From NCBI RefSeq assembly GCF_018100795.1, contig NZ_JAGJDY010000004.1, positions 248,001 to 312,000 on the forward strand: DNA of 64,000 bases, read 5' to 3'. Numbering within the stretch: position 1 is the first letter of the stretch; each line of letters starts with the position of its first letter. Source of the stretch: Alteromonas sp. MMG017 (GTDB taxonomy: Bacteria > Pseudomonadota > Gammaproteobacteria > Enterobacterales > Alteromonadaceae). The notes beneath the pieces were generated by a model. That model made no database searches. It saw nothing but the letters and a program-made list of their open reading frames with translations, and had not been told where the DNA came from. The position numbers were made by a program, and so were the translations under genes. Below, one piece after another: positions 1 through 64,000 of this stretch.

Positions 1-210
1 CCTGCTATTTTTATCGACTCGGTGTTAAGTCGCATTGAAAGCCTTAAAAAAAGCTGCCCCGACTATAAAGCCTATAAACAACAAATTTCAGAGGCTAAGC
101 CTGCACAAGACGGCTCTACGGCGTTATTTCCCACGCCTTGGCGTCAACAACTCATGATGCTACTTCTGCCAGTCACTGCCGTGAAGCCGTTGAAGCCAGC
201 GGAAGAATAG
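1..210 (+). CDS. C-terminal fragment of an unrecognised protein
   Basis: An open frame runs from the first base of the window to a TAG stop at 208-210, giving the last 69 residues of a protein that begins outside the window. An internal GTG at 22 could be read as a start, but the frame is open upstream of it, so a truncated larger gene is more likely. The tail is lysine- and proline-rich and contains the segment LFPTPWRQQL. I do not recognise the family. It converges on the DUF2805 gene with one base between the stop codons. Confidence 0.45.
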   Translation, partial: PAIFIDSVLSRIESLKKSCPDYKAYKQQISEAKPAQDGSTALFPTPWRQQLMMLLLPVTAVKPLKPAEE

Positions 211-211
211 G

Positions 212-577
212 TTACTTATTCGCACTCTTAGGTTTGTACTGAGAAGGGCAATATCCTCTTTCTACGCCAGCTGGACGTAAAATTTCGTGTTTGGTTTTGC
301 GTCCAGACACTCTTGCTCGCCAATTTTTAAATGTCTTATGCTTTAAATTCTGGCGCATCAGTTTAATAACTTCTTTTTCAGGCAAGCCATATAAGTTTTC
401 GATTGCCTCGAAAGGGGTTCTATCTTCCCACGCCATTTCAATTACGCGAGACTGCTCAACCTCGGTAAGCCGCCCTTTAGACTGACGTTCTAAGGGATAA
501 ATCTCTGTTGGATGCTCTTTTGACGGGCGCTTTTTTGAAGGATGCTCTTCGTTATGTTGCTCTTCGATATATCGCAT
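212..577 (-). CDS. TIGR03643 / DUF2805 family protein
   Basis: This 121-residue protein has a charged, low-complexity N-terminus (about residues 1-40, rich in E, K, R, H and P) followed by the core typical of DUF2805 proteins. The core contains the stretch VIEMAWEDRTPFEAIENLYG, then PEKEVIKLMR, and ends in a basic SGRKTKHEIL segment. The family is small, helical and of unknown biochemical function; in other marine bacteria it is often found near photolyase/cryptochrome-type genes. The segment GLPEKEVIKLMR looks like a helix-turn-helix, so nucleic-acid binding is possible, but that is inference. The N-terminal extension is longer than I expect for the family, so a later start cannot be excluded. 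Confidence 0.75.
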   Translation of the reverse strand: MRYIEEQHNEEHPSKKRPSKEHPTEIYPLERQSKGRLTEVEQSRVIEMAWEDRTPFEAIENLYGLPEKEVIKLMRQNLKHKTFKNWRARVSGRKTKHEILRPAGVERGYCPSQYKPKSANK

Positions 578-661
578 ACTGCTGGCTCTTGTTATTTAAC
601 ACTACTTCTACGCTAATATAGAAAAAATGTTCACCTTACCTAGCCTTACCTAACCTTACAT

Positions 662-2794
662 TTATTTAATCGTTTCGGCAGACATCGTTAGAATGATATC
701 AAGTAAAGCTGCGGCCGCCTTTGCGTCAGAGAGCGCGCGGTGATGCTGCTCCATTTTAATATCGAAATGCCGAGTAAGGTTAGCCAATGAATATGAGGGT
801 AGCCCTGGGTTCACCTTTCGCATTTCTCGAACCGTACACAGCTTAGGTCGTTTGAAAGGCAGCTCTAACCGTGCAAATTCTTGCTTAATGAAGCCATAAT
901 CAAAATTAACGTTGTGCGCCACAAATACCGCCTCGTCGGTAAAGTTAGCAATACTTTCAGCGACTTCTACAAATAATGGGGCATCAGCCACCATATCATC
1001 AGAAATACCGGTAAGGCGTGTGATGGTAGCCGGAATTCGTCGCTGCGGGTTGATCAAGGTTTGATAAGTATCCACCACTTCGCCCGCAACAATTTTCACC
1101 ATGCCAATTTCAGTAATTCGATTGTAGCTGTTGTTGCCCCCTGTGGTTTCAATATCAACCACCACATAAGGCTGGTTAGGATCGCGATGCCAATTTACCG
1201 TAGTAACAGCAACTTCAAACCCTGCACGTTGCAACCTCTGAATAGACACCAATTGATTGCGTCTTAACTGATCACCCGGCGCTTTCACTTCTTCAAAGCG
1301 TAGCTTTTCATCAAACACCATAATGTCAGGGAAGCCGTCGCTTAAAGAGGCAAAATCTTCACTCATCATTCGAAGCAGATTAACGATAGCGCTAAGCTCC
1401 CCGTGCTTGATAAGAGCATCGATAGGTTCAAGCAAGTGGCTGCTCCACATGAATAAGCTATTCACTTTGCCATAGTGGGCTGTCGCCATTTTGTGCAAGT
1501 GGTGGCGAAACTTATCTTTGCTATCTAACCGTTCAAATAAGGCTTCAATACTGCCACCAAAACGGGCATAAAAGTTGTTTTGTTTAAGTGATAGTGGCCG
1601 CCTGTCAAACTCAGTGACTAGCGTATCTTCTTCATATAACTGTGCCCAAAAGGTTAGCCCAAACAAGCTGCGCCATAATCGGTTCTCGGTACGCCAACCA
1701 GTAATACCCAAGCGTTTATAATGGGCTAATACGCCACGCTCTACCTGTTGATTCTGGCTAACATCAATATCAATAGTGCGGCTTGCATTTCTTAGCATAT
1801 CGGTCACTGCACTGGTGCGCTTTTTATGGTATTTCCTAGCGTAAAAATCTTCAGCAAATGCCAGCAGCGTATCGGAAGGTGGCGAATCGATAATGTGTTC
1901 TAGCACTTCCTTAACACTATCGATGTTGCCGTCTTTATAGCTTTCTCTAATCCATTTCTCTTTCGCTTTATCGCTTTGAGCTTGATATAGCAAAAGAAGC
2001 GCCTGTTCTCGGTGCTCGCCTAGTAACTTTAACGCTAATGCATACAGAAACTGATCGCGATAAAACGTAGCCGATACGCCATCGCTGTTGGGGAAGGAGT
2101 CTTGGGCTAATGCATTAGCTTGTGCTGACGAAAGAAAAGGGAGCTTTTCTAATTGGTTTGCATAAAACCAGGCTGCTTCAGCATCTGCTTTACTGTCGAA
2201 ACGGGTAATGTCTGACACTGAATCGCCCCGCGTACGCATGACGCCTAAGTCGCGCATAGAGAATTGATTTAGCCTACCTTTGGTATTGCCAAAATAAAGG
2301 AATAATAAAAATTTTAGCGGTGCATCAAACAAACACACTAAGTAGGTATGCTCATTTAGCCCTTCAGGCCAGCCATGCTGATTGATACAGGCTTCTAAGC
2401 GCGAGACAAGCACGGGCTTAGTTAATGATGCCAAACCTTGAGTGGCACCGTATTCACCTAACAACCTTAAAATCGCGTCTTTGGTCAGTACGCCTGCAAT
2501 ATCTTGTAGCGAAGCATGGTGCAAATCGCCGAACCACTTAGCTTCAATCAGTTCATCAATTTGCTGCTGAGGGTTCCCTATTTCTGCATAAGAAAACTGT
2601 GATCTATCAATGACCGCATATTTACGATTAGCCGCACGCACGATGATGCATTGCTTATCAGCATCTAGCTGGTTAAAGCTTTCTATAAAGTCACGCGCGT
2701 TATCGCTTAACAACGCAGCATTCGCCCCTTTAAAGAATGCTAAGAATTCAAAAAAGTGGGCTAAGTAATATCGTGGTGGCAAATCTTTTCGCAT
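662..2794 (-). CDS. FAN1-like VRR-NUC nuclease fused to a DEDDh 3'-5' exonuclease
   Basis: This 710-residue protein joins two nuclease modules. Residues 1 to about 480 resemble the helical N-terminal and TPR-like parts of bacterial FAN1 nucleases. The VRR-NUC active site follows: GFPDI with D490, then E502 and K504 in EEVK, the PD-(D/E)xK arrangement. From about residue 543 a complete DnaQ-like DEDDh exonuclease begins: D547 and E549 in VVDIETTGG, D632 in AHNVNFDYGF, and H685 with D690 in HHRALSD. FAN1 enzymes are structure-specific 5' flap and interstrand-crosslink repair nucleases; DEDDh domains remove 3' nucleotides. A plausible role is processing both strand polarities at damaged or branched DNA in the cytoplasm. 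All catalytic residues I can check are present. The gene stands alone between the DUF2805 and CPXCG genes, so the context does not help. Confidence 0.85.
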   Translation of the reverse strand: MRKDLPPRYYLAHFFEFLAFFKGANAALLSDNARDFIESFNQLDADKQCIIVRAANRKYAVIDRSQFSYAEIGNPQQQIDELIEAKWFGDLHHASLQDIAGVLTKDAILRLLGEYGATQGLASLTKPVLVSRLEACINQHGWPEGLNEHTYLVCLFDAPLKFLLFLYFGNTKGRLNQFSMRDLGVMRTRGDSVSDITRFDSKADAEAAWFYANQLEKLPFLSSAQANALAQDSFPNSDGVSATFYRDQFLYALALKLLGEHREQALLLLYQAQSDKAKEKWIRESYKDGNIDSVKEVLEHIIDSPPSDTLLAFAEDFYARKYHKKRTSAVTDMLRNASRTIDIDVSQNQQVERGVLAHYKRLGITGWRTENRLWRSLFGLTFWAQLYEEDTLVTEFDRRPLSLKQNNFYARFGGSIEALFERLDSKDKFRHHLHKMATAHYGKVNSLFMWSSHLLEPIDALIKHGELSAIVNLLRMMSEDFASLSDGFPDIMVFDEKLRFEEVKAPGDQLRRNQLVSIQRLQRAGFEVAVTTVNWHRDPNQPYVVVDIETTGGNNSYNRITEIGMVKIVAGEVVDTYQTLINPQRRIPATITRLTGISDDMVADAPLFVEVAESIANFTDEAVFVAHNVNFDYGFIKQEFARLELPFKRPKLCTVREMRKVNPGLPSYSLANLTRHFDIKMEQHHRALSDAKAAAALLDIILTMSAETIK

Positions 2795-2995
2795 TATAAA
2801 ACCAAACTATTGCATACTTGATTAGTGTATATTTATACAGCCCTATTATTCAACCTTTTCCCTTTTTATTTCATGCGCGGGTGCACGGGCTTTTGCGTAG
2901 TGGTTTGTTAAGTCACAATGCTAAGTTGGCAGTCAATCCAGTTTTCTACTTTACTCGTAATAACTATCACAACGTAATTCACATACGAGGAAATC

Positions 2996-3187
2996 ATGAG
3001 CTTAACGAGATCGATGGAATTCTCTTGCCCCTATTGCATGGCAGCCAATGATGTAGAAATTGACGAGGTTAATGATGTTGGTCAGGTGCAGGTACTTGAT
3101 TGCCAAGTATGTTGCCAACCTATTGAACTTGGCGTCTATCAACAAGGCGAAGACTTAACTATTATTGCGGAGCAGGAAAATGCCTGA
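2996..3187 (+). CDS. CPXCG-motif cysteine-rich zinc-ribbon protein
   Basis: A 63-residue protein with two cysteine knuckles, CPYC at about residues 11-14 and CQVCC at about 36-40, spaced as in a zinc ribbon. It matches the small CPXCG-motif cysteine-rich family, whose function is not established. The first knuckle is CPYC rather than the named CPXCG form. A good ribosome-binding site (ACGAGGAA) lies just upstream of the ATG. The 3' end overlaps the flavin reductase start (3180) by 8 bases, so the two genes are probably co-transcribed and translationally coupled. Confidence 0.8.
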   Translation: MSLTRSMEFSCPYCMAANDVEIDEVNDVGQVQVLDCQVCCQPIELGVYQQGEDLTIIAEQENA

Positions 3188-3878
3188 CAGTAGTACCCAC
3201 TTTTCGTTGCAAGACATCAATGCACTGCCACAACGTTATCGCGCCAACTTTATAAATAGCTTATCAGGCTTTAAATCTTCCTCTTTACTTGGCACTACCG
3301 ATGGCCGATTCAACAACTTAGCGATTATTAGTTCTGTGGTTCATGTGGGGGCCAACCCACCATTGCTGGGCATTATTATGCGTCCGCACACTGTACAGCG
3401 AGATTCTCTATCCAATATTAAGCAGCAAGGCGTGTTCACGTTAAATCATGTTCACACGAGCTGGACTGACAAAGCGCATCAAACGTCTGCACGGTACGAT
3501 AATGGAGTGAGTGAGTTCGAAGAGGTCGGGCTAACGCCCTGGTTTAGTGACACATTCAGCGCGCCTTACGTTAAAGAAAGCGCAGTAAAGATGGGGTTGA
3601 AAGTAGAACAGCATTTTACGTTGTGTAATCAAACCGAAATGATTATAGGTGAAATTCAAGAGGTCTTTATTACTGAGCGAAGCAATGCCCAGAGTGCTGC
3701 CCCTGAAAATACCAATCCAAAAAATGCTATCGCCGAAGATGGTTATGTTGATATTGAATCATTGCAAACCTCGTGCATTTCGGGGCTAGACACTTATCAC
3801 AGTACGCATAAGATAGCCCAATATGCTTATGCTAAACCCAACGAGCCTTTAACAAAGACGAGCATAACTAAAAAATAA
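3180..3878 (+). CDS. Flavin reductase-like (FMN-binding split barrel) family protein
   Basis: The product is 232 residues from the ATG at 3180; a GTG at 3165 would add five residues with no gain. The N-terminal half resembles the DIM6/NTAB flavin reductase-like family: a split-barrel FMN site around SGFKSSSLLGTTDG, NNLAIISSVVHVGANPPLLG and MRPHTVQRDSLSNIK. These proteins bind FMN and often reduce flavins with NAD(P)H or serve as oxidoreductases of unknown substrate. The C-terminal part (from about residue 165) is more variable and low in recognisable motifs. The start lies inside the end of the preceding CPXCG gene, suggesting coupling. The exact substrate cannot be told from the sequence. 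Confidence 0.8.
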   Translation: MPDSSTHFSLQDINALPQRYRANFINSLSGFKSSSLLGTTDGRFNNLAIISSVVHVGANPPLLGIIMRPHTVQRDSLSNIKQQGVFTLNHVHTSWTDKAHQTSARYDNGVSEFEEVGLTPWFSDTFSAPYVKESAVKMGLKVEQHFTLCNQTEMIIGEIQEVFITERSNAQSAAPENTNPKNAIAEDGYVDIESLQTSCISGLDTYHSTHKIAQYAYAKPNEPLTKTSITKK

Positions 3879-4048
3879 TTCATGTTTAGCAACTGGCGCA
3901 TAAATTAACGGCGCGTATATGCCATATAACATTGATTTTGCTAGCTGTTCAGGCGTTGTTCAGGTGGCAACAGTTAATCTATATCAACAAATCTTTATTG
4001 CTTTGTGTTAGATCCAAACGCCACGGGTTATAGTATAATTAGAATATT

Positions 4049-4074
4049 CAAAACCTGCCTTGCGGCAGGTTTTT
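4049..4074 (+). terminator. Rho-independent terminator after the flavin reductase gene
   Basis: A stem AAACCTGCC / GGCAGGTTT with a short TTGC-type loop is followed by a T run. It lies 170 bases beyond the flavin reductase stop and upstream of the HiPIP gene, so it probably ends the CPXCG-flavin reductase transcript. Confidence 0.7.
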
Positions 4075-4099
4075 GCGTTTTAGGCGCTGAGTAAAAAAG

Positions 4100-4118
4100 A
4101 ATCATTATCGTTATTATC
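4100..4118 (+). promoter_or_regulatory. Possible Fur-type box upstream of the HiPIP gene
   Basis: The 19 bases AATCATTATCGTTATTATC agree with the classical 19-bp Fur consensus at 13 positions by my hand alignment. The site ends 16 bases before the HiPIP start codon, just ahead of the ribosome-binding site GGAGAG. AT-rich sequence can give such matches by chance, so this is tentative. Confidence 0.3.
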
Positions 4119-4134
4119 TCAATTGGAGAGAATT

Positions 4135-4428
4135 ATGAAGTCTGTAAACCGTCGTGACTTTCTGAAATTGTCAGGTACATCTTTGATAGGCCTAACGTTA
4201 GGAAGCGTTGCGTTACGTGCTAATGCGCAAGAACAATTACAAGCAGATGATCCAAGCGCGAAAGCATTAAACTATACTGCGGCGTCTACTGTAGACGGTG
4301 CTAAATGTAATAACTGCATGTACATTCAAGGTGCCGACGGTGAACAACACCGCCCTTGTGCCATATTCCCTAACAAATTGGTTAACGCCAATGGTTGGTG
4401 TAGTGCGTGGGTTAAACGCCCAGGCTAA
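4135..4428 (+). CDS. High-potential iron-sulfur protein (HiPIP), Tat-exported
   Basis: The product is 97 residues from the ATG at 4135, which has the ribosome-binding site GGAGAG; a TTG at 4123 overlaps that site and is unlikely. The N-terminus carries a twin-arginine signal (RRDFLKLSG, Arg6-Arg7) with cleavage expected after ANA near residue 31. Mature cysteines at 58, 61, 75 and 89, arranged C-x2-C-x13-C-x13-C, are those that ligate the single 4Fe-4S cluster of HiPIPs. These are small periplasmic electron carriers that donate to terminal oxidases or photosynthetic reaction centres; no photosynthesis genes are seen here, so a respiratory role is more likely. The gene is monocistronic, with a strong terminator after it. 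Confidence 0.9.
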   Translation: MKSVNRRDFLKLSGTSLIGLTLGSVALRANAQEQLQADDPSAKALNYTAASTVDGAKCNNCMYIQGADGEQHRPCAIFPNKLVNANGWCSAWVKRPG

Positions 4429-4443
4429 TAAAGCGAATTATTG

Positions 4444-4493
4444 AAAAAGCCCCAGTCTCGCGCACATATGAAGCGACACTGGGGCTTTTTTTT
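4444..4493 (+). terminator. Rho-independent terminator after the HiPIP gene
   Basis: A stem AAAGCCCCAGT / ACTGGGGCTTT with a 21-base loop is followed by eight T residues. The A run on the left side means it can also work for the convergent amidase gene. Confidence 0.85.
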
Positions 4494-4520
4494 GCCATTA
4501 CATTAAGCTGTTTAAACTAA

Positions 4521-6179
4521 CTACAACCCTTTCACAGCCTTTAACAACTCGGGGTTATGTAGGCGGCTTGGTAATAAACCAGGCTTTATATACGCCCCGT
4601 GCTTCGCTTGAAATATACTGCCAATGCGTAACACTTTTTCATCGTCCCATTGCTTGCCAATAAAGCTGATCCCCACCGGAAGATTTTTAACCTCACCCGC
4701 GGGCACTGTAAGGTGCGGGTAACCGGCAATAGCCGCCAAATACCCAATACCAATAAAGCCCATTGGGGAGTGATCGCCATACACGCCATCAATCAGAAAA
4801 GCGGGGCTATTTGAAGGTGCCACAAGTACATCAACCTTGTGCTCTGCCATTAAGGCATCAATACCATTCTGTTTAGCGGTTTCCCTCACTAGCGCTAACG
4901 CTGAGGTGTACTTTTGGCTCTTGGTATCGTCTGTGTTCACGGCCTTTTCGAATATATCTTGATTAAATAGCGCGAGCTCTCGAGTGCTAGCTTGATTGTA
5001 AGTGATAAGTTCCGACAAGCTGCGCACAGGAATATCCGCAGGGCTATTTTCAAGGTATTCGTTTATCGTGTAATGAAACTCGCTGAGTAACACTTGATAA
5101 GAGTCTGCCCAAAAGCTTTCAGGTTGTTTGAAATCGCTAATTTCCACCAGTTCAGCACCTGCGGCAGTTAAGCTACTTAGGGCTTTTTCATAAGTAGAAA
5201 GCACATGAGGGTTATCACCTTGACGATATCGCACAACGCCAACACGCACGCCTTTTAAATCGCTCGCTAACATGCTTTGCTGCGGCGCGCTAAGCATATG
5301 CTTACTAGCGTCTTTAGTGGCGCTGTCTTTGGGATCTACACCTGCCATCACTGAAGCCATTAACCATGCATCGTTAACATTTGCGGTCATAGGGCCTGCG
5401 GTATCTTGGGTATACGAGATGGGTACAATGTGGGTACGCGATAATAGCCCAACGGTGGGTTTAAAACCTACAATACCGTTCATTGAAGAAGGGCAAATAA
5501 TAGAACCGTTGGTTTCAGTGCCCACCGCTAAAGATGCCAAACGCAATGCCATCGCAGCACCAGAACCAGACGAAGAGCCACACGCACTACGAGACAACAT
5601 ATGCGGGTTTCGGGTTAGCCCGCCTACGGCGCTCCAACCACTAATAGAAGATTCAGACCGAAAGTTAGCCCATTCAGATAGGTTAGTTTTACCTAACACA
5701 ATGGCGCCCGCAGCTTTTAGGCGAGCCACAATAGGGGCATCTCGCTTTGTATCATTATTAACAAGCGCCATCGCGCCTGCGGTAGTCGGTAGCTCGCTGG
5801 TTTCAATATTGTCTTTCAGTAAAACAGGCAGACCAAACAGCGGCCCTTTTCGCATTCTATTTTTACGTGCCAAATCAGCCGCTTTTGCCTCTTCAATAGC
5901 ATTGGGGTTGAGTGCCAAAATACTATTTACATCACCATCAAGCTTTTCGATTCTAGCAAGATAGCCCTTTACTAACGCCTCAGACGATAATTCACCTGCT
6001 GCTATTGCCTGCGCTTGCTCTAGTGCAGATTTATCTAACCAAGACGTCACTGGCGCCGAAACAGCGCCATCGTCTGAACGTCCAATAGATGTATTTTTTG
6101 TGGTCGTCTGCGATGGTGCACATGCTGTGCAAAGTAATATAGCGGCGGCGTAAAAAAGCGTAACCCTCATGTGTTTCAT
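4521..6179 (-). CDS. Amidase-signature family amidase, probable lipoprotein or secreted
   Basis: The product is about 552 residues from the ATG at 6179; an upstream extension of 31 residues is possible but would bury the signal sequence. The N-terminus MKHMRVTLFYAAAILLCTAC resembles a lipoprotein signal, although the lipobox (CTAC) is not canonical. The amidase signature is clear: the catalytic Lys in GLPVLLKDNIET, the glycine/serine loop CGSSSGSGAA, and the Ser nucleophile region GTETNGSIICPSS, forming the Ser-cisSer-Lys triad. Family members hydrolyse amide bonds in diverse substrates, and substrate cannot be predicted here. Export suggests an amide or peptide-like compound outside the cytoplasm. 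The gene is single, convergent with the HiPIP gene. Confidence 0.88.
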   Translation of the reverse strand: MKHMRVTLFYAAAILLCTACAPSQTTTKNTSIGRSDDGAVSAPVTSWLDKSALEQAQAIAAGELSSEALVKGYLARIEKLDGDVNSILALNPNAIEEAKAADLARKNRMRKGPLFGLPVLLKDNIETSELPTTAGAMALVNNDTKRDAPIVARLKAAGAIVLGKTNLSEWANFRSESSISGWSAVGGLTRNPHMLSRSACGSSSGSGAAMALRLASLAVGTETNGSIICPSSMNGIVGFKPTVGLLSRTHIVPISYTQDTAGPMTANVNDAWLMASVMAGVDPKDSATKDASKHMLSAPQQSMLASDLKGVRVGVVRYRQGDNPHVLSTYEKALSSLTAAGAELVEISDFKQPESFWADSYQVLLSEFHYTINEYLENSPADIPVRSLSELITYNQASTRELALFNQDIFEKAVNTDDTKSQKYTSALALVRETAKQNGIDALMAEHKVDVLVAPSNSPAFLIDGVYGDHSPMGFIGIGYLAAIAGYPHLTVPAGEVKNLPVGISFIGKQWDDEKVLRIGSIFQAKHGAYIKPGLLPSRLHNPELLKAVKGL

Positions 6180-6340
6180 CCCCAAGTTCTTAAGATATCT
6201 GCATTTTAGTTTTGAATATCTTAGTAGTGCATAGAAACGATTACTACGCAATACGTGGCTAACTAGGTTCAAACCTTCATTTTATTCGGCAAACGCGACA
6301 AATGAAGACATAACAGATTGAAATGCGAGCCTTATTGCTG

Positions 6341-6398
6341 TGATTGAGGGGCTTGGGTTATGGGGCTTTGATTATGAGGCTTTGGTTATAAGGCGGGG
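6341..6398. repeat. Degenerate short tandem repeat between the amidase and solute-binding protein genes
   Basis: About four imperfect units built on TTATGGGGCTTTG (for example TTATGGGGCTTTG, TTATGAGGCTTTGG, TTATAAGGCGGGG) follow one another. No open frame or clear regulatory role is visible. Confidence 0.4.
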
Positions 6399-6449
6399 AG
6401 TTTGAAGATAGTAAGTAGAAAACCGCGAAGAGCGACTATTCAATGAAGC

Positions 6450-7217
6450 TTAATTCAGTTTTTTAGCAGGTTGCGCAGGCAGTTCTTCAATAAAATTAAA
6501 TAGACCAAATTCATCAAGTAAAGATTGGTAACGCCCGTCTTTTATAAATTGAGCCAATACGCTATTAAACTCGTTTCTTAATTGCTCATCGCGAATGGCC
6601 GCACTGTAGGAGGAAACAGGGAACAACTCATGTATTTTTGTATCGTGTTGCTTTTCGACAGGCAACTGATGTTTAACGTATTGAAAAATATTTCTATCAA
6701 GCACCGCAACATCCACACTGCCAAGCAGTAGCAAATTGACCTGCCTTTCTTGTTGAGCAAGCTCCATATAGTTTTTTTGATGGGCTAGTGTATTTTTAAA
6801 CTCTTCACCTAATACCGATATTGCCGTTTGAAAAGCAATCACGCTATGGCCGAGTAAGTCTTCTATTTCGTTAATTTCCAAGTTTCTGTCAGTACGGCTT
6901 ACCGCAACATTTTGATAATAAACGTAGGCATCAGTCAGTATAGCTGGGTCAATATCGTGGCCAGGGTTTAAGGTTAGCCCTATATCCATCCCGCCTTTTT
7001 TCACTAGGCTGGCGGTACGGCCAAAGGGAACATAAATAGGCGACATGTCATGCCCCATTTCCAGCAATATTGCCCGCACTAGTTCTAACTCAAAGCCTGA
7101 ATCTTGTTCTGAGATAACATAGGGAGGTTTTGTCCAACCCACGACCACTTCAATTTGCTTTGCAAATGCGGCGTGTGAAGAGAACAAAATAATTAAAAGT
7201 ACAACAATATAGTGCAT
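6450..7217 (-). CDS. Periplasmic solute-binding protein, SBP_bac_3 type
   Basis: A 255-residue protein with a cleavable signal peptide (about residues 1-19, ending SHAAFA). The mature part resembles the family 3 extracellular solute-binding fold seen in amino-acid ABC receptors: VVVGWTKPPYVI near the N-terminus, GFELELVRAILLEMGHD, and a late DEFGLFNF segment. No permease or ATPase genes lie beside it, so it is an orphan binding protein that may work with a remote transporter or as a sensor. It is on its own transcript in the opposite direction to prmA. The ligand is unknown; many orphan proteins of this kind in Alteromonadales are described only as substrate-binding domain proteins. Confidence 0.8.
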   Translation of the reverse strand: MHYIVVLLIILFSSHAAFAKQIEVVVGWTKPPYVISEQDSGFELELVRAILLEMGHDMSPIYVPFGRTASLVKKGGMDIGLTLNPGHDIDPAILTDAYVYYQNVAVSRTDRNLEINEIEDLLGHSVIAFQTAISVLGEEFKNTLAHQKNYMELAQQERQVNLLLLGSVDVAVLDRNIFQYVKHQLPVEKQHDTKIHELFPVSSYSAAIRDEQLRNEFNSVLAQFIKDGRYQSLLDEFGLFNFIEELPAQPAKKLN

Positions 7218-7493
7218 AAGGCGAAATGGTAATGGAACACGTATTAACTATAAACACTTGCCAATAAATAACCATTCGCCAAAAGACTTAATGATTTCAA
7301 AAACCCTTTAAAAACAGAAGCTAAGAAACATGCGCTTTATACTTAAGTTTGATAAAAAAAGACGCTTTCACATGAAAATACTGGATAAAACGCCCAAACG
7401 AACGGCTAATTCGCGCGTTACTGCCAGCATTATGATTTCGCTTTAACTAGCCAAGCGGTACAATATAGCCAAACCCTTTGAACATGTGTGAAT

Positions 7494-8375
7494 ATGGCCT
7501 GGCTACAGTTACGAATAAATACCTCCTCAGAATATGCTGAATCAATTGGCGATATGCTTAGTGCCAATGGTTCGCAAGCTGTAACCTACGTAGACGCGAA
7601 AGACACGCCTATGTACGAGCCCAAGCCCGGCGAAATCATGCTGTGGCCCGACACGCAAGTGGTGGGTTTATTTGAAGCCACCGATGACATGAAAGCCATC
7701 ATCAAACGATTAGGCAAAGCGCGCATTCTAGGTTCAGATTTTAAATACAAACTAGAGCCCCTTGAGGATAAAGACTGGGAGCGTGAGTGGATGGATAACT
7801 TCCACCCCATGCAATTTGGTACCCGCTTGTGGATTTGTCCAAGCTGGCGTGATGTACCAGACCCTAATGCCGTTAACGTTATGCTAGACCCAGGTCTTGC
7901 CTTTGGAACGGGTACTCACCCTACTACTGCCCTTTGCTTACGTTGGTTAGACGGTATAGACGTTGCCGATAAAGTGGTTGTGGATTTTGGTTGTGGCTCA
8001 GGCATTTTAGCCCTAGCGGCACTTAAATTAGGTGCTAAACGGGTAGTTGCTATTGATATCGACCCGCAAGCCCTTCAAGCCACACAAGAAAATGCCCGCC
8101 GTAACGGTGTTGAAGATAGACTGGATGTATTCTTGCCCGCTGATCAGCCCACACTAGAGGCCGATGTAGTGATGGCGAATATATTGTCTGGGCCACTTCT
8201 AGAACTTCAAGATGTTATTTCATCTTACTGCAAACCGTCGGGCTTACTCGTCCTTTCGGGCATTCTTGCCGAACAAGTAACCAAAATTGAAGCTGCCTAC
8301 ACCCGAGATTTCGCCCTTGATGAGAGTGCGATTGATGGAGAATGGGCACGAGTGTCTGGTAAAAAACACGCCTAA
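7494..8375 (+). CDS. prmA: Ribosomal protein L11 methyltransferase
   Basis: PrmA trimethylates ribosomal protein L11 with S-adenosylmethionine. The 293-residue product starts [10 protein letters not shown], as in other PrmA proteins, favouring the ATG at 7494 over the GTG at 7488. The N-terminal substrate-recognition domain covers about residues 1-100. The linker WICPSW is followed by [15 protein letters not shown] and the SAM-binding [20 protein letters not shown] near residues 160-180. The late NILSGPL segment stands in the position of the family's NPPY-like motif. It precedes dusB-fis, the usual order in gammaproteobacteria, with about 235 bases between them that hold a promoter, so prmA is probably transcribed separately. 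Confidence 0.96.
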
Positions 8376-8526
8376 ATGTAAATTTTTTGTCTTTCAATGC
8401 CTTTCAATTCGCGGCCTTTAAGAGAATTGCACAAAATTCACTCTGCAAAACAGTGATAGATAGCTAATGTTACAGTTTTTTTTCACTGTCAAGCCCATAG
8501 AGTGAAATTTTGTGTGATTTTTAGCC

Positions 8527-8562
8527 TTTTCAAGTATTGCGAAAACACGTACACTTAGCGCC
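8527..8562 (+). promoter_or_regulatory. Probable dusB-fis promoter with GC-rich discriminator
   Basis: A -35-like TTTTCA (8527-8532) and a -10-like TACACT (8550-8555) are separated by 17 bases. The -10 is followed by TAGCGCCCCG. The GC-rich discriminator is the feature that makes the enteric dusB-fis promoter sensitive to ppGpp and growth rate, so similar control is plausible. No start site has been mapped. Confidence 0.5.
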
Positions 8563-8610
8563 CCGTTTTAGCCGGGTGTATAAATTCTGTGCAGTTCTAG
8601 ATGGCGAAAT

Positions 8611-9609
8611 ATGCGAATTGGTCCCTACACGTTAGACAACAATTTGATGCTAGCACCAATGGCTGGCGTGACTGACCGTCCATTTCGTCAACTATGTAAA
8701 CGTATGGGTGCGGGGCTTGTGGTATCGGAAATGCTTTCTAGCAATCCAAAGGTATGGAATACCGCAAAATCACAAGCACGAATGAATCATGAGGGCGAAG
8801 AAGGTATTCGTTCTGTACAGATTGCAGGCGCTGATCCAGAGCTTATGGCCCAAGCGGCACAATTTAATGTTGAGAACGGTGCGCAAATCATCGATATCAA
8901 TATGGGCTGTCCCGCCAAAAAGGTGAATAAGAAACTGGCAGGTTCCGCGTTGCTTCAGTACCCGAGCACGGTGGAATCAATCATTAAAGCGGTAGTTAAC
9001 GCTGTTGATGTGCCTGTGACACTTAAAATTCGTACCGGCTGGAATACCGATAACCGCAATGGGGTTGAGATAGCCCGCATTGCTGAGCAAAACGGCATAC
9101 AGTCACTGGCTGTTCACGGTAGAACGCGAGCATGTATGTACAAAGGAGAGGCGGAGTTCGACACTATCCGTCGTATAAAGGCGGCAATTTCGATACCCGT
9201 AATTGCCAACGGAGACATTACCTCTCCTGAAAAAGCACAACAGGTACTGAATTGTACCGGTGCAGATGGTGTGATGATAGGTCGCGGTGCTCAAGGCAAT
9301 CCTTGGATCTTTAAAGAGATCCTGCATTACCTAGAAACTGGCGAGAACCTACCGCCACCGCCATTGTCTGAACAGTATGAGATTTTGCACGAGCACGTCG
9401 CTAATGTACAAAGCTTCTACGGTGAAGTCGCCGGTGTAAGAATTGCCCGCAAGCATGTGGGCTGGTATCTCTCGGAACACGATACGGATCGTCAATTTCG
9501 TAAATCGTTCAACGCTATCGAGGATGCGTCAGCGCAACTTGAAGCACTAAACGCTTATTTTGAAGCGCTGCAGAATCGAGAAACCCGACAGATTTCTCCT
9601 GCAGCATAG
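8611..9609 (+). CDS. dusB: tRNA-dihydrouridine synthase B
   Basis: The 332-residue product is an FMN-dependent enzyme that reduces specific uridines to dihydrouridine in the tRNA D-loop. Visible family features are the N-terminal LAPMAGVTDRPFRQLC, the SEM segment, the active-site cysteine loop INMGCPAKKVNKK near residue 100, the VHGRTR segment that contacts FMN, and VIANGDI followed by GADGVMIGRGAQGNPW. Length matches the family. It lies 30 bases upstream of fis in the conserved dusB-fis operon, where dusB translation and transcription are tied to fis expression. The ATG at 8611 begins the expected MRIGPYTL sequence. Confidence 0.97.
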   Translation: MRIGPYTLDNNLMLAPMAGVTDRPFRQLCKRMGAGLVVSEMLSSNPKVWNTAKSQARMNHEGEEGIRSVQIAGADPELMAQAAQFNVENGAQIIDINMGCPAKKVNKKLAGSALLQYPSTVESIIKAVVNAVDVPVTLKIRTGWNTDNRNGVEIARIAEQNGIQSLAVHGRTRACMYKGEAEFDTIRRIKAAISIPVIANGDITSPEKAQQVLNCTGADGVMIGRGAQGNPWIFKEILHYLETGENLPPPPLSEQYEILHEHVANVQSFYGEVAGVRIARKHVGWYLSEHDTDRQFRKSFNAIEDASAQLEALNAYFEALQNRETRQISPAA

Positions 9610-9639
9610 TAATGACTAACTTAAGAGCAAGACAGTATT

Positions 9640-9933
9640 ATGTTCGATCAAAACGTGACTTCACCTTTTACTACTACAGTAACTACGCCTTCTCAAACGC
9701 AAGCACAAAAGCCACTTCGTGACTCAGTAAAGCAAGCGGTTAATAAATACTTGAAGCAACTGGACAACGCCAATATCGATAATCTGTACGAAATGGTACT
9801 GGCCGAAGTTGAGGCCCCGCTGCTGGAAGAAGTTATGACTTACACCCGCGGCAATCAAACCCGCGCAGCCATCATGATGGGAATCAACCGTGGCACGCTT
9901 CGCAAAAAGCTGAAGCAGTACGGCATGAACTAA
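9640..9933 (+). CDS. fis: Nucleoid protein and transcription factor Fis
   Basis: Fis is a dimeric DNA-bending protein that organises the nucleoid and activates rRNA and growth-linked genes. The 97-residue product has the usual length. Its C-terminal half is highly conserved, with the helix-turn-helix [20 protein letters not shown] at about residues 72-91. The N-terminal half, with the beta-hairpin arms used in recombinase activation, is more variable and rich in threonine. It is the last gene of the dusB-fis operon and is closed by a terminator. Confidence 0.97.
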
Positions 9934-9955
9934 AATCACCGGGCCTAGCCCACCG

Positions 9956-9981
9956 AAGAGCACCTACAGGTGCTCTTTTTG
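9956..9981 (+). terminator. Rho-independent terminator after fis
   Basis: The stem AGAGCACC / GGTGCTCT with a TACA loop is followed by five T residues. It lies between fis and purH and separates the two transcripts. Confidence 0.9.
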
Positions 9982-10014
9982 TTTCACCACTCTTAACTTT
10001 GAAGCTTATATTTT

Positions 10015-11613
10015 ATGCAAACACCAAAACCCATTAAACGTGCTCTATTAAGTGTCTCTGATAAAACCGGTATCCTCGATTTCGCCACCGCGCTGCATAA
10101 CGCTGGGGTAGAACTTCTGTCGACGGGCGGTACTGCTAAACTCATCGCTGAAGCTGGCTTACCAGTAACAGAGGTGTCTGATCACACAGGCCACCCAGAA
10201 ATTATGGCTGGCCGCGTTAAAACCCTTCACCCTAAAATTCATGGCGGCATTTTGGCTCGTCGTGGTATTGATGAAGCGGTAATGGACGAAAACAACATTG
10301 CTCCCATCGATTTGGTGGTAGTGAACCTTTACCCATTTGCTGCAACAGTGGCTAACGACGATTGCACGTTAGAAGACGCTATTGAAAATATCGATATTGG
10401 CGGCCCTACCATGGTTCGCGCTGCGGCTAAAAACCATAAAGATGTGACCATTGTTGTTAAAGCTGCCGACTACGGCCGCGTTCTAGCTGAGATGGAAGCA
10501 AACGAAGGTTCACTGACTTACAAAACCCGTTTCGACCTAGCCATTAAAGCGTTCGAGCATACTGCTGAATACGACGGCATGATTGCTAACTACTTTGGCG
10601 CGCGTATCGATACTGCTGATTGCGAAGATGAATGCGGCCATGAGCACAGCGAATTCCCACGTACGTTCAACGTTCAAGTCAGCAAGAAGCAAGATTTGCG
10701 TTACGGTGAAAACAGCCATCAGAGCGCTGCGTTTTACGTTGAAAACGATATTCAAGAAGCGTCAGTGTCTACTGCCACTCAGCTTCAAGGTAAAGAATTG
10801 TCGTTCAATAATATTGCCGACACCGACTCAGCCCTAGAATGTGTTAAAGAATTTGAAGAGCCAGCTTGCGTTATTGTTAAGCACGCTAACCCTTGTGGTG
10901 TCGCTATTGGCGAAGATATCTTATCTGCCTACGACCGCGCGTTTAAAACCGACCCTACCTCTGCGTTTGGCGGCATTATTGCGTTTAACCGTGAGCTAGA
11001 TGCAAAAACGGCACAAGCCATTGTAGATCGTCAGTTCGTAGAAGTGATTATTGCACCTACGGTTAGCGACGAAGCAAAAGACATTGTTAGCGCGAAGAAA
11101 AACGTACGCTTATTAGCGTGTGGTGATTGGGCTGGTCAACTGACTGACGGTTACGACTTCAAACGTGTTAATGGCGGGCTGTTAGTTCAAGAGCGCGACT
11201 TCGGCATGGTTGAAATGGAAGACCTTCAAGTAGTCACCAAACTTAAGCCTTCAGAAGACGAACTTCGCGATTTGATGTTCTGCTGGAAAGTAGCGAAATA
11301 CGTGAAATCTAACGCCATTGTTTACTGCAAAGACGGTATGACAGTAGGTGTGGGTGCAGGTCAAATGAGCCGCGTATATTCTGCTAAAATTGCAGGCATT
11401 AAAGCCGCTGATGAAAACCTAGAAGTTGCAGGCTCTGTAATGGCATCTGACGCTTTCTTCCCATTCCGCGATGGCATTGATGCTGCCGCAGAAGCTGGCA
11501 TTAAAGCCGTCATTCAGCCTGGTGGCTCAATGCGCGACCAAGAAGTGATTGATGCAGCCGACGAACACGGCATCGCCATGGTGTTCACCGGAATGCGCCA
11601 CTTCCGCCATTAA
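10015..11613 (+). CDS. purH: Bifunctional AICAR transformylase / IMP cyclohydrolase
   Basis: PurH carries out the last two steps of IMP synthesis: formylation of AICAR and ring closure of FAICAR. The 532-residue product has the N-terminal MGS-like IMP cyclohydrolase domain ([26 protein letters not shown], about residues 1-200) and the C-terminal transformylase domain, which holds [10 protein letters not shown] and [12 protein letters not shown]. Length agrees with the E. coli enzyme. It starts 33 bases after the fis terminator. In related bacteria purD follows directly; here 580 bases of repeats and a methyltransferase-like gene come between. Confidence 0.97.
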
Positions 11614-11630
11614 TTGGGCGTAGACAACTT

Positions 11631-11736
11631 GAGGGGAAGCAAATACCAGTACTAAACACGCCGTAAACCCATCCATGGGGGCTCCGCGGCGGCATCCTTG
11701 CCGCAGAGGGTTTAGTACTGGCATTCACTTCCCCTC
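11631..11736. repeat. Branched inverted repeat, copy A
   Basis: Two 27-base arms (11631-11657 and 11710-11736) are inverted complements with three mismatches and enclose a 52-base core. The core can form two hairpins, CCCAT-CC-ATGGG and a GCGGC-rich stem capped by the same ATCC-type loop, so the whole element can fold as a three-way junction. The core aligns over its full length with that of copy B in inverse orientation (41 of 52 identical by hand count). The outer arms of A and B are unrelated in their inner 11 bases. Confidence 0.8.
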
Positions 11737-11804
11737 TTTTGATATCTAGGTTCTACAGTTGCAGTTGAATAAAAGTGCGGTAAACGCTAAAAACTCATAC
11801 TATA

Positions 11805-11851
11805 GAAGGCATTCAAAACCCTCCACAGCATGAATGCTGCAACAAAGTGCC
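11805..11851. repeat. Decayed branched repeat, copy C
   Basis: The 47 bases from GAAGGCATTC match the left arm and first hairpin of copy B in the same orientation, with scattered changes. The hairpin arm CCACAGCAT is kept but its partner is altered, and no second arm can be found. This appears to be a truncated, decaying copy. Confidence 0.65.
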
Positions 11852-11921
11852 AAAGTCGTGGTGTACTGCGCTTGCAAATAATTTTGATCTCGAATTTAAA
11901 AAGCATGACGCCGGTTGATAG

Positions 11922-12025
11922 GAGTGAGAGCAGAAGGCATTCGAAACCTTCCACAGCATGGATGCTGTGGCAGAGCGCCCATGGATGGGTTTACCGCGTG
12001 TTTTGAATGCCTTCTGCTCTCGCTC
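11922..12025. repeat. Branched inverted repeat, copy B
   Basis: Two 26-base arms (11922-11947 and 12000-12025) are complementary except at two positions, and include a perfect 17-bp stem (GAGAGCAGAAGGCATTC and its complement). The 52-base core contains the perfect hairpin CCACAGCAT-GG-ATGCTGTGG and the hairpin CCCAT-GG-ATGGG. It is copy A in opposite orientation with different outer arms. Confidence 0.8.
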
Positions 12026-12196
12026 TTCGCTTTGAGCTCTAAGCCATAAAAAGCAAAACGGCAGAGTACAGATTTAGCATGTTGGGTGTCGGGTAGGTAT
12101 CATAGTTTGTTGATAAGCTTAATCTGAAACTGGTGTTTATCAGTATTAGCAGTTAACGTAATCGCCGTTACCCTCGATGATAATAAGGAAATAACA

Positions 12197-13012
12197 ATGA
12201 AGAAGTTAGCCACATTAGTACTCGCAGCAACACTTGGCATGTCAGCAACCTATGCTAGCGCCGATGCTATATCAGATGCTGCCATGAGCGAACACCGCTC
12301 AGCAAAAGCCAAAGTACGTGACGAATTCCGTAATCCTCAACAAACGCTGCGATTCTTTGGTGTTAAGCCAAACATGACAGTAGTAGAAATTGCGCCGGGT
12401 GGCGGCTGGTATGCCGACATTATTGCGCCTTTGGTTCAAAAAGAAGGCCAGTATATTGCTGCTCACTTCTTCGTTGACGAATCGACCAACGATTATTACC
12501 GCAAATCACTAGAAAACTTCAATCAAAAAGTAAAAGACAGCGCCCCATATCAAGGCGTGAAAGTTACTGCTTTCCACCCAACTAAAGCCCTTGATATTGC
12601 AGAGCCTGGCAGTGCCGATGTGGTACTTACCTTCCGTAATATTCATAATTGGTACATGGGGCAAGGTACTGAAGGTATCGATAACGCATTCGGCGCTTTC
12701 TTCAAAGCCCTTAAGCCAGGCGGCGTGTTGGGTGTGGTAGAACATGAATTACCAGAATCTGCTGACGACTCAGCAATGGAAAAAAGTGGTTACATGAAGC
12801 GCTCTTTCGTGGTTGCTGCCGCGGAAAAAGCAGGCTTTGAGCTTGAAGAAGCAAGTGATATTAATGCAAACGCTAGAGACACTGCTGATCATCCACGCGG
12901 TGTATGGACGCTTCCTCCTAGCCTAAGATTAAAAGATGTAGATCGTGAGAAGTACCTTGCCATTGGTGAGAGTAATCGCATGACACTTAAATTCGTAAAA
13001 CCTAAGTCGTAA
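12197..13012 (+). CDS. Secreted class I SAM-dependent methyltransferase-like protein
   Basis: The 271-residue product begins with a clear signal peptide (MKKLATLVLAATLGMSATYA, cleavage near residue 22). The mature part has a Rossmann-type methyltransferase fold: motif I as VVEIAPGGGWYADIIAPL at about residues 61-78, an acidic stretch around DIAEPGSADVVLTFRN, and a late ALKPGGVLGVVEHE strand. Such proteins are grouped as predicted methyltransferases with a leader (COG4798-like). SAM is not known to be common in the periplasm, so the true reaction and site of action are unclear. The gene has a good ribosome-binding site (AAGGAAAT), follows the repeat region and ends 27 bases before purD, with which it may be co-transcribed. 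Confidence 0.8.
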   Translation: MKKLATLVLAATLGMSATYASADAISDAAMSEHRSAKAKVRDEFRNPQQTLRFFGVKPNMTVVEIAPGGGWYADIIAPLVQKEGQYIAAHFFVDESTNDYYRKSLENFNQKVKDSAPYQGVKVTAFHPTKALDIAEPGSADVVLTFRNIHNWYMGQGTEGIDNAFGAFFKALKPGGVLGVVEHELPESADDSAMEKSGYMKRSFVVAAAEKAGFELEEASDINANARDTADHPRGVWTLPPSLRLKDVDREKYLAIGESNRMTLKFVKPKS

Positions 13013-13039
13013 AATCAAAACCTTAAAACGGAATAGTTA

Positions 13040-14332
13040 ATGAACGTACTTGTAATTGGCGGCGGTGGCCGCGAGCATGCGCTAGCGTATAAAGCGGCGC
13101 AATCTTCTGATGTTTCAACTGTGTTTGTTGCCCCTGGTAATGCGGGTACAGCAATAGAGCCCAAACTAGAAAATGTGGCTATTGATGTAAACGATATTGT
13201 AGGCTTACTGTCTTTTGCCAAAGGCAACGATGTTGAATTGACCATTGTGGGTCCAGAAGCGCCGTTGGTTGCAGGTGTAGTAGATGCGTTCACTAACGAA
13301 GGCTTAATGATCTTTGGCCCTACTCAAGCTGCAGCGCAGCTTGAAGGGTCTAAAGCCTTTACTAAAGATTTTCTTGCTCGCCACAATATTCCTACCGCTG
13401 AATATCAGAACTTTACTGAGATTGACCCTGCCATCGCCTATGTGCGTGAAAAAGGCGCGCCTATTGTGATTAAGGCAGACGGCTTAGCGGCAGGTAAAGG
13501 CGTGATTGTAGCGATGACGCTACAAGAAGCAGAAGACGCTATTCGCGACATGTTAGCAGGTAACGCATTTGGTGAAGCCGGCAGCCGTGTAGTAGTAGAA
13601 GAATTCTTAGATGGTGAAGAAGCTTCATTCATCGTTATGGTAGACGGTAAAAGCGTGCTTCCTTTTGCCACCAGCCAAGACCATAAACGCGCCGCTAATG
13701 GCGACAAAGGTCCTAATACAGGCGGTATGGGTGCATACTCTCCTGCCCCAGTGGTAACACAAGAAATTCACGATCGCGTGATGAAAGAAGTCATTATGCC
13801 TACCGTTGAAGGTATGGCAGCAGAAGGTAACCCTTACATGGGTTTCTTGTACGCGGGTCTTATGATCATGGCCGATGGTACGCCTAAAGTCATTGAGTAC
13901 AACTGCCGCTTTGGCGATCCAGAAACCCAGCCTATTATGCTGCGTTTGCAATCAGACATCGTCGCATTGTGCCAAGCAGCCTGTAAGGGCGAGCTTGATA
14001 GCCAAACCATTGAGTTTGATTCACGTGCCGCCATTGGTGTCGTTCTGGCAGCCGGAGGTTACCCTGGTAGTTACGACAAGGGCGATGAAATCACTGGCTT
14101 TGAGCAAGCAGCCGAATTAGACGGCAAAGTTTTTCATGCTGGTACGTCATTAGAAGACGGCAAAGTGGTGACTAACGGGGGCCGCGTACTCTGCGCCACT
14201 GCTATGGGGAATAACGTTACTGAAGCTCAGCAGAAAGCGTACGAGCTGGTAAATGCAATACAGTTCAAAGACGCGTATTTTCGTACCGACATTGGCTACC
14301 GTGCCATTGCCCGTGAGTCTAGCGCTGACTGA
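13040..14332 (+). CDS. purD: Phosphoribosylamine-glycine ligase (GAR synthetase)
   Basis: PurD joins glycine to phosphoribosylamine with ATP, the second step of purine synthesis. The 430-residue product shows the ATP-grasp layout: MNVLVIGGGGREHALA at the N-terminus, the ATP-binding PIVIKADGLAAGKGVIVA near residues 140-160, VVEEFLDGEEASF, the signature GDKGPNTGGMGAYSPAP, and EYNCRFGDPETQ. Length is as expected. It belongs with purH; the secreted methyltransferase-like gene is inserted between them. A terminator follows. Confidence 0.97.
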   Translation: MNVLVIGGGGREHALAYKAAQSSDVSTVFVAPGNAGTAIEPKLENVAIDVNDIVGLLSFAKGNDVELTIVGPEAPLVAGVVDAFTNEGLMIFGPTQAAAQLEGSKAFTKDFLARHNIPTAEYQNFTEIDPAIAYVREKGAPIVIKADGLAAGKGVIVAMTLQEAEDAIRDMLAGNAFGEAGSRVVVEEFLDGEEASFIVMVDGKSVLPFATSQDHKRAANGDKGPNTGGMGAYSPAPVVTQEIHDRVMKEVIMPTVEGMAAEGNPYMGFLYAGLMIMADGTPKVIEYNCRFGDPETQPIMLRLQSDIVALCQAACKGELDSQTIEFDSRAAIGVVLAAGGYPGSYDKGDEITGFEQAAELDGKVFHAGTSLEDGKVVTNGGRVLCATAMGNNVTEAQQKAYELVNAIQFKDAYFRTDIGYRAIARESSAD

Positions 14333-14369
14333 GCGCTTATTGAGAGAAGCGCTAAATAAATGCATATTC

Positions 14370-14405
14370 AAACGCCGCCCAAGCTGATATTTAGGCGGCG
14401 TTTTT
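14370..14405. terminator. Bidirectional rho-independent terminator after purD
   Basis: The stem AACGCCGCC / GGCGGCGTT with a 14-base loop is followed by a T run. It sits between the convergent purD and CBM9-like genes and can serve purD directly; the A-rich side upstream is weaker for the reverse direction. Confidence 0.8.
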
Positions 14406-14423
14406 GTTTGTATCAACCCAAGT

Positions 14424-15176
14424 TTACTTTAGCTCAAGCACATCAAATACAGACGCATCTTTATATCCTTGGTTTTTATCCCCGTCTATTGGGGTTATAG
14501 GGTGCGACCCCATAAAATGCTCTCTATCGCCGCCGTCGGCATCACAATAAGCCAACATAAAACCAAGCTTCATACCCTTTTTCAGCGTCTCCGGGGTATT
14601 TGATTCACCGTGAACATAATCATCAGCATACACTTTTATTGCGGTTTCCCAGTGCACCACATACGGGGCATCTGACTGGCGTTGCCACGCACTATCAACA
14701 TGGTCGTTATAAAGCTGAGGCACAGCTTCACCCTTATTTTCCGCTGCCATGCTAGGGCCGATATCCGCCACTTGGTTGTCTAACGCTAAATGGTATGCAA
14801 AGGCGTTATAGTTGTTGAAGTGATCGCCACCGGAGCCATCAGCATCAATAAATATTTCTAAACAGTCATCATCCCAATAGCGCTCTAATGGCGATGCGTA
14901 AGTGTCAGATAAATGATCGTCTCGAATTTCGGCCAATAAGTACAAGGCATCTTCGTTCCAGCGAAGCTTATACTTGCCCGTAAAATCGCTGGCAGCAGGA
15001 GTATCACCTATGATCACTTCATTCATAGGATACCAATCATCCCCTTCCCAAAGTGCCTCGTTCGCTACCCCATCAATTGTGGGTGCAGCTTTAATATGCA
15101 GTGCTTCATCTGCATTAGCACCTGTTGTAGCTGCGGCTGTACATATTATTGCCGCCAGCCAATGACTTGCCTTCAT
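14424..15176 (-). CDS. Secreted CBM9-like carbohydrate-binding family protein
   Basis: A 250-residue protein with a signal peptide (about residues 1-22, ending GANA). The mature part resembles the CBM9-like family: TIDGVANEALWEGDDWYPM near the start, KYKLRWNEDALYLLAEIRDDHL, and DDDCLEIFIDADGSGGDH, where acidic residues may bind calcium. CBM9-like domains bind sugars and are found alone or joined to glycosidases; here the domain is alone. It is probably periplasmic or released, and its ligand is unknown. The ATG is supported by an AAGGA ribosome-binding site. It is divergent from the K+ channel gene. Confidence 0.82.
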   Translation of the reverse strand: MKASHWLAAIICTAAATTGANADEALHIKAAPTIDGVANEALWEGDDWYPMNEVIIGDTPAASDFTGKYKLRWNEDALYLLAEIRDDHLSDTYASPLERYWDDDCLEIFIDADGSGGDHFNNYNAFAYHLALDNQVADIGPSMAAENKGEAVPQLYNDHVDSAWQRQSDAPYVVHWETAIKVYADDYVHGESNTPETLKKGMKLGFMLAYCDADGGDREHFMGSHPITPIDGDKNQGYKDASVFDVLELK

Positions 15177-15265
15177 AATTAATCCTTATTTTATTGCTGC
15201 GTATTTTTGCTTACCTGCCGATTCTTGGTAGAGTATTAAACTGTACCTGTAACGCAAAGGCATTT

Positions 15266-16222
15266 ATGTCACTTCAGACCACTTGCTACAATATTTTAGC
15301 TTCTTATAAAGATGCTCAATCACATCACAACGCAAGTAAGTACTTTGATGTGATACTAGTGACTGTCATTGTGATTAATATCGCCACCATGATGCTATCT
15401 ACCGTACCGGGCACCTCTTCACAATACAGTACAGAGCTACACATTATTGAAGTGGTTTCTGTTGCGCTTTTTACTCTTGAGTACGTACTTCGTATTTGGA
15501 GTAGCAGCGCCGCGCCGTCTTCGGCGTTAACGTCATCAAAAGACATTCAATTTAATACCCCTTGGCAAAAGCGCTGGTACTATCTAAAAAGCCCCATGGC
15601 ATTGATTGATTTGCTTGCCATATTACCTTTCTACCTAAGCATGTTTGTTACCCTGGATTTACGCATATTAAGGGTATTCAGAGTGCTTCGAATTTTAAAG
15701 CTTGGCCGTTACTCACGCTCGATGCAAACGCTTATCACCGTCATAAGAAACGAGTCTCATGCATTAATTGCCGCCCTCAGCGTGCTCATGTTGTTTACCG
15801 TTATTGCAGCCACCTGCATTTATTATATTGAACACACCGCGCAGCCCGACGCTTTTAGTAGTATACCCGCTTCACTATGGTGGGCTTTGGTAACACTGAC
15901 CACTGTTGGCTACGGTGATATTGTTCCCATCACGCCTGGTGGCAAAATGTTTGGCGGTTTAATCACCATTTTAGGGATCTGCTTTTACGCCCTGCCAGCG
16001 GGTATATTGTCATCCAGTTTTACTGCCCAAATGCAGCTAAAACGAGACCGCTTTAAAGAGACCGTTCGCACGGTGTTAGAAGATGGGAAATTCAGCGAAC
16101 ACGATGCTAATCACCTAGAGAGAATGCGAGCACTTCTTGATTTAGATGAAGAAGAAGCTCGACTAATCATTCGCTTACTGCAACATCATCATAAAAACGA
16201 CACCCGTGAAAAAGAGACCTAA
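15266..16222 (+). CDS. Voltage-gated potassium channel (ion transporter family)
   Basis: The product is 318 residues from the ATG at 15266, which has an AAAGG ribosome-binding site; a start at 15194 would add 24 residues unlike the family. The protein has six predicted membrane helices. The S4 voltage sensor appears as regularly spaced arginines in LRILRVFRVLRILKLGRYSR. The pore loop TLTTVGYGDIVP contains the K+ selectivity filter. A cytoplasmic tail of about 75 charged residues (LKRDRFKETVRTVLEDG onward) follows S6 and may form a coiled coil. It resembles KvAP-like bacterial channels that set membrane potential. It is a single gene 106 bases before prkB. Confidence 0.9.
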   Translation: MSLQTTCYNILASYKDAQSHHNASKYFDVILVTVIVINIATMMLSTVPGTSSQYSTELHIIEVVSVALFTLEYVLRIWSSSAAPSSALTSSKDIQFNTPWQKRWYYLKSPMALIDLLAILPFYLSMFVTLDLRILRVFRVLRILKLGRYSRSMQTLITVIRNESHALIAALSVLMLFTVIAATCIYYIEHTAQPDAFSSIPASLWWALVTLTTVGYGDIVPITPGGKMFGGLITILGICFYALPAGILSSSFTAQMQLKRDRFKETVRTVLEDGKFSEHDANHLERMRALLDLDEEEARLIIRLLQHHHKNDTREKET

Positions 16223-16328
16223 AATGTGCTGGGTAATTGCTCACTCTACCCCTTACTTAAGTCTAACTCTTGATTAATGGTGTCAGTGGGCTTATAACTA
16301 GTACCCGTCATTTCTCAAACGAATTTCT

Positions 16329-17237
16329 ATGTCTGTAAAACATCCAATTATTGCCATTACCGGTTCGTCAGGGGCAGGAACAACCACGACAACCAATGCT
16401 ATACGCCACATTTTCAGGAACCTGAATGTGAATGCAGCGGTGGTTGGCGGCGACAGTTTCCACCGATTTACTCGCCCGGAAATGGAAGTGGAAATTCGCA
16501 AAGCCCAAGAACAGGGCCGACATATTAGTTACTTTGGCCCGAAGGCCAACGATTTCGAACTTCTCGAAACCCTATTTAGAGAATACGGAAGCTCTGGTTC
16601 AGGCCAATTTCGCCAGTACCTGCACACATTTGATGAAGCCGTGCCTTTTAACCAAATGCCCGGCACCTTTACGCCATGGCAAGATTTACCACAAAATACC
16701 GATTTACTGTTTTATGAAGGCTTACATGGCGGCGTAAAAACCGAAGAGAATGATGTGGCCAAGCATGTGGATTTATTGGTAGGCATGGTTCCCATCGTTA
16801 ATCTTGAGTGGATTCAAAAAATTGTGCGCGATACCACCGACCGAGGCCATTCTCGTGAAGCGGTAATGAGCAGCATTGTCCGTGGGCTAGATGATTATTT
16901 CCAGTACATCACGCCTCAGTTCTCGCAAACCCATGTTAACTTTCAACGTGTACCTACTGTAGATACCTCAAACCCTTTCAGTGCTCGTGAAATACCTACA
17001 CAAGATGAAAGCTTTGTTGTGGTTCGCTTTAGGCGTGAAATGAAGCATGTTGACTACCCTTATCTACTACAAATGATTGATGGCGCGTTTATGTCGCGTA
17101 TTAACACACTTGTAGTTCCGGGCGGTAAAATGGGGTTAGCGATGGAGCTTATCCTTACTCCACTATTGGAAGATATTTTAAATAGAAAGCGTCGTGCTGG
17201 CCATCAAATGGATTGGCTTAACACCCAAGATGAGTAA
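16329..17237 (+). CDS. prkB: Phosphoribulokinase-like kinase (PrkB family)
   Basis: The 302-residue product has the P-loop GSSGAGTTTTTNAI at about residues 12-25 and the family segments GGDSFHRFTRPEME, ISYFGPKANDFELLE and FYEGLHGGVKTEE. It matches the PrkB proteins of E. coli and relatives, which resemble phosphoribulokinase but occur in bacteria without the Calvin cycle. No RuBisCO gene is seen in the window, so the substrate is not known. In E. coli prkB lies next to yheU-yheT-yheS; here those genes are about 38 kb away. A terminator follows, shared with a small opposing ORF. Confidence 0.9.
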   Translation: MSVKHPIIAITGSSGAGTTTTTNAIRHIFRNLNVNAAVVGGDSFHRFTRPEMEVEIRKAQEQGRHISYFGPKANDFELLETLFREYGSSGSGQFRQYLHTFDEAVPFNQMPGTFTPWQDLPQNTDLLFYEGLHGGVKTEENDVAKHVDLLVGMVPIVNLEWIQKIVRDTTDRGHSREAVMSSIVRGLDDYFQYITPQFSQTHVNFQRVPTVDTSNPFSAREIPTQDESFVVVRFRREMKHVDYPYLLQMIDGAFMSRINTLVVPGGKMGLAMELILTPLLEDILNRKRRAGHQMDWLNTQDE

Positions 17238-17269
17238 TATTTCCAGTACGATATAATCTTTACTAAATT

Positions 17270-17303
17270 AAAAAAAGGGCTTTTATAACAAGCCCTTTTT
17301 TAA
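17270..17303. terminator. Bidirectional rho-independent terminator after prkB
   Basis: The stem AAAAAGGGCTT / AAGCCCTTTTT with a 7-base TTATAAC loop has an A run before and a T run after, so it works in both directions. It serves prkB and the small ORF on the other strand. Confidence 0.85.
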
Positions 17304-17322
17304 TATTTGGGCCAATTAAAAA

Positions 17323-17451
17323 CTAGACTAAAGTATAATAATCTCGATTTATCTTTCTCAAATCTAATTCATCGAATGCACTAAAATGATCACCAAACCC
17401 GCCCTTTACTAATTTCCAGCTACCTTTTAAATACCGTTCAACACTCTGCAT
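17323..17451 (-). CDS. Candidate small protein, 42 residues
   Basis: An ATG at 17451 on the minus strand opens a 42-codon frame ending in TAG at 17323, too short for usual gene calling. An AGGTGA sequence eight bases before the ATG is a good ribosome-binding site, and a terminator in the right direction begins 20 bases after the stop. The peptide starts MQSVERYLKGSWKLVKGGFG and is mixed, amphipathic and without a membrane segment or cysteine. I recognise no family. The placing between two signals suits a real gene, but conservation has not been tested. Confidence 0.45.
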   Translation of the reverse strand: MQSVERYLKGSWKLVKGGFGDHFSAFDELDLRKINRDYYTLV

Positions 17452-17638
17452 TATCCTTATCACCTAAAAAATAACGTAATAAAAAACTTAAATTTCATAC
17501 CCTTAATATCACTTTGATAAAAATAGAGTTTTTAAATAAATTAAAAATCATAAAAGGTTAATTTCTTGCATAGCAATATTGTGCATGTAAATCCGTAATC
17601 ACAACCTTGTAGCGATAATTGGTTTATAAAGGGACTTA

Positions 17639-19006
17639 ATGAAACCAAATACCGATGTCTTATTTGCATTAGACGACATTCCAACAGTAAACCAATCTAT
17701 TACTGCCGCGTTGCAACATATATTAGCTTGCTTCGTAGGTATTATTACCCCGTCGCTGATTATTGGCACTGCTTTAGGGCTTGAATCCGAAATACCTTAT
17801 CTTATTAGTATGTCGCTGTTTGTTTCAGGCGTGGCGACTTTTATTCAAGCAAAAACCTTTGGCCCAGTCGGCTGCGGCTTAATTGCAGTACAAGGCACCA
17901 GCTTTGCGTTCATCAGCGCGTTACTAATAGCCGGGCTGTCTATTAAAGCTAAAGGGGGTAGCAAAGAAGAAATACTCTCTACTCTATTGGGTGTGTGTCT
18001 TCTCGGCGCTTTCATCGAAATTATCGTGAGTTTTTTTATTAATAAAATAAAGCGGGTAATCACGCCTTTAACCACGGGGATTGTTATTACTACTATTGGT
18101 ATTAGCCTTATAAAGGTAGGCATCACTGATTTAGCTGGCGGGTTTGGTAGCACGAACTTTGGCAGTATAGAAAACCTTGCGCTTGGGCTATTTGTACTTG
18201 TTATCATTATTGCGCTGAACGTTTCTAGTAACCCTTGGGTAAGACTTTCCGGCATCATGATAGGCATGATTTTAGGCACTATCGTTGCGTCTGTCTTAGG
18301 CTGGGTCTCATTTGCAAGCTTGGCCGAACAACCTATTGTCAGTATTCCCATTCCTTTTAAGTATGGAATTAATTTTGACCTCGATATATTCATTCCTATC
18401 GCGCTTATTTATTTTCTTACCGCACTAGAAACCTCCGGCGACCTTACAGCTAACAGCTTGTTTTGTGGCTTACCAATAAAGGGCCCTAAATACCTAAAAA
18501 GAATTAAAGGCGGCATTTTAGCCGACGGCATTAATTCGGCCATTGCAGCCATATTCAATACCTTTCCAAATACCACATTTGGGCAGAACAACGCTGTTAT
18601 TCAATTAACCGGCGTAGCAAGCCGGCATGTGGGCTTTTATGTGGCGGCCATGCTAGTCATTTTAGGCTTGTTTCCCATTATCGGCGGCGCACTTCAATTA
18701 ATGCCTAAACCTGTACTTGGCGGTGCAACACTGGTTATGTTCGCCACCATTGCCGTAGGCGGTATTAAGATATTGGCTAGCGAGCCTATCGATCGTCGAA
18801 AGTCACTTATTATCGCGACCTCGCTAGGCACTGGGTTAGGAGTGCTGATGGTACCCGATGCTATACAAGGCTTACCTGTAGCCTTTAAAAACGTGCTGTC
18901 CTCCTCGGTCACATCTGCGGGCTTTACCGCCATTATTATGAGTATTTTAATTCCAGAGAATAAAGTTACGAAACCAGAAAACACTGATGCTTCGCTGTCA
19001 CCGTGA
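17639..19006 (+). CDS. Purine (xanthine/uric acid-type) permease, NCS2 family
   Basis: A 455-residue inner-membrane protein with about 12 to 14 hydrophobic segments, the length of XanQ, UacT and relatives. Family features include the QHILACFVGIITPSLIIG stretch near the N-terminus, the GTSFAFIS segment, a conserved acidic residue in ALETSGDLTAN (about residue 265) and the NCS2 signature around TFGQNNAVIQLTGVASRHVG (about residues 312-331). Such carriers import purine bases with protons. Sequence alone does not settle xanthine against uric acid or guanine. A TonB-dependent receptor gene follows on the same strand after 185 bases, so the two may form an uptake locus. Confidence 0.9.
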   Translation: MKPNTDVLFALDDIPTVNQSITAALQHILACFVGIITPSLIIGTALGLESEIPYLISMSLFVSGVATFIQAKTFGPVGCGLIAVQGTSFAFISALLIAGLSIKAKGGSKEEILSTLLGVCLLGAFIEIIVSFFINKIKRVITPLTTGIVITTIGISLIKVGITDLAGGFGSTNFGSIENLALGLFVLVIIIALNVSSNPWVRLSGIMIGMILGTIVASVLGWVSFASLAEQPIVSIPIPFKYGINFDLDIFIPIALIYFLTALETSGDLTANSLFCGLPIKGPKYLKRIKGGILADGINSAIAAIFNTFPNTTFGQNNAVIQLTGVASRHVGFYVAAMLVILGLFPIIGGALQLMPKPVLGGATLVMFATIAVGGIKILASEPIDRRKSLIIATSLGTGLGVLMVPDAIQGLPVAFKNVLSSSVTSAGFTAIIMSILIPENKVTKPENTDASLSP

Positions 19007-19025
19007 GTAGAAAAAATCAAACAAC

Positions 19026-19046
19026 AGTCGAAATAAAAGTTCGACT
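19026..19046. promoter_or_regulatory. Palindrome upstream of the TonB-dependent receptor gene
   Basis: AGTCGAA and TTCGACT form a perfect 7-bp inverted repeat with 7 bases between, 145 bases before the receptor start. No T run follows, so it is not a standard terminator. The size and symmetry suit a dimeric regulator site, which is a guess. Confidence 0.3.
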
Positions 19047-19191
19047 AACACAACTAGAAAAATTGCCTTGTTGAGCCGTGCATTACAACAACCAAACTGT
19101 ATACGCCCACCAATTAAAGCAATAAAGGCGTGAACGATTTAATACATAACTAAAGAAGCGCATAGCGCGATAACACACACTAGGCAGCTCA

Positions 19192-21741
19192 ATGAAAACA
19201 TTTACGCATAAAACCCTCTACTTAACGATGCTTTCGCTCTTTGCTTCATACTCGAGTGCTACCTTGGCACAAGAGCCACCGAGTGATGAAGACATGGAAA
19301 CCATTTCAATTACTGGGGTAAAAGACCTTAACTCACTCATTCCGATAGAATCGAAAAGCGCATTTGGCTTAGACAAGTCGTTAGTAGAAACACCCCGATC
19401 GGTTACCGATATTAGTTCAGACCTAATAGAAGCTTACGGATTGCGCTCGGTGGATGATTTAGTCCGCATCACCCCTGGAGCCTTCACCAGCTCGTTTTTT
19501 GGTATTCAAGGCGCCATGGATATTCGTGGTGAATCGGCCGATAACTACTTTCGTGGCTTTAGGCGAATTGCCAACCCAGGTGCGTTTAAAACTAATATTC
19601 GTGGGGCAAAAGGGTTGGAAGTGATGCGCGGGCCGGTTAGCCCTTTATATGGAAATGGTAGCGTAGGCGGGCAGTTAAATTACTCACCAAAATCGGCAAA
19701 ATCAGATGCCACTAAATACTTTGATGAAGCCACCGGCGAAATCCACTTAACCCTTGGCACATACGATCAAAAAATTCTTGCTATAGAGGGCGGTACGCCT
19801 TTCATGCTTGGCGATAAACAAGCAGGCGTGTACATTTTTGCTGAAGCAGAAGATTCAGGCTCTTATTACGATAACTACGAACCAACGAATGAAATTGTAC
19901 AAGTGGCGCTAGATGTCGATTTAACCGATAACACTTTGATGGAATTTGGGTTTCAATACCAAACCTCTGATGCCATTCAAGTGCCAGGCTGGAACCGGGT
20001 AACCCAAGACTTAATTGATAATGGCACCTACATTACAGGTGCACCCGTGGCTAAGAATTCAGATAACCCTATTGGGGCAGATAGACTACTGCCTCAAGAA
20101 TCGGGTTTTATCTCGCCATTTGCGCCTTACTTCATTAACTCGTCGTTTTCAGGCGTAGGCACCTTTTGTAGCCCAGGCACGGCAGATAACAGTAACTACA
20201 CCTATAACGCTATGCTGCTTTCTTGCCCAGGAGTGGCTGACGGTATTGAAAATGCTTATGCGCTCAGTAACCCTGGCACCGCTCAAATCGATCATAAAAC
20301 AACCTTTATAGACGACATTGATTTTGCCGACTCAACAGCATTCACTGCGTACTTAGACTTTACGACCTATTTGTCTGACGACATGACGTGGAAAAACCAG
20401 TTTTATTACGATTACATGGATCACACCAAGTTCCAGAGCTGGGGCTTTACTGCTGATTATCCTGGGGCCGAAGCCATGGAGTTCAGGTCGAGCCTAAACT
20501 TCGAAACTTTCCACGATAATGCCACTATCCAGCATATTACCGGCATTAGTATTCGTAACGAAGATCTTGACTACAACCATGCGTACTACGACGAAACTTT
20601 CGATTTTCGAGATATTATCGTAGGGCCAACCCCTGACGATAGAATTGATTGGGCGGTAGATGACCCCTATGAAGATGCCACCATTATTTACGATGAAGAC
20701 GGTAACCCTACCGGCATTGATGGCACAGTAAGAAGAAACTACAACGAAGAACAAGTTTCTACCATGCTTAACGCGGGCCTGTTTTATATTGCCGATATTA
20801 CGCTAGAGTCTTGGAGTATCTTGCTTGGCGCTAGGTACGATTATTTCGATGTTGAATCTGAAGACCAAGCCATTTCCTTGTTAGGCATTCCTTTTGGCGA
20901 TGGCGAAGTACATACCGATACCGAATCTGCGTTTAGTTACAACGTGAGCGTGTCGTACAAGATGGAATCAGGATTCGTGCCTTACGCCACTTACGCCGAA
21001 TCTAGTTCGCTAAGCACTAACCAACTTGGCGGCATTATTCCAAGTAGTGTGGATAACGGTGAGTATTTGGCCGAATCAACCTTAGCCGAGCTAGGGATTA
21101 AATACAGCAGCGACGATGAATCACTCTATGCCGCCCTTGCCGTATTTGATCAGGAAAAAACCGACCGAATTGGCCAAACCTCTGCGTTAGTAGCCGTATA
21201 CAGTGAAGGGGTTGAATTTGAAGCCCGCGCTATCTTAAATGAAAGTTTCTCGCTTACCGCGACCGCCACCCACATTGAAACCACCGAGGTGAGTGATGGT
21301 GCGTTAGCTGTAATCAATGGCGCTGACTTTGCGGCCCAAAATGGTCTTGAAGCGTACCAGGTTTATGGTGGACGTATTGCAGGGGACAGATCGACATTTG
21401 TTGGCGAAGGTGTAGAGCTTGACCGTGGTGGTCTGCCTGACAACACTGTGAGCTTGTTTTTGAATTACAACAAGCCATTAGAGAGAGGCAGAGTAACGGC
21501 TAGTCTTGGCTTTGGGTGGGCCGATGAAACTTACACCGATGTACTGGAAACCATATTACTGCCTAGTTACATGGTATGGACCGGCTCAGTGGGCTATGTT
21601 GCCGAGAATTACCGCATACTACTTAGCGTAAACAACTTGTTCGAAGAGGAATATTACACGTCTGCCGACTTGTTCGACTCGGTCGTGGTTAAACCTTCTG
21701 AAGGCCGAACGGGTTCAATCATGTTTAGTTATTCTTTCTAG
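19192..21741 (+). CDS. TonB-dependent outer-membrane receptor (siderophore-receptor type)
   Basis: An 849-residue protein with a signal peptide (about residues 1-27, ending TLAQ). The TonB-box region (METISITGV) is followed by a plug domain: TPRSVTDISSDLIEAYGLRS, FRGFRRIANPGAF and GLEVMRGPVSPLYGNGSVGG. The beta-barrel ends in MFSYSF with the terminal Phe needed for assembly. The layout is that of FhuA/FecA-type receptors, powered by TonB-ExbBD. A cysteine pair in FCSPGT and LLSCPG (about residues 323 and 344) probably makes an extracellular loop disulfide. No siderophore genes and no clear Fur box are near. The ligand is unknown; the upstream purine permease raises the possibility of a nucleobase-related substrate. 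Confidence 0.88.
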   Translation: MKTFTHKTLYLTMLSLFASYSSATLAQEPPSDEDMETISITGVKDLNSLIPIESKSAFGLDKSLVETPRSVTDISSDLIEAYGLRSVDDLVRITPGAFTSSFFGIQGAMDIRGESADNYFRGFRRIANPGAFKTNIRGAKGLEVMRGPVSPLYGNGSVGGQLNYSPKSAKSDATKYFDEATGEIHLTLGTYDQKILAIEGGTPFMLGDKQAGVYIFAEAEDSGSYYDNYEPTNEIVQVALDVDLTDNTLMEFGFQYQTSDAIQVPGWNRVTQDLIDNGTYITGAPVAKNSDNPIGADRLLPQESGFISPFAPYFINSSFSGVGTFCSPGTADNSNYTYNAMLLSCPGVADGIENAYALSNPGTAQIDHKTTFIDDIDFADSTAFTAYLDFTTYLSDDMTWKNQFYYDYMDHTKFQSWGFTADYPGAEAMEFRSSLNFETFHDNATIQHITGISIRNEDLDYNHAYYDETFDFRDIIVGPTPDDRIDWAVDDPYEDATIIYDEDGNPTGIDGTVRRNYNEEQVSTMLNAGLFYIADITLESWSILLGARYDYFDVESEDQAISLLGIPFGDGEVHTDTESAFSYNVSVSYKMESGFVPYATYAESSSLSTNQLGGIIPSSVDNGEYLAESTLAELGIKYSSDDESLYAALAVFDQEKTDRIGQTSALVAVYSEGVEFEARAILNESFSLTATATHIETTEVSDGALAVINGADFAAQNGLEAYQVYGGRIAGDRSTFVGEGVELDRGGLPDNTVSLFLNYNKPLERGRVTASLGFGWADETYTDVLETILLPSYMVWTGSVGYVAENYRILLSVNNLFEEEYYTSADLFDSVVVKPSEGRTGSIMFSYSF

Positions 21742-21750
21742 CGCAAACAT

Positions 21751-21787
21751 CGACCACCACCTCACATAAAAAGTGGTGGTCGTTTTT
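21751..21787 (+). terminator. Rho-independent terminator after the TonB-dependent receptor gene
   Basis: The stem CGACCACCAC / GTGGTGGTCG is followed by five T residues, 9 bases after the receptor stop codon. Confidence 0.85.
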
Positions 21788-21825
21788 ACCTACCTGCGCT
21801 TTTTTTATCTACCAGCAATCATCTA

Positions 21826-22623
21826 TCATCGTAAACGACAGCGAAAAACTAGCATTACTGCCGCTATTATAAAGAGTGCAACGCTATTAGGCGCGCTAAC
21901 ACTTGAGATTTGCTGTGTTGAAACTTGGTTAAAACGAAAATACAGCATAGCATCGGCAACCGTCTCTCGACTTGTTATCCCATCATCAAAGGTCTCATAA
22001 TAATCGAAAGATCCACCGCCAGATTTCCCATTATCAATGGTACCGTCATCTATCCATAAAATTTCTTGTAACCAATCGGGTTGGGGCTCACCAACGCCAG
22101 GGACAGGCCGAAAGTCAGTTAAAAAATCTATCAAGCTATCTGAAATACCGAAAGCAAATTTTTTGTTTATAAAAGTCTCTTCGCCATTAACTATAGTTTC
22201 GTGCTGTTCAGTATCTTTCAGCCCAAAACTGTCAGGAACAGCATCACCATATTCATCAATACCACCGCCATACTCTAAAAATTCATCGGTCACGTAACTG
22301 TCGTACATGGCGTTATAATCATAGTCACCAGAGAGTGTGTAACTTTTGCCTAGAATTTCAAAAAATGTGGTTAACGCGCCTGGGTCACTATCTATATTAT
22401 TCCACCAATAATATGAAGTTTCTTCTCGCCCACCTATGGCACGTTCGGTATCCATAATCATGTAACCGCTAATTTTAGCGCCTATCACTGATGAGTCCCA
22501 AAAGCTTCCGACTATATTGTCAATATCAGTAACCTTGCCTTCAAATGAAAATTTCACTAAAGCCGCTGATGATGAAAACGACATCATCAATGTGAATAGA
22601 ATTATTACGTTACGCTTCAACAT
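21826..22623 (-). CDS. Secreted protein with a PEP-CTERM-like C-terminal sorting signal
   Basis: A 265-residue protein with an N-terminal signal peptide (about residues 1-21, ending SSSAA). The end has a short VSAP motif, a hydrophobic segment (NSVALFIIAAVMLVF) and a basic tail (RCRLR), which together resemble the PEP-CTERM exosortase signal in its Alteromonadales variant. The mature middle begins ALVKFSFEGKVTDIDN, a form common in PEP-CTERM proteins, and is acidic and rich in aromatic residues and glycine. No exosortase gene is in the window. The role may be in the extracellular matrix or cell surface. Function is unknown; the sorting call is based on the tripartite tail only. Confidence 0.6.
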   Translation of the reverse strand: MLKRNVIILFTLMMSFSSSAALVKFSFEGKVTDIDNIVGSFWDSSVIGAKISGYMIMDTERAIGGREETSYYWWNNIDSDPGALTTFFEILGKSYTLSGDYDYNAMYDSYVTDEFLEYGGGIDEYGDAVPDSFGLKDTEQHETIVNGEETFINKKFAFGISDSLIDFLTDFRPVPGVGEPQPDWLQEILWIDDGTIDNGKSGGGSFDYYETFDDGITSRETVADAMLYFRFNQVSTQQISSVSAPNSVALFIIAAVMLVFRCRLR

Positions 22624-22958
22624 GCTCTTTCCCTTTGACTATTCCGCTCATATAGGTATTTGTACCCGTGCCTACACAAACGCCAAATTAGACTTTAGTA
22701 TAATAAATAAACAGTGCAGCGCTAGTAGTTAAATGGTGTAAAAGGGGCAATCACATAGATTAGCTTTGACGGTCAGTTCAATACTGAACGTCACTATTGC
22801 ACCCGAATTGGCACACTAAACAACAAACTATACGAGCAAAATGTGCCTGCTTCTTCTTGTATTCGTCACTCCTATAACAATCTATTTACAACCTAAAGTC
22901 GAAAATACCTAGAAAGTGCGTCATCGTACTCCTTTACAATATGATTGAGGGTGACGCC
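22624..22958. other. Intergenic region between divergent genes
   Basis: This stretch separates the PEP-CTERM-like gene (minus) from the DUF2855 gene (plus) and must hold both promoters. I see no open frame with a ribosome-binding site, no strong hairpin and no repeat. Confidence 0.5.
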
Positions 22959-24056
22959 ATGACAACCGTAACCAGTACGCAGATATGGGTGAAGAAAGAT
23001 AAAATTGACGACACCCAAGTGGTAGACAAAACATTGTCTATCGATGATTTAGCGGAAGATGAAGTTTTGCTTGAAACCGATAGCTTTGGTTTTTCAGCCA
23101 ATAATATTACCTATGCAGCATTGGGCTTTACTATGGGCTACTGGGGTTTCTTTCCTGCTGATGAAGATTACGGCATTGTGCCTGTATGGGGCTTTGCTAC
23201 GGTTGTCGCCTCCAATCATGCTGATGTTAAAGCAGGCGAAAAAATCTTTGGCTATCTTCCAATGGCAAGCCATTGGGTAATTAAGGCAGGAAAAGTAGCA
23301 CCCCACGGATTTTCTGATATACACGAAAACCGCAAAAGTATTAGCCCCGTGTACGACCAATATCTACGCTGTGCCGTCGACCCTGGTTATGACGCCAGCC
23401 GTGAAGCGTGGCAGTTAAATTTTCGCCCCTTATATATGACTTCGTTTGTGTTGGATGACTTTGTGGATGAATTTAGCCAAGGTGAGTCGTTATTACTTTC
23501 AAGTGCATCTAGCAAAACCGCATTGGGCACCGCTCAACTGCTTAAAGATCAAAAAAGTCACAGACATGCTAATTATCAAGTAATAGGGTTAACCTCTGCG
23601 TCAAATGTAGACATGGTGAAGGCATCGGGATGCTACGATCAGGTATTTAGCTATGACGATGTAGAAACTTTATCTAAAGATCACCAGTACTGGCTACTTG
23701 ATTTTGCCGCCAATGGCTCTTTGATTGAGTCACTCGGCGATACACTTGGTGATAAGCTTTCAAAAGTGACGCTAATTGGTGCGACTGACTGGAAAGCCGA
23801 GCAAAAACCGAACAAGAAAGCCTTAGATGCAGAGATATTTTTTGCACCAGCTCGGGTAAAACAACGCCAGCAGGAATGGGGACACGATGGCTTTTTAGCA
23901 AAATACGCAAAGGCCTGGCAGGGTTTTGCAGGCAAAGTTCAAGATACCTTTTTTGAACAAGGACACACGGGCTCTCAGCAAATTGTTGCCTTATATTCCG
24001 ACACCTTAAACGGCACCGCCGACACCAAAGCACTAAACGTGGTTCGCTTTAACTAG
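22959..24056 (+). CDS. DUF2855 family protein
   Basis: The product is 365 residues from the ATG at 22959, which has the ribosome-binding site GAGGGTGA; an ATG at 22941 lies before that site and would add six residues. The sequence resembles DUF2855: TQIWVKKDKIDDTQVVDKTL at the N-terminus, a GYLPMASHWVIKAG segment and a C-terminal half with Rossmann-like strands (YQVIGLTSASNVDMVKASG). The fold is similar to medium-chain dehydrogenases and quinone reductases, but the usual nucleotide glycine motif is replaced by SSASSKTALGTAQLL. The biochemical role is not known. It is a single gene upstream of ompR. Confidence 0.8.
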   Translation: MTTVTSTQIWVKKDKIDDTQVVDKTLSIDDLAEDEVLLETDSFGFSANNITYAALGFTMGYWGFFPADEDYGIVPVWGFATVVASNHADVKAGEKIFGYLPMASHWVIKAGKVAPHGFSDIHENRKSISPVYDQYLRCAVDPGYDASREAWQLNFRPLYMTSFVLDDFVDEFSQGESLLLSSASSKTALGTAQLLKDQKSHRHANYQVIGLTSASNVDMVKASGCYDQVFSYDDVETLSKDHQYWLLDFAANGSLIESLGDTLGDKLSKVTLIGATDWKAEQKPNKKALDAEIFFAPARVKQRQQEWGHDGFLAKYAKAWQGFAGKVQDTFFEQGHTGSQQIVALYSDTLNGTADTKALNVVRFN

Positions 24057-24201
24057 TTGGCTTTTGTTTACCTTAGCGACGTTATATAAACCTATATCTG
24101 ACACTATTTGTAACAAAGAGGGGAAGGCTTTCATGCATTCCTCTCTTTTGTATTTGGTGACGAGTCGTTATAGTGAGGAAAACTATTACTAAAGGCATAT
24201 C

Positions 24202-24924
24202 ATGGGTCAGGAAACGTCCAAAATTCTCGTTGTCGATGATGACATGCGCCTTCGTAGCCTACTTGAACGCTATTTAGTGGAACAAGGGTATCAGGTGCGA
24301 AGCGCTGGAAATGCAGAGCAAATGGATAGACTGCTTGAACGCGAGAACTTCCACCTTATGGTGCTAGACCTAATGCTTCCTGGCGAAGATGGCTTGTCTA
24401 TTTGTCGTCGCTTACGTCAAGCCGGTAGCGAACTTCCTATTATCATGCTTACCGCAAAAGGCGATGAAGTAGACAGAATTATTGGCCTTGAAATGGGTGC
24501 CGATGACTACTTGCCTAAGCCATTCAATCCTCGAGAGTTACTTGCACGGGCGAAGGCAGTATTACGTCGACGCAGTAGTGAAGCTCCTGGTGCGCCGTCT
24601 AAAGACGTTCAAGTTATCGAATTTGGCGAATACAAACTAAATTTGGCTACCCGAGAAATGACGGCTGGCACTACCCCCCTTACCCTCACCAGCGGTGAAT
24701 TTGCGGTATTGAAGTCTTTAGTTACCCACCCTAGAGAGCCATTGTCACGCGATAAGCTGATGAATCTTGCTCGCGGGCGAGACTACAGTGCGCTTGAGCG
24801 TAGTATTGATGTTCAGGTATCTCGACTGCGTAGAATGCTAGAGAAAGACCCCGCTAACCCAAGGTATATTCAGACCGTTTGGGGCTTAGGCTATGTATTC
24901 GTACCCGATGGTGAGCAGGCATAA
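24202..24924 (+). CDS. ompR: Two-component response regulator OmpR
   Basis: The 240-residue product has a receiver domain (about residues 6-120): acidic pocket VVDDDMRLR, phosphoacceptor Asp in VLDLMLPGEDG (about residue 56), the TAKG segment and Lys in DDYLPKPFNPREL. A winged-helix DNA-binding domain follows (LTLTSGEFAVLKSL to IQTVWGLGYVFVPDG). It closely resembles enteric OmpR, which controls porin genes in response to osmolarity and pH. It is followed by envZ after 44 bases, the standard operon. Confidence 0.95.
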   Translation: MGQETSKILVVDDDMRLRSLLERYLVEQGYQVRSAGNAEQMDRLLERENFHLMVLDLMLPGEDGLSICRRLRQAGSELPIIMLTAKGDEVDRIIGLEMGADDYLPKPFNPRELLARAKAVLRRRSSEAPGAPSKDVQVIEFGEYKLNLATREMTAGTTPLTLTSGEFAVLKSLVTHPREPLSRDKLMNLARGRDYSALERSIDVQVSRLRRMLEKDPANPRYIQTVWGLGYVFVPDGEQA

Positions 24925-24968
24925 ATAACCATGGGAAAAATGGGTTGTTTAGATAGGCTGGTGAAGTA

Positions 24969-26285
24969 GTGCGTCTGGTTCCTCAAAGTGCATTTGGCCA
25001 AACAGTAATGCTAATTGGCGTACTTTTGCTTATTAACCAAGTCGTCTCTTATCTGTCTGTTACTTATTATTTTATTCAGCCGAGTTACCAACAAATTAAC
25101 AGCCTACTTGCCACGCAAGTAAAATCGGTATTAGCGGAAGACTTATTAGTCAGTAATGACGACAGCAGAGCCCGCTATTACGACAAAACCGACATTCAAA
25201 TACTCGATGCCAGCAAAGCGCGAACCAAAGGCTTAGAAAGCGCGGTCTATTATGGGTTTATGTCGTCCCAAGTAAGCAAACAAATTGAGCAACTTGCCGA
25301 TGTTCGCATTAGCACCGTTTCGCAAAAAACCGACGCCAGCGCACCCTATACAGTATGGATCTCGTTGTCTCGCTACCCCGACACCTGGATTGCTATTCCC
25401 ATAACCGGCTTAAACGAAGCGAATATTTCACCGTTAACTATGTATTTGATGGTGATAGGTATATTAAGTGTGGCGGGTGGTTGGCTATTTGTACGGCGCA
25501 TGACCATGCCACTGTCTTCTTTGCAAAAAGCAGCATTAGCGGTAGGTAAAGGCGAACACCCCGCGCCGCTTAAAGAGCAAGGCAGCACGGAAATGATTCA
25601 AGTTACCCGCGCCTTCAACCGAATGAATCAAGGCATAAAGCAACTAGAGCATGACAGAACCTTGATGACGGCAGGTATATCCCACGATTTACGTACTCCG
25701 CTGACACGCATTCGCCTTGCATCTGAAATGCTGCCTGAATCCCAAAACTGGATAAAAGATGGCATTGTTAACGATATTGAAGATATGAATGCCATTATCG
25801 ATCAATTCATCGACTACGCCCGCTACGATACAGAAGAGATAAAAGAAAACACCGATCTAAACAGTCTTATTATTGAACTGGCTCAAGCGCGGCATATTGA
25901 AGAGAAGCATCATATCGCGTTGAAACTTAACGATATTCCCTTGCTTGATTTACGCCGCGTGGCCATGAAGCGGGTTATTGATAATATTATCGAGAACGCC
26001 TTTCGTTATGGCTCTGACAATATAGTTATCTCCACTTTTTATAACCGAAATGAAAAGCGGGTTTACTGTAAAATTCGCGACTTTGGCCCTGGCATTCCCG
26101 CAGCAGAATTAGAGCATGTGTTTATGCCCTTCGCGCAAGGCGACAAAGCCCGAAGTACATCGGGCTCTGGTTTAGGTTTATCAATTATAAGGCGTATTGT
26201 AGAAGCCCATGGTGGCGGTGTGGAACTGCGCAATCACCCACAGCAAGGCTTAATTGCAGAGTTCTATTTACCCCTTCATGCGTAA
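24969..26285 (+). CDS. envZ: Sensor histidine kinase EnvZ
   Basis: The 438-residue product begins at a GTG. Two membrane helices (about residues 10-35 and 160-180) flank a periplasmic domain of about 120 residues. A HAMP linker and the DHp helix with phosphoacceptor His in [18 protein letters not shown] follow, then the ATPase domain with the N box [18 protein letters not shown] and the [18 protein letters not shown] region. It phosphorylates and dephosphorylates OmpR. The stop overlaps the end of the convergent MFS gene by 10 bases. Confidence 0.93.
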
Positions 26286-27451
26286 CCGTGCTGTTTCACC
26301 ATTCGGCTATAAGCCCATGCAGCAACCCACAACATACACCCGCCCATAGGTATTACCCAAAACGCGGTAGTAAGGGGCACATAGTTGGCCCACAAGCCTG
26401 TTGAAAATGAGGCTACTTGCACGCCAGTAGAGTTACCAATAATACAAATGCCAGATAATACGGGCCCGTTGTCACTATCAATATTCATAGCTGCCGATAA
26501 CATAAGTGGAAATAACCCACCTAAGCCTAGCCCTAACAGTAAATTACCTGCGCCCATACTGTACAGGTCGGTCATAAGCTTAATGGCAAACACACCGCAC
26601 AACGACGCTGTCGCCAAAATAACGATAAGACGATGTACCGACATAAATCGCAATAAAAAAGGAAAAACCAAACGGCTTATTACCATACCCGCCGTAAAAC
26701 ACGCGAGTAGGTTTCGAGATTGTTCACCGGTAAACCCAATGCCGTTTTGCGCATAGCTTACAAACCAATTAGCGTTGCCAAACTCTACCGCACCGTAGCC
26801 AAAACTAAGCAGCGCCATAAAAATAAAGATAGGTTGTCTAATTACCGCACCAAAATTAAGGGTTTTACGCTGCGCTTTTGGTTGCCCGCGAAGTAATTTA
26901 GCTTGAGAGTGCGCTGCCATAAAGGTGTACGCCGACAGGGCTAGCATAAATAATGCGAGCACCTGAATAGGCCTACGCCAATTTTCTTCCTGAAGATAAA
27001 GCAAGGTTACAAAAAACGAAGCGGCAAAGGTCCCCAAGCTGAACATAAAGTCCATCAGCCCCATCATGGTAAAGCGCTTTTCTTCGTACAGGCGTGCAAT
27101 TAGGGTATGCCCAATAGTAAAAATTGTGGAACTGACTATGCCTATCACTACGGCCACCACCAATACCCATTGCCACCCTTGCAGTGACGATATGATCAGC
27201 AGTAAAACAGCGTTTATACCTAGCAGCGATGCTAACAATGGCATGTAATCAAAGCGACTTACGTACTTTCCGCCTACTACGGCGCCCACCATCATACCCA
27301 ATGAGAAAAGCGAGAAGAACAAACCACTTACCAACTCTGACATACGTAGATCGGCAGCAATATCTGGAAGTAAAATACCCCATAATATAAACAACATACC
27401 CAGTAAGAAAAAACCGGAAAATATAACAACAGTAATAGGACGACGGCTCAT
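26276..27451 (-). CDS. Major facilitator superfamily transporter
   Basis: A 391-residue inner-membrane protein with about 12 hydrophobic helices arranged in two halves. Conserved MFS elements include the cytoplasmic loop [15 protein letters not shown] after helix 2. The sequence has no feature that names a substrate; its style is like sugar or small-molecule importers of the FucP/TsgA kind, which is only an impression. The ATG at 27451 has an AAGGAG ribosome-binding site five bases upstream. It is a single gene, convergent on envZ. Confidence 0.8.
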
Positions 27452-27644
27452 CCATGCTCCTTTACAAACAGGGTTCTAAACGAAATAGTGCAATATTTTG
27501 GTGTAGCAGGGCATGATTTGTAGTTAAGAGACTTACTACAACGTTTTTTGATTTTTTGTTTGGAGCACATTTTTAACGTGAAAACGTTATCGACTACCAA
27601 GGACGCTACAGTACGCCTTTAGTATAAGTCGCGCAAGATAGGAG

Positions 27645-27680
27645 ACGAAAAAAGCCCGCGGCTAAGCGCGAGCAAAATAT
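27645..27680 (-). repeat. Second copy of the pckA terminator
   Basis: These 36 bases match 28870-28905 at 34 positions, including the loop GGCTAAG. On the minus strand the copy reads as a stem with one mismatch followed by TTTTTT, so it could still terminate. It marks the far edge of the decayed segment. Confidence 0.75.
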
Positions 27681-27723
27681 TCTTTGATCTAATCTTTGAT
27701 AACCCCCGAGACCAAGACTGTAG

Positions 27724-28118
27724 ATTTACGTTGAAAGTGAAGACTTACCATATGGGAAAAATGACGACGGCTCTTTAACTGGTATCGACTCCGACGCTGA
27801 TGGTATTCGCGACGATGTAGAAAGGAATACCGATATTATCTTTAATACATTGCATATTTCACTAGGAACCCCCTTGATTTGACTCCTGCTCCAAGACGAC
27901 ATTCCGGACACACACCTATTACGGCGACTCAATTGAAAGTTTTCCAGAAAGTTTCGAAAGCAAGATTTTGTATCAATGATGGCGATGACAAATCTATAGC
28001 AGATGAAGTATTTGCAAGGCATCTTGATTCGCAGGATATATTTGAAGCGCATTTAGAATTTGCTTCTACCTTGATTAGAGTTGGGATTTACCAATCATCA
28101 AAAGGCTCTGTGCTTTAG
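27724..28118 (+). pseudogene. Frameshifted remnant with a DSDADGIRDDVE calcium-loop motif
   Basis: Two overlapping frames carry pieces of one protein. The first (27724-27882) contains LTGIDSDADGIRDDVERNTD, an Asp-rich motif like the thrombospondin type 3 or calcium-binding loops of secreted proteins, and stops at TGA. The second (about 27846-28118) carries on in another frame with LKVFQKVSKARFCINDGDDK and LEFASTLIRVGIYQ. No start codon with a ribosome-binding site is visible. The segment is AT-rich relative to its neighbours. An intact homologue would be needed to confirm the join. Confidence 0.55.
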
Positions 28119-28358
28119 TTCCCGGATCTTCCTTTAGTCTGCCAAGACTGAGTGGATTCTGCTACTATAGTATCGTCAACAGAAATGGCTATATCGGAAA
28201 CTCAGGTCCGGTGAAAGCGACATTTAAAAATGAGGTTGGGAGTGACACTGGCATTGAGTGTAAGATTTTGGCAAGATCGCGGCAAAGATTCAAGTTTTCA
28301 TCAAATCGGACCGAGTGAGGGAGCATTTTTTGAAGTTAACTATGAGCCAGTATTGTAA
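28119..28358 (+). pseudogene. Frameshifted C-terminal remnant of a beta-sandwich-like protein
   Basis: One frame reads NRNGYIGNSGPVKATFKNEV followed by GSDTGIECK and then runs out at 28318. A second frame picks up from about 28262 with FWQDRGKDSSFHQIGPSEGA and ends EVNYEPVL at a TAA (28356-28358). Joined at GIECK/FWQD these look like one protein broken by a frameshift. The stop codon overlaps the ATG of the next gene as TAATG, a coupling arrangement. Whether this and the upstream remnant belong to one gene is unclear. Confidence 0.5.
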
Positions 28359-28852
28359 TGAGGTGGATAATATTTATCGTTGGCTCAACGTTAATTGGGT
28401 TCTATTGTTTCTTTAAATTGTTCCAACCCAGAGTATTTATTCATGTTGGAGATAATAACGTCGCCTTGGCCAAAGTGTATATAGACGCCAGTTGGCGCTT
28501 ACAAAGATACCCATTTAGTAACGAGAAATTGTCTGAAATTTCCAAATTTCACAAGCTTCCACAAGGCATCACTGTTATTCAAATCCCTGTTATATACAAC
28601 TCTGAAAATAAAAAAGTACCAGCACCAAACAATAAGGACAGAGAAGTTCAAATTTTTGACACTTCAATTCGAACTGAAAAAGGGCCACTCGACCCATTTA
28701 GCGTATCTTACACCCTAAGACTTATTTCCATAGATGATCGGAAGTATTGGTTTCCAGATAGCCAGCTGGACAGCAAGCTTCTTCAATATAAAAACAATAT
28801 CAATTTTACCCCTCTGCCCCACAATTGGTTTGGATCCACCTCTTTACATTAA
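28358..28852 (+). CDS. Hypothetical membrane-anchored protein
   Basis: A 164-residue protein with one N-terminal membrane helix (MRWIIFIVGSTLIGFYCFF) and a soluble remainder, probably periplasmic, with no cysteine or recognisable motif. The ATG overlaps the stop of the preceding broken gene (TAATG) and has no good ribosome-binding site of its own, so its translation may have depended on the upstream gene. The codon use is AT-rich compared with pckA. It may be intact but poorly expressed, or a remnant of an inactivated cassette. I do not recognise the family. Confidence 0.45.
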   Translation: MRWIIFIVGSTLIGFYCFFKLFQPRVFIHVGDNNVALAKVYIDASWRLQRYPFSNEKLSEISKFHKLPQGITVIQIPVIYNSENKKVPAPNNKDREVQIFDTSIRTEKGPLDPFSVSYTLRLISIDDRKYWFPDSQLDSKLLQYKNNINFTPLPHNWFGSTSLH

Positions 28853-28870
28853 ACAGTAAGCGAATCGAAA

Positions 28871-28905
28871 CGAAAAAAGCCCGCGGCTAAGCGCGGGCAA
28901 AACAT
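28871..28905 (-). terminator. Rho-independent terminator of pckA
   Basis: Read on the minus strand the stem GCCCGCG / CGCGGGC with a CTTAGC loop is followed by TTTTTT. It lies 86 bases beyond the pckA stop. A near-identical copy is found 1.2 kb further on. Confidence 0.85.
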
Positions 28906-28990
28906 CAATCACGTTGAGTGTGATGAAGGTTGGGAAGGGAAGGGTTGCCTCCCCTAACATCTAACTGCGCCCCTAAAAACGCAGCGAGAA

Positions 28991-30553
28991 TTAGTTGCCA
29001 GGACCCGCCTTAACAATGGCGTCACTAACATCGTATTTTTCGAAATTTTGTTTGAAGCTATCTACTAGGTTCTGCGCATATTCTTCGTATTTTTCTGCAT
29101 CGTCCCACGTTTGCTTAGGCACCAATAATTTATCGTCAACGCCTGATACTGCAACAGGTACATCAAGGTTTAGGCCTTCAATATGTTGGGTTTCAACATC
29201 GGCTAAATCACCGGATACAATGGCATCGATAATGGCGCGGGTAGTAGGAATATCGAAACGCTGACCTGTACCATAAGGCCCACCAGTCCAACCGGTATTC
29301 ACCAAGTACACTTTGGCGTTAAACGCTTTCACACGTTTAATTAATAACTCGGCATACACGCCTGCTGGGCGTGGGAAGAAGGGTGCGCCAAAGCAAGTAG
29401 AGAAGGTCGATTCAATGTCAGAGGTTGAACCAATCTCTGTAGAGCCTACCTTTGCGGTGTAACCACTTAAGAAATGATAGGCCGCCGCTTCTTCGCTTAG
29501 TACTGACACAGGCGGTAACACACCACTTACGTCACAGGTTAAAAACACGACAGAGCGTGGCTCGCCGCCACGGTTTGCTTCCACCCGCTTTTCGATATGG
29601 CTTAACGGATAAGCAGCGCGTGAATTTTGTGTTAGCGATGTATCTTTGTAATCTGGGGTGCGAGTATCGTCTAGCACAACGTTTTCTAAAATAGTGCCAA
29701 ACTTAATGGCGTCCCAAATAACCGGTTCGTTCTTTTGCGAAAGGTCGATACATTTTGCGTAGCAGCCGCCCTCAATATTAAACACACTGCCTTCGCCCCA
29801 ACCGTGTTCATCATCGCCAATTAAAAAGCGCTTAGGATCGGCAGATAAGGTGGTTTTACCTGTACCCGACAGACCAAAGAACAAGGTAACATCGCCTTGC
29901 TCGCCTACATTGGCAGAGCAGTGCATGGGTAATATGTCTTTCGCGGGAAGTAAAAAATTCTGAACCGAGAACATGGCTTTTTTCATTTCACCGGCGTATC
30001 TCATGCCGGCAATGAGCACACGTTTTTTTGCAAAATTAATGACTACAACACCATCACTGTTGGTGCCGTCACGCTCTGGCTCACAAACGAACCCAGGCAC
30101 GTTGAGTACCTGCCATGGCGTTTCGTTATTGGCATTCCAGTTTTCAGGTACGATGAAAAGATTACGGGCAAATACGTGCTGCCATGCGGTTTGCGTTCTT
30201 ACTTCTAAGGGAAGTGCATGCGCAGGATCTGAGCCTACTTGAAGGTGAGATAAAAAGTGTTCTTGAGTAGTAAGGTAAGCTTCTACTTTATTCCACAAGG
30301 CATCGAATTTATTGGCATCAAATGGCTTATTAACCTTACCCCAATCAATTTCATTTTCAGTGGAAGACTCTTTAACGATAAACCTATCATTTGGTGAACG
30401 ACCGGTTCTTTCGCCAGTTTCAACCACCAAAGCCCCGTTAGTGTCCAACACACCCTCGCCACGCTTAATCGCGCGTTCGATTAATTCGGCGCTGGGCAAA
30501 TCAACCAGTGGAGAGATTTTTAAATCCGTTTTCAAAGACGCTGCTACACTCAT
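28991..30553 (-). CDS. pckA: Phosphoenolpyruvate carboxykinase (ATP)
   Basis: PckA converts oxaloacetate to phosphoenolpyruvate with ATP and is the first committed step of gluconeogenesis. The product is 520 residues from the ATG at 30553, which has a GAGGG ribosome-binding site; a TTG at 30568 is less likely. Landmarks are [22 protein letters not shown], the kinase-1a P-loop [14 protein letters not shown], the metal-binding DDEHGWG, and [14 protein letters not shown]. Length is close to that of E. coli PckA. The gene is monocistronic, with hslO upstream on the same strand after about 300 bases. Confidence 0.97.
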
Positions 30554-30857
30554 AACCGTAACCCTCAATGTAATCTTTCAATATCACTTTCAAAAAGTAT
30601 CATTTAACCGAGTCTAAAGTAAATAAAGGCATAGCGTTATTTCTATAAAGAATACTGATTATTAATCCGGAGCAACTTTCAAAAAAAAACGTAATAAAAT
30701 TACATTTTCATTTGGAGGAGAGAAACAAAATTGGATTCGTGGTATTTATATCAACCTCCCCTTACAACAAATGTCGTAATGGGGAAGTGAATAAGGAGAT
30801 TTTCGTTTTTAAAGGCTGAGTTGAGGGTAAGGAATGCTAAGGGTAAAAAGCGTACCC
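30554..30857. other. Intergenic region between hslO and pckA
   Basis: This 304-base stretch lies downstream of hslO and upstream of pckA on the minus strand and must hold the pckA promoter. On the plus strand a GGAGGAG sequence at about 30714 precedes a TTG-started frame of 19 codons, too weak to call. No terminator-like hairpin for hslO was recognised. Confidence 0.45.
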
Positions 30858-31757
30858 TTATTGATTAGTATCAGGTGAAGGTGCATTACCACTGTGAATC
30901 GCCTCAATATCGATACTGTCGAAACGATATTCTGCATGGCAATACTGACAATTCATTTTAATGTCGCCATCTTCTTTCACTATCGATAACAGCTCTGCTT
31001 TATCGATGTTACGAAGCGCTTCTGCGCTACGTTCCTTAGAACAAGTACACGCAAAGCTAACTGCTTTCGCTGGGTATACTTCAACTTCTTCTTGGTGATA
31101 CAAACGATAAAGAATGTCTTCTACCGACAACGAGAACATTTCTTTTTCCGTTAAGGTTTCGGTTAACGTCGCAATATGATCAAACCCTGTAGCTTGGGTT
31201 ATATCAGTCGCGCTAGCATCTGTTGGTAATACTTGAAGCAGCATACCCGCCGCTCTGGCGTTGTTTTCATCTTGCAAGTCAGTCATTAAGTGCACGCGAG
31301 TGGCTAACTGTTCTGACTGGGCGAAGTATTCTTCTAAACACTCAGCTAATGTTGGTTTGTCTAGTGCCACAATACCTTGATAACGCTCGCCTTCATCAGG
31401 GGTAATTGTCATCACCAATACCGCTTCGGTAAGTAACTCATCAAACGCTTCTGGAAGCGTTTCAAGGCTTTCATCCCAGCGGGCAACGCCACGAAATGTT
31501 TGTTCATGGGTGGCATTAATTACCGCATAACTCACTGGCCCTTTACTTTGAATTTGTAAGGCAATTTCGCCTTTAAATTTAAGCGTAGCCGTCAGTAAAG
31601 ATGTTGCCGCTGCCAGCTGCCCCAACAAACGCTGAATTTGTACAGGGTATTCATAGCTGTGCACAATTTGCTTTAAGCTTTCATCTAGGCGAACTAATTC
31701 GCCGCGAACGTTTGCTTGGGTAAATAAAAATCGATGTAATTTGTCGAAATCACTCAT
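30858..31757 (-). CDS. hslO: Redox-regulated chaperone Hsp33
   Basis: Hsp33 is a cytoplasmic holdase switched on by oxidation and unfolding. The 299-residue product shows the N-terminal DKLHRFLF and VRGELVRL segments, the core GRGEIALQIQ-like FKGEIALQIQSKGPVSY, and the C-terminal zinc switch with four cysteines: CTCS at about residue 236 and CQYC at about 269. It lies 28 bases after hslR in the conserved hslR-hslO order, so the pair is probably one transcript. Confidence 0.96.
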   Translation of the reverse strand: MSDFDKLHRFLFTQANVRGELVRLDESLKQIVHSYEYPVQIQRLLGQLAAATSLLTATLKFKGEIALQIQSKGPVSYAVINATHEQTFRGVARWDESLETLPEAFDELLTEAVLVMTITPDEGERYQGIVALDKPTLAECLEEYFAQSEQLATRVHLMTDLQDENNARAAGMLLQVLPTDASATDITQATGFDHIATLTETLTEKEMFSLSVEDILYRLYHQEEVEVYPAKAVSFACTCSKERSAEALRNIDKAELLSIVKEDGDIKMNCQYCHAEYRFDSIDIEAIHSGNAPSPDTNQ

Positions 31758-31785
31758 AAACTTGTCCTGTTAGGCAGCATGCTTT

Positions 31786-32181
31786 TTACTGCTGCTTAAA
31801 TTTAATAATTTGTCTGCGCTGTTTTTTATCTGGCCGATTTTCCGGCTTAGGACTATGAAAAGCGTTCAATTTTCGTGCAACTTGGTTTTCTTCACGTTTT
31901 GTTACACTTGTCTCAGTTTCTTCATATAAGGCTTGAGCAAGTGCTGCACTAAGTCGTTTATCACTGAGTCCTCGAACAATAACGTCACGGTTATCCCAAC
32001 CTGAGGGAACTTTTATCACTGCACCAAGCTCTACATTCTTGCCGGGCTTAGTGCGTTGTCCGTTGTAGTGAACTTTTCCTGACTGAACCATGTCTCTGGC
32101 AATGGCGCGGGTTTTGAAAAACCTTGCTGCCCATAGCCACTTGTCTAGCCTCACATTTTGTGATGTATTGTTCGTTTCCAT
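31786..32181 (-). CDS. hslR: Ribosome-associated heat shock protein Hsp15
   Basis: Hsp15 binds stalled 50S subunits carrying peptidyl-tRNA and helps recycle them. The 131-residue product is an S4-domain RNA-binding protein: RLDKWLWAARFFKTRAIARD followed by GKVHYNGQRTKPGK, then a basic C-terminal tail (KQRRQIIKFKQQ). Length is close to that of E. coli HslR. It leads the hslR-hslO pair and diverges from gspC, with 136 bases between for both promoters. Confidence 0.94.
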   Translation of the reverse strand: METNNTSQNVRLDKWLWAARFFKTRAIARDMVQSGKVHYNGQRTKPGKNVELGAVIKVPSGWDNRDVIVRGLSDKRLSAALAQALYEETETSVTKREENQVARKLNAFHSPKPENRPDKKQRRQIIKFKQQ

Positions 32182-32317
32182 AAGACCTTTGTAATAATTT
32201 CGTAACGGTGCGGCTTTAGTGTTGTGAGCCCCACCTCGACTAGGCTATGATGGGTCGGACAAAGCGCGGTTAACCAAATTTTCACTTTTATAATAAGCAG
32301 TACCATCAAGTGGCGAC

Positions 32318-33256
32318 ATGACATTCGATAAACTCAATCCACAGTCTCTGGTTGTTTTTGTAAACCAGAACCAAAAACAACTTCACACGTTAATTGTGGT
32401 GCTGCTGAGCCTATATTTAATAGCCTTTGCCGCCAAGCTAATATGGCGAATTATACCTGAACCTCAATTATCTGCGACTCCCGCAGTGAGTTTTGCGCCT
32501 ATACCTTCTACGGCTTCAGGGCAAAGTGGGGTCAACATACGCAAAATACAACAATTAAATTTATTTGGTAATGCAGCAGCGGTGCCTGCAAAGGTAGAAG
32601 AAGCCCCCGTTACTGATGCGCCTGAAACGCGTCTTAACCTTACGCTTACCGGTGTAGTAGCTAGCTCAGATGAAGATTCTAGTACTGCGGTTATCGAAAA
32701 TCGCAATAGCCAAGCAGTGTATGGCTTGGGTGAAAAAATTGAAGGTACTAACGCCACTCTGAAGCAAGTATTCCGCGACAGGGTTATCATTAAAAATGGA
32801 ATTAGAAACGAAACCTTGATGTTAGATGGCATTGACTACGACGAAGCGAACAAGCGTCGCCAACAACAAGCTAAACGTCGTCCACAGCCAGTGCCAGATG
32901 TACGAGACGAGCCCGATTCAAGACAGTTAAGTGAAGAAGCCATTGAAGCAACCGCTTCACTGCGAGAACGCCCAGCAAGCTTTACCGACTTCATCTCTAT
33001 TTCGCCAAAAACGGAAGAAGGACAGCTAATCGGCTATCAAGTTAGCCCAGGTAAAGAACCCGCATTATTTAAATCAGCAGGGCTTCAAGCCGGCGATGTT
33101 ATTGCACAAATTAACGGATTGGATCTGACAGACATGCAGCAATCCCAAGAAGCACTATCTGAACTTCGCAATGCTCAGAATATTGAACTTACAATCATTC
33201 GTGATGGCAGTTTTACTACGCTCTATCTCGATTTGCCTGAGCCATCAGCAGAATAA
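32318..33256 (+). CDS. gspC: Type II secretion inner-membrane protein GspC
   Basis: GspC links the inner-membrane platform to the secretin. The 312-residue product has one N-terminal membrane helix (about residues 24-45), the homology-region domain around LTLTGVVASSDEDSSTAVIE, and a C-terminal PDZ domain (GYQVSPGKEPALFKSAGLQ to ELTIIRDG). It is the first gene of a complete gspC-N operon; gspD follows after 18 bases. Confidence 0.93.
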   Translation: MTFDKLNPQSLVVFVNQNQKQLHTLIVVLLSLYLIAFAAKLIWRIIPEPQLSATPAVSFAPIPSTASGQSGVNIRKIQQLNLFGNAAAVPAKVEEAPVTDAPETRLNLTLTGVVASSDEDSSTAVIENRNSQAVYGLGEKIEGTNATLKQVFRDRVIIKNGIRNETLMLDGIDYDEANKRRQQQAKRRPQPVPDVRDEPDSRQLSEEAIEATASLRERPASFTDFISISPKTEEGQLIGYQVSPGKEPALFKSAGLQAGDVIAQINGLDLTDMQQSQEALSELRNAQNIELTIIRDGSFTTLYLDLPEPSAE

Positions 33257-33274
33257 GAATTAAAGGAAGACAGA

Positions 33275-35317
33275 ATGAAAAGGCGCACTAGCCAAAAATT
33301 GTTATCTCGCCTAAGCACAGCGCTGTGTACGGCCCTTCTTTGTTTCTCGGTAACAGCCGCTGAATATATGCCTAATTTTAAAGACACTGATATTAGTGAG
33401 TTCATTAATATTGTGGGCAAGAACTTAGAGCGCACCATTATTGTCGACCCCAATGTTCGCGGTAAAATCAGTGTTCGAAGCTACGATATGCTCACTGAAG
33501 ATCAGTATTATCAATTCTTTTTAAACGTGCTTCAGGTTTACGACTTTGCTGTGGTTGAAATGCCTAGTGGTATTTTAAAAGTCGTTCGCTCAAAAGATGC
33601 TAAAACGTCAAATATTCCTGTCGTAGAAGGTTCAGCGAAAGACGGTGATGAAATGATCACCCGCGTAGTGCCTGTTTATAACGTACCGGTAAGAGAATTA
33701 GCGCCTATTTTACGTCAGCTTAATGACCAAGCAGGCGGTGGTAATGTAGTAAGCCACGACCCTTCAAACGTAATGATGATTACTGGCCGCGCGGCTGTGG
33801 TAAACCGCTTAGTTGAAATTATTGAGCGTGTTGACCGTGCAGGTGATGAAGAAGTTGAAATTGTGAAACTACGTTTCGCTTCAGCCTCTGAAATGGTGCG
33901 TATTATCGACAGCATTAACAAGTCACAAGGCAAGACCAATACCGGTGCTAAATCAGACCCTCGAGTGGTAGCCGACGACCGCACTAACTCAGTAATTGTA
34001 AGCGGTGATATTAAAGCCCGCCAACGTTTAATCAACCTTATTCAGCGCATGGATCAGGAGTTAGAAACCAGCGGTAACACCCGCGTAATGTTTCTTAACT
34101 ACGCCAAAGCCGACGACCTAGTGAAAGTACTACAAGGAGTGTCAGCCAGTATTCAAGCCGAAGAAAAAAGTGGCAGTGCCAATAGCCGTTCGTCGTCGAA
34201 CCGTGATGTCAGCATTGATGCCCATGAAGATTCTAATGCGTTAGTGATCACTGCGGAACCTGACATGATGCGTTCACTTGAAGAAGTAGTTCGCCAGTTA
34301 GATATTCGCCGAGCACAAGTACAAGTAGAAGCTATTATTGTAGAAGTATTTGAAAGTGACGGCACTACCTTGGGTGTACAGTGGGTGTCTGAAAGTGGCG
34401 GCGGTACTCAGTTCAGCAATGGCGTTATACCTGTTGGTTCATTGGCTGTAGCGGTTAAAGAAGCAGAAGACGATACCGATACCGAAGCCTTTGTAACTGA
34501 TGAAGGTGCTGTTGTTGAAGTCACTACTACCGATGAAGGTGATTACACTTCTCTTGCCAGCTTATTGGGCAGCGCGAACGGCTTAATTGCCGGTATTATT
34601 GATAATGGCTGGGGCGCAGTCGTACAAGCTGTCAGTACCGATACTAACTCAAACGTATTGGCCACGCCGCACTTAACAACCATGGATAACGAAGAAGCCT
34701 ATTTCATTGTAGGTCAAGAAGTACCCATTATTACGGGCACATCTACAGGCTCGAATAACTCGAATCCTTTCCAAACGGTTGATCGCCAAGAAGTGGGTAT
34801 TAAACTTAAAGTAACACCGCAAATTAACGAAGGCGACGCGGTACAACTGCTAATTGAACAAGAAGTATCAAGCGTAAGTGGTGCTACTTCAGTAGATATC
34901 TCTATCAACAAGCGTGAAATTAAAACCACGGTTATTGTAGATGATGGCGGCACCATAGTTTTAGGTGGCTTGATTGATGAAGACGTACAAGAAAGTGTGT
35001 CTAAAGTGCCTTTATTAGGCGACATCCCAATTCTTGGTAACTTATTTAAGTCTACGTCTACTAGCAAACGTAAGCGTAATCTCATGGTGTTTTTAAAGCC
35101 TACTATTGTACGTGACGGCGCAACTATGAATTCTATCAGTCATCGTAAGTACAACTATATTCGTGCGCTACAACTTAAGCGCCAGCAAGATGGTATTTCA
35201 TTAATGCCTAACGCGGAAAGCCCAAGCATGCCGAACTGGGATGATGAACTTTCATTACCGCCTTCATTTGAAGAGTACCTGACTGAAAAAGACAACCTTG
35301 ATGAAGGTAACGAGTAA
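33275..35317 (+). CDS. gspD: Type II secretion outer-membrane secretin GspD
   Basis: GspD forms the outer-membrane channel. The 680-residue product has a signal peptide (about residues 1-28, ending VTAA), periplasmic N0-N3 modules ([20 protein letters not shown] and repeats like [15 protein letters not shown] and [16 protein letters not shown]), then the secretin domain ([47 protein letters not shown]). The C-terminal tail is short and acidic. Length matches the family. It is followed five bases later by gspE. Confidence 0.96.
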
Positions 35318-35321
35318 TATG

Positions 35322-36884
35322 GCAGGTCAAGACGAGCAACTCACCCTTGCGGTAGAGGCACAGGAAGAAGCGCTCGAAGCTATGGCTGGCGAAGAAGGCT
35401 TACCAGAAGCCGAAGCTGGCCCTCGTCAGCTTTCGTTTAGCTTTGCAAAGCGTAATCAGGTTTTACTTGAAACTAACGTGACGCCTGCTGTGCTGTATTT
35501 TACGGAAAACACGCCTTTTGAAGTGTTTGCCGAAGTCCGCCGCTTTTATGGCGAACCTTTTGTACCTAAAACCATTGCAGCTGATGAGTTCGAAAGCTTT
35601 CTAACCACTGCATTCCAGCGTGATAGTTCTGCAGCAAAGCAGTTAATGGAAGATTTAGGTAACGAAAGTGATTTGTTTGCCCTTGCTGAAGAGTTACCTG
35701 ATACCGAAGATTTATTAGATAACGAAGATGACGCCCCTATCATCAAGCTGATTAATGCCATGCTAGGTGAAGCGATTAAAGAAGGCGCGTCAGATATTCA
35801 CATTGAAACCTTTGAAAACCAATTAGTGGTTCGGTTTCGTGTAGATGGTGTATTGCGAGAGATTTTACGCCCAAATCGTAAACTCTCTTCCATGCTAGTT
35901 TCTCGTATTAAGGTAATGGCAAAGCTTGATATTGCTGAAAAACGAGTACCTCAGGATGGCCGTATTACCCTTCGTATTGCAGGCCGTGCGGTAGATGTTC
36001 GTGTGTCTACTATGCCATCGAGCCACGGCGAACGCGTGGTACTGCGTTTATTAGATAAAAACAACGCGCGGTTAAACCTAAAAGACTTAGGCATGACCCA
36101 GCAAAACCGTGACCATTTCTCTTCGTTAATTAGAAAACCCCACGGTATTATTTTGGTTACCGGCCCGACAGGTTCTGGTAAAAGTACCACCTTGTATGCA
36201 GGCCTAAGCGAGATAAACTCTCGCGACCGCAATATTTTAACCGTAGAAGATCCTATAGAATTCGACTTACCCGGTATTGGTCAAACACAGGTAAATCCCC
36301 GTGTAGATATGACTTTCGCCCGCGGCCTTCGAGCGATTTTGCGACAAGATCCCGATGTGGTGATGGTAGGGGAAATTCGAGACGTTGAAACCGCACAAAT
36401 TGCGGTTCAAGCCAGTTTAACCGGTCACTTAGTGTTATCGACCCTTCACACCAATACCGCTGCTGGCGCGATCACCCGTTTAGAAGATATGGGTATTGAG
36501 CCCTTTTTGCTTTCATCAAGCTTACTGGCAGTATTATCGCAGCGCTTAGTGCGTACACTGTGTAAAGAGTGTAAGACACCTCACACGCCCGATCCTCAAG
36601 AGTGTGAAGCCCTTAATATTGATGCCGATAGCAACTTTACCATTTACCAACCCAACGGCTGCGCCGCATGTAACCAAACCGGTTACAGAGGTCGTACGGG
36701 TATTCACGAGCTATTACTGGTGAATGAGAAAGTGCGCGAAATGATGCATGAAGGCGTGGGTGAACAGGCCATTGAAAAATATATCAGGCACTCTACGCCC
36801 AGTATTCGGGATGATGGGTGTCGTAAGGTACTTGCAGGTGTTACCTCTTTAGAAGAAGTCCTGCGTGTAACCAAGGAGGATTAG
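35322..36884 (+). CDS. gspE: Type II secretion ATPase GspE
   Basis: GspE is the cytoplasmic ATPase that drives pseudopilus assembly. The product is about 520 residues from the ATG at 35322, just after the gspD stop; an earlier ATG at 35298 overlaps gspD. Motifs are the Walker [10 protein letters not shown] (about residue 282), the Asp box [16 protein letters not shown], Walker [13 protein letters not shown], the His box [12 protein letters not shown], and the zinc tetracysteine CKEC / CAAC at about residues 415-451. The N-terminal region before about residue 40 is acidic and probably disordered. Confidence 0.96.
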
Positions 36885-36885
36885 T

Positions 36886-38112
36886 ATGGCCGCCTTCGCT
36901 TATAAAGCGGTAAACAACCGTGGCCGTAACGCAAATGGTGTACTGGAAGGTGATAACGCTCGCCAAGTGCGCCAGCAACTGCGTGAAAAAGGCCTCATTC
37001 CTTTAGAAGTCGAACAAGTTACCGAGCGCGGAAAAAGTGACGGTAAAAGTGGTGGCTTCTCGTTTTTTAAACCGAGAATTTCAGCCTCAGATCTTGCCCT
37101 GTTAACTCGCCAAATGGCCACCTTGGTAGAATCTGCCTTACCGGTAGAAGAAGCCTTACTGGCGGTTGCCGAGCAGTGTGAAAAGCCTCGTCAAAAAAAC
37201 ATGATGATGGCCGTTCGAAGCAAAGTGGTAGAAGGTCATGGTTTAGCCGATGCGCTATCTGAATTTCCCAGTGTGTTTGACGACTTATACCGCGCCATGG
37301 TGGCGGCAGGTGAAAAATCCGGTCACTTAGATACGGTGCTTAATCGCCTTGCCGATTACACAGAACGACGCCAGCAAACTCGCAGTCAAATTACCCAAGC
37401 GCTCATTTACCCGTCACTTATGCTGTTTTTCGCCTTCGGCATTGTGATGCTACTGCTTACGGTAGTTGTGCCTAAAATTGTGGGTCAGTTTGATCACATG
37501 GGTCAAGACCTTCCGGGTATTACCCAAGTACTTATTTCGGTGAGTACCTGGTTACAAAATTACGGCCTTATTTTACTGGTTGTCGTGGCTATATTGGCAG
37601 TAATTGTTCAGCGCGTGCTTCAACAGAAAAAGATGAAGTTAAGATTTCACAAAGTGATTTTGAAACTCCCGCTTATTGGTAAAGTTTCTCGAGGGCTTAA
37701 TACCGCTCGTTTTGCACGTACTTTGAGTATTTTAAGTGCCAGTGCAGTGCCCTTACTTGAATCTATGCGTATTTCCGGTGATGTACTTGAAAACCAGCAC
37801 ATAAAGAATCAGGTAGCCGATGCTGCCGTTAATGTAAAAGAAGGGAGCAGCTTGCGCGCTGCCCTCGATAACACAAAAATTTTCCCGCCAATGATGATGC
37901 ACATGATTGCATCTGGTGAAAAATCTGGCGAATTACAGCAAATGCTTGGCCGTGCCGCCGATAACCAAGATAGGGAATTTGAAGCCCTTATTGGTGTCTC
38001 ACTAAAAGTATTTGAACCTCTACTTATCGTGTCGATGGCTGGCATAGTGCTGTTTATCGTAATGGCAATTTTGCAGCCTATTTTGGCCTTAAACAATATG
38101 GTGAATATCTGA
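36886..38112 (+). CDS. gspF: Type II secretion inner-membrane protein GspF
   Basis: The 408-residue polytopic platform protein contains two repeated GspF cytoplasmic domains (LALLTRQMATLVESALPVEE and FARTLSILSASAVPLLESM) and about three membrane helices, the last near the C-terminus. It anchors GspE to the platform. The stop overlaps the gspG start (36886-38112 and 38112 onwards share one base), typical of coupled expression. Confidence 0.96.
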   Translation: MAAFAYKAVNNRGRNANGVLEGDNARQVRQQLREKGLIPLEVEQVTERGKSDGKSGGFSFFKPRISASDLALLTRQMATLVESALPVEEALLAVAEQCEKPRQKNMMMAVRSKVVEGHGLADALSEFPSVFDDLYRAMVAAGEKSGHLDTVLNRLADYTERRQQTRSQITQALIYPSLMLFFAFGIVMLLLTVVVPKIVGQFDHMGQDLPGITQVLISVSTWLQNYGLILLVVVAILAVIVQRVLQQKKMKLRFHKVILKLPLIGKVSRGLNTARFARTLSILSASAVPLLESMRISGDVLENQHIKNQVADAAVNVKEGSSLRAALDNTKIFPPMMMHMIASGEKSGELQQMLGRAADNQDREFEALIGVSLKVFEPLLIVSMAGIVLFIVMAILQPILALNNMVNI

Positions 38113-38549
38113 TGAAAACCTTAAAACGTAGTTCTGGATTTAGTTTGATTGAAGTAATGGTGGTGCTGCTTATCATCGGCATTATGGCATCGATGGTAGC
38201 GCCGCAAATTTTGGGTAACCAAGAAGTGGCACAACTTAAAAAAGCCGCTGTTGATATTCAGCAAATGGAAAGTGCACTTGAAATGTACAAGCTTCGCAAC
38301 AACAAGTTCCCAACGACTGAACAGGGGCTAGAAGCTTTGGTTACAGCGCCAACCCTTGATCCTATTCCAAGAAATTATCCAGAAGGTGGCTTCATTAAGC
38401 GCTTACCTGAAGATCCTTGGGGTAACCCCTATGCGCTAATTAGCCCAGGAGAATTAGGCGTAGTAGACATTTTTTCAAATGGACCAGACGGTGAACCCGG
38501 TACCGATGACGACATTGGTAACTGGAATATCAACGAATACCTAAACTAA
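38112..38549 (+). CDS. gspG: Major pseudopilin GspG
   Basis: A 145-residue pseudopilin with a short leader (MKTLKRSSG) cut before FSLIEVMVVLLIIGIMASMV, including the conserved Glu5. The C-terminal part has the calcium-site region DPWGNPY and FSNGPDGEPGTDDDIGNW. GspG is the main subunit of the pseudopilus and is processed by the prepilin peptidase GspO/PilD, which is not in this window. Confidence 0.97.
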   Translation: MKTLKRSSGFSLIEVMVVLLIIGIMASMVAPQILGNQEVAQLKKAAVDIQQMESALEMYKLRNNKFPTTEQGLEALVTAPTLDPIPRNYPEGGFIKRLPEDPWGNPYALISPGELGVVDIFSNGPDGEPGTDDDIGNWNINEYLN

Positions 38550-38557
38550 GTTATCTT

Positions 38558-39187
38558 ATGCTTGGCCGCTTTCATCCTCACAACAAGCAAACTGGCTTCA
38601 CGCTTTTAGAAGTGATGCTGGTACTGTTGCTTATGGGCTTGGCGGCCGGTTACGTAATGTTTAATGCCTTCGGCGCCAGTAAAGCAGATTTGTTAAAAAG
38701 CCAAGCACAACGGCTACAAGTTTTGGTTGATATGGCAAGCGATTATGCGGTGTTAAATCAGCAGCAACTTGGCATTCGCGTTGAGCAAAAAGACAACGAG
38801 TACTACTTTGTTTTTTTAGATGAGAATGATGAGTGGCAACGCATTGAGGGCGAGAAATACTACGAAGCCCACACACTACCTGAAGATTTCTCGTTTACGC
38901 TGAATTTAGACGACTTGCCTTGGACCAAAGAAGATCAACTTTTCGATAGAGGCATATTCGACGAGACCTTAAGCGTGTCTGAAGATGGTGTTGAGATAGG
39001 CAGCGAAGAAGAAAAGAAATTGCCACCTCCGCAAATATTAATTATGTCTAGCGGCGATATTACCCCCTTCAGCCTTACTTTTGCGTATGAAGGCGACTTT
39101 AACGATGAGCCCGTTTATTTTGCGCTTAACAATGAAGAATTCCCACCACTAGAATTAGCTGGTCCTTTTGAGAGCCCCGAGCAATGA
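38558..39187 (+). CDS. gspH: Minor pseudopilin GspH
   Basis: A 209-residue pseudopilin with leader ending QTG before FTLLEVMLVLLLMGLAAGYV and a mostly beta-strand, acidic C-terminal domain. It lies nine bases after gspG and overlaps gspI by four bases. The weakly conserved globular part is normal for GspH. Confidence 0.9.
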   Translation: MLGRFHPHNKQTGFTLLEVMLVLLLMGLAAGYVMFNAFGASKADLLKSQAQRLQVLVDMASDYAVLNQQQLGIRVEQKDNEYYFVFLDENDEWQRIEGEKYYEAHTLPEDFSFTLNLDDLPWTKEDQLFDRGIFDETLSVSEDGVEIGSEEEKKLPPPQILIMSSGDITPFSLTFAYEGDFNDEPVYFALNNEEFPPLELAGPFESPEQ

Positions 39188-39588
39188 AACGCGCGTCTTC
39201 GCATTCGCCTAACAGTCAAAAAGGCATGACACTGCTTGAAGTCATGGTGGCGCTGCTTATTTTTGCCTTAACCGGCACGGCTATTTTAAAAGCTGCGGGC
39301 GATCACTTAAATAACGTAGGGCAAATTGAAGCGGTAACCTTTGCCAGCTATGTTGCCAGCAACCGACTAAATCAATTACAACTTGATGATACTTGGCCAC
39401 CTAAGAACAATTTGAAAGGCAGCATGGAAATGGCTGACCGTACTTGGTACTGGCAGCAAACCGTCACTAAAACCAATGACGATGATCTACGCTCGGTAAG
39501 TATCAGCGTAGGCCTAGATTCTGACTATTCTGGCAGCGTCACTTCAGTAACCACCTTTGTGGCTAAGCCCACCAGCGCAGGCATTTAA
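39184..39588 (+). CDS. gspI: Minor pseudopilin GspI
   Basis: A 134-residue pseudopilin with leader ending QKG before MTLLEVMVALLIFALTGTAI. It carries the GspI pattern ASNRLNQLQLDDTWPP and WYWQQTV. GspI forms the pseudopilus tip with GspJ and GspK. It overlaps gspH and touches gspJ. Confidence 0.93.
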   Translation: MKRASSHSPNSQKGMTLLEVMVALLIFALTGTAILKAAGDHLNNVGQIEAVTFASYVASNRLNQLQLDDTWPPKNNLKGSMEMADRTWYWQQTVTKTNDDDLRSVSISVGLDSDYSGSVTSVTTFVAKPTSAGI

Positions 39589-40205
39589 TGAAGCAGCGCG
39601 GATTTACTCTTATTGAAATATTGATTGCCATGGCTATTTTTACGCTCATTGGTTTGGCATCTACGGGCCTGCTAACCACGGTCATTGATAGTAACGATTT
39701 ATCTAGTGAGCGCTTTGAGAAGTTACAGCAATTACAGCGTGCCATGGTGATTATAGAGCGTGACATCCAACAAGCGGTGCCTCGTCCAGTTCGCGCTGAA
39801 GGGGAAACCCAAAAAGTGGTGATGGCTGGCGGCGAGGTAGATGATAGCGACGGCGATGGTATTGGCTTTGTGCGTGGCGGTTGGCATAACCCTCAGCTCA
39901 TGTTGCCCAGAAGCACCTTACAATACGTGGCCTATCGCCTTGATGAAGACCGACTAGAACGCGTTTATAGCAACTACGTCGATAATGTAATTGGCTATGA
40001 ACCTAAGACACGTACCCTACTTGAACATATAGAAAGCTTTACCGTTGAGTTCATCAGCCCTGAAAGTAGCGGTGATGACGACGATTTAAGTTGGAGTGAA
40101 AGTTACCAAGGTGAAGCGTTACCCACCGCTGTGGCCATTGAGTTTGTGAGTAAAGACTTCGGTTTAATACGCCGCGAGTTTGCCTTAACAGCAGGTTCTG
40201 CGTAA
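39588..40205 (+). CDS. gspJ: Minor pseudopilin GspJ
   Basis: A 205-residue pseudopilin with a very short leader (MKQRG) before FTLIEILIAMAIFTLIGLAS. Further features are MVIIERDIQQAVPRPVR and a conserved central LQYVAYRLDEDRLERVY. It is a tip component with GspI and GspK. Neighbouring genes share single bases at their stop and start codons. Confidence 0.93.
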   Translation: MKQRGFTLIEILIAMAIFTLIGLASTGLLTTVIDSNDLSSERFEKLQQLQRAMVIIERDIQQAVPRPVRAEGETQKVVMAGGEVDDSDGDGIGFVRGGWHNPQLMLPRSTLQYVAYRLDEDRLERVYSNYVDNVIGYEPKTRTLLEHIESFTVEFISPESSGDDDDLSWSESYQGEALPTAVAIEFVSKDFGLIRREFALTAGSA

Positions 40206-41248
40206 TGAAAATTCTTACCAAAGCTTCTATCAAAGCTCCTATAAAAACGCCTAGCTCACTGCCTTCTCGCCAACAAGGCGTGGCGTTAATGATAGTGCTG
40301 ATGATAGTGGCGCTGGTATCTGTATTGGCCACTGAAATGGGTACCCGCTTGCAGTTGCAAGTACAGCGCACCATGAATATTAAAGACAGCAACCAAGCTT
40401 ACTGGTATGCCTTGGGCGCCGAGGCTTTTGCTCGTAAATCAATTCAAACCTTGATGGAAGAAACCGGCGACAAAATCTCGCTAGACCAGCCTTGGGCACA
40501 GGAATTTATGTACCCATTAGAAAATGGCGGTTTGCAAGCGAACCTTACCGACCTTCAAGCATGCTTTAATTTAAACGCTATTCTACAAGGCAGCGCTAGC
40601 GCAAACGTGAATAGTGGTGATGGTGCTACCGAAGCGATGGATGCCTTTCATACGATGCTTTTGGCCCTAGAAATTGACGATATCAACAGCTTTACCGCTG
40701 ATACAGTGCGAGACAGTTTGGCCGATTGGGTAGATGAAGACGACAATATGCGCCCCTATGGCGCAGAAGATAGCGAGTATGAATCGAAGGAGTTTCCTTA
40801 CTTAGGAGCAAACGGACTACTGGCATCGACAAGTGAATTGCGTATTATAAATGGCGTCTCTGAGGTTTGGTTGAATGACATTCTCCCTTTGGTTTGCGTT
40901 ATTCCCGACAACGACACCCTAGCCATTAATGTAAATACCATTGATGAAGAACATGCTGCACTATTAGCCGGTTTAACAGGGCTAGATTTACAACAAGCCA
41001 CTAGCTTGCTGGGTAATCGCCCACAAGATGGCTGGGGAGACGTAAGCGAATTTCTGGCTGAACCGAGTGTTGAAGCATTAAGTTTATCTGACAGCCGAAA
41101 AGAATGGTTTACGGTAACGACTGAGTATTTTATTTTGCACACTAAGACCCGTTACAATAAAGCAACGTTTCAACTTTCTACCGTATTTAACGCAAGTAGT
41201 GACGCGGGCGTAAAAATAATAAAGCGCGAGTTTGGAGGCGTAAAATAA
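40205..41248 (+). CDS. gspK: Minor pseudopilin GspK
   Basis: A 347-residue protein, the largest pseudopilin. The leader ends RQQG before VALMIVLMIVALVSVLATEM, lacking the Glu5 of other pseudopilins, which is normal for GspK. The large globular domain contains DLQACFNLN and SAM-like helices. GspK caps the pseudopilus tip. Overlaps of one base join it to gspJ and gspL. Confidence 0.94.
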   Translation: MKILTKASIKAPIKTPSSLPSRQQGVALMIVLMIVALVSVLATEMGTRLQLQVQRTMNIKDSNQAYWYALGAEAFARKSIQTLMEETGDKISLDQPWAQEFMYPLENGGLQANLTDLQACFNLNAILQGSASANVNSGDGATEAMDAFHTMLLALEIDDINSFTADTVRDSLADWVDEDDNMRPYGAEDSEYESKEFPYLGANGLLASTSELRIINGVSEVWLNDILPLVCVIPDNDTLAINVNTIDEEHAALLAGLTGLDLQQATSLLGNRPQDGWGDVSEFLAEPSVEALSLSDSRKEWFTVTTEYFILHTKTRYNKATFQLSTVFNASSDAGVKIIKREFGGVK

Positions 41249-42447
41249 TGGAACAACTCCTGATTAGGTTAGGTGCCACCGAGGCCGACCCAATTAGCTG
41301 GCTGGTATGGTCTACAGCGGAAGAAGAGATTATTGCTTCTGGTGAGCTAGCCAATGCCGACGCCCTTTCTACCTTAGCGGAACGCGCTGGGCACCGTGCA
41401 GTCATCGCATTAGCACCTAGCAGCGAAATATTGCTTAAATGGGTAGCTTTACCACCAAGAGCGGGTAGAAAGGTACTTTCTGCTTTGCCCTTTATGCTTG
41501 AAGACGAATTAGCCACTGATATTAGCGAACAATTTTTTGCTATAGGCCCTAAAGTGGGCGATAGCCAAGCGGTTGCCGTGGTAAGTCATGCAAAACTTCA
41601 AATGTGGCAGCAGTGGTTAGCCGATGCAGGCTTATTCTGTAACCATCTAATTCCTGATGTACTCGCCGTACCGGTAACTGAAAACGGTTGGTCTGTACTT
41701 ACCTTAGGCGATCAAATGTTGGTTCGCCAAGATACCTTTAAAGGTATACAAGGTGAGCAAGCGTGGTTGTTACCCACCCTAGGTCACTTCACCAGCCAAC
41801 AAGAAACCCCTGTTGTAATTACCAACTACGCGGGTATTGATTTAAACGATATGCCGAACATTACGGTTAGTGACGCCCCTCTTGAGCTGCCTATGCATGT
41901 GCTAGCCAAAGAGGCGATGTCGAGCAGCTTTAACTTGCTTCAGGGCGAGTACAAAGTAAAACGCACTCGTAATAATGCATGGGCACAATGGCGTGTTGCG
42001 GCAGTATTAGCCGTACTGGTGTTATGTACCAGCCTGATTGATAAAACCGTTACCCTGTACCAGCTAAAATCTGAAAATGCGGCTCTCACCAGTGAAATTG
42101 ATCAAGCGGTAAAGTCTGGGTTTCCTAATATTGGCGTTTATCGTAATGTGAAGCTTAAGCTGCAATATGAGCTTAATAAATTATCAAAAAGTGGCGGCGA
42201 TGCCTCTATGTTAGTGATGTTAGATCAGCTTTCAGAAGCTTTTGCCAGCACGCAAGTGAAACCACAAACCTTACGATTTGACGCCACCCGCACCGAAATA
42301 CGCATTCAAGCGCAAGGTAAAAGTTTTGAGGCGTTAGAGCAATTTCGCCGTCAAGCGGAAGGTGCTGGATTTACCGTTGAACAAGGTGCTATCAATAACC
42401 GTGATGACAATGTGATTGGCACGGTATCAATTAGGAGTGTGTTGTGA
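41248..42447 (+). CDS. gspL: Type II secretion inner-membrane protein GspL
   Basis: A 399-residue bitopic protein. The N-terminal cytoplasmic actin-like domain (about residues 1-240) binds GspE; a membrane helix (about 250-270, AVLAVLVLCTSLI) and a periplasmic ferredoxin-like domain follow. The segment WVALPPRAGRKVLSALPFML is characteristic. It overlaps gspM by four bases. Confidence 0.93.
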   Translation: MEQLLIRLGATEADPISWLVWSTAEEEIIASGELANADALSTLAERAGHRAVIALAPSSEILLKWVALPPRAGRKVLSALPFMLEDELATDISEQFFAIGPKVGDSQAVAVVSHAKLQMWQQWLADAGLFCNHLIPDVLAVPVTENGWSVLTLGDQMLVRQDTFKGIQGEQAWLLPTLGHFTSQQETPVVITNYAGIDLNDMPNITVSDAPLELPMHVLAKEAMSSSFNLLQGEYKVKRTRNNAWAQWRVAAVLAVLVLCTSLIDKTVTLYQLKSENAALTSEIDQAVKSGFPNIGVYRNVKLKLQYELNKLSKSGGDASMLVMLDQLSEAFASTQVKPQTLRFDATRTEIRIQAQGKSFEALEQFRRQAEGAGFTVEQGAINNRDDNVIGTVSIRSVL

Positions 42448-42923
42448 ACGCACTAATCAGCAAATTTAAAGCGCTTACCGAGCGCGAGCAAATACTGGTC
42501 ATGATCTCTGCTGTAGTAGTGGTCATTGGCTTATTTTACTTTTTGATTTGGTCGCCCCTCAACGCGTCTTTGCATCAGCAAAAGCAATTGTTAGATAACC
42601 AACAAAGCTTGCTAGTGTGGGTGAAAGACAGTGCCGTTCGCGCCCAACAGCTAAGAAAAAGCAATAACCGCTCAGCGCCTTTTAAAGGTTCACTTCCACA
42701 AGCCGTTAACCGTACTACATCAAAGCACAGCATCGCTATTTCGCGCATGCAGCCGCAAGATGATGAGTTACAAGTTTGGATAGACCAAGCCCCGTTTAAT
42801 GACGTACTTGAGTGGTTAAAAACCTTAGAAGGTATGGGTATTGTTATTATTCAGGCCGATATTGCCGAAGCAGATGATCCAGGTTACATCAAAATTCGCC
42901 GTTTACAGTTAGGAAAAGCATGA
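42444..42923 (+). CDS. gspM: Type II secretion inner-membrane protein GspM
   Basis: A 159-residue bitopic protein with a short cytoplasmic N-terminus (KFKALTEREQILVMISA), one membrane helix and a ferredoxin-like periplasmic domain. It pairs with GspL in the platform. Order, length and topology support the call. Confidence 0.92.
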   Translation: MNALISKFKALTEREQILVMISAVVVVIGLFYFLIWSPLNASLHQQKQLLDNQQSLLVWVKDSAVRAQQLRKSNNRSAPFKGSLPQAVNRTTSKHSIAISRMQPQDDELQVWIDQAPFNDVLEWLKTLEGMGIVIIQADIAEADDPGYIKIRRLQLGKA

Positions 42924-43678
42924 AGTCTAAGTTTGGTTGGCTAGTGGGTGGCATTGTTGCCTTTCTAATTTTTGCAATTGCTTACATGCCTGCTATTCAG
43001 GTAATTGGCAGAGTAGACTTGCCAAAAAATGTATCGATTAGCGGTGTGAGTGGCACATTATGGACAGGTAAAGCGCAAACCATTGTGGTGAACGGACTAC
43101 CTATTAATAACGTTAATTGGGAGCTTAGCCCCCTTGCGTTGCTAATTGGAAATGTCAGTGCGCATGTAAAAGCGGGCAACATTCGCGATGTAAACGACAT
43201 TGCGTTTGAAGGGCCATTTAAAACCAGCTTGTTCAATACAAACAAAATAGAAACCACGAATTTCTCGGTTTATTTACCGGTAGACCGCGTGCTTGCGCAA
43301 GTGAACTTACCCCTGCCTGTTAATGCCAGTGGGCGATTTAAAGTGAAACTCGACGAACTTACTTTTGGCCCTCAGTGTGTGGCACTACAAGGCACCGGTG
43401 ATTGGTTGAATGCAGCAGTTGCAGGTACTCAAGGCCCTATCGACTTTGGGACTTATTCTGCCAAACTTCGCTGCGTGGGTGATGACATTGGTATTGTGGT
43501 TAGCGAGCCAAATCTACTTGGTCTGTCTATTGATGCTGTGGTTAGCCCAGACATGAAAAAAGTGAAAGTAGACGGGAAATTTAAGCCAGATGATAGCCTT
43601 CCTCAAGAGGTACATCAGGCGTCTAAATTCTTCGGACAACCTGATGCGAATGGCTATATCGCGATTAAATTACAATAG
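42920..43678 (+). CDS. gspN: Type II secretion protein GspN
   Basis: A 252-residue protein with an N-terminal membrane anchor (about residues 7-27) and a periplasmic domain holding ISGVSGTLWTGKAQTI and VNWELSPLALLIGNV. GspN is found only in some type II systems and is often dispensable. It overlaps gspM by four bases and is the last gene of the operon. No clear terminator was seen before the convergent metallo-hydrolase gene. Confidence 0.9.
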   Translation: MKSKFGWLVGGIVAFLIFAIAYMPAIQVIGRVDLPKNVSISGVSGTLWTGKAQTIVVNGLPINNVNWELSPLALLIGNVSAHVKAGNIRDVNDIAFEGPFKTSLFNTNKIETTNFSVYLPVDRVLAQVNLPLPVNASGRFKVKLDELTFGPQCVALQGTGDWLNAAVAGTQGPIDFGTYSAKLRCVGDDIGIVVSEPNLLGLSIDAVVSPDMKKVKVDGKFKPDDSLPQEVHQASKFFGQPDANGYIAIKLQ

Positions 43679-43749
43679 TCGCCAGCAAGTTACATAACCA
43701 GTCTGGCGCATAACCATTAGGTTACCATAAGACAGTATACACTTTTAGG

Positions 43750-44871
43750 TTAGCGGCCTTCTTCACTTGAGAGGTCGCTCACCAATGGAATATTCATCAA
43801 ATCCTGCGCTGCGAATACCCGTCCGGGTGCAATAACCGCAATCGCCTCTGTAAGTCCGTCTAAACCAGCTTCGCTACGCTTCATTATATGAGAAAGCACG
43901 ATACGCTTTGCTTCGGACGCTTTAGCAATTTCAATAATCTGCTTAGGCGTCATATGCAAGTTGGTGGCTGCGCTACCCGCCCCCTTTTCAATATCCTCAA
44001 TCGCGTTATGCAACACGAGCACATCAGCATGCTTAGCAAAGTTTGCTAATGTTCCATCTGCATTGTTGGTATCGCCTGAGAATACGGCAACACATTCGTC
44101 AATAGTGACTTTCCACGCCAACGCAGGTATAGGTCCGTGGTGCACCGATACAGCATCAATGCTGATATCGTTATTGATAGATGTTGAGAATGCGTTATCT
44201 GCAATCGTGTGTGCAGACACTTTGTAATCATCTTCACCTTCTTGGGTGTAAGATGACAAATATTTAAAAGCCCCTTCTTTACCTATTAGCGCATCAAGAT
44301 ACGCTTGGATACTTGGCATTAGGTCGTTACCGGCTGGGCCATATACGGATAAATCTGTATCTCGACGGGTAAAGTAGCTTCCCTTGATAAAACTGGGTAA
44401 ATCGGCGGCATGATCGGTATGTAAGTGAGATAATAAAATGGTGTCTATATCGGTAAAATCAGCACCCGACGCGCCAAATTGAACACTACTGCCGCTTCCA
44501 GCATCTACAAGTACTCTGCCCTTGTCATCTTTCCAAAGAAGGTAAGACGTAGAGGCGCGACCATCATCGAGTTCTGGACCACCAGAGCCAAGCACCTGCA
44601 ACGAAATTCCTTCGCACACCGTAGTGGCGCTATTATCCATTGATGCATTATGCACAGACGTTTGATTAACGGAATCACCAGCCGTTGCCTCAGGCGTAGA
44701 GGCGGGCTCTGCACAAACTAAAAAGGCCGAGGTAAACAACCCCAGCCCAATACTTAATTTACTACTCAGTCCAAGTTTAAACTTTTCACTTGCGCCTAAA
44801 CTTGAACCTAGATGTGAACCGTGCGGCTTCGCAACGCGGGCTGAACTAGATTTCATGGATGTGACTAACAT
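43750..44871 (-). CDS. Exported metallo-beta-lactamase-fold hydrolase
   Basis: A 373-residue protein with an N-terminal export signal (hydrophobic stretch about residues 35-52) and an acidic, low-complexity linker before the hydrolase domain. The metal-binding motif is LLSHLHTDHAADLP, giving H149, H151, D153 and H154. A later metal-site Asp is in AVFSGDTNNADG, and the final His probably in VLSHIMKRS. The sequence resembles RNase Z/arylsulfatase-type members of the superfamily rather than true beta-lactamases. The substrate is unknown. It lies convergent to gspN; being exported, it could be a periplasmic enzyme or a type II substrate. The exact start is uncertain because several Met codons precede the signal. 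Confidence 0.78.
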   Translation of the reverse strand: MLVTSMKSSSARVAKPHGSHLGSSLGASEKFKLGLSSKLSIGLGLFTSAFLVCAEPASTPEATAGDSVNQTSVHNASMDNSATTVCEGISLQVLGSGGPELDDGRASTSYLLWKDDKGRVLVDAGSGSSVQFGASGADFTDIDTILLSHLHTDHAADLPSFIKGSYFTRRDTDLSVYGPAGNDLMPSIQAYLDALIGKEGAFKYLSSYTQEGEDDYKVSAHTIADNAFSTSINNDISIDAVSVHHGPIPALAWKVTIDECVAVFSGDTNNADGTLANFAKHADVLVLHNAIEDIEKGAGSAATNLHMTPKQIIEIAKASEAKRIVLSHIMKRSEAGLDGLTEAIAVIAPGRVFAAQDLMNIPLVSDLSSEEGR

Positions 44872-44940
44872 ACTACTTACTCCTATTCAGCGCTTTGTTG
44901 CGGGTTAGCCCAGCACTGTGGACTAGCCGCATTGGTACGC

Positions 44941-46329
44941 TTAGCTGTTTTGTTGCTCTGCAATCATGATGGTTTTGATATTAACGAATTCACGCATACC
45001 GTAGCCACCATGTTCACGACCGTAACCACTGTCTTTGACACCGCCAAATGGCAAGTTAGGTTGAGCTAACGAATAACCGTTGATATTCACCATACCCGTG
45101 TCGAACTCGTTTTTAGCAAGCGCAATAGCGTTGTCGGTATCAGTACTAAAGATACCACCACCAAGACCGTAGCGTGAATCATTTGCCACTGTCATCGCTT
45201 CCTTGTCGTCACGAACACGAATTAGCGAAGCCACTGGACCGAATAATTCATCGTCATACGCCGGCATACCTGGTGAGACATTTTCTAAAACAGTGATAGG
45301 GTAAAAATAACCACTACTATCTGGTACTTCTCCGCCCAACGATAGCGTTGCACCCGCTTCAAGTGACGCTTTAACTTGGTCATGTAATTCATCACGTAAA
45401 TCTTCACGTGCCATAGGTCCAAGATCGGTGTTTTCGTCCGCAGGGTCGCCCACTTTAAGTTTCTTGCACTGGGCAACAAACTTATCTCTAAACTCATCAT
45501 AAATACTATCGACGATAACAAATCGCTTGGCTGCTACACAGGTTTCACCGTTGTTAATTACACGGCCCATAATGCAGGTTTCAACCGCTTGGTCGATATC
45601 GGCATCCGCAAGCACGATGAAGGCATCGTTACTACCTAGCTCCATTACCGTCTTTTTCGACAAACTTGCTGCTTCTTTAGCAACCTGCTTGCCCACTTCG
45701 TCACTGCCTGTAAAGGTTACGCCGCGAACATGTTTATGCTTAATTAAGTCGCTCGCCGTACCGCCATCAATCAATAGCGACTGGTAAACGTTTTTAGGGA
45801 AGCCTGCATCTTCATACATTTGCTGGATAGCAACGGCCATCCCAAATACATTTTTCGCATGTTTAAGTACCGTCGTATTACCCGCCATAATGTTAGAAAC
45901 ACTGTAGCGAATAACTTGATAAAGTGGGAAGTTCCAAGGCTGAATGCCTAAAATTACGCCAATAGGCTGGTAGCTGATAATGGCGCGACCGCCTTCAAAA
46001 ATACGATGTTCATCTTCAAGAATTTCGGCACCATGTTCTGCCGTATATCGACAGATATTTGCACATAGCTGTACTTCTTGCTTACCTTGCTCGGTTACCT
46101 TACCCATTTCTCGGGTCATTAGGCTGGTTAAATCGTCAATACGCTCTTCCATTAAATCAGCAAGGTTATTGAATAATTGGGCACGGGCGTCAAAAGAAGT
46201 TCTGCGCCAGTTTAAATAGGCTTCTTGTGAGCGGGTTACTGCTTGCTCTGCATCATCCGCTGACATCAAATGATAATGATCTAGCTTCTCACCCGTTGCT
46301 GGGTTGTACGTGTTGATTGTCTCGCTCAT
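44941..46329 (-). CDS. NAD(P)-dependent succinate-semialdehyde dehydrogenase (Sad/YneI-like)
   Basis: The product is 462 residues from the ATG at 46329, which has an AAGGAG ribosome-binding site; a GTG two codons earlier is less likely. The aldehyde dehydrogenase active site is complete: PWNFPLYQV for the oxyanion Asn, the general-base Glu in VMELGSNDAF and the catalytic Cys in NNGETCVAAKRF. The pattern YNPATGEKLD and SNDAFIVLADAD match E. coli Sad, which oxidises succinate semialdehyde to succinate. Substrate range is not certain. It is a single gene between the metallo-hydrolase and yjjX. Confidence 0.88.
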   Translation of the reverse strand: MSETINTYNPATGEKLDHYHLMSADDAEQAVTRSQEAYLNWRRTSFDARAQLFNNLADLMEERIDDLTSLMTREMGKVTEQGKQEVQLCANICRYTAEHGAEILEDEHRIFEGGRAIISYQPIGVILGIQPWNFPLYQVIRYSVSNIMAGNTTVLKHAKNVFGMAVAIQQMYEDAGFPKNVYQSLLIDGGTASDLIKHKHVRGVTFTGSDEVGKQVAKEAASLSKKTVMELGSNDAFIVLADADIDQAVETCIMGRVINNGETCVAAKRFVIVDSIYDEFRDKFVAQCKKLKVGDPADENTDLGPMAREDLRDELHDQVKASLEAGATLSLGGEVPDSSGYFYPITVLENVSPGMPAYDDELFGPVASLIRVRDDKEAMTVANDSRYGLGGGIFSTDTDNAIALAKNEFDTGMVNINGYSLAQPNLPFGGVKDSGYGREHGGYGMREFVNIKTIMIAEQQNS

Positions 46330-46595
46330 TGTCACACTCCTTAATCCGTTTGTGATAAGAGGTAGTGCAACTACAACGCCAGATCAGCCAGCCTTATATT
46401 TCTAACCACATATCAACAACATAGACTAAAGCATAAACATTATAAGCGAAATTTAATAAAAGCCCGATAAGAAATTATTACCAAAATTTGTCATCATTTC
46501 GGTAGGGCTTACAGAGTATTTTGAAGTCAAAACCTGCTATTTACGTTGTCATGTTAAGGCAAATAGCAGTGTTGCTTTGTATATCAATAAGTCTA

Positions 46596-47138
46596 TTAAT
46601 CGGTATATAAGTCGGGAAAATGAAATTTGGCCATGGCGAGTGTAAGCGCCACTTCATAAACACTTTGTCTAGAAGCGTGGTTAAGGGTAAGTAAGCCAAT
46701 CGCGCCCCCTTTTTGCTTCACATTGGTGGTATTGAATAATTTATCCATAACAGGCCCAAGCTCTTCGCCCCGCTGTAATGCTTGATACACACTAACGGGT
46801 AACGGCAAGTTGGCACTTCGGCCTATCGACATGCGTCCACCATTATAAATCGCCACATAAGCAAAGGTAGCAGGGCCGTCTTCGAACACATCAACGCCCC
46901 CTTCAATAGCCACATACCATGAATCATTTGTGTCGTCTTTGTGCATATCAATAAGTGCTTTTACGCGGTTCACCGCGCCTAAACGAGTTTCCTCTTCACT
47001 CATTGGCTGCTCAGATACCCCACTAGGCACGCCAACTTCATACACATCGAAATCCTGCTCTAGGCTAATCGACAAGGTGATAAGCGCAGCATTCACTTTT
47101 ACAGGATTTTTAGAGCCTACAAACAATTTACTTAGCAT
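46596..47138 (-). CDS. yjjX: Inosine/xanthosine triphosphatase (YjjX family)
   Basis: The product is 180 residues from the ATG at 47138, which is preceded by a strong AAGGAGG; a longer frame from 47183 is possible. It carries the DUF84 pattern VGSKNPVKVNAA at the N-terminus and AIEGGVDVFEDG in the middle. Such enzymes hydrolyse ITP, XTP and other non-canonical nucleotides to keep the pool clean. It overlaps the end of yrfG by 11 bases on the same strand, so the two are coupled; both act on purine nucleotides. Confidence 0.9.
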   Translation of the reverse strand: MLSKLFVGSKNPVKVNAALITLSISLEQDFDVYEVGVPSGVSEQPMSEEETRLGAVNRVKALIDMHKDDTNDSWYVAIEGGVDVFEDGPATFAYVAIYNGGRMSIGRSANLPLPVSVYQALQRGEELGPVMDKLFNTTNVKQKGGAIGLLTLNHASRQSVYEVALTLAMAKFHFPDLYTD

Positions 47139-47835
47139 GTTTACCTCCTTCGTCGCTAGAGACAGGGTTTGCCAAAATATCATCTAACATGAGGCGATAG
47201 TCGGTAACAGCAGGAAACTCGGTGATGTTGCGATGCGGCAATGTGTGGTCTGGATTATCAACTGCAAGAAGATGCTGTATGCCGAATTCCTTGGCTGCAT
47301 CTAAAATTCGTATTGTGTCGTCTACAAACAAGGTTCGCGCTGGATTGAAGTTTAAGCGTGCATGCAGTTTCTGCCACAGTAACTGCGACTCCTTAGTGAC
47401 ACCAAACTCATGGGTGGAGATTAAGTTATCGATGTGCGCGTCTAACTGAGTACGCTCTATTTTTAACGATAAGCTACCTGGGTGCGCATTAGTGACTAAC
47501 ACGACCTCGCGACCAGACTGATGCAGCGCCTCTAAGAAAGGGACGGTGTCGGGACGAATTTCAATAAGGTGCGCCAACTCACGCTTTATCGGCATAATAT
47601 CGATATCCAGCGTTTCTGCCCAATAATCGAGGCAATACCACTGAATTTGACCGTGCACCTTTTCATAATGCGAGGCCATCATGTCACGACATTCTTGTTC
47701 AGGAATACCTTTGATTTCAGCCAAACGGGTTGGCAAATGGTCTAGCCAAAACCGGTTGTCGTAGTGCAAATCCAGTAGGGTGCCGTCCATATCCAACAAC
47801 ACCGTATCAATTTCATTCCAGGGCAGAAAGGGCAA
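47128..47835 (-). CDS. yrfG: GMP/IMP 5'-nucleotidase (HAD family)
   Basis: A 235-residue haloacid dehalogenase-type phosphatase. The nucleophile motif VLLDMDGTLLDL is at about residues 12-23, motif II Thr in VLVTNAHPGS and motif IV in LFVDDTIRILDAA. E. coli YrfG acts on purine nucleotides, chiefly GMP and IMP. The start is a TTG with an AAGGA ribosome-binding site, a rare but credible choice since no ATG lies in the usual place. It is divergent from nudE, as in related genomes. Confidence 0.9.
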   Translation of the reverse strand: MPFLPWNEIDTVLLDMDGTLLDLHYDNRFWLDHLPTRLAEIKGIPEQECRDMMASHYEKVHGQIQWYCLDYWAETLDIDIMPIKRELAHLIEIRPDTVPFLEALHQSGREVVLVTNAHPGSLSLKIERTQLDAHIDNLISTHEFGVTKESQLLWQKLHARLNFNPARTLFVDDTIRILDAAKEFGIQHLLAVDNPDHTLPHRNITEFPAVTDYRLMLDDILANPVSSDEGGKHAK

Positions 47836-47901
47836 GCGATTTTCCTTATAATGAAGTAAGCTAGTTACAGTAGGTATGATAACAAAGTTGTAGCAAGAGA
47901 C

Positions 47902-48465
47902 ATGCGAAAAATTGACCCGAACAAGCCGTTACCGCAAATTCACAATCGGGAAATTGTTGCCCAAAGTAAGCTTTTTCGCGTAGAGCGCCTAGACTTAGAG
48001 TTTTCTAATGGTGCAACGCGAGAGTTTGAACGGATGGCAGGAGGCAATCGTGGCGCTGTCATGATTGTTCCCATGATTGATAAAGATACCATGGTATTGA
48101 TTCGTGAATATGCCGCAGGTACTCACTCCTATCAACTTGGCTTTCCAAAAGGCCTTATCGATCCTGGCGAGTCCGCCCTTGAAGCCGCCGATAGAGAATT
48201 AAAAGAAGAAGCAGGTTTTGGTGCGAATGACCTGATTGAATTACATAAAGTTAGCATGGCACCTACCTTTTTTAATGCCAACATGACCATTGTAATAGCA
48301 AGAGATTTATACCCAGAACAACTTGAGGGTGATGAACCAGAGCCATTGGAAGTTATTCACTGGCCCCTTGCTGAGGCAGACGCGTTACTGGCTCGTGAAG
48401 ATTTTATAGAAGCCCGCTGTATCGCTGCGCTGTTGCTTGCTCAAAAATGGTTGAAGGACCAATAG
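47902..48465 (+). CDS. nudE: ADP compounds hydrolase NudE
   Basis: A 187-residue Nudix enzyme. The Nudix box is GFPKGLIDPGESALEAADRE followed by LKEEAGFG, with the catalytic glutamates present. NudE hydrolyses ADP-ribose, NADH and diadenosine polyphosphates. It is followed by cysQ after three bases. The pair handles nucleotide by-products. Confidence 0.94.
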   Translation: MRKIDPNKPLPQIHNREIVAQSKLFRVERLDLEFSNGATREFERMAGGNRGAVMIVPMIDKDTMVLIREYAAGTHSYQLGFPKGLIDPGESALEAADRELKEEAGFGANDLIELHKVSMAPTFFNANMTIVIARDLYPEQLEGDEPEPLEVIHWPLAEADALLAREDFIEARCIAALLLAQKWLKDQ

Positions 48466-48468
48466 ATT

Positions 48469-49317
48469 ATGCCCGATGAACACCCCCACAGCGAACTATT
48501 AGAGCTCGCAAAAACCGTTGCCGTTGAAGCCGGCGAAGCTGTGCTTAAAGTGTATGATAAAGGCGATTTTGACGCTTACCAAAAAGAAGACGATTCTCCG
48601 GTTACTAGCGCCGACTACCTAGCCAACGATATTATTGTTAAACGCTTAAGCGACGCTACCCCCGACATTCCTATCTTGTCTGAAGAAAATAAGCATGCCA
48701 GCCTAGAAGAGCGAAAGGACTGGCCACGTTATTGGCTTATCGATCCTATCGACGGTACGCAAGAATTTATTGCCCGAAGCGGCGACTTTGCGGTGAACAT
48801 AGCGCTTATTGAAAATAACCAGCCTAAAATTGGTGTTATTTTCTGGCCTCCTGGCCAATCGCTGTATTTTGCTGAAAAGGGGAAAGGGGCATTTAAGTCG
48901 TCACCCGACGGTGAAGAGAAGATTGCCGTACGTAAGCTCGACGATCCTAAAAACAGTGTGGTGATGATTGCCATTAGTCGCAGGCAAAGCCGAGAAAAAG
49001 TATTAGGTCGCATGTGTGCAAAACGGGTTTATCAAACCCTGCCATTAGGCAGCTGCTCACTGAAAGCCTGCTTTATTGCAGAAGGTAAGGCCGATGTGTT
49101 TATGCGAATTGGCGTAACCGGTGAGTGGGATACAGGCGCATCACAGTGCATTGTATCTGAAGCTGGAGGCAGTATTGCGGCCGCTAACTTCGAACCGCTT
49201 ACCTATAACCAACGCCATTCGCTAGAAAACCCAGATTTTGTGGTAATGGGCGATCAAAGAGTGCCATGGAAAGATGTTGTCCAGTATAATGATTTTGTAA
49301 ACCCTCATCGTAATTAG
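48469..49317 (+). CDS. cysQ: 3'(2'),5'-bisphosphate nucleotidase CysQ
   Basis: The 282-residue product belongs to the inositol monophosphatase superfamily. Metal-binding motifs are SEENKHAS and the DPIDGTQEFI segment, with the C-terminal WDTGASQCIVSEAGG. CysQ removes PAP, an inhibitory by-product of sulfate assimilation. It is tightly linked to nudE. Length agrees with the family, slightly longer than E. coli CysQ. Confidence 0.95.
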   Translation: MPDEHPHSELLELAKTVAVEAGEAVLKVYDKGDFDAYQKEDDSPVTSADYLANDIIVKRLSDATPDIPILSEENKHASLEERKDWPRYWLIDPIDGTQEFIARSGDFAVNIALIENNQPKIGVIFWPPGQSLYFAEKGKGAFKSSPDGEEKIAVRKLDDPKNSVVMIAISRRQSREKVLGRMCAKRVYQTLPLGSCSLKACFIAEGKADVFMRIGVTGEWDTGASQCIVSEAGGSIAAANFEPLTYNQRHSLENPDFVVMGDQRVPWKDVVQYNDFVNPHRN

Positions 49318-49393
49318 TACGTTAGGTTATTTGGTCTATGCCATCTTCGAGTAGTCTCGAGTGGACATTATTATTATTTAAAGGAGTAATATT

Positions 49394-49978
49394 ATGGTGA
49401 CGACACGTATTCGTAAGGTAACAACTGCCTTGCTTGCATGCGGTCTTGCGTTTCCTGCACTCGCTGACTGGAACCTAGATGGCGACACCAGTGTTTTGCA
49501 TTTCCTTTCTACCAAGAATTCACAAATTACCGAAGTACATAAATTCGATAGTTTTGAAGGCAGTTTATCTAATGCTGGAAAATTGCGTGTGTCGGTTAAT
49601 TTGGCGTCGGTAAATACGTCAATCGATATTCGTAATACACGTATGCAAGACATGCTATTCAACGTTACTGAATTTGCTGAAGCAACATTCGACGCCACTC
49701 TACCTGAATCGATGCTAAATTTAGCCGATGGCGAAGTAGTCAACGGCAGAGTAGATGGTATTTTAACGCTGCACGGTATGGCGGTTCCTACTAGCTTTTC
49801 AGTGATGGCAAGCAAGGTAGACGCCGACACCTTAACGGTTTCAACTACCGCGCCTACGCTGATTAAAGCGGAGTCTTTCGGATTAACAGCAGGTATTGAA
49901 GCATTACAAAAAATTGCAGGGCTTAAAAGTATTACTACCACGGTTCCGGTTTCTTTCTCCGTCACTTTCACGCAGTAA
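49394..49978 (+). CDS. Secreted YceI-family lipocalin-like protein
   Basis: A 194-residue protein with a signal peptide (about residues 1-23, ending ALA). The mature part matches YceI: a WNLDGDTSVLHFLSTKNSQI start, the FEGSLSN and INVRN-like SIDIRNTRMQDMLFN segments, and a final VPVSFSVTFTQ. The fold is a lipocalin-like barrel that binds isoprenoids such as ubiquinone in some members. The role in the periplasm is not known. The ATG has an AAAGGAG site, and a terminator follows. Confidence 0.9.
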   Translation: MVTTRIRKVTTALLACGLAFPALADWNLDGDTSVLHFLSTKNSQITEVHKFDSFEGSLSNAGKLRVSVNLASVNTSIDIRNTRMQDMLFNVTEFAEATFDATLPESMLNLADGEVVNGRVDGILTLHGMAVPTSFSVMASKVDADTLTVSTTAPTLIKAESFGLTAGIEALQKIAGLKSITTTVPVSFSVTFTQ

Positions 49979-49991
49979 GTACACCTAATAT

Positions 49992-50039
49992 AAAAAAGCC
50001 GGGGCTTTACCTTTGAAGTAAAGCGACCCGGCTTTTTTT
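49992..50039 (+). terminator. Rho-independent terminator after the YceI-family gene
   Basis: The stem AAAAAGCCGGG / CCCGGCTTTTT, extended by an inner GCTTTAC / GTAAAGC stem, is followed by a T run. The A run on the other side may also let it act on opgH transcripts. Confidence 0.85.
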
Positions 50040-50144
50040 GTATCTGTATGTTTATGCAAAACAACGGTGCATTGCTTTGTGGCGAGGTTAATTCACCTCG
50101 CCCTAGGGGATTAGCATAAGATACACGTTTAAGCGCACAATCTA

Positions 50145-52097
50145 CTAGGCGTTATTAACCAATGCTGGACGCATAGGCAGCGGCTTTTGACTTAATACCT
50201 GTTCAGGCATGGTTACCCACAAACTTTCAGGTAGCGCAGGCTCTTGAGCCTTGTACTGAGACAATGCAAAGTAGTTCATAGCTACGCGCAAACGTTTAAG
50301 GGCGGTGCATTCATCCACTTCTTGGTCGATAACAAACACGCCCCATTTGCGCATTTGTATACCTAAATTGTCACTGCTGGTAATACGAATAACCGGCGCG
50401 GCCAGAACCATGCCAATTAACACCGGTAGCAACCACATAAATAGCGACGGTGTGAAGTAGAAGGTTGTTACGCCCCATATCACTGCTAGGCAACTCATAA
50501 GCTGCGTATGCTTAAAGGCAACACTCCAGGGTACTTTTTTACCTTCACGCTCTTGTGCTTCCCATTTAACCGAGTGCCCAACAAACACGCTTATTACGAA
50601 GAAGCTATGATAAAACATCATGAGCGGCGCAATTAGAATGGCCATGGTAATTTCTGCCACTGCGCTCTTTAACAACGACATAGCGCCACCAAATTCTTCT
50701 CTGCGCTTAATTAACGCAAGCACGATACCCAATATCTTAGGCAAGAAGAGTAATGCAGCGGTACCCCACATAGTCACCATCATCATATCTTGACGGGCTA
50801 CCTGCCAACTTGGAAATAATTGATATTCAGAGACAAAGAAGTCCGGTACTGACGTAGCGCGAATAAGGGCATCGGCCGTACCTAGCGCCAGCATACAAAA
50901 TAATACCAGCGATGAAATATAAGCAAACGCGCCAAATAGGAAGTGAAGACGGTTAGCCGCTTTTAGGCCTTTTACGTTCAGCAAACCTAAATGCTGAATA
51001 TTACCTTGTACCCAACGACGATCACGAATGGCGTAATCTACAATGTTGCTAGGTACTTCTTCATAGCTGCCCGTGGTATCGGTCAGTAAATAGGCCTGCC
51101 ACCCTGCACGGCGAAGCAGTGCGGCTTCTACAAAGTCATGACTTAGAATTTCACCACCAAACGGGGCACTGCCTTCTAATTTCGGTAAGCCACAATGCTG
51201 CATAAAGGGCGCGATGCGAATAATCGCGTTATGACCCCAATAGTTGGCGCTGTCTGTTTGCCAAAATGACAAACCTGTTGCCAACATTGGGCTGTAAAGG
51301 TGCGCAGCAAACTGCACAAAACGGCCAAAGAAGGTATTTTGACGTACTGGCATAGGGATAGTTTGAACTAAGGCAGTATCTGGGTTTTGTTCAATACGGC
51401 GGGCTAAATCTAACATTCGCTCACCCGTCATTATGCTATCGGCATCCAGCACAATCATAGATTCGTAATTTGCGCCCCAGCGTTCGCAAAATTCTTTTAA
51501 ATTACCCACTTTGCGATGAAGGTTCTTTTCCCGGCGACGATAAAATACCTGTGATGCATAGCTACCTAAACGCTTGGTCATACGCTGCCATGCACGAAGC
51601 TCGGCATCCGCTTTGTTTTGGTCGCGGGTGTCACTTAACATGTAAAAGTCGAAATGTTCAGCCTGTGGCGTATTCATTAACTCACGTACACAAGCTTCAA
51701 AGCCCACCATAATTCGGCGCGTATCTTCATTGTATACTGGCATTACCACCGCATGGCGCTGGCTTAATTGCGTGGTTTCATCAGGCTTATTTTGCTTCTT
51801 ACGCAAGCTTAAAGGGTCAATATTAAACAGTTGAAGTACAAACCCAATAATACCGGTCCAAAAGGCCATACAAAGCCACGAGAACAGCATAAGGCCTAAA
51901 CCTAGTTGAGCCATTTCAAGTTTAGTTAACCCATTAGGAAGAAAAATTTCATAAAGGCTCCAACCGGCCAACGCCGTACTCGGAAGCACCAAAATTGCCA
52001 TTATAAATAAGCGCATGTGCTCTCCTGTCGTGATGAATCGATCACGCTTTGTTGAGGATTCAGGGGAAATAGAAGCATTACTTGGGTTGGTAGACAT
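50145..52097 (-). CDS. opgH: Osmoregulated periplasmic glucan glucosyltransferase OpgH, short form
   Basis: The product is 650 residues from the ATG at 52097, which overlaps opgG by 20 bases. It is a polytopic inner-membrane glycosyltransferase that makes the beta-1,2 backbone of periplasmic glucans with UDP-glucose. Motifs are VLDADSIMTGERM and the acceptor-side RDRRWVQGNIQHL. The protein has about seven membrane helices. The first begins near residue 29, so the long cytoplasmic N-terminus of enteric OpgH (near 140 residues) is missing. The C-terminus is also shorter. It follows opgG in the standard opgGH operon. Confidence 0.92.
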   Translation of the reverse strand: MSTNPSNASISPESSTKRDRFITTGEHMRLFIMAILVLPSTALAGWSLYEIFLPNGLTKLEMAQLGLGLMLFSWLCMAFWTGIIGFVLQLFNIDPLSLRKKQNKPDETTQLSQRHAVVMPVYNEDTRRIMVGFEACVRELMNTPQAEHFDFYMLSDTRDQNKADAELRAWQRMTKRLGSYASQVFYRRREKNLHRKVGNLKEFCERWGANYESMIVLDADSIMTGERMLDLARRIEQNPDTALVQTIPMPVRQNTFFGRFVQFAAHLYSPMLATGLSFWQTDSANYWGHNAIIRIAPFMQHCGLPKLEGSAPFGGEILSHDFVEAALLRRAGWQAYLLTDTTGSYEEVPSNIVDYAIRDRRWVQGNIQHLGLLNVKGLKAANRLHFLFGAFAYISSLVLFCMLALGTADALIRATSVPDFFVSEYQLFPSWQVARQDMMMVTMWGTAALLFLPKILGIVLALIKRREEFGGAMSLLKSAVAEITMAILIAPLMMFYHSFFVISVFVGHSVKWEAQEREGKKVPWSVAFKHTQLMSCLAVIWGVTTFYFTPSLFMWLLPVLIGMVLAAPVIRITSSDNLGIQMRKWGVFVIDQEVDECTALKRLRVAMNYFALSQYKAQEPALPESLWVTMPEQVLSQKPLPMRPALVNNA

Positions 52098-53787
52098 AAT
52101 TCCAAACCTCACTGATACGTTTGCCATCTAGCTCGATATAAGCACGCATATCTACCGTGCTCTTGTCTTTAGGCTTAAGAAGAAAAGTGGCGCGCCATTC
52201 TTTACCTTCATTAACGGGGTAAAGGCGCTGCTGAGAAATTGCACCATTGCTACCTTGCACAATAAGCTTGGTAGTGTCTGGGTTGAAGCTTGTAACCGTG
52301 TTCTCATTGGCTGACATGTCTGGTGTTGTCAGTTCAGGTGCTGCCAGTTCAGGTGAAGAGAAATCAGGTGAAGAGAAATCAACAATAAAGCGGCGCTGAG
52401 TCTGCTTCGCTTCATCTTTTACTTTCTCGCCAGGTAACGACGGCTGACCTTGGCGTGTGCGAATAACAGTGGCCAACTCGCTAACAAATGCGTTTCGCTC
52501 TACCGTTTTTAAGGTGTATGCAAAATAACGAGATTCACCGCTAAGTAACGGCGCTTCAGGCACCCAATACGCTACAATATTGTCGTGAGTTTCTGAGTTG
52601 GTGGGTATTTCAACCACCTCTAACCGGCCCTTCTCGAACCCTTCAGTAGGTGTTACCCAAAGACCTGGGCGAATATGATAGTTTGCTTCAGCATCCAGAA
52701 AATTGCCCCATTCGCCATCGCGCTGCAACATACCAAAGCCTTTCGGCGCGCTATCACTTAACGAAGTAATTTGTAGCCTTGCTGGGTTAGTCAGTGGGCG
52801 CCAAATCTCTTCATCGGCATGAGTTACCATCAATACACCATCGCTGTCATGTACTTCAGGGCGATAGTCATCGGGGCGCTTTTCACTATTTTCGCCATAA
52901 AGAAACATGCTGGTAAAAGGAGCTACACCTAGCTTTTCTACGTCTTCACGGGCAAACAACCAGCTTTGCACATCAACTTGTGTATCGATGCCTGGCTCAA
53001 TAACAAACTTGTAAGCACCGGCCACTGACGGACTTTCCAGTCGTGCGTAAATCGTAATAGGCTGGCCTTCTTTAGGCTCAATTAGCCAAAATTCGGTAAA
53101 GTGAGGAAACTCTTCCCCTTTCGTTAAGGCTGTATCAATGGCAAGCCCGCGAGCAGAAATACCATATACTTGATTCTTACCCACTAAACGAAAGTAAGAG
53201 GCTCCTAAAAATACGGCAAACTCATCTTTGTATGTTTCGTTTTTTAACGGGTAATGAACGCGAAAGCCTGCAAACCCTGTTTTATCGTTAGTCAGCCCGG
53301 CTAACGGTGCTGCTTTGTCGTCATAACGAAACATGTCGCTAGAAAAGGGAATACGCTCAGCGCTATTAGATTCATCGATAGTGTGAACTGTTACAGGCAA
53401 CTCATAGAGAAATCCGGGGTGAAAAAACTGTACTTCGTAGTCGTTCTCACCGTTCCACAAGCTTTTTTCAGGATTAAAGCGGATAGCTCGATAAGTTTGA
53501 TAATCAATTGATTTTAACCCGTCATCGAGACCATGATCATTTTGCTCATAGCCTTGCTCGGCAGACGCTTTTGCGGCATCGATAACAGATTGAAGAATAG
53601 GGGATGCATCACGAGGTTCATTGCTATCACTCACTCCTTCAGCATTAATCACTGGTGCGACTAATAATGACAACACACTGGTAATCACAACCGCAACGCG
53701 AGAGAAAAGTGACATAGGGCCTCGCTTAGTGTCTTTACTGACGCTCATCACGCCATCAAAGCGGTCTGGTTTAAACTCTTGGTGCAT
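52078..53787 (-). CDS. opgG: Periplasmic glucan biosynthesis protein OpgG
   Basis: The 569-residue product starts at an ATG with a GGAGA ribosome-binding site. The first 24 residues are polar, then the signal sequence follows (about residues 25-49, ending VINA). The mature part matches OpgG: YQTYRAIRFNPEKSLWNG, FQVQFFHPG-like EVQFFHPGF, GFAGFRVHYPL and the region FLGASYFRLVGKNQVYGISARG. OpgG acts in the periplasm on glucan branching or processing. An acidic tandem-like stretch, with repeated SPDFSSPE/APELTTPD elements (about residues 469-490), is a linker between domains. It is the first gene of opgGH. Confidence 0.93.
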   Translation of the reverse strand: MHQEFKPDRFDGVMSVSKDTKRGPMSLFSRVAVVITSVLSLLVAPVINAEGVSDSNEPRDASPILQSVIDAAKASAEQGYEQNDHGLDDGLKSIDYQTYRAIRFNPEKSLWNGENDYEVQFFHPGFLYELPVTVHTIDESNSAERIPFSSDMFRYDDKAAPLAGLTNDKTGFAGFRVHYPLKNETYKDEFAVFLGASYFRLVGKNQVYGISARGLAIDTALTKGEEFPHFTEFWLIEPKEGQPITIYARLESPSVAGAYKFVIEPGIDTQVDVQSWLFAREDVEKLGVAPFTSMFLYGENSEKRPDDYRPEVHDSDGVLMVTHADEEIWRPLTNPARLQITSLSDSAPKGFGMLQRDGEWGNFLDAEANYHIRPGLWVTPTEGFEKGRLEVVEIPTNSETHDNIVAYWVPEAPLLSGESRYFAYTLKTVERNAFVSELATVIRTRQGQPSLPGEKVKDEAKQTQRRFIVDFSSPDFSSPELAAPELTTPDMSANENTVTSFNPDTTKLIVQGSNGAISQQRLYPVNEGKEWRATFLLKPKDKSTVDMRAYIELDGKRISEVWNYVYQPK

Positions 53788-54395
53788 GTCGTTATCTCCA
53801 TGAATTAGGGCTATGCCAAAACGCGTTCAAAAAAGCCACCAGCTAACTCCGTAGATGAATGCCCAAAGGTACTTTTTTGATAGGAACCTCGCTGACCCAT
53901 AAAGGAAGAAGAACTGGGTAGCGAATTAACCGCGCTTGAACTCACTAGAGCAATTGCAAAGAATGATCCAACTTATCTAAAAGGGGTTGAATAACCATCA
54001 ATCGCCATCTTTTCAAACATTTACAAACGGTATTATTGAAACGAAGGGCGCTTTTATACTGTGTAAAAAAGGACTAAGCATTAGACGAAAGGATATAGTG
54101 TTGTTTTTTAGATACACATTTCGCGCATTTTATTGTTTAGATAATCAGCGCTAATTCATAAATCTAGTTCGGTGATAAAAAACGGTCGTAGGTAAAAATC
54201 ACTATCTTTCTGTTAGTTAAAGAAAAATCGTATATTTAAACAGCAGGCAATAACGTAATTGGCAAACCCTTTGCAAAACTAACTTCAGATTTAACCATGG
54301 AATTCGCGATACTTGTTTGCACATCACGATGCACAGGTTCGCAAAATGTGAAGCGCAGGTATTTTTTCTTTCTGCGATAAATAGGAGTTTTTTCA
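53788..54395. other. Intergenic region between opgG and an outer-membrane protein gene
   Basis: The 608-base gap separates divergent genes and is AT-rich. A stop-bounded frame at 53899-53994 reads ELGSELTALELTRAIAKNDP and could be the tail of a lost gene, but it has no start codon. No hairpin or repeat was seen. Both flanking promoters should lie here. Confidence 0.45.
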
Positions 54396-54956
54396 ATGCG
54401 TAAAGCAATCACTTTACTTACAGCACTTACCGCTACCGCAGCCTCTGTTGCTTCTTTTGCAACGTTGGCTGAGTCTCCAGACTGGCGTTATGTAGAAGGT
54501 GGCTATAGCAAAATGGATTTTGACGATAACGAATCATTTGAACCAGATGGTTTCGTACTAAGCAGCAAATATCTATTAAACAGCAACATTTATTTAAACG
54601 GTGAATACAGCAACTTTGAAGAGGGCAATTTCGATTTCGATATGCTAACGCTAGGTGCTGGTTACAGAATGCCACTTAACGCCACTACCGATGCATACTT
54701 CGGCGCCAACTTTGAGCGTATCGATGGCGATTTCGATGATGAGACGGGCTACAGCGTAAATGCGGGCGTTCGTTCTATGGTGACTGAGCAGGTAGAGCTT
54801 CTAGGCGAAGTAGGTTACTACGACGTTGAAGATGGCGATGCGACGTTTAAAGTAGGTGCAAACTATTACGTCACTCCTCAGTGGGCCGTAGGTGCCAACT
54901 ACAAGCTGATGGATGACTTAGACATCATGCAGGTAACTGCACGCTACAGTTTCTAA
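54396..54956 (+). CDS. Small outer-membrane beta-barrel protein
   Basis: A 186-residue protein with a signal peptide (about residues 1-25, ending TLA). Alternating hydrophobic strands such as YLNGEYSNFEEG and DAYFGANFERIDGDF, acidic turns and the final aromatic residue in MQVTARYSF suit an eight-strand outer-membrane barrel like small OmpA-like or Opr-type proteins. No peptidoglycan-binding domain is present. The ribosome-binding site is TAGGAG. Function is unknown; a terminator follows. Confidence 0.78.
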   Translation: MRKAITLLTALTATAASVASFATLAESPDWRYVEGGYSKMDFDDNESFEPDGFVLSSKYLLNSNIYLNGEYSNFEEGNFDFDMLTLGAGYRMPLNATTDAYFGANFERIDGDFDDETGYSVNAGVRSMVTEQVELLGEVGYYDVEDGDATFKVGANYYVTPQWAVGANYKLMDDLDIMQVTARYSF

Positions 54957-54993
54957 ACCTTTCTCGTTTTTGGGATGCTCTCCTAAAGAAAGG

Positions 54994-55021
54994 TAGCCGG
55001 GTCACTCGCCCGGCTTTTTTT
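54994..55021 (+). terminator. Rho-independent terminator after the outer-membrane barrel gene
   Basis: The stem GCCGGG / CCCGGC with a TCACTCG loop is followed by seven T residues. Confidence 0.88.
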
Positions 55022-55126
55022 GGTCTTCAATTTGAGCTTATACGATTTTGTGCAATTTTTATTGAACAATCTTTTATTTAAGAATGGGTTAATGAACAGT
55101 TTTTTATTGAGAAACCTAAGGTATTT

Positions 55127-55369
55127 TTACTCTTCTGGAGCAGACTCACTTTCGGATGTCACGTCGCCTTTTGGCCTTATATCCACGCTCTCATGAAGCT
55201 CTGAATACACAAGCACCGCCTCGTTGCTTTTAAGCGCATCTAACACCTGTGTTACTTTGGTTTCCATACTGACATCTTCAGCGCCGTACTCTGTGCCTTC
55301 TCGCAGCACAAATGCTTCCACTAAACTGTGTAGGGTCTCGGTATCAACCGCATCGATTGGAATTATCAT
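55127..55369 (-). CDS. yheU: YheU family protein
   Basis: An 80-residue protein that matches E. coli YheU over most of its length: MIIPIDAVDTETLHSLVEAF, VLREGTEYG and AVLVYSELHESVDIRP. The acidic C-terminal tail (SESESAPEE) is longer than in E. coli. The function is unknown. It has a GGAGG site. It is next to yheT, as in enteric bacteria. Confidence 0.92.
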   Translation of the reverse strand: MIIPIDAVDTETLHSLVEAFVLREGTEYGAEDVSMETKVTQVLDALKSNEAVLVYSELHESVDIRPKGDVTSESESAPEE

Positions 55370-55451
55370 CTCTGCCTCCAGAAAAAAATGAGTTCACGCT
55401 AACTGTTATGCGTGAATTAAAGCCAGCTAACGTGCTAATAAGTTGGGAAAT

Positions 55452-56480
55452 TCACACGTAGGGCGTGTTGGGATTAATAGGTAATATATCGCTAACGTAC
55501 CTTTTGACCCTGTCATGCAGCCACACTTTAGGGCTAAACACTGAACCCTGCATAAAGCCAACATGGCCACCACGCTCACTAAGTTCAAGGGTAACATTGC
55601 GCGCTAATTCTTCTTCTTTAGGCACCACTAAATGGTTCATAAAGGGGTCGTCAATACTGTGCAGTACCAGCGTAGGGCAGTGAATAGCACTTAAGAAGTG
55701 GTACGCACTGCATTTCTCATAATAGTCATTCGCGTCTTCGAAACCATGCAAGGGTGCAGTGACTTTCTCGTCAAATTGCGCAAAGCTGGTAATGCCATCA
55801 ACATCATCACCCGTTAATTGAATAAGTTTACGATAGTCGATAAACGACATTTTCTTGCGCAGCGTGGTTTTTATACTGTTTAAAAGGTATTTCTGATAAA
55901 CCCGCGAGAAACCGTGATTAATGGATTTAGCACATTCCGACAATTTCAACGGTGATGATATAGCAATAGCCGCATTCAACCATTTTTGTGCTGGGTTCTC
56001 GCCAAGCAGCTTTAACAGCATGTTCCCGCCAAGAGAAAAACCCACTGCAACTTTAGGGATCTGAGGGAATTTTTGGTTTAGCCAATCAAGAAAAAAACTT
56101 GGATCGCCAGTCTCGCCAGAATGGTAGCCTCTTGGCTTTAAATTCGGTACACCGCTACAGCCACGATAATGCATCATCACCACTTGCCAGCCATTCACCG
56201 ATAAATTGGCCATCATATCGTTGGCGTAATGTGAGCGAATGCTGCCTTCAAGGCCATGGAACATCACAATAATGCCAGAGGGCTCGGCGGGCTTTGGTCC
56301 CCAAGCAACGTCGACAAAATCGTCATCAGGCAGTGTTAGGCGTTCCATGCTGTATTTTAGCGGTAAGCGTTTTTGAATGAAGCGCGGCCATATAGTTTGA
56401 ACATGTCGGTTCTTTGCCCAACTTGGCACTCGAAAACTGCTTTTTATAATCTTTCCATGCGATAACGCGATTTTGCTCAT
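55452..56480 (-). CDS. yheT: YheT-type alpha/beta hydrolase
   Basis: The 342-residue product has the family features NRHVQTIWPRF, FHGLEGSIRSHYA, the nucleophile elbow GFSLGGNMLLKLLGE (Ser about residue 146) and the C-terminal catalytic His in RGGHVGFM. YheT-like enzymes are thought to be esterases or hydrolases with unknown natural substrate. It lies between the TIGR02444 gene and yheU on the same strand. Confidence 0.92.
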   Translation of the reverse strand: MSKIALSHGKIIKSSFRVPSWAKNRHVQTIWPRFIQKRLPLKYSMERLTLPDDDFVDVAWGPKPAEPSGIIVMFHGLEGSIRSHYANDMMANLSVNGWQVVMMHYRGCSGVPNLKPRGYHSGETGDPSFFLDWLNQKFPQIPKVAVGFSLGGNMLLKLLGENPAQKWLNAAIAISSPLKLSECAKSINHGFSRVYQKYLLNSIKTTLRKKMSFIDYRKLIQLTGDDVDGITSFAQFDEKVTAPLHGFEDANDYYEKCSAYHFLSAIHCPTLVLHSIDDPFMNHLVVPKEEELARNVTLELSERGGHVGFMQGSVFSPKVWLHDRVKRYVSDILPINPNTPYV

Positions 56481-56500
56481 GATGTTTTCTTATTGTTATT

Positions 56501-57028
56501 TTACGACAACTGCTTCAATAGCTGACTGATTAACTCGCGGGCTTCCTGTTTTTCTCTAAGCCCATACGCATTAATAAGTGCAGCGATAGAGGCATTAAAT
56601 ACACCTGACATACTAGAGGCGCCTGAAGGTAAAGACGCTAAACCAAGGCTATTTACCGTTTCTACGATAATAGCTTGTTGCGCTTTTTCTAATGCCAGCT
56701 CGTCATCTTTTAGCTGATTGTATTTCGCTAAGGCCTGCGGGTAATTTGCATCTTGCTTGTCTTCTGGCTTCGCTTGCTTTCGCTCAAGCCGATGCTGCTT
56801 AAGAGTGTGTTCTGATGCTTCAACGGCACTTATCACCGCATTTAACTGAGGCAGATTGATAATGAAGCCGTGCTCAATACACCAGCATATCAACAAAAGT
56901 ATATTTACGTTCACACCATGGCGGTCTTGCAACAAAATAGCCAGTGGCGCTACATCGCCTTTGCCATAGCGACTGCCCGCGTACTGCCAAAAGTCCTCTG
57001 CATTTACAATTGCATTATTGTGCTTCAT
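56501..57028 (-). CDS. TIGR02444 family protein
   Basis: The product is 175 residues from the ATG at 57028, which overlaps the end of yheS by 14 bases; an upstream extension would lie in the yheS frame. The sequence carries EDFWQYAGSRYGKGDVAPLA and LLQDRHGVNVNILLLICWCI, the hallmark of TIGR02444. The rest is helical. No function is established. Coupling to yheS suggests one operon yheS-TIGR02444-yheT-yheU. Confidence 0.88.
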   Translation of the reverse strand: MKHNNAIVNAEDFWQYAGSRYGKGDVAPLAILLQDRHGVNVNILLLICWCIEHGFIINLPQLNAVISAVEASEHTLKQHRLERKQAKPEDKQDANYPQALAKYNQLKDDELALEKAQQAIIVETVNSLGLASLPSGASSMSGVFNASIAALINAYGLREKQEARELISQLLKQLS

Positions 57029-58952
57029 AGCTTGCGCGCTGCGCCTCCATTTGCTCTTGTGCATCGAGCCATTGCATCTCTTCTTCTTCAAGCTGCTGAG
57101 TGAGTTTTGCTTGTTTATCTAACAACTGCATTAGATCGGCTTTCTTATCATCGTTATACAAGCTTGTGTCTGACAACGATGTTTCAAGGGTTTTCAGCTC
57201 GCTTGAACATTTGTCCATGGCCTTTTCGTGTTTCTCTAAGGCTTTTTTCAGCGGAGCAACTTGCTTTCTAAACTCGGCTTCTCGACGCTTTTCTTCTTTT
57301 CGATCGATTTTACGCTCGCTAACAGCGCTTGCATCTTCATTTAACGCTTTCGCATCGCTGTTCGCTTTCGCCTTTTCAGCGGCTTGTTGCTTTAAAATCC
57401 AGTCGCGGTAATCGTCTAAGTCGCCAGTGAAAGCCGCAACCTCGCCGCTATCCACTAAGTAAAAGTCTTCGCATACCGATGAGAGTAAGAACCTATCGTG
57501 CGATACCAACACCATGGCACCTTCAAAGCCTTGCAGCGCAATGTTCAACGCATGACGCATTTCTAAATCAAGGTGGTTGGTAGGCTCATCAAGTAGTAAC
57601 AAGTTTGGCTTTTGATACACAATAAGCGCTAACACTAACCGCGCTTTTTCGCCACCAGACATAGGCGCTACGGCGGAAAGTGCTTCATCACCGTTGAAGC
57701 CAAACCCCCCTAAATAATCTCGCAATTGTTGCTCGGTAGCTTTTTCGTCTATGCGCTGTAAGTGCAAAATAGGCGTGGCGTTAGGATCGAGGGTTTCTAG
57801 TTGATGCTGAGCAAAGTAACCAATTTTAAGGCCCTTGGCAGTATCAAACACACCTTGTTTGGGGGCATGAACACCAGCTAATAACTTGATAAGGGTTGAT
57901 TTACCTTGCCCGTTTCGCCCCAGTAAACCAATACGACTTCCTGGCACCAAGTTCAGCTTCACTTGCTGCAAAACAATATGATCATCATAACCTAACTGTA
58001 CGTGTTCCATTTGTACAAGGGGGTTAGGCAGTGCAGCAGGCGGTACGAACTCAAAACTAAATGGGCTAGCTGCATGCGCAGGTAACAAGGTTTCCATTTT
58101 TTCGAGTTGTTTAATACGGCTTTGTGCTTGCTTCGCTTTACTCGCTTTGGCTTTAAAGCGAGTAATAAAAGAGGTTAAATGCGCCACTTTTTGCTGCTGC
58201 TTTTCAAACTCAATATTTTGCAAACGAAGTCGCTCGGCACGTTGTCTTTCAAAGGCAGAGTAGTTTCCGGTATAGGTAATCAGCTGTTGCTGTTCAACAC
58301 TGATAATTTGCGCGACTGTATTATCTATAAACGCCTTATCGTGAGAAATAAGTAACAAGGTACCTTCGTAGCGCTGTAACCACTTTTCTAGCCAAATAAC
58401 GGCATCTAAATCTAAGTGGTTCGTGGGCTCATCAAGCAGCAATAAGTCAGAAGGACAAAGCAGTGCTTGCGCTAAGTTAAGGCGCATACGCCAACCACCA
58501 GAGAAATCAGTAACCGGTGCGGTAAGCTGAACATTAGTAAAGCCAAGCCCTGATAGAATAGTCGCGGCTCGTGCTTCTACATCGTAAGCGCCGGCTTGCT
58601 CTAGTTGGCCATGAATTTTACCAATCAGTACGCCGTCTTCATCTTGCTCAGCTTGCTGAAGCTGTGCTTGTAAACGGCGAAGATGTTTATCACCATCAAT
58701 AACGTACTCTATTGCACGTCTGTCGGTGGCAGGGGTTTCTTGTGCAACACTCACTATACGCCAATCAGCGGGTACCACACAGTCACCTGCGTCTACCGAC
58801 ATCTCGTTACGCAGTAATGCGAACAAGGTGGATTTACCACAGCCATTGCTCCCTATAAGGGCGACTTTATGGCCTGGAAACACCTGCGCTGATGCACTTT
58901 CTAGCAGTACTTTTCTGCCACGCATTAGCGATACGTTGGTAAGCTTTATCAT
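57015..58952 (-). CDS. yheS: ABC-F family ATPase YheS
   Basis: The 645-residue product has two ABC ATPase domains. Walker A motifs are GSNGCGKST (about residue 34) and GRNGQGKST (about 345); signatures are DFSGGWRMRLNLAQALL and PMSGGEKARLVLALI; both domains have LLLDEPTNHLDL. The ABC-F linker with basic helical region (FITRFKAKASKAKQAQSR) joins them. A C-terminal coiled coil (about residues 550-645) follows. ABC-F proteins act on ribosomes; YheS is thought to influence translation of difficult peptides. It leads the operon. Confidence 0.95.
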   Translation of the reverse strand: MIKLTNVSLMRGRKVLLESASAQVFPGHKVALIGSNGCGKSTLFALLRNEMSVDAGDCVVPADWRIVSVAQETPATDRRAIEYVIDGDKHLRRLQAQLQQAEQDEDGVLIGKIHGQLEQAGAYDVEARAATILSGLGFTNVQLTAPVTDFSGGWRMRLNLAQALLCPSDLLLLDEPTNHLDLDAVIWLEKWLQRYEGTLLLISHDKAFIDNTVAQIISVEQQQLITYTGNYSAFERQRAERLRLQNIEFEKQQQKVAHLTSFITRFKAKASKAKQAQSRIKQLEKMETLLPAHAASPFSFEFVPPAALPNPLVQMEHVQLGYDDHIVLQQVKLNLVPGSRIGLLGRNGQGKSTLIKLLAGVHAPKQGVFDTAKGLKIGYFAQHQLETLDPNATPILHLQRIDEKATEQQLRDYLGGFGFNGDEALSAVAPMSGGEKARLVLALIVYQKPNLLLLDEPTNHLDLEMRHALNIALQGFEGAMVLVSHDRFLLSSVCEDFYLVDSGEVAAFTGDLDDYRDWILKQQAAEKAKANSDAKALNEDASAVSERKIDRKEEKRREAEFRKQVAPLKKALEKHEKAMDKCSSELKTLETSLSDTSLYNDDKKADLMQLLDKQAKLTQQLEEEEMQWLDAQEQMEAQRASYEAQ

Positions 58953-59069
58953 TCATAACCTTCGCGGGAACAATTTAGGTCGCGTATAATAGCAAATTCC
59001 TATCAAAATCTGATCAGGAAATGGCTTTTCACGGTATAATACTGAGTAAATTACGTTAAGAGAGCTGCA

Positions 59070-59276
59070 ATGCAAAAATCGATTAAACGCCGCTTTGTTG
59101 CAGGCGCTACCTGCCCAAAATGCCAAGAGTTAGACACTATCTCGCTATATTACGAAAATAACGTAGAAAAGCTAGAGTGCGTGGCCTGTGGTTACAATGA
59201 AGCGCAAACCGAAGAACAAGTGAATGCGGCCACCCGTGAAAACGAAAACGTTATTGGCATTTTCAAACCTCACTAA
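59070..59276 (+). CDS. yheV: YheV family zinc-ribbon protein
   Basis: A 68-residue protein with two zinc knuckles, CPKC at about residue 16 and CVAC at about 37, as in E. coli YheV. Sequence IKRRFVAGATCPKCQ and VECVACGY-like LECVACGYNEAQ confirm the family. Function is not known. It diverges from yheS, with about 115 bases between. Confidence 0.92.
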   Translation: MQKSIKRRFVAGATCPKCQELDTISLYYENNVEKLECVACGYNEAQTEEQVNAATRENENVIGIFKPH

Positions 59277-59551
59277 CGTTACCGTAATGGCGCACATCAC
59301 TGCTTTTGCGTCACGTTCTACACGATAGCCACCAGCATCTCACCCACAGTATTCGCTAGCAGTAACTATTACGCATAATGTGAAGATACCGCCCATGTTA
59401 GCCGTATCTTTACATTACTTGAAACAGTAAGTGTTACGCTGAAAACCCCACCAAGCCTTTGATTTAAAAATACTTACCATATCAAACAACTCGCATCTTC
59501 TATTTACATTCAACGGCATAAATCTTGAAATACTTCGTTAAAGGAGTATTT

Positions 59552-60697
59552 ATGAAAACCGCAAATCGTTACCTACTTATTTCACTCGCCGTCATACTTG
59601 GGCTACTCATTATTATTCGTATGAGCATGCCTTATGCTGCGCAGTGGTATATCAATAAAACACTCAGTCAGCCGGGGGAATACAGCGGCCGAGTAGGTGA
59701 CGTAGATTTAATGCTATGGCGCGGGGCTTATAGTTTAGAGCATGTGTTGTTGTACAAATCTAATGGACAGGTAGACAAGCCATTGTTTCGCGCCGATAAG
59801 GTTGAGTTCACATTAAACTGGAGCCAGCTGATTAAAGGCGCAGCAAGCGGTACGGTGAATCTTACCCGCCCAGAAATTAACTTTGTTGATGGTGCCACCA
59901 GCGATAACAGTCAAGCGGGTAAAAATGAAGATTGGCTTAACATTGCTAACCAACTATTCCCGTTAAGTATTGATAAGCTTAGTGTTACCGATGGGAAAAT
60001 TGGTTTTTATAACCCAGAAACCTCACCTGTGATTGATATCTCGCTGCACGACATTCAAGGTGAAGTAACCAATTTGGTAAACAGCGATGCGCTATCTGAC
60101 AATCGGGTGGCTAACGCCTTAGTGACTGCGCAAACCGCCCAGCAAGGTACATTGAACCTTGAAGCTAAGCTGAACCCTGCCACACAAAAACCCACGTTCG
60201 ATCTTAATATTCAAGCCGACAATGTGGCATTAGTTAACTTTAAAAACTTGCTGGATACCTATGCGCCATTTGACCTAGAGGCGGGTTCACTCACGCTGGC
60301 TGCGGAAGTAGCTGCCGACGATGGTAAAGTAAAGGGTTATATAAAACCAATACTGCACCATGTGGAAGTATTTTCATGGAAAGGCGATATTGAGCAAGAT
60401 GGTGATGGCCTACTTGAAGGTACCGTAGAGCTGCTATCTGCTTTTGTTACTGAGATATTTGAAAATCAGAGTGAAGATCAGGTTGCTACTCGTATTCCTA
60501 TAGAAGGGGATTTGAGTAGCCCAGACACTGATGTTTTTAGTGCGCTGGGCGCCATTATCAAAAACGCCTTTATTCAAGCTATTAGCGGCGACATTGAAGA
60601 GTCAGTAGAACTACAGACGTTGTCTGAACCCGCACTGCCTGATTCAACAAAAACCGCAGATTCAGATAGCCAAAGCGCTGAACCCGAAACACGCTAG
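59552..60697 (+). CDS. DUF748 / AsmA-like periplasmic-facing protein
   Basis: The product is 381 residues from the ATG at 59552, which has an AAAGGAG site; the first ATG-like start at 59525 would place that site inside the gene. One N-terminal membrane helix (LLISLAVILGLLIIIRMSM) is followed by a large periplasmic part with AsmA/DUF748 features: GRVGDVDLMLWRGAYSLEHV and the strand-rich YIKPILHHVEVFSW. Such proteins belong to the repeating-beta-groove superfamily with roles in envelope lipid transport or homeostasis. The C-terminal tail is acidic. It lies between yheV and slyX, where enteric bacteria have kef genes. Confidence 0.8.
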   Translation: MKTANRYLLISLAVILGLLIIIRMSMPYAAQWYINKTLSQPGEYSGRVGDVDLMLWRGAYSLEHVLLYKSNGQVDKPLFRADKVEFTLNWSQLIKGAASGTVNLTRPEINFVDGATSDNSQAGKNEDWLNIANQLFPLSIDKLSVTDGKIGFYNPETSPVIDISLHDIQGEVTNLVNSDALSDNRVANALVTAQTAQQGTLNLEAKLNPATQKPTFDLNIQADNVALVNFKNLLDTYAPFDLEAGSLTLAAEVAADDGKVKGYIKPILHHVEVFSWKGDIEQDGDGLLEGTVELLSAFVTEIFENQSEDQVATRIPIEGDLSSPDTDVFSALGAIIKNAFIQAISGDIEESVELQTLSEPALPDSTKTADSDSQSAEPETR

Positions 60698-60718
60698 CTT
60701 ATTATGTTCTCGGGTGTA

Positions 60719-60979
60719 TTAATAATGAGGAGGCGGTGTTTCTTCCGAGTCTTTGGCCATATTTGAGGGCTCAATAGACTTAACCTTGTCAATAACGTGA
60801 CGTAACTTGTAGGTAAGCTCATCGAGTTGCTGCTGCTGCGAAGACAACGCTTCGTTTAAAGCTTCAATGGTGTGCTCTTGAAACGCTATTTTCGTTTGGA
60901 GCTCTTCAATACTGTTGTTCGTACTGTCGAGTTCTGCTCGAAATGCGACACCATCAGTACTGCTATTTTTATCTGTCAT
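60719..60979 (-). CDS. slyX: SlyX family coiled-coil protein
   Basis: An 86-residue protein, nearly all coiled coil (EELQTKIAFQEHTIEALNEA onward), ending in the signature PPPHY tail. Function is unknown. It lies eight bases after the WD40 lipoprotein gene on the same strand, so the two probably share a transcript. It is near an FkpA-like gene as in E. coli. Confidence 0.93.
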   Translation of the reverse strand: MTDKNSSTDGVAFRAELDSTNNSIEELQTKIAFQEHTIEALNEALSSQQQQLDELTYKLRHVIDKVKSIEPSNMAKDSEETPPPHY

Positions 60980-60987
60980 AATTTACT

Positions 60988-61965
60988 CTATTTACTGCGC
61001 TGCCATACTTCGGCAAGACCACTGCTGCTTTCTGTCACAATATTACCATCGGACATAAAGCCAACGCCATAAACAACTGCAGTTGGCGGTGAAACTGTAT
61101 CTCGTGATGCAACCTGCCAAGCATCCACTTCCTTTCCACTCTTTAAATCCCATAAATACACTTGGCGTGATGGCGAGCCTGTTAGTAAATACTTACCATC
61201 ATCAGAAAATACAGCATCGGTGAAGATTTTTTGCCTCGCAATAAAGCTCAGCCCGCTAATTGCTTCGCCAGTTTGCACGTTCCACACTTGTGACTTATCT
61301 TGGCTATCGGCAGTAAAGGCAAAACGGCCTTTGTCGTCTAATGCCACTTTAGTTACCCGGGAAGGATGAGTAAAGGTGTGAATTATTTGCCCTGTATCGG
61401 TGCTCCATAGATACGCGATATAGTCGTTCCCGCCGGTGAGGGCAAACTTGCCATTCGGAGAGATATCAATAGAGTTTACTTTTTCCTGATGGCCCAAAAA
61501 CTCTAATCTACGCTGAGTTTTAGGTTCAAAAAACATGACCTTACCATTCGAACGAGCCACCAAGATGCCATTTCCATTATTAGAGATGGCCACATCTCGA
61601 ATAGACGCTTCGTCAATCCGCCAAAAGCCAATCGGATCGCCAGTTTCAATGCTCCACAGCGCAAACGCTTCTCGGTCAGCGGTGACTACATGGGTATTAT
61701 CGGCTGATATATGTAACGAAATGACTAAATTATTGCCTTCCCCTTGATGACTCCATTGATACAAAGGGGTTTCTTCGCCTATTCGCCATACATTAATGCC
61801 ATTGTTGATGCCTGATACGACAGAAATAGTGCCATCTGAGGATATATCGGCTGCATAAGCCCCTTCTTCAACATGTCGCCATTGTTTAATTGGCGTGGTC
61901 TCAGGGAAGCTGCATCCTATAGATCCACTTATTAATAAGGTGAGTAACAATAATCTGGGGAACAT
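60988..61965 (-). CDS. WD40-repeat lipoprotein
   Basis: The product is 325 residues from the ATG at 61965, which has an AGGG site; starts at 61980 or 61986 would only lengthen the signal. The N-terminus MFPRLLLLTLLISGSIGCSF is a lipoprotein signal with lipobox SIGC. Seven or so beta-propeller blades follow, with repeats such as GHQEKVNSIDISPNGKFALT and GGNDYIAYLWSTDTGQIIHT. WD40 propellers usually bind other proteins. Such a propeller on a lipoprotein is probably exposed in the periplasm, with unknown partner. It is upstream of slyX and divergent from the FkpA-like gene. Confidence 0.85.
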   Translation of the reverse strand: MFPRLLLLTLLISGSIGCSFPETTPIKQWRHVEEGAYAADISSDGTISVVSGINNGINVWRIGEETPLYQWSHQGEGNNLVISLHISADNTHVVTADREAFALWSIETGDPIGFWRIDEASIRDVAISNNGNGILVARSNGKVMFFEPKTQRRLEFLGHQEKVNSIDISPNGKFALTGGNDYIAYLWSTDTGQIIHTFTHPSRVTKVALDDKGRFAFTADSQDKSQVWNVQTGEAISGLSFIARQKIFTDAVFSDDGKYLLTGSPSRQVYLWDLKSGKEVDAWQVASRDTVSPPTAVVYGVGFMSDGNIVTESSSGLAEVWQRSK

Positions 61966-62116
61966 TTGAGCCCTAAACATAATCAAATAGGTTTCGCTTT
62001 GTGAATGCTAGGTTTAACATAGCATGGATCACGCATCTTTCACTATCGTGCAGACTGCCCTGGATGCAGCAGTTTAAACATAGACGCATGATGATAAAAA
62101 TTTATGGAGACGTTTT

Positions 62117-62896
62117 ATGCAGAAGTCGCTTGTTGCCTTATCTACTATTGCTGCCCTAGGCCTTTTTGCCTGTCAGCCAAATACCACTGATGAGGCCGCT
62201 ACTACCGGCACTGACATCGCTGAAACCGCCGATGTTTCGACAGAATCAATGACAGACGTACAAAAGCAAGCGTACGCTATGGGTGCTAGTATGGGCTTGT
62301 TCGTGAGCAACCGCGCACAACAGCAAGAGCAACTGGGCTTTCCGCTAGATGAAGCGGCGTTGAAAGAAGGCTTTGAAGATGGCCTTAACGACACATTGAA
62401 ATTTACCCCACAAGAAATTCAGCAAATTGCTCAGCAAGGCGAAGAAGTACTTCGTGCTAAGCAACAAGAAATGGCGCAAAAAGCCGCACAAGATAACATT
62501 GAAGCCGGCGCGGCCTATCTAGAAGAGAACGCGAAGAAAGATGGCGTAACGACTACCGAATCTGGCCTTCAGTATGAAGTGTTAGAAGAAGGTGAAGGCG
62601 CAAGCCCAGCGGCTGAAGACATCGTTAAAGTTCACTACCGTGGTACATTGCTAGACGGTACTGAATTCGATTCTTCTTACAAGCGTGATGAGCCAGCTCA
62701 ATTCCCACTTAACCAAGTTATTCCTGGTTGGACTGAAGGCGTTCAGCTTATGAAAGAAGGCGCGAAGTTCCGCTTCCATATCCCTTCTGATTTAGCTTAT
62801 GGCGAACGTGCTACCGGTTCAATTACGCCTAATTCAACACTAATTTTTGACGTTGAATTGCTAGAAATCATTAAAGAAGAAGCTGCTGCTGAGTAA
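62117..62896 (+). CDS. FKBP-type peptidyl-prolyl isomerase, lipoprotein, FkpA-like
   Basis: A 259-residue protein with a lipoprotein-type signal (GLFAC, Cys19). The helical N-terminal dimerisation domain (DVQKQAYAMGASMGLFVSNR to about residue 130) precedes a linker and a C-terminal FKBP domain (VKVHYRGTLLDGTEFDSSY, PLNQVIPGWTEGVQLMKEGA, IPSDLAYGERATGS). It resembles E. coli FkpA, but the Cys suggests membrane anchoring as in Mip-like lipoproteins. It aids folding of envelope proteins. A terminator follows. Confidence 0.93.
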   Translation: MQKSLVALSTIAALGLFACQPNTTDEAATTGTDIAETADVSTESMTDVQKQAYAMGASMGLFVSNRAQQQEQLGFPLDEAALKEGFEDGLNDTLKFTPQEIQQIAQQGEEVLRAKQQEMAQKAAQDNIEAGAAYLEENAKKDGVTTTESGLQYEVLEEGEGASPAAEDIVKVHYRGTLLDGTEFDSSYKRDEPAQFPLNQVIPGWTEGVQLMKEGAKFRFHIPSDLAYGERATGSITPNSTLIFDVELLEIIKEEAAAE

Positions 62897-62954
62897 TATT
62901 ACGCAGCGCTTTAATGCCGCGTAGCGGCTACGCTTTTGCGATTGCCACTACCAA

Positions 62955-62990
62955 TAAAAGCCGATACTTTTTTAAAGTGTCGGCTTTTTT
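62955..62990 (+). terminator. Rho-independent terminator after the FkpA-like gene
   Basis: The stem AAAAGCCGA / TCGGCTTTT with an AT-rich inner stem is followed by a T run, 58 bases after the stop codon. Confidence 0.85.
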
Positions 62991-63179
62991 AATGCGTTAA
63001 CTGATGGTAGTACTTTAATGAGCGGATGAACGTAAGGGCGGCACCATAGCCATTGCTACAAATACAGCAAATGCACACCTTGCATGGAAGGTGTATCACA
63101 TGGTTAGCCGTTCGATAACTCGCTATATATGCAAAAAATCGTGCAATATATCGTGCAATGTAACGACCACCAATTTAAG

Positions 63180-63215
63180 TATGACGCGGTGGCGCTAACT
63201 ATGACGCGGTGGCGC
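63180..63215. repeat. Short direct repeat across the end of a small membrane protein gene
   Basis: TATGACGCGGTGGCGC occurs at 63180-63195 and again at 63200-63215, a period of 20 bases. The stop codon of the neighbouring gene lies between the copies, so a slippage-type duplication may have shaped its last residues (APPRHS). Confidence 0.7.
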
Positions 63216-63482
63216 ACGACGTCGTTCGCGCTGCACTTTAAATACCGCAAAGTGATTTAACAGGTATTGCCCAAACTTATACATTAATAAGCCAATCACG
63301 AGATATCCTGCCGTTATTAGGCTGTCCATACGTACTACAATATCAAGCAAGCCGTACAGCACCATTAACGCGCCCGTTAAAAACAGCATGAAACCAGCAA
63401 TAGTGCCACCCATTGAACTGTTAGTTGCAGCTTGGCGCCTGTCTACAGGCTTCTTTTCCATCTTTCGTGCATCATCTTCCAT
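63195..63482 (-). CDS. Small membrane protein, hypothetical
   Basis: A 95-residue protein with two membrane helices (GFMLFLTGALMVLYGLLDIV and SLITAGYLVIGLLMYKFG) and charged ends; the N-terminus is basic and acidic (MEDDARKMEKKPVDRRQ), the C-terminus very basic (VQRERRRAPPRHS). No family is recognised. It is a single gene, convergent to the FkpA-like gene and divergent from greB. The last few codons fall in a short direct repeat. Confidence 0.65.
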   Translation of the reverse strand: MEDDARKMEKKPVDRRQAATNSSMGGTIAGFMLFLTGALMVLYGLLDIVVRMDSLITAGYLVIGLLMYKFGQYLLNHFAVFKVQRERRRAPPRHS

Positions 63483-63657
63483 TCGAGTTTCCCGCTCATT
63501 AGCCGGTTGTTATTTATACTGCGACAACAACCTAAAGGTTTATGTTCAATATTTGCACAAAGTGGTTTAAATGAGAGATTTCGACGCATTTGTTTATTGC
63601 GTTCTATTAATTCACCCACATACACTAGCCATAAGATTTCAATTTAGCTAAATAATT

Positions 63658-64000
63658 GTGAAAACACCACTGATAACACGAAAAGGATATTTGAAGCTAA
63701 AACAGGAGCTTGACCATTTGTGGCGGGAAGAAAGGCCCGAAATCACACGAAAGGTCACGTGGGCTGCTAGCTTAGGCGATCGTAGTGAAAACGCAGATTA
63801 CCAATATAATAAGAAAAAACTACGTGAAATCGATAGGCGAGTACGTTATTTACGTAAGTGTTTGGAAAACCTAAAAGTCGTGGATTATAGCCCCCAGCAG
63901 GAAAATAAAGTTTATTTTGGTGCTTGGGTAGAAATTGAAAATGAACAAGGACAAGTGCTAGAACTTCGCCTTGTGGGTTACGATGAAATATTTGGCCGTC
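63658..64000 (+). CDS. greB: Transcript cleavage factor GreB, N-terminal part
   Basis: The frame opens at a GTG and runs off the end of the window after 114 codons. The sequence matches E. coli GreB closely: VKTPLITRKGYLKLKQELDH, LWREERPEITRKVTWAASLG, the tip residues in GDRSENADYQYNKKKLREID and VVDYSPQQ. GreB binds the RNA polymerase secondary channel and stimulates cleavage of backtracked RNA. The GTG is placed exactly where the enteric ATG lies. The C-terminal FKBP-like domain is cut after GYDEIFGR. Confidence 0.96.
   Translation, partial: MKTPLITRKGYLKLKQELDHLWREERPEITRKVTWAASLGDRSENADYQYNKKKLREIDRRVRYLRKCLENLKVVDYSPQQENKVYFGAWVEIENEQGQVLELRLVGYDEIFGR

Follow-up and report, generated by a model that had tools for sequence, protein, structure and literature searches.

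ERIC and other bacterial MITEs are about 70-300 bp long and have ends that are conserved between copies. As given in excerpts of the respective sources, the site consensus of RsmE is (A/U)CANGGANG(U/A) (PMC6692469), and the SELEX consensus of CsrA is RUACARGGAUGU, with the selected ligands mostly having stems no longer than four pairs (PMC7652899). Sites separated by 10-63 nt are bridged by a CsrA dimer, the stated optimum being 18 nt or more (excerpts of PMC4894983 and PMC7652899). The repeat described here lies behind purH in a 64,000-nucleotide stretch of the Alteromonas sp. MMG017 genome, the whole of which is referred to below as the window. It belongs to a widespread family which, with confidence somewhat above even, is regarded as selected as a folded single strand, namely as an RNA with two CsrA/RsmA sites that perhaps serves as a dispersed decoy.

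According to the original prediction, two intact copies in opposite orientation and a decayed third follow purH, each intact copy having a 52-nt core, with 41 of 52 positions identical between the two, enclosed by long, well-paired arms that are specific to the copy. Alignment bore this out in every detail checked, and the repeats are not a local matter (Table 1). Copy A extends in full from 11631 to 11736 (GGA strand minus) and copy B from 11922 to 12025 (GGA strand plus), with arms of 27 nt and 26 nt that are 89% and 92% complementary, respectively. The cores differ at 11 positions, eight of which form four fully compensated pairs (the compensatory G-C/A-T changes foreseen in the larger hairpin are two of these four); another pair accounts for two more (T·C in copy A, C-G in copy B), and the one remaining difference falls on the free N in the first CANGGANG apex. 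Copy C matches B as a 67-nt direct repeat, 76% identical at a spacing of 128, and has GAA in place of GGA in loop 1. A 17-mer across hairpin 2 has two exact occurrences in the window versus 0.09 expected with up to three mismatches allowed. A 65-aa ORF also runs across copy A; the peptide-coding reading of this ORF was set aside because the stems covary.

Table 1. Features of the repeat cluster behind purH and of its neighbours, in window coordinates
Feature	Position	Strand	Protein family match
purH, upstream neighbour (context)	10015..11613	+	TIGR00355
Copy A, outer arm adjoining purH (3' arm on GGA strand)	11631..11657	-	
Copy A, two-hairpin core of 52 nt; GGA on the minus strand	11658..11709	-	
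Copy A, hairpin 2 apex CATGGATG (CANGGANG)	11670..11677	-	
Copy A, hairpin 1 apex CAAGGATG (CANGGANG)	11693..11700	-	
Copy A, second outer arm (5' arm on GGA strand)	11710..11736	-	
Copy C, decayed (tandem duplication of B); 5' arm retained, CATGAATG in loop 1, no loop 2	11804..11871	+	
Copy B, 5' outer arm	11922..11947	+	
Copy B, 52-nt core with two hairpins	11948..11999	+	
Copy B, hairpin 1 apex CATGGATG	11957..11964	+	
Copy B, hairpin 2 apex CATGGATG	11980..11987	+	
Copy B, 3' outer arm	12000..12025	+	
Downstream ORF, "methyltransferase-like" in the original prediction (context)	12197..13012	+	no NCBIfam match at E<=0.001

A covariance model (R1) built from 16 intact copies of the window genome gives 33 matches in that genome at E<=0.1, and a BLAST search with copy B as query gives 32, some of which are self-matches of the arms. 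Searched across relatives, the core proved to belong to a family that is not confined to the window and that keeps paired arms and compensatory changes elsewhere. Matches occur in 28 of 60 genomes and 7 of 25 genera of the genus and order (own genome included) and, at E<=1e-4, in 47 of 276 genomes (own included) and 42 of 216 genera of a class-wide sample, in which 14 candidate places were scored per genome, so that per-genome counts are lower bounds; an exact-pattern scan of 84,980 species genomes returned at least 119 stretches. Among the matches listed are Stenotrophomonas, Xanthomonas, Halomonas, Marinobacter, Saccharospirillum, Idiomarina, Rheinheimera, Shewanella, Vibrio, and Microbulbifer, all of which we take to be gammaproteobacteria, besides other genera; an alphaproteobacterial match (L139) looks like chance, judged by its fold. 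Copy numbers can be large, with 105 R1 matches at E<=0.01 in S. maltophilia D457, 119 in S. maltophilia SJTL3, 150 in X. euroxanthea (all candidates scored), and 113 in M. azerbaijanicus. The copies are chromosomal and mostly intergenic: a single weak match was returned among 72,556 plasmids, only with the second of two queries, and none to copy B (one query) among phages. Copy B has no blastn match in E. coli, although CsrA is present there. No Rfam family reaches its gathering threshold on any window copy or, tRNA aside, at 20 further loci, and the Rfam matches near copies A and B (two miRNA families and Ysr224), all far below gathering, were dismissed as chance. In the open literature, neither an earlier description of the family nor a link of CsrA to dispersed repeats was found among the matches listed, and six 15-16-nt stretches of hairpin 2 yielded no occurrence in full-text literature.

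Several arrangements seen in relatives may be recorded here. At the purH locus of G010 (L121), three tandem model matches lie 128-129 nt apart and score 104, 74, and 49 bits, and the same locus in G077 (L123), which belongs to the species of the window genome, holds a broken copy B, with one strong and two weak model matches. In other species of the genus (L125, L128, L130-L132, L135, L136), purH is followed by a simpler hairpin with a stem near AAACACGCAGTAAAG/CTTTACTGCGTGTTT similar to one end of the family core. The L031 site in G077, G010, G033, and G080 (L334, L336-L338) shows matches to several partial copies in tandem. In S. maltophilia SJTL3 (L298 18925-19439; L278-L286), many loci share a composite module, some 500 bp long, in which inverted copy pairs are embedded; the module is bounded by GCAACAGC-type runs and contains further palindromic repeats between them.

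The GGA strand folds into a three-way junction composed of an outer stem and the two hairpins of the 52-nt core. Hairpin 1 usually has a stem of seven or eight pairs. In 90 copies kept from loci not chosen by loop pattern, it has near its foot a T that stays unpaired (89 of 90) and faces C or T (89 of 90), the spacer between the hairpins has an A in 90 of 90, and the 3' side of hairpin 2 bears a TTYAC bulge (T 85, T 89, Y 87, A 83, and C 89 of 90). Ungapped measurement of the outer stem in 191 copies gives a median length of 26 pairs and a maximum of 39; in 47 copies it measures fewer than 10, either because the copy has decayed or because an indel has merely shifted the register, the copies beside acnD discussed below being an example of the latter. 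The stem sequence is private to each copy, and the arms in S. maltophilia form subfamilies within one genome. Some copies (15 of 191) have a symmetric GNA/GNA internal loop in the arms, within a range of 4-8 pairs from the core and chiefly at 5 or 6 pairs (at arm position 6, 8 seen versus 1.5 expected), and others have tandem G·A pairs in hairpin 1.

That the structure is under selection, as the original prediction had suggested, is strongly supported by the 16 copies, by the wider set of hits, and by two orthologous sites. Across the 16 window-genome copies, 95.2% of 604 cells pair, versus 66.6% in shuffles and at most 44.5% in slid controls, and 30 of 38 pairs have changed on both sides; in 122 distinct rows of model hits, a set fitted to the model that includes weak, truncated, and some reverse-strand self matches, 94.8% pair versus 61.4% when shuffled. 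Because covariation among copies could reflect how the copies arise, orthologous sites were examined as well. In six genomes of the genus, represented by stretches L341-L346 of about 4.6-4.9 kb each, one copy lies on the 5' side of prpC, and acnD is followed on its 3' side by one copy or two. NCBIfam identified the genes in L344, and motifs identified them in the remaining five; the copies bracketing the operon lie about 4.1-4.4 kb apart. On the prpC side, 98.7% of 234 cells pair and 13 pairs have changed on both sides (shuffle mean 5.7, with none of 500 shuffles as high), and on the acnD side, in seven rows, 90.7% of 182 cells pair and 14 pairs have changed on both sides (shuffle mean 5.6).

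These sites bear directly on a proposal also contained in the original prediction, namely that a mobile element makes the arms by copying its target flank in inverted form. Such an origin would account for arms that are unrelated between most copies and nevertheless well paired, but the arms at the prpC site diverge stepwise through compensatory changes and wobble intermediates across the six genomes, a likely orthologue of copy A in G025 has related arms that retain their pairing, and the arm subfamilies of S. maltophilia are found within one genome. As arms at fixed orthologous sites diverge by compensation, it is the structure that is selected, and a copied flank is not needed; the search for a clean recent insertion with a readable empty site found none. 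Inverted flank copying thus gains no support and is considered very improbable.

Orthologous sites also reveal that whole copies are exchanged. Site L033 is occupied by one of two distinct cassettes, in opposite orientations, in six genomes whose flanks are 90-99% identical (three genomes each); four more distant genomes carry an element in the orientation of the window genome, and six carry none (16 of 20 searched genomes). The two cassettes demonstrate exchange but do not reveal how arms arise. Within the S. maltophilia group, the unit of arms plus core found at an orthologous site differs between genomes. Element-free sites exist, with flanks too diverged for the junctions to be read. At sites of the S. 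maltophilia genus without the module, the genomes are about 80% identical, and two sites cannot be aligned across the junction. The acnD-side copy has its GGA strand along the operon in all six genomes, and the prpC-side copy has it opposite prpC in five genomes and along prpC in G029. Any orientation rule is blurred because recombination shuffles the copies, and the arms differ between copies because of both drift by paired changes and whole-copy exchange by recombination.

Which form of the nucleic acid is selected can be approached through the mismatches in the arms, which were counted strand-symmetrically in 191 unique copies out of 265 hits (duplicates and hits without ANGGA-N18-ANGGA were left out). 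Arms read on the GGA strand contain 151 G·T versus 30 A·C in 3971 cells (p 1e-20), and by copy, 72 lean towards G·T versus 13 towards A·C. While R1 itself could favour G·U, arm positions from 21 outward lie beyond the modelled pairs, and there the count is 50 versus 5; two subsets of copies give 62:11 and 89:19, and the asymmetry is alike in copies that are sense (37:7) and antisense (38:7) to both neighbours. At the prpC site, the 26 arm pairs yield 18 G·T cells without a single A·C, and at the acnD site the asymmetry is weaker, at 14 versus 7, many cells sharing descent at both sites. The excess of G·T over A·C on the GGA strand indicates that one strand is selected, not the duplex. A DNA cruciform, which the original prediction had offered beside RNA, or another double-stranded signal without strand preference, would suit the near-palindromic arms and the inverted copy pairs; symmetry of the two mismatches would then be expected, however, instead of the fivefold excess of G·T over A·C that one strand shows, and the unpaired bases conserved on the GGA strand (e.g., the TTYAC bulge) likewise speak against this reading, which is hardly credible. 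Strand asymmetry does not tell RNA from single-stranded DNA, and a strand-biased mutation process could possibly set the GGA strand apart in the same way.

A strand-specific mobile element of single-stranded DNA, operating in the manner of REP/RAYT, IS200/IS605, or attC with a trans-acting enzyme that recognises the loops, is the leading rival; the likeness to CsrA sites would then be coincidental. Such an element would explain why copies are dispersed and come in pairs and tandem arrays, why they lie in both orientations relative to genes with a wobble asymmetry independent of gene direction, and why exchange and opposite orientations are found at orthologous sites. A nearby Y1 transposase (TnpA/RAYT), raised as a possible companion in the original prediction, was looked for, and none of 20 loci (20 of 27 Y1 matches, 22 genome handles) has a copy within 1.5 kb at E<=0.01. 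Furthermore, Y1_Tnp is absent from 7 of the 22 genome handles, or from 6 of 21 distinct genomes given that G033 and G085 are the same genome, and these hold 7 to 31 copies. One weak model match beside a Y1 gene (14.6 bits, E 0.26, in S. maltophilia) sits on another repeat, a GGGGTCAGATCC hairpin of unrelated sequence, and identity of the family with the self-complementary TIR family was rejected on this ground; a TIR family of that kind has been described in S. maltophilia (excerpt of PMC3733652). In S. maltophilia D457 (L261 1295-2494), several copies of a self-complementary 41-bp repeat (GGGGTCAGATCCC...GGGATCTGACCCC) flank a Y1 transposase gene. The scarcity of plasmid hits and the lack of phage hits noted above, together with resident copies that keep paired arms at fixed sites over species, also run counter to a single-stranded DNA element, which is judged unlikely while retaining an appreciable share of the probability.

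The reading as an RNA with CsrA/RsmA sites draws on the loops. Both apexes read CANGGANG, matching the published CsrA/RsmA hexaloop site. Among 103 folds with exactly two hairpins, from model hits at loci not chosen by loop pattern, A.GGA occurs in both loops in 80, in one in 15, and in neither in 8, a class that includes reverse-strand self matches. The closing bases, which were not forced, are C in 88 and 90 and G in 89 and 90 of 90 copies, and the first N in the same 90 copies varies in both loop 1 (T 69, G 12, A 8, C 1) and loop 2 (T 68, G 14, A 6, C 2). The ANGGA motifs are 18 nt apart (20 nt between the GGAs) in 183 of 265 hits and 17 or 19 nt apart in 35, another spacing being found in 18 and no pair in 29. 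To judge from sequence, both loop identity and two-site spacing agree with those of a CsrA/RsmA-binding RNA. The gene csrA was detected in 46 of 47 copy-bearing genomes versus 196 of 229 others (one-sided p 0.010, relatedness being ignored); the remaining copy-bearing genome, the draft G279, has no csrA by two models, and two genomes of its family are positive. Loop integrity is higher in sense than in antisense copies (47 of 48 versus 59 of 71, p 0.014; at loci not chosen by loop pattern, 13 of 13 versus 34 of 44, p 0.096), a difference that is not relied upon in the conclusion. In G077, half of hairpin 1 of copy B and, at site L033, the GGA of loop 2 have been lost, so that single copies are dispensable. 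These losses count against the CsrA reading, as do the failure to detect csrA in G279, the lack of a copy B match in E. coli, hairpin 1 stems that are usually longer than those of most SELEX ligands, the weaker asymmetry on the acnD side, a wobble asymmetry that is alike in sense and antisense copies, and the findings on orientation, terminators, and promoters given below.

If the GGA strand is transcribed, the resulting RNA would form the three-way junction, the long outer stem of which would need pairing only, and its two CANGGANG apexes, usually with 18 nt between the ANGGA motifs, would constitute a ready two-site ligand for one CsrA/RsmA dimer. Transcription through the element, whatever its source, might then yield an RNA that titrates CsrA or is protected by it, and many copies could jointly act as a dispersed CsrA buffer. 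We infer from the fold, the loops, and their spacing that the selected single strand is probably RNA, that it would bind CsrA, and that titration would be the effect.

The genomic setting of the copies invites another RNA-based explanation, i.e., a structured element at mRNA 3' ends that acts by protecting transcripts or by stalling polymerase, its loops serving some other protein or no protein at all. Copies often start 13-50 nt past a stop codon, and their very stable folds would suit such a role. With our own ORF caller, 136 intergenic copies with callable neighbours comprise 36 sense, 52 antisense, 37 convergent, and only 11 divergent ones; of the 191 copies, another 9 fall within long ORFs and 46 lack callable neighbours. 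An earlier round of ORF calling, which put 91 of 176 copies inside ORFs, many of them spurious, was replaced by this better gene caller. Among the 136 copies there is, however, no excess of the sense orientation behind genes, and across 187 copies no T-tract follows the 3' arm; nor would an element of this kind explain the conserved CANGGANG with its variable N and the usual 18-nt spacing. It is therefore considered improbable, albeit less so than inverted flank copying. On the preferred reading, antisense copies would need antisense transcription. Promoter scores are slightly higher upstream than downstream of the copies (7.14 versus 6.87, p 0.0007); this signal is not directed towards the element (p 0.37) and does not rise in 76 low-GC copies. 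In the window, no terminator-like site was found in 11580-12210, and the two promoter-like sites (0.9 expected) both lie at 12074-12128, behind copy B. With no terminator and no directed promoter signal, the element is unlike an sRNA gene of the CsrB kind.

A more far-reaching formulation of the preferred reading, which is put forward tentatively and with less than even confidence, is that of a CsrA-ligand repeat family: selection on the folded RNA would maintain dozens to more than 100 two-site decoys per genome across gammaproteobacteria, and these would spread and be exchanged as selfish repeats are, setting the level of free CsrA through their copy number and the transcription of their neighbourhoods. 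Were the copies to bind CsrA, a large class of intergenic palindromes would become a distributed part of a global regulator, and CsrA titration would be a function of genome-wide repeat copy number. This would bear on lineages such as Xanthomonas, for which one excerpted source reports a failure to find homologues of the classical CsrA antagonists (PMC7694677). Should the selected strand instead be single-stranded DNA, the family would represent an abundant mobile element with no known enzyme, awaiting a match to one. Either way, the strand-specific wobble excess provides a handle on what selects a dispersed bacterial repeat.

MITEs have conserved ends, in contrast to the variable outer arms and conserved centre seen here, and conserved terminal inverted repeats of the MITE type are absent from the family, its outer arms being copy-specific. 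ERIC and other MITEs share with it an intergenic location and foldability as RNA (background in part in PMC3733652). The REP/BIME repeats, tagged GTAG or CGTC, and the TIR repeats of TIRYT genes are likewise short, dispersed, mostly intergenic palindromes behind genes and often form inverted pairs, as does the family; REPs are, however, single hairpins of 20-40 bp with GTAG/CGTC tags (excerpts of PMC3733652), whereas the element described here is about 100 nt long and three-way, and no RAYT lies beside its copies in the loci tested.

Among RNAs, the family shares GGA hairpin loops of the CANGGANG consensus with CsrB, CsrC, RsmX/Y/Z, RsmU (Xanthomonas), and Pf1-3 (Pseudoalteromonas), and like these CsrA-sequestering RNAs it has two or more sites whose spacing would suit a CsrA dimer. 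Such RNAs are encoded by one to few genes per genome, whereas the family consists of dozens to more than 100 short dispersed copies with two sites each. Pf2 and Pf3 have a promoter and a terminator (excerpt of PMC11882849), unlike the family copies, which have no terminator, no clear promoter, and no Rfam match at gathering. RsmU, which in the excerpted text is reported only from Xanthomonas, derives from an mRNA with a predicted ComEA product, by processing of its 3' UTR (PMC7694677). The Campylobacter jejuni flaA leader titrates CsrA through two neighbouring CANGGANG-like hexaloops spaced 21 nt apart (excerpt of PMC4894983), and what is there part of an mRNA leader is here a repeat.
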